The position numbers and the translations under genes were made by a program. This document shows, piece by piece, positions 1 through 8,835 of a stretch of 8,835 nt of DNA (its first letter is position 1; each line of letters starts with the position of its first letter). Source of the DNA: Candidatus Pelagibacter sp. TMED153 (lineage in GTDB: Bacteria; Pseudomonadota; Alphaproteobacteria; Pelagibacterales; Pelagibacteraceae); contig NHHC02000021.1 of the NCBI GenBank assembly GCA_002169935.2, positions 1-8,835 of the forward strand. The letters are read 5' to 3'. The notes beneath the pieces are model-generated. The model saw only the letters and a list, made by a program, of their open reading frames with translations, was not told where the DNA came from and did not search any database.

Positions 1-1
1 A

Positions 2-286
2 AAGAGATTTATTGTTACAACTGAAAAACCATATAAATTTCAAGAATTAGCTCAAATATTAAAGTCTAATGGTTATAATAAAGTTAGCACCATGCAAGCT
101 CCAAACTTTTTATTGACTTTTTTAAGTAACTTTGATAGAGAAGCTAGAAGTATGCTGGGAGTTATTGGCAAAACTTATAATGCTGATGTTAGCTCTACAA
201 TGTCTACATTCAATTGGAAACCTATTGATATAAACAAAACAGTTCTTGACACAGCTGAGAGCATTAAGGCTGCCATAAAAAGATAG
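2..286 (+). CDS. NAD(P)-dependent epimerase/reductase (atypical SDR), C-terminal part
   Basis: The reading frame is open from the window edge to a TAG stop, giving about 94 residues; the true start lies outside the window, and the ATG at 92 is internal. The visible part resembles the C-terminal substrate-side region of extended/atypical short-chain dehydrogenases of the dihydroflavonol-reductase/aldehyde-reductase type. The supporting features are an APNFLL stretch, then F-D-R-E-A-R followed by a G-K segment, a later F-N-W-x-P motif, and the near-terminal D-T-A-E-S-I motif common in that family. The Rossmann glycine motif and the YxxxK catalytic pair would lie upstream and cannot be checked. 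The gene converges on selO, and the strong hairpin of repeat copy A sits 9 nt after its stop. It could be the chromosomal flank of the cassette array or an inverted cassette. The family call rests on my recognition of the C-terminal pattern; the substrate is unknown. Confidence 0.68.
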   Translation, partial: KRFIVTTEKPYKFQELAQILKSNGYNKVSTMQAPNFLLTFLSNFDREARSMLGVIGKTYNADVSSTMSTFNWKPIDINKTVLDTAESIKAAIKR

Positions 287-295
287 ACTTTACTT

Positions 296-330
296 AATTA
301 GAAAGCCTCTGTAAAAGAGGCTTTCTAATT
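296..330. terminator. Bidirectional hairpin terminator of repeat copy A
   Basis: A perfect 15-bp inverted repeat (296-310 with 316-330) encloses a 5-nt loop (GTAAA). Its core is the GCCTCT/AGAGGC stem shared by most repeat copies. It lies between the convergent SDR-like gene (+) and selO (-), so it could end both transcripts. There is no long T run on either side, unlike copies B, D and G. Confidence 0.75.
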
Positions 331-333
331 TAT

Positions 334-385
334 TGTCGAGATGGTAGGATTTGAACCTGCGAGCCACTGCCCTCAAAATAGGATA
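334..385 (-). repeat. tRNA-Pro-like 3' half, copy A (degenerate)
   Basis: Read on the minus strand this is an anticodon-arm remnant, a T arm with loop TTCAAAT, and a 3' acceptor strand ending CATCTCGACA. It aligns without gaps to copy D with roughly ten mismatches. The anticodon triplet position reads TGA instead of TGG, the anticodon stem no longer pairs properly, and the T stem has one mismatch. No 5' acceptor strand or D arm is present. It follows the selO stop by 45 nt, the longest stop-to-repeat gap in the window. Confidence 0.8.
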
Positions 386-430
386 CTTCCAATTAAATAC
401 TGTATTTCAACATATAATCATTATCCTACT

Positions 431-1876
431 TTATGTACCACAGAAAGTTTTATATGAATCATCATACCCTTCTGGGATAGTTTGGAATTCATACTTAGAT
501 AGATAACTATAAGGGTTTGAAACTAACTTTATTAAATTATCGTATTCATCATAATTTCCATTTTCTGAATTATCTAGTGCTAATTCTACTAAGTGATTTC
601 GAGGAACAACTAATGGATTTTGTGTTTGCATTAGCTTAAAGCTATCGCTAATGTTATTTGAAGAATGAATCCTACTTTTCCATTGCTTTTCCCATTGCTT
701 AAATTTATTTGATGTAAATAAAGAATCATTAGATAAAGTATTTAATGTCAGTGCCGCAAATGTATTGGTATAATCAGCTCTTTGATTATTCATCAATTTT
801 AATAGAGAGTCTACTAAATTTCTATCTTTTTCAATGGGCTTTCTAATGCCTAATTTCTTGCACATCATTTTGTACCAACTATTAGAAAATAATGTTGAAA
901 ATTTATTTAATTTTTTAGTGACCATTTGTATTGATTTTTCTTGATTATTAGAAATTATTGGAATCAATGCATTAGCCAATATAGCTAAATTCCAATATGC
1001 AATCTTTGGCTGGTTTCCAAAAGAATATCGTCCATTTTTATCAATAGAACTAAAAACTGTATTAGGATTATAGGCATTCATAAATGCGCATGGACCATAA
1101 TCTATTGTTTCACCAGAAATGGTCATATTATCAGTGTTCATTACACCATGAATAAAGCCAACTCGCATCCAATCTGTAATTAAATGAATTTGTTTAATCA
1201 TTATTAATTCAAATAGTTCAAGTGTCGGATTCTCAGCATTTTTAATTTGAGGGTAATGCCTATCAATAACATATTTTGTAAATATTTCTAAGTCGTCTTT
1301 TGAACAAAATCTGCTTACAAATTCAAAAGTCCCAACTCTAATATGACTAGAAGAAATCCGTGTTAAAATTCCCCCATTATGAGTTTCAGCCCTATAAACT
1401 TTTTCACCTGTTTGAATAACAGCTAGACTTCTTGTAGTTGGTATTCCAAGATAGTACATAGCTTCACTTATCACATATTCACGCAGAACCGAGCTTAATG
1501 TAGCCCTCCCATCTCCTTGTCTTGAATAAAGCGTTCTTCCAGAGCCTTTTAATTGAATATCATATATTATATTTTGAGGGCTAACTTTCTCACCTAGCAG
1601 CACAGCTCTTCCATCCCCAAGCATAGTAAAATTTCCAAACTGATGTCCAGCATAAGCTTGCGAAATTGATATTGATCCTTCAGGTATCTTATTTCCTGAA
1701 AAATAATCTGAAATTTCTGTTTTAGACAAAAATTCAAGACCTAATTCTGATGCTAAATTTGAATTAAAATATATTACTTGAGGCTTAATAACTTTTTCAG
1801 GCAATTGCATTGAATAAAATTCAGAGGGTAGTTTTGTGTAAGAATTTTGAATATCCCAATTTTGATTATTTTTCAT
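431..1876 (-). CDS. selO: SelO/YdiU-family protein AMPylase (Cys form)
   Basis: SelO is a pseudokinase-fold enzyme that transfers AMP from ATP to hydroxyl side chains of proteins and is linked to redox stress. The 481-residue product matches the usual bacterial length. Family motifs are AGHQFG (76-81) with LGDGRA (86-91), KGSGRT (110-115), QGDGRATLSSVLREY (120-134), GVMNTDN (244-250) and IDYGP (258-262). The D249/N250/D259 spacing matches the known catalytic base and two metal ligands of SelO. The chain ends F-C-G-T, so Cys479 is third from the end, where animal SelO carries selenocysteine; the codon is TGT, so this is the Cys form. I chose the ATG at 1876 because the upstream in-frame candidate at 1882 is a TTG. 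It has no clear Shine-Dalgarno sequence, and its start lies 20 nt beyond the copy B hairpin. It forms a single-gene unit between copies A and B. Confidence 0.95.
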   Translation of the reverse strand: MKNNQNWDIQNSYTKLPSEFYSMQLPEKVIKPQVIYFNSNLASELGLEFLSKTEISDYFSGNKIPEGSISISQAYAGHQFGNFTMLGDGRAVLLGEKVSPQNIIYDIQLKGSGRTLYSRQGDGRATLSSVLREYVISEAMYYLGIPTTRSLAVIQTGEKVYRAETHNGGILTRISSSHIRVGTFEFVSRFCSKDDLEIFTKYVIDRHYPQIKNAENPTLELFELIMIKQIHLITDWMRVGFIHGVMNTDNMTISGETIDYGPCAFMNAYNPNTVFSSIDKNGRYSFGNQPKIAYWNLAILANALIPIISNNQEKSIQMVTKKLNKFSTLFSNSWYKMMCKKLGIRKPIEKDRNLVDSLLKLMNNQRADYTNTFAALTLNTLSNDSLFTSNKFKQWEKQWKSRIHSSNNISDSFKLMQTQNPLVVPRNHLVELALDNSENGNYDEYDNLIKLVSNPYSYLSKYEFQTIPEGYDDSYKTFCGT

Positions 1877-1896
1877 ATACAAATCTACAAAACAAA

Positions 1897-1919
1897 AAAG
1901 CCTCTATAAAAGAGGCTTT
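1897..1919 (-). terminator. Hairpin terminator of repeat copy B
   Basis: A 9-bp perfect stem (1897-1905 with 1911-1919, core GCCTCT/AGAGGC) has loop ATAAA; on the minus strand it is followed by a T6-G-T4 tract. It has the form of a Rho-independent terminator but lies between the divergent genes selO and mnmH, downstream of no gene. It therefore belongs to the repeat unit rather than to a local transcript, and its last paired base is only 20 nt before the selO start codon. Confidence 0.75.
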
Positions 1920-1928
1920 CTAATTTGT

Positions 1929-1984
1929 TGTCGAGGTAACAGGATTCGAACCTGCAACCCGCTACTGCCAAAGCAGAGCGGGTT
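1929..1984 (-). repeat. tRNA-Pro-like 3' half, copy B
   Basis: The T arm (GCAGG, loop TTCGAAT, CCTGT with a G-U end pair) and 3' strand TACCTCG-ACA match the other copies. The anticodon region differs: it reads CTGC-TTTG-GCAG enclosed by CCCGCT/AGCGGG (1958-1982), a strong near-continuous hairpin with one bulged T in place of a normal 5-bp/7-nt anticodon arm. The fragment is a diverged or rebuilt member of the family. No 5' half is present. Confidence 0.8.
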
Positions 1985-2031
1985 ATTTTTTTAATTTTAT
2001 TATATATTATATACAGAAATAGAATTCTTAT
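1985..2031 (+). promoter_or_regulatory. Probable mnmH promoter region
   Basis: This 47-nt AT-only tract separates repeat copy B from the mnmH start codon. It contains TATATT and TATTAT hexamers around 2001-2011, which could serve as a -10 element. No convincing -35 element is seen. Because mnmH runs opposite to the repeats, its promoter must lie here or within copy B. Confidence 0.25.
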
Positions 2032-3084
2032 ATGGATAATAGAATAAATATTATAAAAAATGATGTACCCTTAATTGATTTAAGAGCTCCTATTGAATTT
2101 GCTAGAGGATCTTTTCCCGCAAGTGTAAATATACCTATTTTAAATAACCATCAAAGAGCTCAAGTAGGTATTAAATATAAAAATCAAGGAGCTGATGCAG
2201 CAGAAAAATTAGGTTTCAATCTCTTAAAGAATGAAAGGAATCAAAAAGTTCTTTTATGGAAAAAATTTATTGATAAAAATCCAACTGCATATCTTTACTG
2301 CATGAGAGGTGGAAAGCGGTCTCAAGTTGCAAAATCTTGGCTAAGCGATGAAGGAATAAGTGCCCCTATTATTGATGGAGGATATAAAGCCTTAAGAAAT
2401 ACAGCTATCGAAATACTTGATTCAGTAAAAAATGATGAGAAAAATTGGGTGATTTTGGCTGGACGTACGGGAACAGGAAAAACTGCTATTATTAGAAATT
2501 TAAATTCAGCAATTGACTTAGAAAATCTTGCTATGCATAGAGGTTCTGCGTTTGGAGGTTTATTCCAAGAACAACCAACAGCTATAAATTTTGAAAATAA
2601 TTTAGCATCAGAATATATAAAGCACACTGGTAATATATTATTTCTAGAGGATGAATCGCGAAGGATAGGAAAGCTTGTTATTCCTAATGCATGGCATAGA
2701 AAAATGAATGAATCTAAAATAATTATAATTGAATTAACTCTTGAAGAGCGTATTATAAATATAGCTAAAGAATATGTATACGATCCCATGAAAAAGGGAC
2801 TATCAAAAAAACAATTAAATAAATTATTACAATCATCATTACTTAAAATACGTAAACGTCTAGGTTTAATGCTCTATAATGAGATAAGTATAAAAATCCA
2901 AAATATTCTAATTGATTCATGTAAATCTTCTCATGAAGATTGGATAAAAAAATTATTGGTTAACTATTATGACCCAATGTATGATTATCAATTAGATATG
3001 AAAAGAGACAGATGTCTTTTAAAGACTAATAAATCTGAAGTGATTAATTTTTTAATTCAGACTGAATCTAATCAATCTTTGTAA
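2032..3084 (+). CDS. mnmH: tRNA 2-selenouridine synthase (rhodanese + P-loop)
   Basis: MnmH (SelU/YbbB) replaces sulfur by selenium at the wobble 2-thiouridine of tRNA-Lys, -Glu and -Gln, using selenophosphate from SelD through a geranylated intermediate. The 350-residue product has the family's two domains. The N-terminal rhodanese domain has LIDLRAPIEFARGSFP (14-29) and the active-site loop around Cys90 (YCMRGGKRS). The P-loop domain has Walker A GRTGTGKT (144-151), the family signature HRGSAFGG (169-176) and EDESRRIG (206-213). It starts at an ATG without a clear Shine-Dalgarno sequence. It is the only complete plus-strand gene in the array, an inverted unit between copies B and C. The enzyme needs SelD, which is not in the window. 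Together with the Sec-containing GrdB-like gene it indicates a selenium-using host. Confidence 0.96.
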   Translation: MDNRINIIKNDVPLIDLRAPIEFARGSFPASVNIPILNNHQRAQVGIKYKNQGADAAEKLGFNLLKNERNQKVLLWKKFIDKNPTAYLYCMRGGKRSQVAKSWLSDEGISAPIIDGGYKALRNTAIEILDSVKNDEKNWVILAGRTGTGKTAIIRNLNSAIDLENLAMHRGSAFGGLFQEQPTAINFENNLASEYIKHTGNILFLEDESRRIGKLVIPNAWHRKMNESKIIIIELTLEERIINIAKEYVYDPMKKGLSKKQLNKLLQSSLLKIRKRLGLMLYNEISIKIQNILIDSCKSSHEDWIKKLLVNYYDPMYDYQLDMKRDRCLLKTNKSEVINFLIQTESNQSL

Positions 3085-3091
3085 TAATTTT

Positions 3092-3126
3092 AATTAAGAA
3101 AGCTTATTTAAAAAAGTTTTTTAATT
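3092..3126 (+). terminator. Degenerate hairpin of copy C, probable mnmH terminator
   Basis: The outer stem (3092-3101 with 3117-3126, one G-U pair) preserves the AATTAGAAA-type outer stem of copy A, but the GC-rich core has decayed to A/T. A T6 tract forms its 3' arm. It starts 7 nt after the mnmH stop, so it may end mnmH transcripts despite the decay. Confidence 0.5.
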
Positions 3127-3129
3127 TAA

Positions 3130-3180
3130 TATTGAGGCAACAGGATTAAAAACTGTTGATATCTAATAACAAAGCAGGAT
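3130..3180 (-). repeat. tRNA-Pro-like 3' half, copy C (heavily decayed)
   Basis: This aligns almost without gaps to copy D from TATTGAGG (for TGTCGAGG) to the terminal AAAGCAGGAT, but many G/C positions have become A/T and the T arm no longer folds. Position, length and orientation are kept, so it is a fossil of the same element. It lies between the convergent ends of mnmH and umuC, 24 nt after the umuC stop. Confidence 0.75.
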
Positions 3181-3204
3181 AAAACTAACTAATCATAGCT
3201 TTAT

Positions 3205-4461
3205 TTAACACTTTACTTTTAATAATTCATTCCATCTTGTTGTATAGCAAGGAGATAAATTCTCTTTTCCTATTTTCCAACTCTTAGATATCCCCTGAGA
3301 AAGAATTCTCACTGTATCTCGTCCCATTGTCTTATTAATAAAATCAATTTTCTTAAATAAATCTTTTCTTTGCGGGTGATTTTTTAAATTATTAAATAAA
3401 TTTAATTGAATTTGATTCTCTGGTAGTATATTGCTAATAATAACTCCTGATTTTTTATAACTATATCCTTTATTATATATACTTTTTAAAAGTTTGCCTG
3501 CAACCTTAAGAATCTCAATACTATCATTGGTATAGGTTTCAAGAATTGCTGATTTATAACTATTACAGTAACTACCTTGTTTATTAAATGGATTTGTATT
3601 TAGAAAAACTCCAATATATTTAGCACTACTTTTTTGTTTGCGAAGTTTTTCTGAACATCTCATCGCATGATTAGAAATAGCCTCTTTAATTAAGTTGATG
3701 TCACTAACATCTCTAGGAAAAGTTCTTGAAGTACAAATACTTTTCTTATTTTGAGGGCTTGAATTAATAAAGAAACACTGTTCACCTTTTAATTCACGTA
3801 GAATCTTTACCCCAACTATATTCATATTTTTTTGAACCCAGCCCTCATTTAAGTTAATAAAATCATATGCAGTTTTAACTCCATAAGAGTTAAGCATTTT
3901 TGAATGGGCACTTCCAAATCCCCATACTTGCGATACAGGAGTTTTTTTTAACATTTCTAAAATATCAGCATCATCTATCATTAAAAAAACATTATTTTTT
4001 GAATGTTTTTTTGCAATATGGTTTGCAATTTTTGCTAGTGTTTTTGTTTTAGCTACTCCAACAGATACTGGAACTCCTGTAGCTTTTACAACTATTTTTT
4101 TAATGTAAAATGCCAGCTCAGAACAATCCAAAATTCCTTTAAAATCTAAAAATGCCTCATCGATTGAATAGACTTCAAAAGATGGCGCTATATCACCAAG
4201 TAACGACATTATCCTATTAGACATATCTCCATAAAGCGCAAGGTTTGTAGAAAAAATAAACACATCATTTTGTTCCACAATACTCCTGATTTTAAAGGCT
4301 GGCTCTCCCATTTTAATTCCTAAACTTTTGGCTTCATTGCTTCTAGCAATCACACACCCATCATTATTTGAAAGAACAACTACAGGCTTATTTTTTAACT
4401 TTGGATTAAAAACACGCTCGCATGAAGCATAAAAGTTATTACAATCAACTAAAGCTATCAT
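3205..4461 (-). CDS. umuC: DNA polymerase V catalytic subunit UmuC (Y family)
   Basis: UmuC is the Y-family translesion polymerase that, with processed UmuD'2 and RecA, copies past DNA lesions. The 418-residue product is full length (E. coli 422). The metal ligands are visible: D6 in [13 protein letters not shown] and D101-E102 in [10 protein letters not shown]. The thumb/helix-hairpin region includes [17 protein letters not shown] (131-147). A beta-clamp-binding motif QLNLF occurs at 352-356. The C-terminal domain ends with the typical [12 protein letters not shown]. Its ATG overlaps the umuD stop by 4 nt (ATGA), so the two are translationally coupled in one cassette. I see no truncation or lost catalytic residue. 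Confidence 0.97.
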
Positions 4462-4910
4462 CTATGATTATGTATTGTGTACGTAACTACTCCCCATACT
4501 TCAAAATCTATAGATTCATCAATATTTATATCAGGATAATTATTTAATTTAGATTCAGCTCTTAAAAGAATTTTACCATTGATATTCAAATATCTTTTTA
4601 CAGTAAATTCTCCATTTACAGCTGCAACCACAATATCATTATTTTTTACATCTAAAGATTTATCAACCACCAGAATATCATTATCTCCAATACCCGCATT
4701 CTCCATTGAATGTCCTTTTGCAATTATAAAAAAAGTAGCTGCAGGGTGTTTTACTAAATATTCATGTAAATTTAAATCTAAGTCTAAATAATCTTCAGCT
4801 GGAGATGGGAATCCTGCTGAAACCCCTCCCTCATATATATGTATTTTTTTAAGACTATTATTATCAAGCGAGTAAAAAGTCAATTTTTCTTTTTTAATCC
4901 GAAGACTCAT
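4458..4910 (-). CDS. umuD: UmuD-like S24 autopeptidase
   Basis: UmuD is a LexA-like serine/lysine dyad protein that cleaves its own N-terminus under RecA filament stimulation to give UmuD', the polymerase V accessory subunit. The 150-residue product shows the cleavage site Ala32-Gly33 in [11 protein letters not shown] (E. coli Cys-Gly with the same FPSPA context), the nucleophile Ser68 in GHSMENAGI, and the general base Lys105 in EFTVKRYL. It is slightly longer than E. coli UmuD (139) at its N-terminus. It has an ATG start with no Shine-Dalgarno sequence; the start lies 19 nt beyond the copy D hairpin, leaving no room for a normal promoter or LexA box in between. It overlaps umuC by 4 nt. Confidence 0.95.
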
Positions 4911-4929
4911 AATTTAATTTAAAAACAAA

Positions 4930-4952
4930 AAAGCCTCTATAAAAGAGGCTTT
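4930..4952 (-). terminator. Hairpin terminator of repeat copy D
   Basis: A 9-bp perfect stem (4930-4938 with 4944-4952) has loop ATAAA and is followed on the minus strand by T6-G-T5. It can end transcripts of the propeller/dockerin gene, but it also stands 19 nt before the umuD start. Confidence 0.8.
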
Positions 4953-4961
4953 CTAATTTGT

Positions 4962-5023
4962 TGTCGAGGTGGCAGGATTCAAACCTGCGACCCCCTGCTC
5001 CCAAAGCAGGATGGATTAGCTTA
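4962..5023 (-). repeat. tRNA-Pro(UGG)-like 3' half, copy D (best preserved)
   Basis: On the minus strand: anticodon arm CCTGC-TTTGGGA-GCAGG (anticodon TGG, proline), T arm GCAGG-TTTGAAT-CCTGC, then CACCTCG-ACA, the 3' acceptor strand. The T loop has TTTG for TTCG, which changes a normally invariant C. The 5' extension at 5013-5023 is shared with copy F and includes the final AGC codon and TAA stop of the propeller/dockerin gene. D arm and 5' acceptor strand are absent. Confidence 0.88.
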
Positions 5024-6353
5024 AAATTAAATTTACAATTAGAACTACATCTAAGACATCTATTCTATTATCTGAGTTTATGTCTGCTAAACTAGAATAA
5101 TTGATAGACAAGACTAAGTTAACTACTAATACCACATCTTGAATATTTATTGCATTATCATTGTTGACATCCCCAACTATAAAATTATTTTGAATATCAT
5201 TTACTTTAAGAAATCCAAATTGCCCACTATCAATTGCAATTATTGCACCTCCATCACTAGTTAGATCAATATCTTCTCCTGCCCAATCATAAGCATAGTT
5301 AAATACATCCAAAGATGAAAATGTAGTCTCCCAATCTATGATACCATCACTATTAAATTTTATCAAATATGCATTCCATGTATCAGAGCAATCATTCCCA
5401 TTACATTCAGAGTAATTATACTCATCTCCTGTTCCTGCAATTGTCACACATCCTCCATCACTGGTTGCTTTAATTCCCCAAGCCTCATCATGTATATACT
5501 GAGGATTAAAACCTCTTGGATTGCCTGCCACTTGTTCCCAAATCATATTTCCATCATTGTCTAATTTAATAGTATAGGTGTCCCAATTTTCGGTTCCTGA
5601 CAATGTATGTCCTGCTAAAAATATGCTACCATCGTTTCCAATATCCATTCCAAAACAATGATCATAGTTATTGCCTCCATAAGATTGATGCCATAAAACA
5701 TCACCCTCTAAAGACATTTTAATAAGCTTAAAGTCAAAAGCTTCCTCTGACAATCCTGAAATAATTAATTCATTATTAACATATTTTATTCTATAGGCTT
5801 GAGAAATATATGAATTCAAATTCATACTACTAATTTCATTAGCATTTTCATCCAGAAACATAATATATCCCTGCCCTTCAGTATAAAAAGTGTTATTCGA
5901 ATCTTGTGCATAAACATAGCCAACAGCAACAATTCCATTAGGAATTTGCACTGCATGTTCAAAAGCATCAGTTCCTCCATTATTATATGTTTCACTAAAT
6001 ATTGTAGAACCTGTCTCTTTATCTAATTTTATCAGTGCACTATTTCTATTTAAAGCACCAGCAATCAAATATCCATCATCTAATTCAATTGCACTATTAC
6101 CTAAATTATGTCCTCCAATATTAATCTCACGACTCCAAAGAAATTCTCCATTAGCATTGGTTTTAACAATATATATTTTTGAATTTGGAAGAAAATTACT
6201 TTCACCAATCTGTAAAAAACCCCCATCTTCGCATGTCATTATATAATGCCCATGAGATTCTTCATTAGAACCATTATGTTGCTGAAACCATTCAATGCTA
6301 GGAGTTCCATGTAAAAAGATGAATAAATAAAATATAAATAATATTTTTTTCAC
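5016..6353 (-). CDS. Secreted seven-repeat beta-propeller protein with C-terminal dockerin-like domain
   Basis: The product has 445 residues and starts at a GTG. An N-terminal signal peptide (Lys-Lys, then a hydrophobic stretch to about residue 18) directs export. Seven repeats of an NDGG-hydrophobic-xxG type follow, at about 43-50, 92-99, 138-145, 193-200, 240-248, 298-307 and 366-374, each followed by a strand ending in IKL/VKT-like sequence and a W. This fits a seven-bladed propeller. The C-terminus (394-445) has two dockerin-type calcium loops, DVNNDNAINIQD (395-406) and DINSDNRIDVLD (424-435), each with a following VVLxVNLxLS helix. Such tails are used in clostridia for cellulosome assembly, but in marine bacteria are more likely surface or protein-protein modules. 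Its ligand is unknown. The last Ser codon and TAA fall in sequence shared with the downstream repeat. No cohesin partner is visible. Confidence 0.85.
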   Translation of the reverse strand: MKKILFIFYLFIFLHGTPSIEWFQQHNGSNEESHGHYIMTCEDGGFLQIGESNFLPNSKIYIVKTNANGEFLWSREINIGGHNLGNSAIELDDGYLIAGALNRNSALIKLDKETGSTIFSETYNNGGTDAFEHAVQIPNGIVAVGYVYAQDSNNTFYTEGQGYIMFLDENANEISSMNLNSYISQAYRIKYVNNELIISGLSEEAFDFKLIKMSLEGDVLWHQSYGGNNYDHCFGMDIGNDGSIFLAGHTLSGTENWDTYTIKLDNDGNMIWEQVAGNPRGFNPQYIHDEAWGIKATSDGGCVTIAGTGDEYNYSECNGNDCSDTWNAYLIKFNSDGIIDWETTFSSLDVFNYAYDWAGEDIDLTSDGGAIIAIDSGQFGFLKVNDIQNNFIVGDVNNDNAINIQDVVLVVNLVLSINYSSLADINSDNRIDVLDVVLIVNLILS

Positions 6354-6374
6354 AATCTGAATTTAAATAATAAA

Positions 6375-6407
6375 AAAGCCTTGAAACAAAAAATGTTACA
6401 AGGCTTT
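6375..6407 (-). terminator. Hairpin terminator of copy E with changed stem
   Basis: A 9-bp perfect stem AAAGCCTTG/CAAGGCTTT (6375-6383 with 6399-6407) has a 15-nt loop and a T run on the minus strand. The bottom of the stem equals the other copies, but the top CT/AG pairs have become TG/CA on both arms. The pairing is preserved by paired changes, which argues that the hairpin itself is selected. Confidence 0.75.
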
Positions 6408-6416
6408 ACATCATAT

Positions 6417-6467
6417 TGTTGAGGTTACACGATTCGAACCTACGACCCCCTAATCCCAAAGCAGGAT
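6417..6467 (-). repeat. tRNA-Pro(UGG)-like 3' half, copy E
   Basis: The anticodon loop TTTGGGA (anticodon TGG) and T loop TTCGAAT are intact, but the anticodon-stem 3' arm (TTAGG) and T stem (GTAGG/CGTGT) carry mismatches, and the 3' strand reads AACCTCA-ACA. It begins 7 nt after the stop of the MAPEG-like gene. It is decaying and cannot be part of a working tRNA. Confidence 0.82.
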
Positions 6468-6474
6468 GCATTAT

Positions 6475-6894
6475 TTAAGTAAAAATAGAATTCAATAGTA
6501 GCTTAATCCATCCAGCTCCTAAAAAAATGAGGCTGATTAAAAAAGTAATCGTTCTAGGTCTAATGTTTAAATCTCTTTGATTTTGTAATCTAAAAAGCAT
6601 GTGCAGGATTCTAAAAACAACAAAACCCCAAATAAAAATATAATCTAATGTTGTAGAATTTTCTAGAACCATATGAACAATACATAGAGGAAAAAATAAT
6701 AGTGGTATTTCGAACATATTTTGGAATTGATACCTTGCAGATTTAAGTTTATCTGGAAATTCTCCATCATAAAGCTGAAATTGGTTAATAGTTATATCTC
6801 TGGCATAAATGAACTTTCCTGCTAAAAAAATAAGCCTAAATGTTAAGATAATTATTATTAAAGCCATTATAGACATGGGTAAAACAAAATTCAT
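6475..6894 (-). CDS. MAPEG-family integral membrane protein
   Basis: The 139-residue product has four predicted membrane helices (about 5-25, 62-78, 83-103, 114-134), the fold and length of MAPEG proteins (membrane-associated proteins in eicosanoid and glutathione metabolism). The RxxxxNxxE-like segment (R54, N59, E62) before helix 2, the FRxLHxL stretch in helix 3 and the N-x-R-x-x-T-F motif before helix 4 fit bacterial members of that family. The substrate is unknown; bacterial MAPEG proteins are mostly uncharacterised. It lies 25 nt after the esterase stop in the same cassette and has a strong Shine-Dalgarno sequence, so it is probably co-transcribed and translated independently. The stop is followed 7 nt later by repeat copy E. 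Confidence 0.75.
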   Translation of the reverse strand: MNFVLPMSIMALIIIILTFRLIFLAGKFIYARDITINQFQLYDGEFPDKLKSARYQFQNMFEIPLLFFPLCIVHMVLENSTTLDYIFIWGFVVFRILHMLFRLQNQRDLNIRPRTITFLISLIFLGAGWIKLLLNSIFT

Positions 6895-6899
6895 ACTAT

Positions 6900-6906
6900 C
6901 TCCTTT
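6900..6906 (-). promoter_or_regulatory. Shine-Dalgarno sequence of the MAPEG-like gene
   Basis: AAAGGAG lies 5 nt before the ATG, within the 25-nt gap after the esterase stop. It is the clearest ribosome-binding site among the complete genes. First genes of cassettes lack one, while this internal second gene has one. Confidence 0.75.
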
Positions 6907-6919
6907 AGATTGATAATTA

Positions 6920-7855
6920 TTAATTTATTAAAAAATCAAGAGCACTTTCAAATCTTTGTGACCAAAATCTCTCTTCATGAGAATGACCTTCAAACTTCAA
7001 ACTTTTAAAATTTATGTTATTTTTAATAAAAATTTTATCAATATCACTTTGAGGAATACTATAATATTGATCTAGCCCCTCCGTTCCAAAATCAAAATAC
7101 AATTTATGGTCGTCTAAATTATTAACATTTAAATCAATATATTTTTTCAAACCTTCAACTAAATCTCGATCCTCAGTAACTTTATTTCTGAAAGGTAATA
7201 AAAAAAAATCCATAGGTTTTATGCCTATCCAATGAACAGAAAAACAACCAGCAAAACCAAAAGTTTCGGGATATTCTACAATAGCATTTAAAGCTAATAA
7301 ACCACCCATGCTGGACCCTAAAATTCCAGTATTATTTTTATTTAAACTTGTATTGAATTTATTTTCTATAAAAGGGACTAATTCCATTACCATAAAACTT
7401 AAATAGTCAAATCTTTTTTTATTTATGAAATTATTATAAATCAATGTTTTAAAGTTCTTATTAAAGTATTTTAAAGACTGTTTTGGAAAATATTCAGCAT
7501 ATCTTTTTGTGTTGTCTAAAAAACCATCTCCAGACTTATTAGCACTACTAACGCCAATTAAAACTATATTATTATTTTTATCATTTCTTTTACTAAAAAT
7601 TCCATCAATATTCCAATCCTGCTGATTCCATGTTACAGATGAATCAAACAACATCTGACCATCTTGCATAAATATAAAAATCGTGTTATTATTAATTGGT
7701 GAATTACTAGGACGATATATCTCAATTTTTCTATCTCCAATAATATCAGAACAAAATTCTAAATGTTCTATATACCCAAAAGTGACCTTTGAATTTCCAT
7801 AAAGGTTAGATAGGGCAAAAAAAATAGTGACTAGTAATATATATTTATTATTCAT
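6920..7855 (-). CDS. Secreted alpha/beta-hydrolase esterase (esterase D/Fes type)
   Basis: The 311-residue product begins with a signal peptide (MNNKYILLVTIFFALSNLYG). The rest resembles the putative-esterase family PF00756, which covers feruloyl, S-formylglutathione and enterochelin-type esterases. The oxyanion-side motif MQDGQMLFD is at 63-71, the nucleophile elbow G-S-S-M-G-G at 180-185 makes Ser182 the nucleophile, the likely acid is near FDFGTEG (254-260), and the catalytic His is probably H293 in H-E-E-R-F-W. The substrate is not evident. I chose the ATG at 7855; an in-frame ATG at 7882 would add nine residues encoded by the decayed hairpin of copy F and would spoil the signal peptide. 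The gene heads a two-gene unit with the MAPEG-like gene. Confidence 0.85.
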   Translation of the reverse strand: MNNKYILLVTIFFALSNLYGNSKVTFGYIEHLEFCSDIIGDRKIEIYRPSNSPINNNTIFIFMQDGQMLFDSSVTWNQQDWNIDGIFSKRNDKNNNIVLIGVSSANKSGDGFLDNTKRYAEYFPKQSLKYFNKNFKTLIYNNFINKKRFDYLSFMVMELVPFIENKFNTSLNKNNTGILGSSMGGLLALNAIVEYPETFGFAGCFSVHWIGIKPMDFFLLPFRNKVTEDRDLVEGLKKYIDLNVNNLDDHKLYFDFGTEGLDQYYSIPQSDIDKIFIKNNINFKSLKFEGHSHEERFWSQRFESALDFLIN

Positions 7856-7876
7856 TATATAATCTAAATAAAAGAT

Positions 7877-7898
7877 AAGCATCTATAAAATAGGCTTT
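7877..7898 (-). terminator. Decayed hairpin of repeat copy F
   Basis: AAGC at 7877-7880 still pairs with GCTT (7894-7897), but two positions further up the stem are mismatched, compared with the perfect stems of copies B, D and G. The T run is lost. It sits 21 nt before the esterase start. Terminator activity is doubtful. Confidence 0.4.
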
Positions 7899-7907
7899 CT
7901 AATTTGA

Positions 7908-7969
7908 TGTCGAGGTTGCAGGATTCGAACCTGCGACCCCCTGCTTCCAAAGCAGGATTGATTAGCTTA
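7908..7969 (-). repeat. tRNA-Pro(UGG)-like 3' half, copy F
   Basis: On the minus strand: CCTGC-TTTGGAA-GCAGG anticodon arm (anticodon TGG), perfect T arm GCAGG-TTCGAAT-CCTGC, and AACCTCG-ACA. The T arm is the canonical one. The 5' extension at 7959-7969 matches copy D in all but one position and contains the last Ser codon (AGC) and TAA stop of the GrdB-like selenoprotein gene. No 5' half of a tRNA precedes it. Confidence 0.88.
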
Positions 7970-8684
7970 CAATGCATGATAATAATTTTTGAACAATATT
8001 TTTTTGTCCAATAAAGTTATTAGTCTCTCCAAGAGGATAACCTAGTTTATAAGGTACACTTAAATACCTTTTTATTTTTATTTTTTCATTTATCTCATCA
8101 ATGATACTAATACTAGAACAAATCAATCCATTTTCCTCGCAAACTTTCTGAACCAAACCAACTGTTTGATGACACATAGGTCAGACAGGAATAAAAATAA
8201 CTATATCCACATCATCTTCCTTAAATATTTCTATAATATTTGGGATTGTTTGATTTATTAATTTTGATGTATTAATGGTTGCTCCCATCAAAGATATATG
8301 TCTTTTATTAACTGAACCAATAAATCCTTCATTTTCTAAATCTACAAGATGCGGAATAGGTAATACCGAAAAAGGGTCCTCTTTAACTCCTGAATGATCA
8401 AAGCTATTACTTTTCTGATATTCTTTTAATTCATTTGCTTCAATATTTTTAGGAATAACTCTATATGACCAATCTCCAAATTTTATATTGTGATTAAAAG
8501 GTTTTTGAATTTGGTTTACTACTAATCCAGCTGATGAAACTATAGCAATATTACAACTATTAAGTTCTTTAGTTAAATTATTTGATTTCTTTGGATTACA
8601 ATTTTTCCAGGGGTAATATTTTAAAAATTTTTTAATACTAAATGATAAGTGAGATAGCTTTTTTATTTTTTTAATTTCTAGCAT
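7962..8684 (-). CDS. GrdB-family selenoprotein with in-frame UGA (Sec)
   Basis: The frame runs through a TGA at 8181-8183 to a TAA at 7962-7964, giving 240 residues with selenocysteine at position 168. Reading both halves as one gene is supported by sequence that continues in the same frame and by the motif I-P-V-U-P-M-C-H-Q-T-V-G, the redox UxxC site of the short GrdB-like family (glycine/sarcosine/betaine reductase B related, PF07355). Other family features are VSSAGL (49-54), GDWSYRVIP (70-78) and IGSV-x(3)-H-I-S-L-M-G (122-134). Known short homologues carry Sec or Cys here. Classical GrdB is larger and acts in a clostridial complex; no GrdA, GrdC or GrdE partner is present, so this is probably a stand-alone oxidoreductase of unknown substrate. 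Its ATG lies 20 nt after the copy G hairpin. A SECIS-like hairpin follows the UGA. Confidence 0.88.
8152..8170 (-). promoter_or_regulatory. Candidate bacterial SECIS hairpin
   Basis: Downstream of the UGA the mRNA can form a 7-bp stem AUCAAAC/GUUUGGU (one U-G pair) with loop AGUUG. The loop starts 17 nt after the UGA and has G as its second base. Both fit the published bacterial SECIS model (small apical loop with a G in the first two positions, about 16-37 nt from the UGA). SelB would bind it. No folding software was run. Confidence 0.6.
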
Positions 8685-8704
8685 CAGTAAATTTACAAAA
8701 CAAA

Positions 8705-8726
8705 AAAGCCTCTGTAAAGAGGCTTT
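8705..8726 (-). terminator. Hairpin terminator of repeat copy G
   Basis: A 9-bp perfect stem (8705-8713 with 8718-8726, core GCCTCT/AGAGGC) has loop GTAA and is followed on the minus strand by T6-G-T4. It is 20 nt before the GrdB-like start codon. Confidence 0.8.
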
Positions 8727-8736
8727 CTTAATTCAA

Positions 8737-8786
8737 TGTCGAGGTGGCAGGATTCGAACCTGCGACCCCCTGCTCCCAAAGTAGAG
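8737..8786 (-). repeat. tRNA-Pro(UGG)-like 3' half, copy G
   Basis: The anticodon loop TTTGGGA (anticodon TGG), the perfect T arm GCAGG-TTCGAAT-CCTGC and CACCTCG-ACA are all intact. The 5' arm of the anticodon stem is altered (CTAC for CTGC). No matching CGAGGTG 5' acceptor strand lies at the distance a whole tRNA would require, so this copy also is only a 3' half. Confidence 0.87.
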
Positions 8787-8794
8787 GCATATTA

Positions 8795-8835
8795 CTATAT
8801 TCCTCCTCTATTAGCAGTGTTAAGATGTTTACCTG
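8795..8835 (-). CDS. Possible 3' end of a further minus-strand gene
   Basis: From the window edge one minus-strand frame stays open for 12 codons (ending ANRGGI) to a TAG that lies 8 nt before repeat copy G, matching the stop-to-repeat spacing of the other cassettes. A second frame stays open longer, through the tRNA fragment to a TAA at 8728-8730, giving the tail GVAGSNPATST, a well-known product of translating tRNA 3' ends. The window does not allow a choice between them, and the product is unrecognised. Confidence 0.3.
   Translation of the reverse strand, partial: GKHLNTANRGGI

Follow-up and report, generated by a model that had tools for sequence, protein, structure and literature searches.

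A candidate gene-capture array anchored at tRNA-Pro(UGG) of Neomarinimicrobiota (SAR406), with cassettes probably inserted via a satellite-borne tyrosine integrase

What places copies of a tRNA half between unrelated genes, and do the genes arrive with them? The question is raised by a stretch of 8,835 nucleotides (the window), in which a preliminary description had seen seven same-strand 3' halves of tRNA-Pro(UGG) separating unrelated genes. The copies were confirmed by a repeat search, which returned one family of six 107-nt copies and one of seven 46-nt copies, and by a profile built from the window copies and their relatives, which gave seven window matches of 34 to 114 bits, all on the minus strand. 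Read 5' to 3' on that strand, the repeat has the order that had been claimed: the anticodon arm with TGG, the T arm, the 3' acceptor strand, about 10 nt, and a terminator hairpin. From the right edge, repeat 1 (8694..8799; 98 bits, fold z -3.9) consists of the half, a terminator, and a promoter-like tail. Repeat 2 (7867..7969; 99 bits, z -1.9) has a degenerate terminator, and repeat 3 (6367..6478; 69 bits, z -3.7) a terminator hairpin of a different type. Repeat 4 (4922..5023; 114 bits, z -4.2), a half with terminator, is the best kept of all, and repeat 5 (3093..3189; 34 bits, z 0.02) is heavily eroded. Repeats 6 (1886..1989; 99 bits, z -7.3) and 7 (292..395; 87 bits, z -3.4) again combine half and terminator, the latter partly eroded. 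Compared with the average of the shuffled versions, folding was more stable for six of the seven copies (z -1.9 to -7.3), the exception being the eroded repeat 5. The terminator ascribed to every copy is clear in most of them, weak in repeat 2, and unformed in repeat 5. The strict half-plus-terminator pattern found one exact window copy against 0.00 expected by chance. Two of the window halves reach or exceed the gathering score of the Rfam tRNA model, and ARAGORN reports no tRNA in the window.

The first gene in the window (2..286, plus strand) is the C-terminal end of a NAD-dependent epimerase, a reversed cassette gene whose remainder lies outside. Window positions 1-384 are 88-90% identical to the related loci L039 and L041, both of which contain the whole gene (1425-2441 and 717-1739, respectively); its family was assigned by a Pfam match in two members. 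A SelO/YdiU-family protein follows (431..1882, minus; NF000658 503 bits, cut-off 431), for which the SelO equivalog models score under their cut-offs. The tRNA 2-selenouridine synthase MnmH/SelU (2032..3084, plus; TIGR03167 307 bits, cut-off 219.75) is a cassette gene reversed in all five compared loci that hold it. Repeat 6 lies between these two divergent genes, as had been noticed. The remaining genes are on the minus strand. A two-gene cassette (3205..4910) holds a UmuD-like peptidase S24 (4458-4910) and a UmuC-like polymerase (3205-4461). A secreted-type protein with a C-terminal dockerin repeat (5016..6353) follows, and a stretch 80% identical to its gene occurs in L050. The second two-gene cassette (6475..7882) holds a putative esterase (6920-7882) and a MAPEG protein (6475-6894). 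The earlier statement that repeats occupy every gene junction fails within these two cassettes, where none separates UmuD from UmuC (4458/4461) or the esterase from the MAPEG protein (6920/6894). A GrdB/PrdB-like probable selenoprotein (7962..8684) is encoded by two ORFs linked by an in-frame TGA (8178-8180). At the right edge (8795..8833), a tyrosine integrase gene that runs past the window contributes its final 12 codons (GKHLNTANRGGI, then stop).

The link to a tRNA locus was then read from relatives. An intact tRNA-Pro gene heads one array end in L037, L039, L043, and L069, bearing out the suspected connection to tRNA-Pro(UGG). In the first three, about 16.7 kb of upstream backbone is collinear at 79-81% identity; this shared backbone stops at the terminator behind tRNA-Pro, and different cassettes lie beyond. 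When two relatives were scanned for tRNAs over their whole genomes, six of the nine sub-threshold matches proved to be halves within arrays. The window is best read as part of such a tRNA-Pro-anchored array, its own tRNA-Pro lying outside.

The repeat profile found 75 copies in 20 loci, five of them intact tRNA genes, with one direction per locus and none opposite. The score of the repeat decreases with its order from the tRNA side. Among the arrays with at least four copies (n=7, the window included), rho was negative in 7/7, with a mean of -0.60 that was reached by none of 5000 permutations. The values ranged from -0.07 to -1.00, and the gradient was not seen in the window itself (-0.07) or in L045 (-0.14). 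This erosion with distance points, indirectly, to polarised insertion at one array end. At old junctions the tRNA part erodes, and the terminator, promoter motif, and start spacing remain; six of the seven eroded copies of L038 match profile positions 68-109 only.

The units between repeats (n=30) have a median of 1.21 kb and contain one ORF in 19 cases. Cassette content and order differ among relatives, and those with a visible tRNA have backbones about 80% identical; a fixed gene order, which would have spoken against serial insertion, was not found. The epimerase cassette is 95.5% identical between L039 and L041 over 1314 bp with different neighbours on both sides, and an ADA cassette is 89% identical between L037 and L041. 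In L141, an integrase-less single-gene insert at tRNA-Pro is missing from L146, with flanks 95-98% identical; the two are not a clean empty-site pair because L146 also lacks a 148-aa gene that lies beyond the half in L141. Serial insertion of cassettes at a tRNA site, as first proposed, is supported by these relatives, and their movement by the integrase itself is an inference.

The site between cassettes is the tRNA-Pro 3' half with its terminator. Over 33 copies, conservation begins at CCTGCTTTGG, and the bases 5' of it deviate from the tRNA in most copies. Eight copies in G175, G181, G183, and G184 have a common, attP-like left arm of 60 nt, with pairwise identities of 0.82-0.94 versus 0.31-0.44 further upstream. 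Of 245 genomes, four contain this arm, at eight sites altogether; each site is on a contig bearing tRNA-Pro halves, and at one of the eight no half was seen beside the arm. In the family of the window, conservation of the left arm extends no further than about 10-20 nt (0.42 and 0.38 versus a background of 0.29), so no common attP arm can be recognised there. Behind the terminator, the promoter-like TTGTAnATT occurs in 24 of 60 copies, against about 0.0045 expected per 35-nt stretch, and in 28 of the 49 cases on the same strand the first ORF starts 17-21 nt past the terminator stem.

The right edge of the window carries the end of the tyrosine recombinase gene that had been predicted beside the array. 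Positions 8795-8833 encode the exact C-terminus of the 372-aa tyrosine integrase of L047, which there too precedes a tRNA-Pro half; an alignment of window 8694-8835 with L047 5937-6081 agrees at 141 of its 145 columns and is identical throughout the first 117. Repeat 1, directly behind the integrase gene end, is read as the putative attR of the integrase element. The order of integrase then half is repeated in L047 and also in L128, where the half is eroded (13 bits). The tyrosine recombinase P0001 matches PF00589 at 48 bits (cut-off 27.1). Its motifs TGLRLSE (210), HCLRHS (290), MGHSS (315), and RYTH (325) contain R...HxxR...H...Y, residues which we take to be catalytic. P0001 was rejected as an integron integrase (IntI) at 45 bits against the TIGR02249 cut-off of 265, and it is the only integrase known at the array. 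In other families, its homologues directly precede a tRNA-Pro(UGG) half in L119, L120, L125, and L148. An integrase lies beside the tRNA attachment site in L047, L119, L120, L125, L140, and L148. Whole elements between an intact tRNA-Pro and a half were found in L125, with the integrase broken by a stop, and in L140. L047 also encodes an excisionase-like HTH protein (phrog_66, 42.6 bits) and a helicase-loader/replication-initiation-like protein (phrog_186, 33.5 bits); L140 encodes an excisionase-like protein and L120 a primase/helicase-like protein. The phage-type integrase gene at the array head is the likely source of the cassette-inserting enzyme.

The anatomy, the tRNA-Pro linkage in relatives, the single orientation, the erosion with distance in most arrays, the cassette variation, and the integrase gene end beside the array, all read from sequence, probably reflect a gene-capture array anchored at tRNA-Pro(UGG) of Neomarinimicrobiota (SAR406), with cassettes inserted via a satellite-borne tyrosine integrase. 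The mobile unit would be a small cassette that passes through a circle. It would contain a promoter-like stretch followed by, in most cases, a single gene and occasionally two or more, and would end in an attachment site. Within this site a left arm would come first, then the core of the anticodon arm (CCTGC-TTTGGGA-GCAGG), and after it the 3' half of the tRNA with the terminator. A satellite-like element that uses the same attachment site would bring the tyrosine integrase, which would recombine the cassette core with the core of the intact tRNA gene. The tRNA would be restored by the half of the cassette, the old half would be displaced downstream to become a boundary, and the next cassette would again enter at the tRNA. 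The circular intermediates, the action in trans on integrase-less cassettes, and the exact crossover point are what we infer. Counting against this reading, among the nine array-bearing family genomes, all of them draft MAGs that may be incomplete, a relative of the integrase (E <= 1e-20) was found only in G019, as a remnant. G002, G003, and G004, with fresh-looking arrays, have two recombinases only, of about 300 aa each, taken for XerC/XerD by size and mutual similarity.

The strongest rival, which we consider unlikely, is that integrase-bearing satellites inserted serially at tRNA-Pro and then lost their integrase and replication genes, leaving cargo and half, so that no unit ever moved without its own integrase. 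Tandem accretion is a familiar process at tRNA genes. Cargo-bearing integrase elements do occupy the same site (L125, L140, L047), integrase remnants exist (L117, L128), and an integrase relative is present in few array-bearing genomes. Against this, when a recombinase profile was run on 230 ORFs of 22 loci, nothing beyond the three integrase ORFs already known scored at E < 1e-20, and the next match stood at 0.014; accretion therefore needs nearly every unit to have been stripped to cargo. The regular ORF start behind the terminator also argues against it, as does the epimerase unit, which is without integrase and of near-equal size (1219 and 1216 bp) in two arrays with different neighbours.

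Still less probable is homologous recombination between the repeats of about 100 bp, which would shuffle, delete, and import units after an integrase had acted only in forming the first copies. With their length and a similarity that often reaches about 90%, the repeats could in principle support homologous exchange, and eight of the nine array-bearing family genomes yielded no integrase relative. However, exchange between any pair would not alone place the best-kept repeats towards the tRNA end, as pooled over the seven arrays, and the 60-nt arm stays with the core in its four genomes despite differing upstream genes. It is very improbable that the halves act in cis, as tRNA-like signals for processing RNA or as insulators between genes, and were multiplied for that use. 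The terminator on most copies and the promoter-like motif behind many would suit such a role, but the loss of the tRNA part while terminator, motif, and spacing persist is expected if that part is dispensable in cis, and the tRNA-Pro linkage is left unexplained. A dispersed SINE-like or REP-like repeat without a tie to the tRNA locus would account for many copies in a single genome and is refuted by their clustering on few contigs, behind tRNA-Pro where it is visible, and by the single orientation, where scatter in both had been named as the contrary outcome.

Chromosomal integrons consist of head-to-tail cassettes of unrelated genes with one recombination site each and entry at one end. The present arrays share these features and differ in having a tRNA half as the site, a tRNA gene as the point of entry, and an integrase that scores far under the cut-off for integron integrases. 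Integron cassettes are mostly promoterless behind a common promoter, whereas these appear to bear a promoter-like motif. The initial comparison stands for how the array seems to work and falls short in the lack of IntI. Islander-type genomic islands, which target tRNA genes by tyrosine integrases, are typically single and bring their own integrase, whereas here many integrase-less units stand in tandem. As in tycheposons and marine phage satellites, an integrase adjoins a tRNA-Pro half with cargo (L047, L125, L140), accompanied by replication and excision genes, of both types in L047 and in part in L140 and L120. In the portions of the published accounts drawn on here, tycheposons span 4-200 kb (PMC10872708), whereas the cassettes of the arrays measure 1.2 kb at the median and encode no recognised integrase; an Islander-type island, on insertion, restores the tRNA and displaces a fragment that stays behind (PMC4383910), as proposed here; and CALINs are arrays without their own integrase (PMC11389934), like these cassettes. 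Within the same portions, the nearest precedents are the additive flexible genomic islands of 'Ca. Actinomarinales' (PMC7771536) and 'Ca. Methylopumilus' (PMC10872708), with direct repeats of tRNA fragments and content that varies by strain. The 'Ca. Methylopumilus' island is marked by 20-bp repeats of the tRNA end, and the part of the 'Ca. Actinomarinales' paper used ties no integrase to its cassettes. The present arrays, as seen in relatives, likewise hold cassettes at a tRNA, closed by a direct repeat of a tRNA part and differing among close relatives. Relative to those parts of the two papers, the differences are that the repeat is a 3' half from the anticodon stem with a terminator, in arrays of mostly one-gene units, that it erodes away from the tRNA, and that an integrase belongs to an element using the same site.

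About as likely as not is a broader reading, an independently evolved integron-type capture in which tRNA-Pro would be the fixed entry, the tRNA half with terminator the cassette site, the promoters self-carried, and the integrases of phage satellites active in trans. The array gives a concrete anatomy for single-gene gain in small-genome uncultured ocean bacteria: a defined site, a defined unit, and an assayable candidate enzyme. If action in trans is true, ordinary integrases that target tRNAs gave rise to integron-type capture of single genes, and the repeats of tRNA fragments known from other marine genomic islands can be tested for a role as cassette sites. If an independent integron-type system is true, a single tRNA of an uncultured ocean phylum would have gathered an accessory genome of 10-20 kb or more behind it.

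Seven composite repeats lie on the minus strand of the window (292-395, 1886-1989, 3093-3189, 4922-5023, 6367-6478, 7867-7969, and 8694-8799), as located by a repeat search and a profile. They follow one order: anticodon arm with the anticodon TGG, T arm, 3' acceptor strand, about 10 nt, and a terminator. The copy at 3093-3189 is eroded, and the hairpin of the copy at 7867-7969 is degenerate. Two of the units between the repeats hold gene pairs, UmuD-UmuC and an esterase plus a MAPEG protein; the others encode SelO, MnmH (plus strand), a dockerin protein, and a GrdB/PrdB-like protein. The end of an epimerase gene occupies the left edge. Repeats were indeed found between the window genes; the preliminary description slightly overstated this in placing one at every gene junction, because at two junctions within two-gene units there is no repeat. 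The terminator scan gave 7 matches against 3.2 expected, and the sigma-70 promoter scan showed no excess (56 observed, 52.9 expected). Matches of single window repeats to Rfam sRNA models all stayed below the gathering scores and reflect the hairpins of the repeats.

The link to the tRNA was then seen in related loci. An intact tRNA-Pro(TGG) stands at one array end in L037, L039, L043, and L069. About 16.7 kb upstream of this tRNA is collinear at 79-81% among L037, L039, and L043; the alignments extend no further than the terminator that follows the tRNA, and the cassettes beyond it differ. In a tRNA scan of two genomes, G002 and G004, six of the nine matches below the cut-off were tRNA halves within these arrays. 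With a profile built from the better copies, the window's included, 75 copies, including 5 intact tRNA genes, were counted in 20 loci, all in one orientation per locus and none opposite; this count excludes opposite-strand matches that overlap a same-strand copy, since the terminator is palindromic, as well as opposite matches of 12 bits or less and same-strand matches of 10 bits or less. The orientation is that of the tRNA in L037, L039, L043, and L069, where the tRNA and further copies are in view; where a locus shows no tRNA, the array strand was taken from the repeats themselves. A tRNA-derived repeat dispersed in the genome was set aside as the explanation because of this single orientation per locus.

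In most arrays the repeats also decay with distance from the tRNA side. The correlation between repeat score and order was calculated for all seven loci with at least four copies besides the tRNA, in place of five hand-picked arrays counted earlier; none of the seven shows its tRNA, so the orientation of the repeats served to place the tRNA side. Rho was -0.92 in L038 (9 copies), -0.78 in L041 (12), -1.00 in L068 (4), -0.70 in L072 (5), -0.60 in L081 (4), -0.14 in L045 (6), and -0.07 in the window (7), so that neither the window nor L045 shows a gradient by itself. None of 5000 permutations reached the mean of -0.60; when L039 was included together with its tRNA copy, the mean was -0.63, and one permutation of 5000 reached it. 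Contigs often break near repeats, and thus no array was spanned from the tRNA to its far end. In L038, six of the seven eroded copies match only profile positions 68-109. At such old junctions the tRNA part is gone, and the terminator, the promoter-like motif, and the start spacing are kept, which argues that the tRNA part would serve as a recombination site and not as a cis signal. A gene-capture array anchored at tRNA-Pro(UGG) is the best explanation of the window, and we consider it likely; this confidence is slightly lower than before owing to the weak points of the evidence and the gradient recount.

The cassettes were further characterized by size and gene content. Across 11 loci, 30 units have a repeat scoring 30 bits or more on either side; their median length is 1210 bp (range 577-3891). 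When ORFs mostly overlapping repeats were removed, 19 units held one ORF, eight held two, one held three, and one held four; the remaining unit, in L044, lost its sole gene to this filter. With starts set by the crude rule of the first ATG, GTG, or TTG, 35 ORFs run away from the tRNA side and 7 in the opposite direction. The motif TTGTAnATT, which we take to resemble the -7 element of Bacteroidota promoters, follows the terminator stem in 24 of the 60 copies with a recognizable stem, compared with an expectation of about 0.0045 in each stretch of 35 nt. Among these 60, the first ORF is on the same strand in 49, opposite in 8, and absent in 3; by manual count, 28 of the 49 start 17-21 nt past the stem.

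Cassette gene families recur across arrays with changed order: MnmH in five loci, epimerase in four, GrdB-like in four, adenosine deaminase in three, and a MAPEG-type family in six, with the window's MAPEG protein clustering outside that family. The epimerase cassettes of L039 and L041 are 95.5% identical over 1314 bp, from half to half, and the genes differ on both sides. The MnmH gene in all five of its loci and the epimerase gene in all four of its own run against the repeats; most other cassette genes run with them. The largest cassette protein cluster, by single linkage, contains 37 ORFs from 15 loci and includes C-termini judged by eye to be of dockerin type. Several of its genes stop right at the left arm, the DNA just 5' of the anticodon-arm core, which makes the attachment site and the end of the gene look like a single conserved block. 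A Pfam scan of 40 of the 43 ORFs counted in the 30 units matched Dockerin_1 in 4 of the 40 proteins and gave no recombinase among the best 25 of 51 families. PADLOC matched three families, CARF_ADA, cold-shock, and mads_2, each by a single member, and these matches were not read as defence.

An in-frame TGA at 8178-8180 (minus strand) links two GrdB/PrdB-like ORFs of the window, reading VPV-U-PMCHQTVG. The TGA is at the same place in all four loci compared (the window, L044, L049, and L071), so the cassette product is probably a selenoprotein. In the window array, this likely selenoprotein (7962-8684) occurs together with a SelO-family gene and with MnmH, a selenouridine synthase (both within 431-3084). 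SelO-family homologues are often selenoproteins themselves.

A candidate enzyme was found at the window edge. Positions 8795-8833 (minus strand) encode GKHLNTANRGGI followed by a stop, the C-terminus of P0001, the 372-aa tyrosine integrase of L047. Window positions 8694-8835 align to the L047 contig in 141 of 145 columns, the first 117 identical, and both have a tRNA-Pro half 3' of the integrase gene. Besides the integrase, L047 encodes a replication-type protein and an HTH protein that resembles excisionases. At E <= 1e-10, 79 relatives of P0001 were found; its closest cluster, 99% identical, comprises 36 member sequences, and 45 of the 245 genomes of the phylum Neomarinimicrobiota contain a relative at E <= 1e-20. 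A viral search gave one partial relative, 34% identical, on a 133-kb contig. A recombinase profile run on 230 ORFs of 22 loci gave just three matches at E < 1e-20, the integrases of L047, L117, and L128, and ten weaker ones (E 0.014 to 0.87).

The neighbourhoods of P0001 relatives were compared in 14 loci (L117-L130; the 12th-ranked place, in G039, was left out). The tRNA-Pro(UGG) half lies right behind the integrase in three (L119, L120, and L125) and is eroded in L128. The L118 integrase meets tRNA-Ser. L117 has, at 9797-10124, a related integrase remnant next to a half whose sequence reads as another isoacceptor, tRNA-Pro(GGG). The half was not seen behind the integrase in eight (L121-L124, L126, L127, L129, and L130): L121, L122, L123, L126, and L127 show neither tRNA nor half near the integrase, other tRNAs lie some way off in L124 and L130, and in L129 a tRNA-Pro is on the opposite strand, more than 3 kb away. 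Other integrases of the family (L131-L136) have other tRNAs nearby, except L134 with none. L140 and L148 were picked for an already known nearby half and are not a random sample; in L148 the tRNA-Pro(UGG) half is directly behind the integrase. L125, whose integrase is interrupted by a stop, and L140, whose integrase is a distant P0001 relative (29% identity), are whole elements bounded by an intact tRNA-Pro and a half. Behind the integrase fragment and eroded half of L128 come genes for adenosine deaminase, MnmH, and SelO, the last two being cassette genes of the window.

We infer that the integrase acts on cassettes that carry none. The only integrase match among the family's nine array-bearing genomes was a remnant in G019. 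The drafts G002, G003, and G004 have only two Xer-sized recombinases each, named XerC and XerD from size and BLAST among G001-G006, not from family models. Integrase-less units were also found elsewhere. L141 has a single 1038-aa gene and no integrase between tRNA-Pro and a half, and the left arm of this half matches that of the L140 integrase element at 31 of 45 positions. L146 is without this unit and without the 148-aa gene next to it, with flanks 97.5% and 95.4% identical. Four genomes (G175, G181, G183, and G184) showed no P0001 relative at E <= 1e-20, and eight copies in them have a left arm of 60 nt in common. Over 28 pairs, identity is 0.87, 0.94, and 0.82 per 20 nt and 0.31-0.44 beyond the arm; a similar arm of 26 nt where a G190 contig ends (L151) was left out. 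The arm pattern occurs at 8 sites in 4 of the 245 genomes; seven precede a half seen by pattern, and none was seen at G183 C45:3212. In the window's family, by copies of at least 60 bits other than intact tRNAs, the left arm past the core is conserved over only about 10-20 nt.

The 60-nt arm holds GATACA and then TAGAGGA, and the same order recurs at the 3' end of the L047 integrase gene. A repeated motif, xDTnnxDT, ends 43 of the 80 integrases (P0001-P0080), with x agreeing between both repeats, as though the end of the gene contained direct DNA repeats, putative arm sites. From both observations, GATACA and TAGAGGA are read as candidate integrase arm sites within the gene's end.

The half and terminator pattern matched six genome contigs, four from Neomarinimicrobiota MAGs, one labelled Flavobacteriales, and one labelled Dehalococcoidia, and had no match in the viral contigs searched. 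The array contigs in the latter two bins are probably mis-binned. L041 and L042 (G005 C53) and L047 (G006 C24) resemble mis-binned Neomarinimicrobiota DNA. For G005, this is indicated by its XerC-like protein, which shares just 42-44% identity with its counterparts in three Neomarinimicrobiota bins (70-79% alike among themselves), and by an array contig end 98% identical over 161 bp to a G004 contig; for G006, by its own, different tRNA-Pro (L048). Within the 23 genomes of this SAR406 family, the repeat query matched 17 at E <= 1e-5, intact tRNA-Pro genes included. Nine are array-bearing by profile, with at least one copy of at least 50 bits besides the tRNA among the contigs examined (G001, G002, G003, G004, G007, G018, G019, G020, and G021).

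Identification of the enzyme as an integron integrase was set aside, as the integron-integrase model did not recognize it; the array differs from an integron in this test, yet works like one. Integron arrays without an integrase, and satellites, are treated as hitchers in the available text of PMC11389934. As far as the accessible parts of the two sources describe them, the additive tRNA-linked islands of 'Ca. Actinomarinales' (PMC7771536) and the 20-bp tRNA-Lys repeats of 'Ca. Methylopumilus' (PMC10872708) are parallels that place the array among islands of this kind. In the open-licence literature searched, tRNA-linked additive islands are the known kind to which the array belongs, here with a regular integron-like design and a candidate enzyme.
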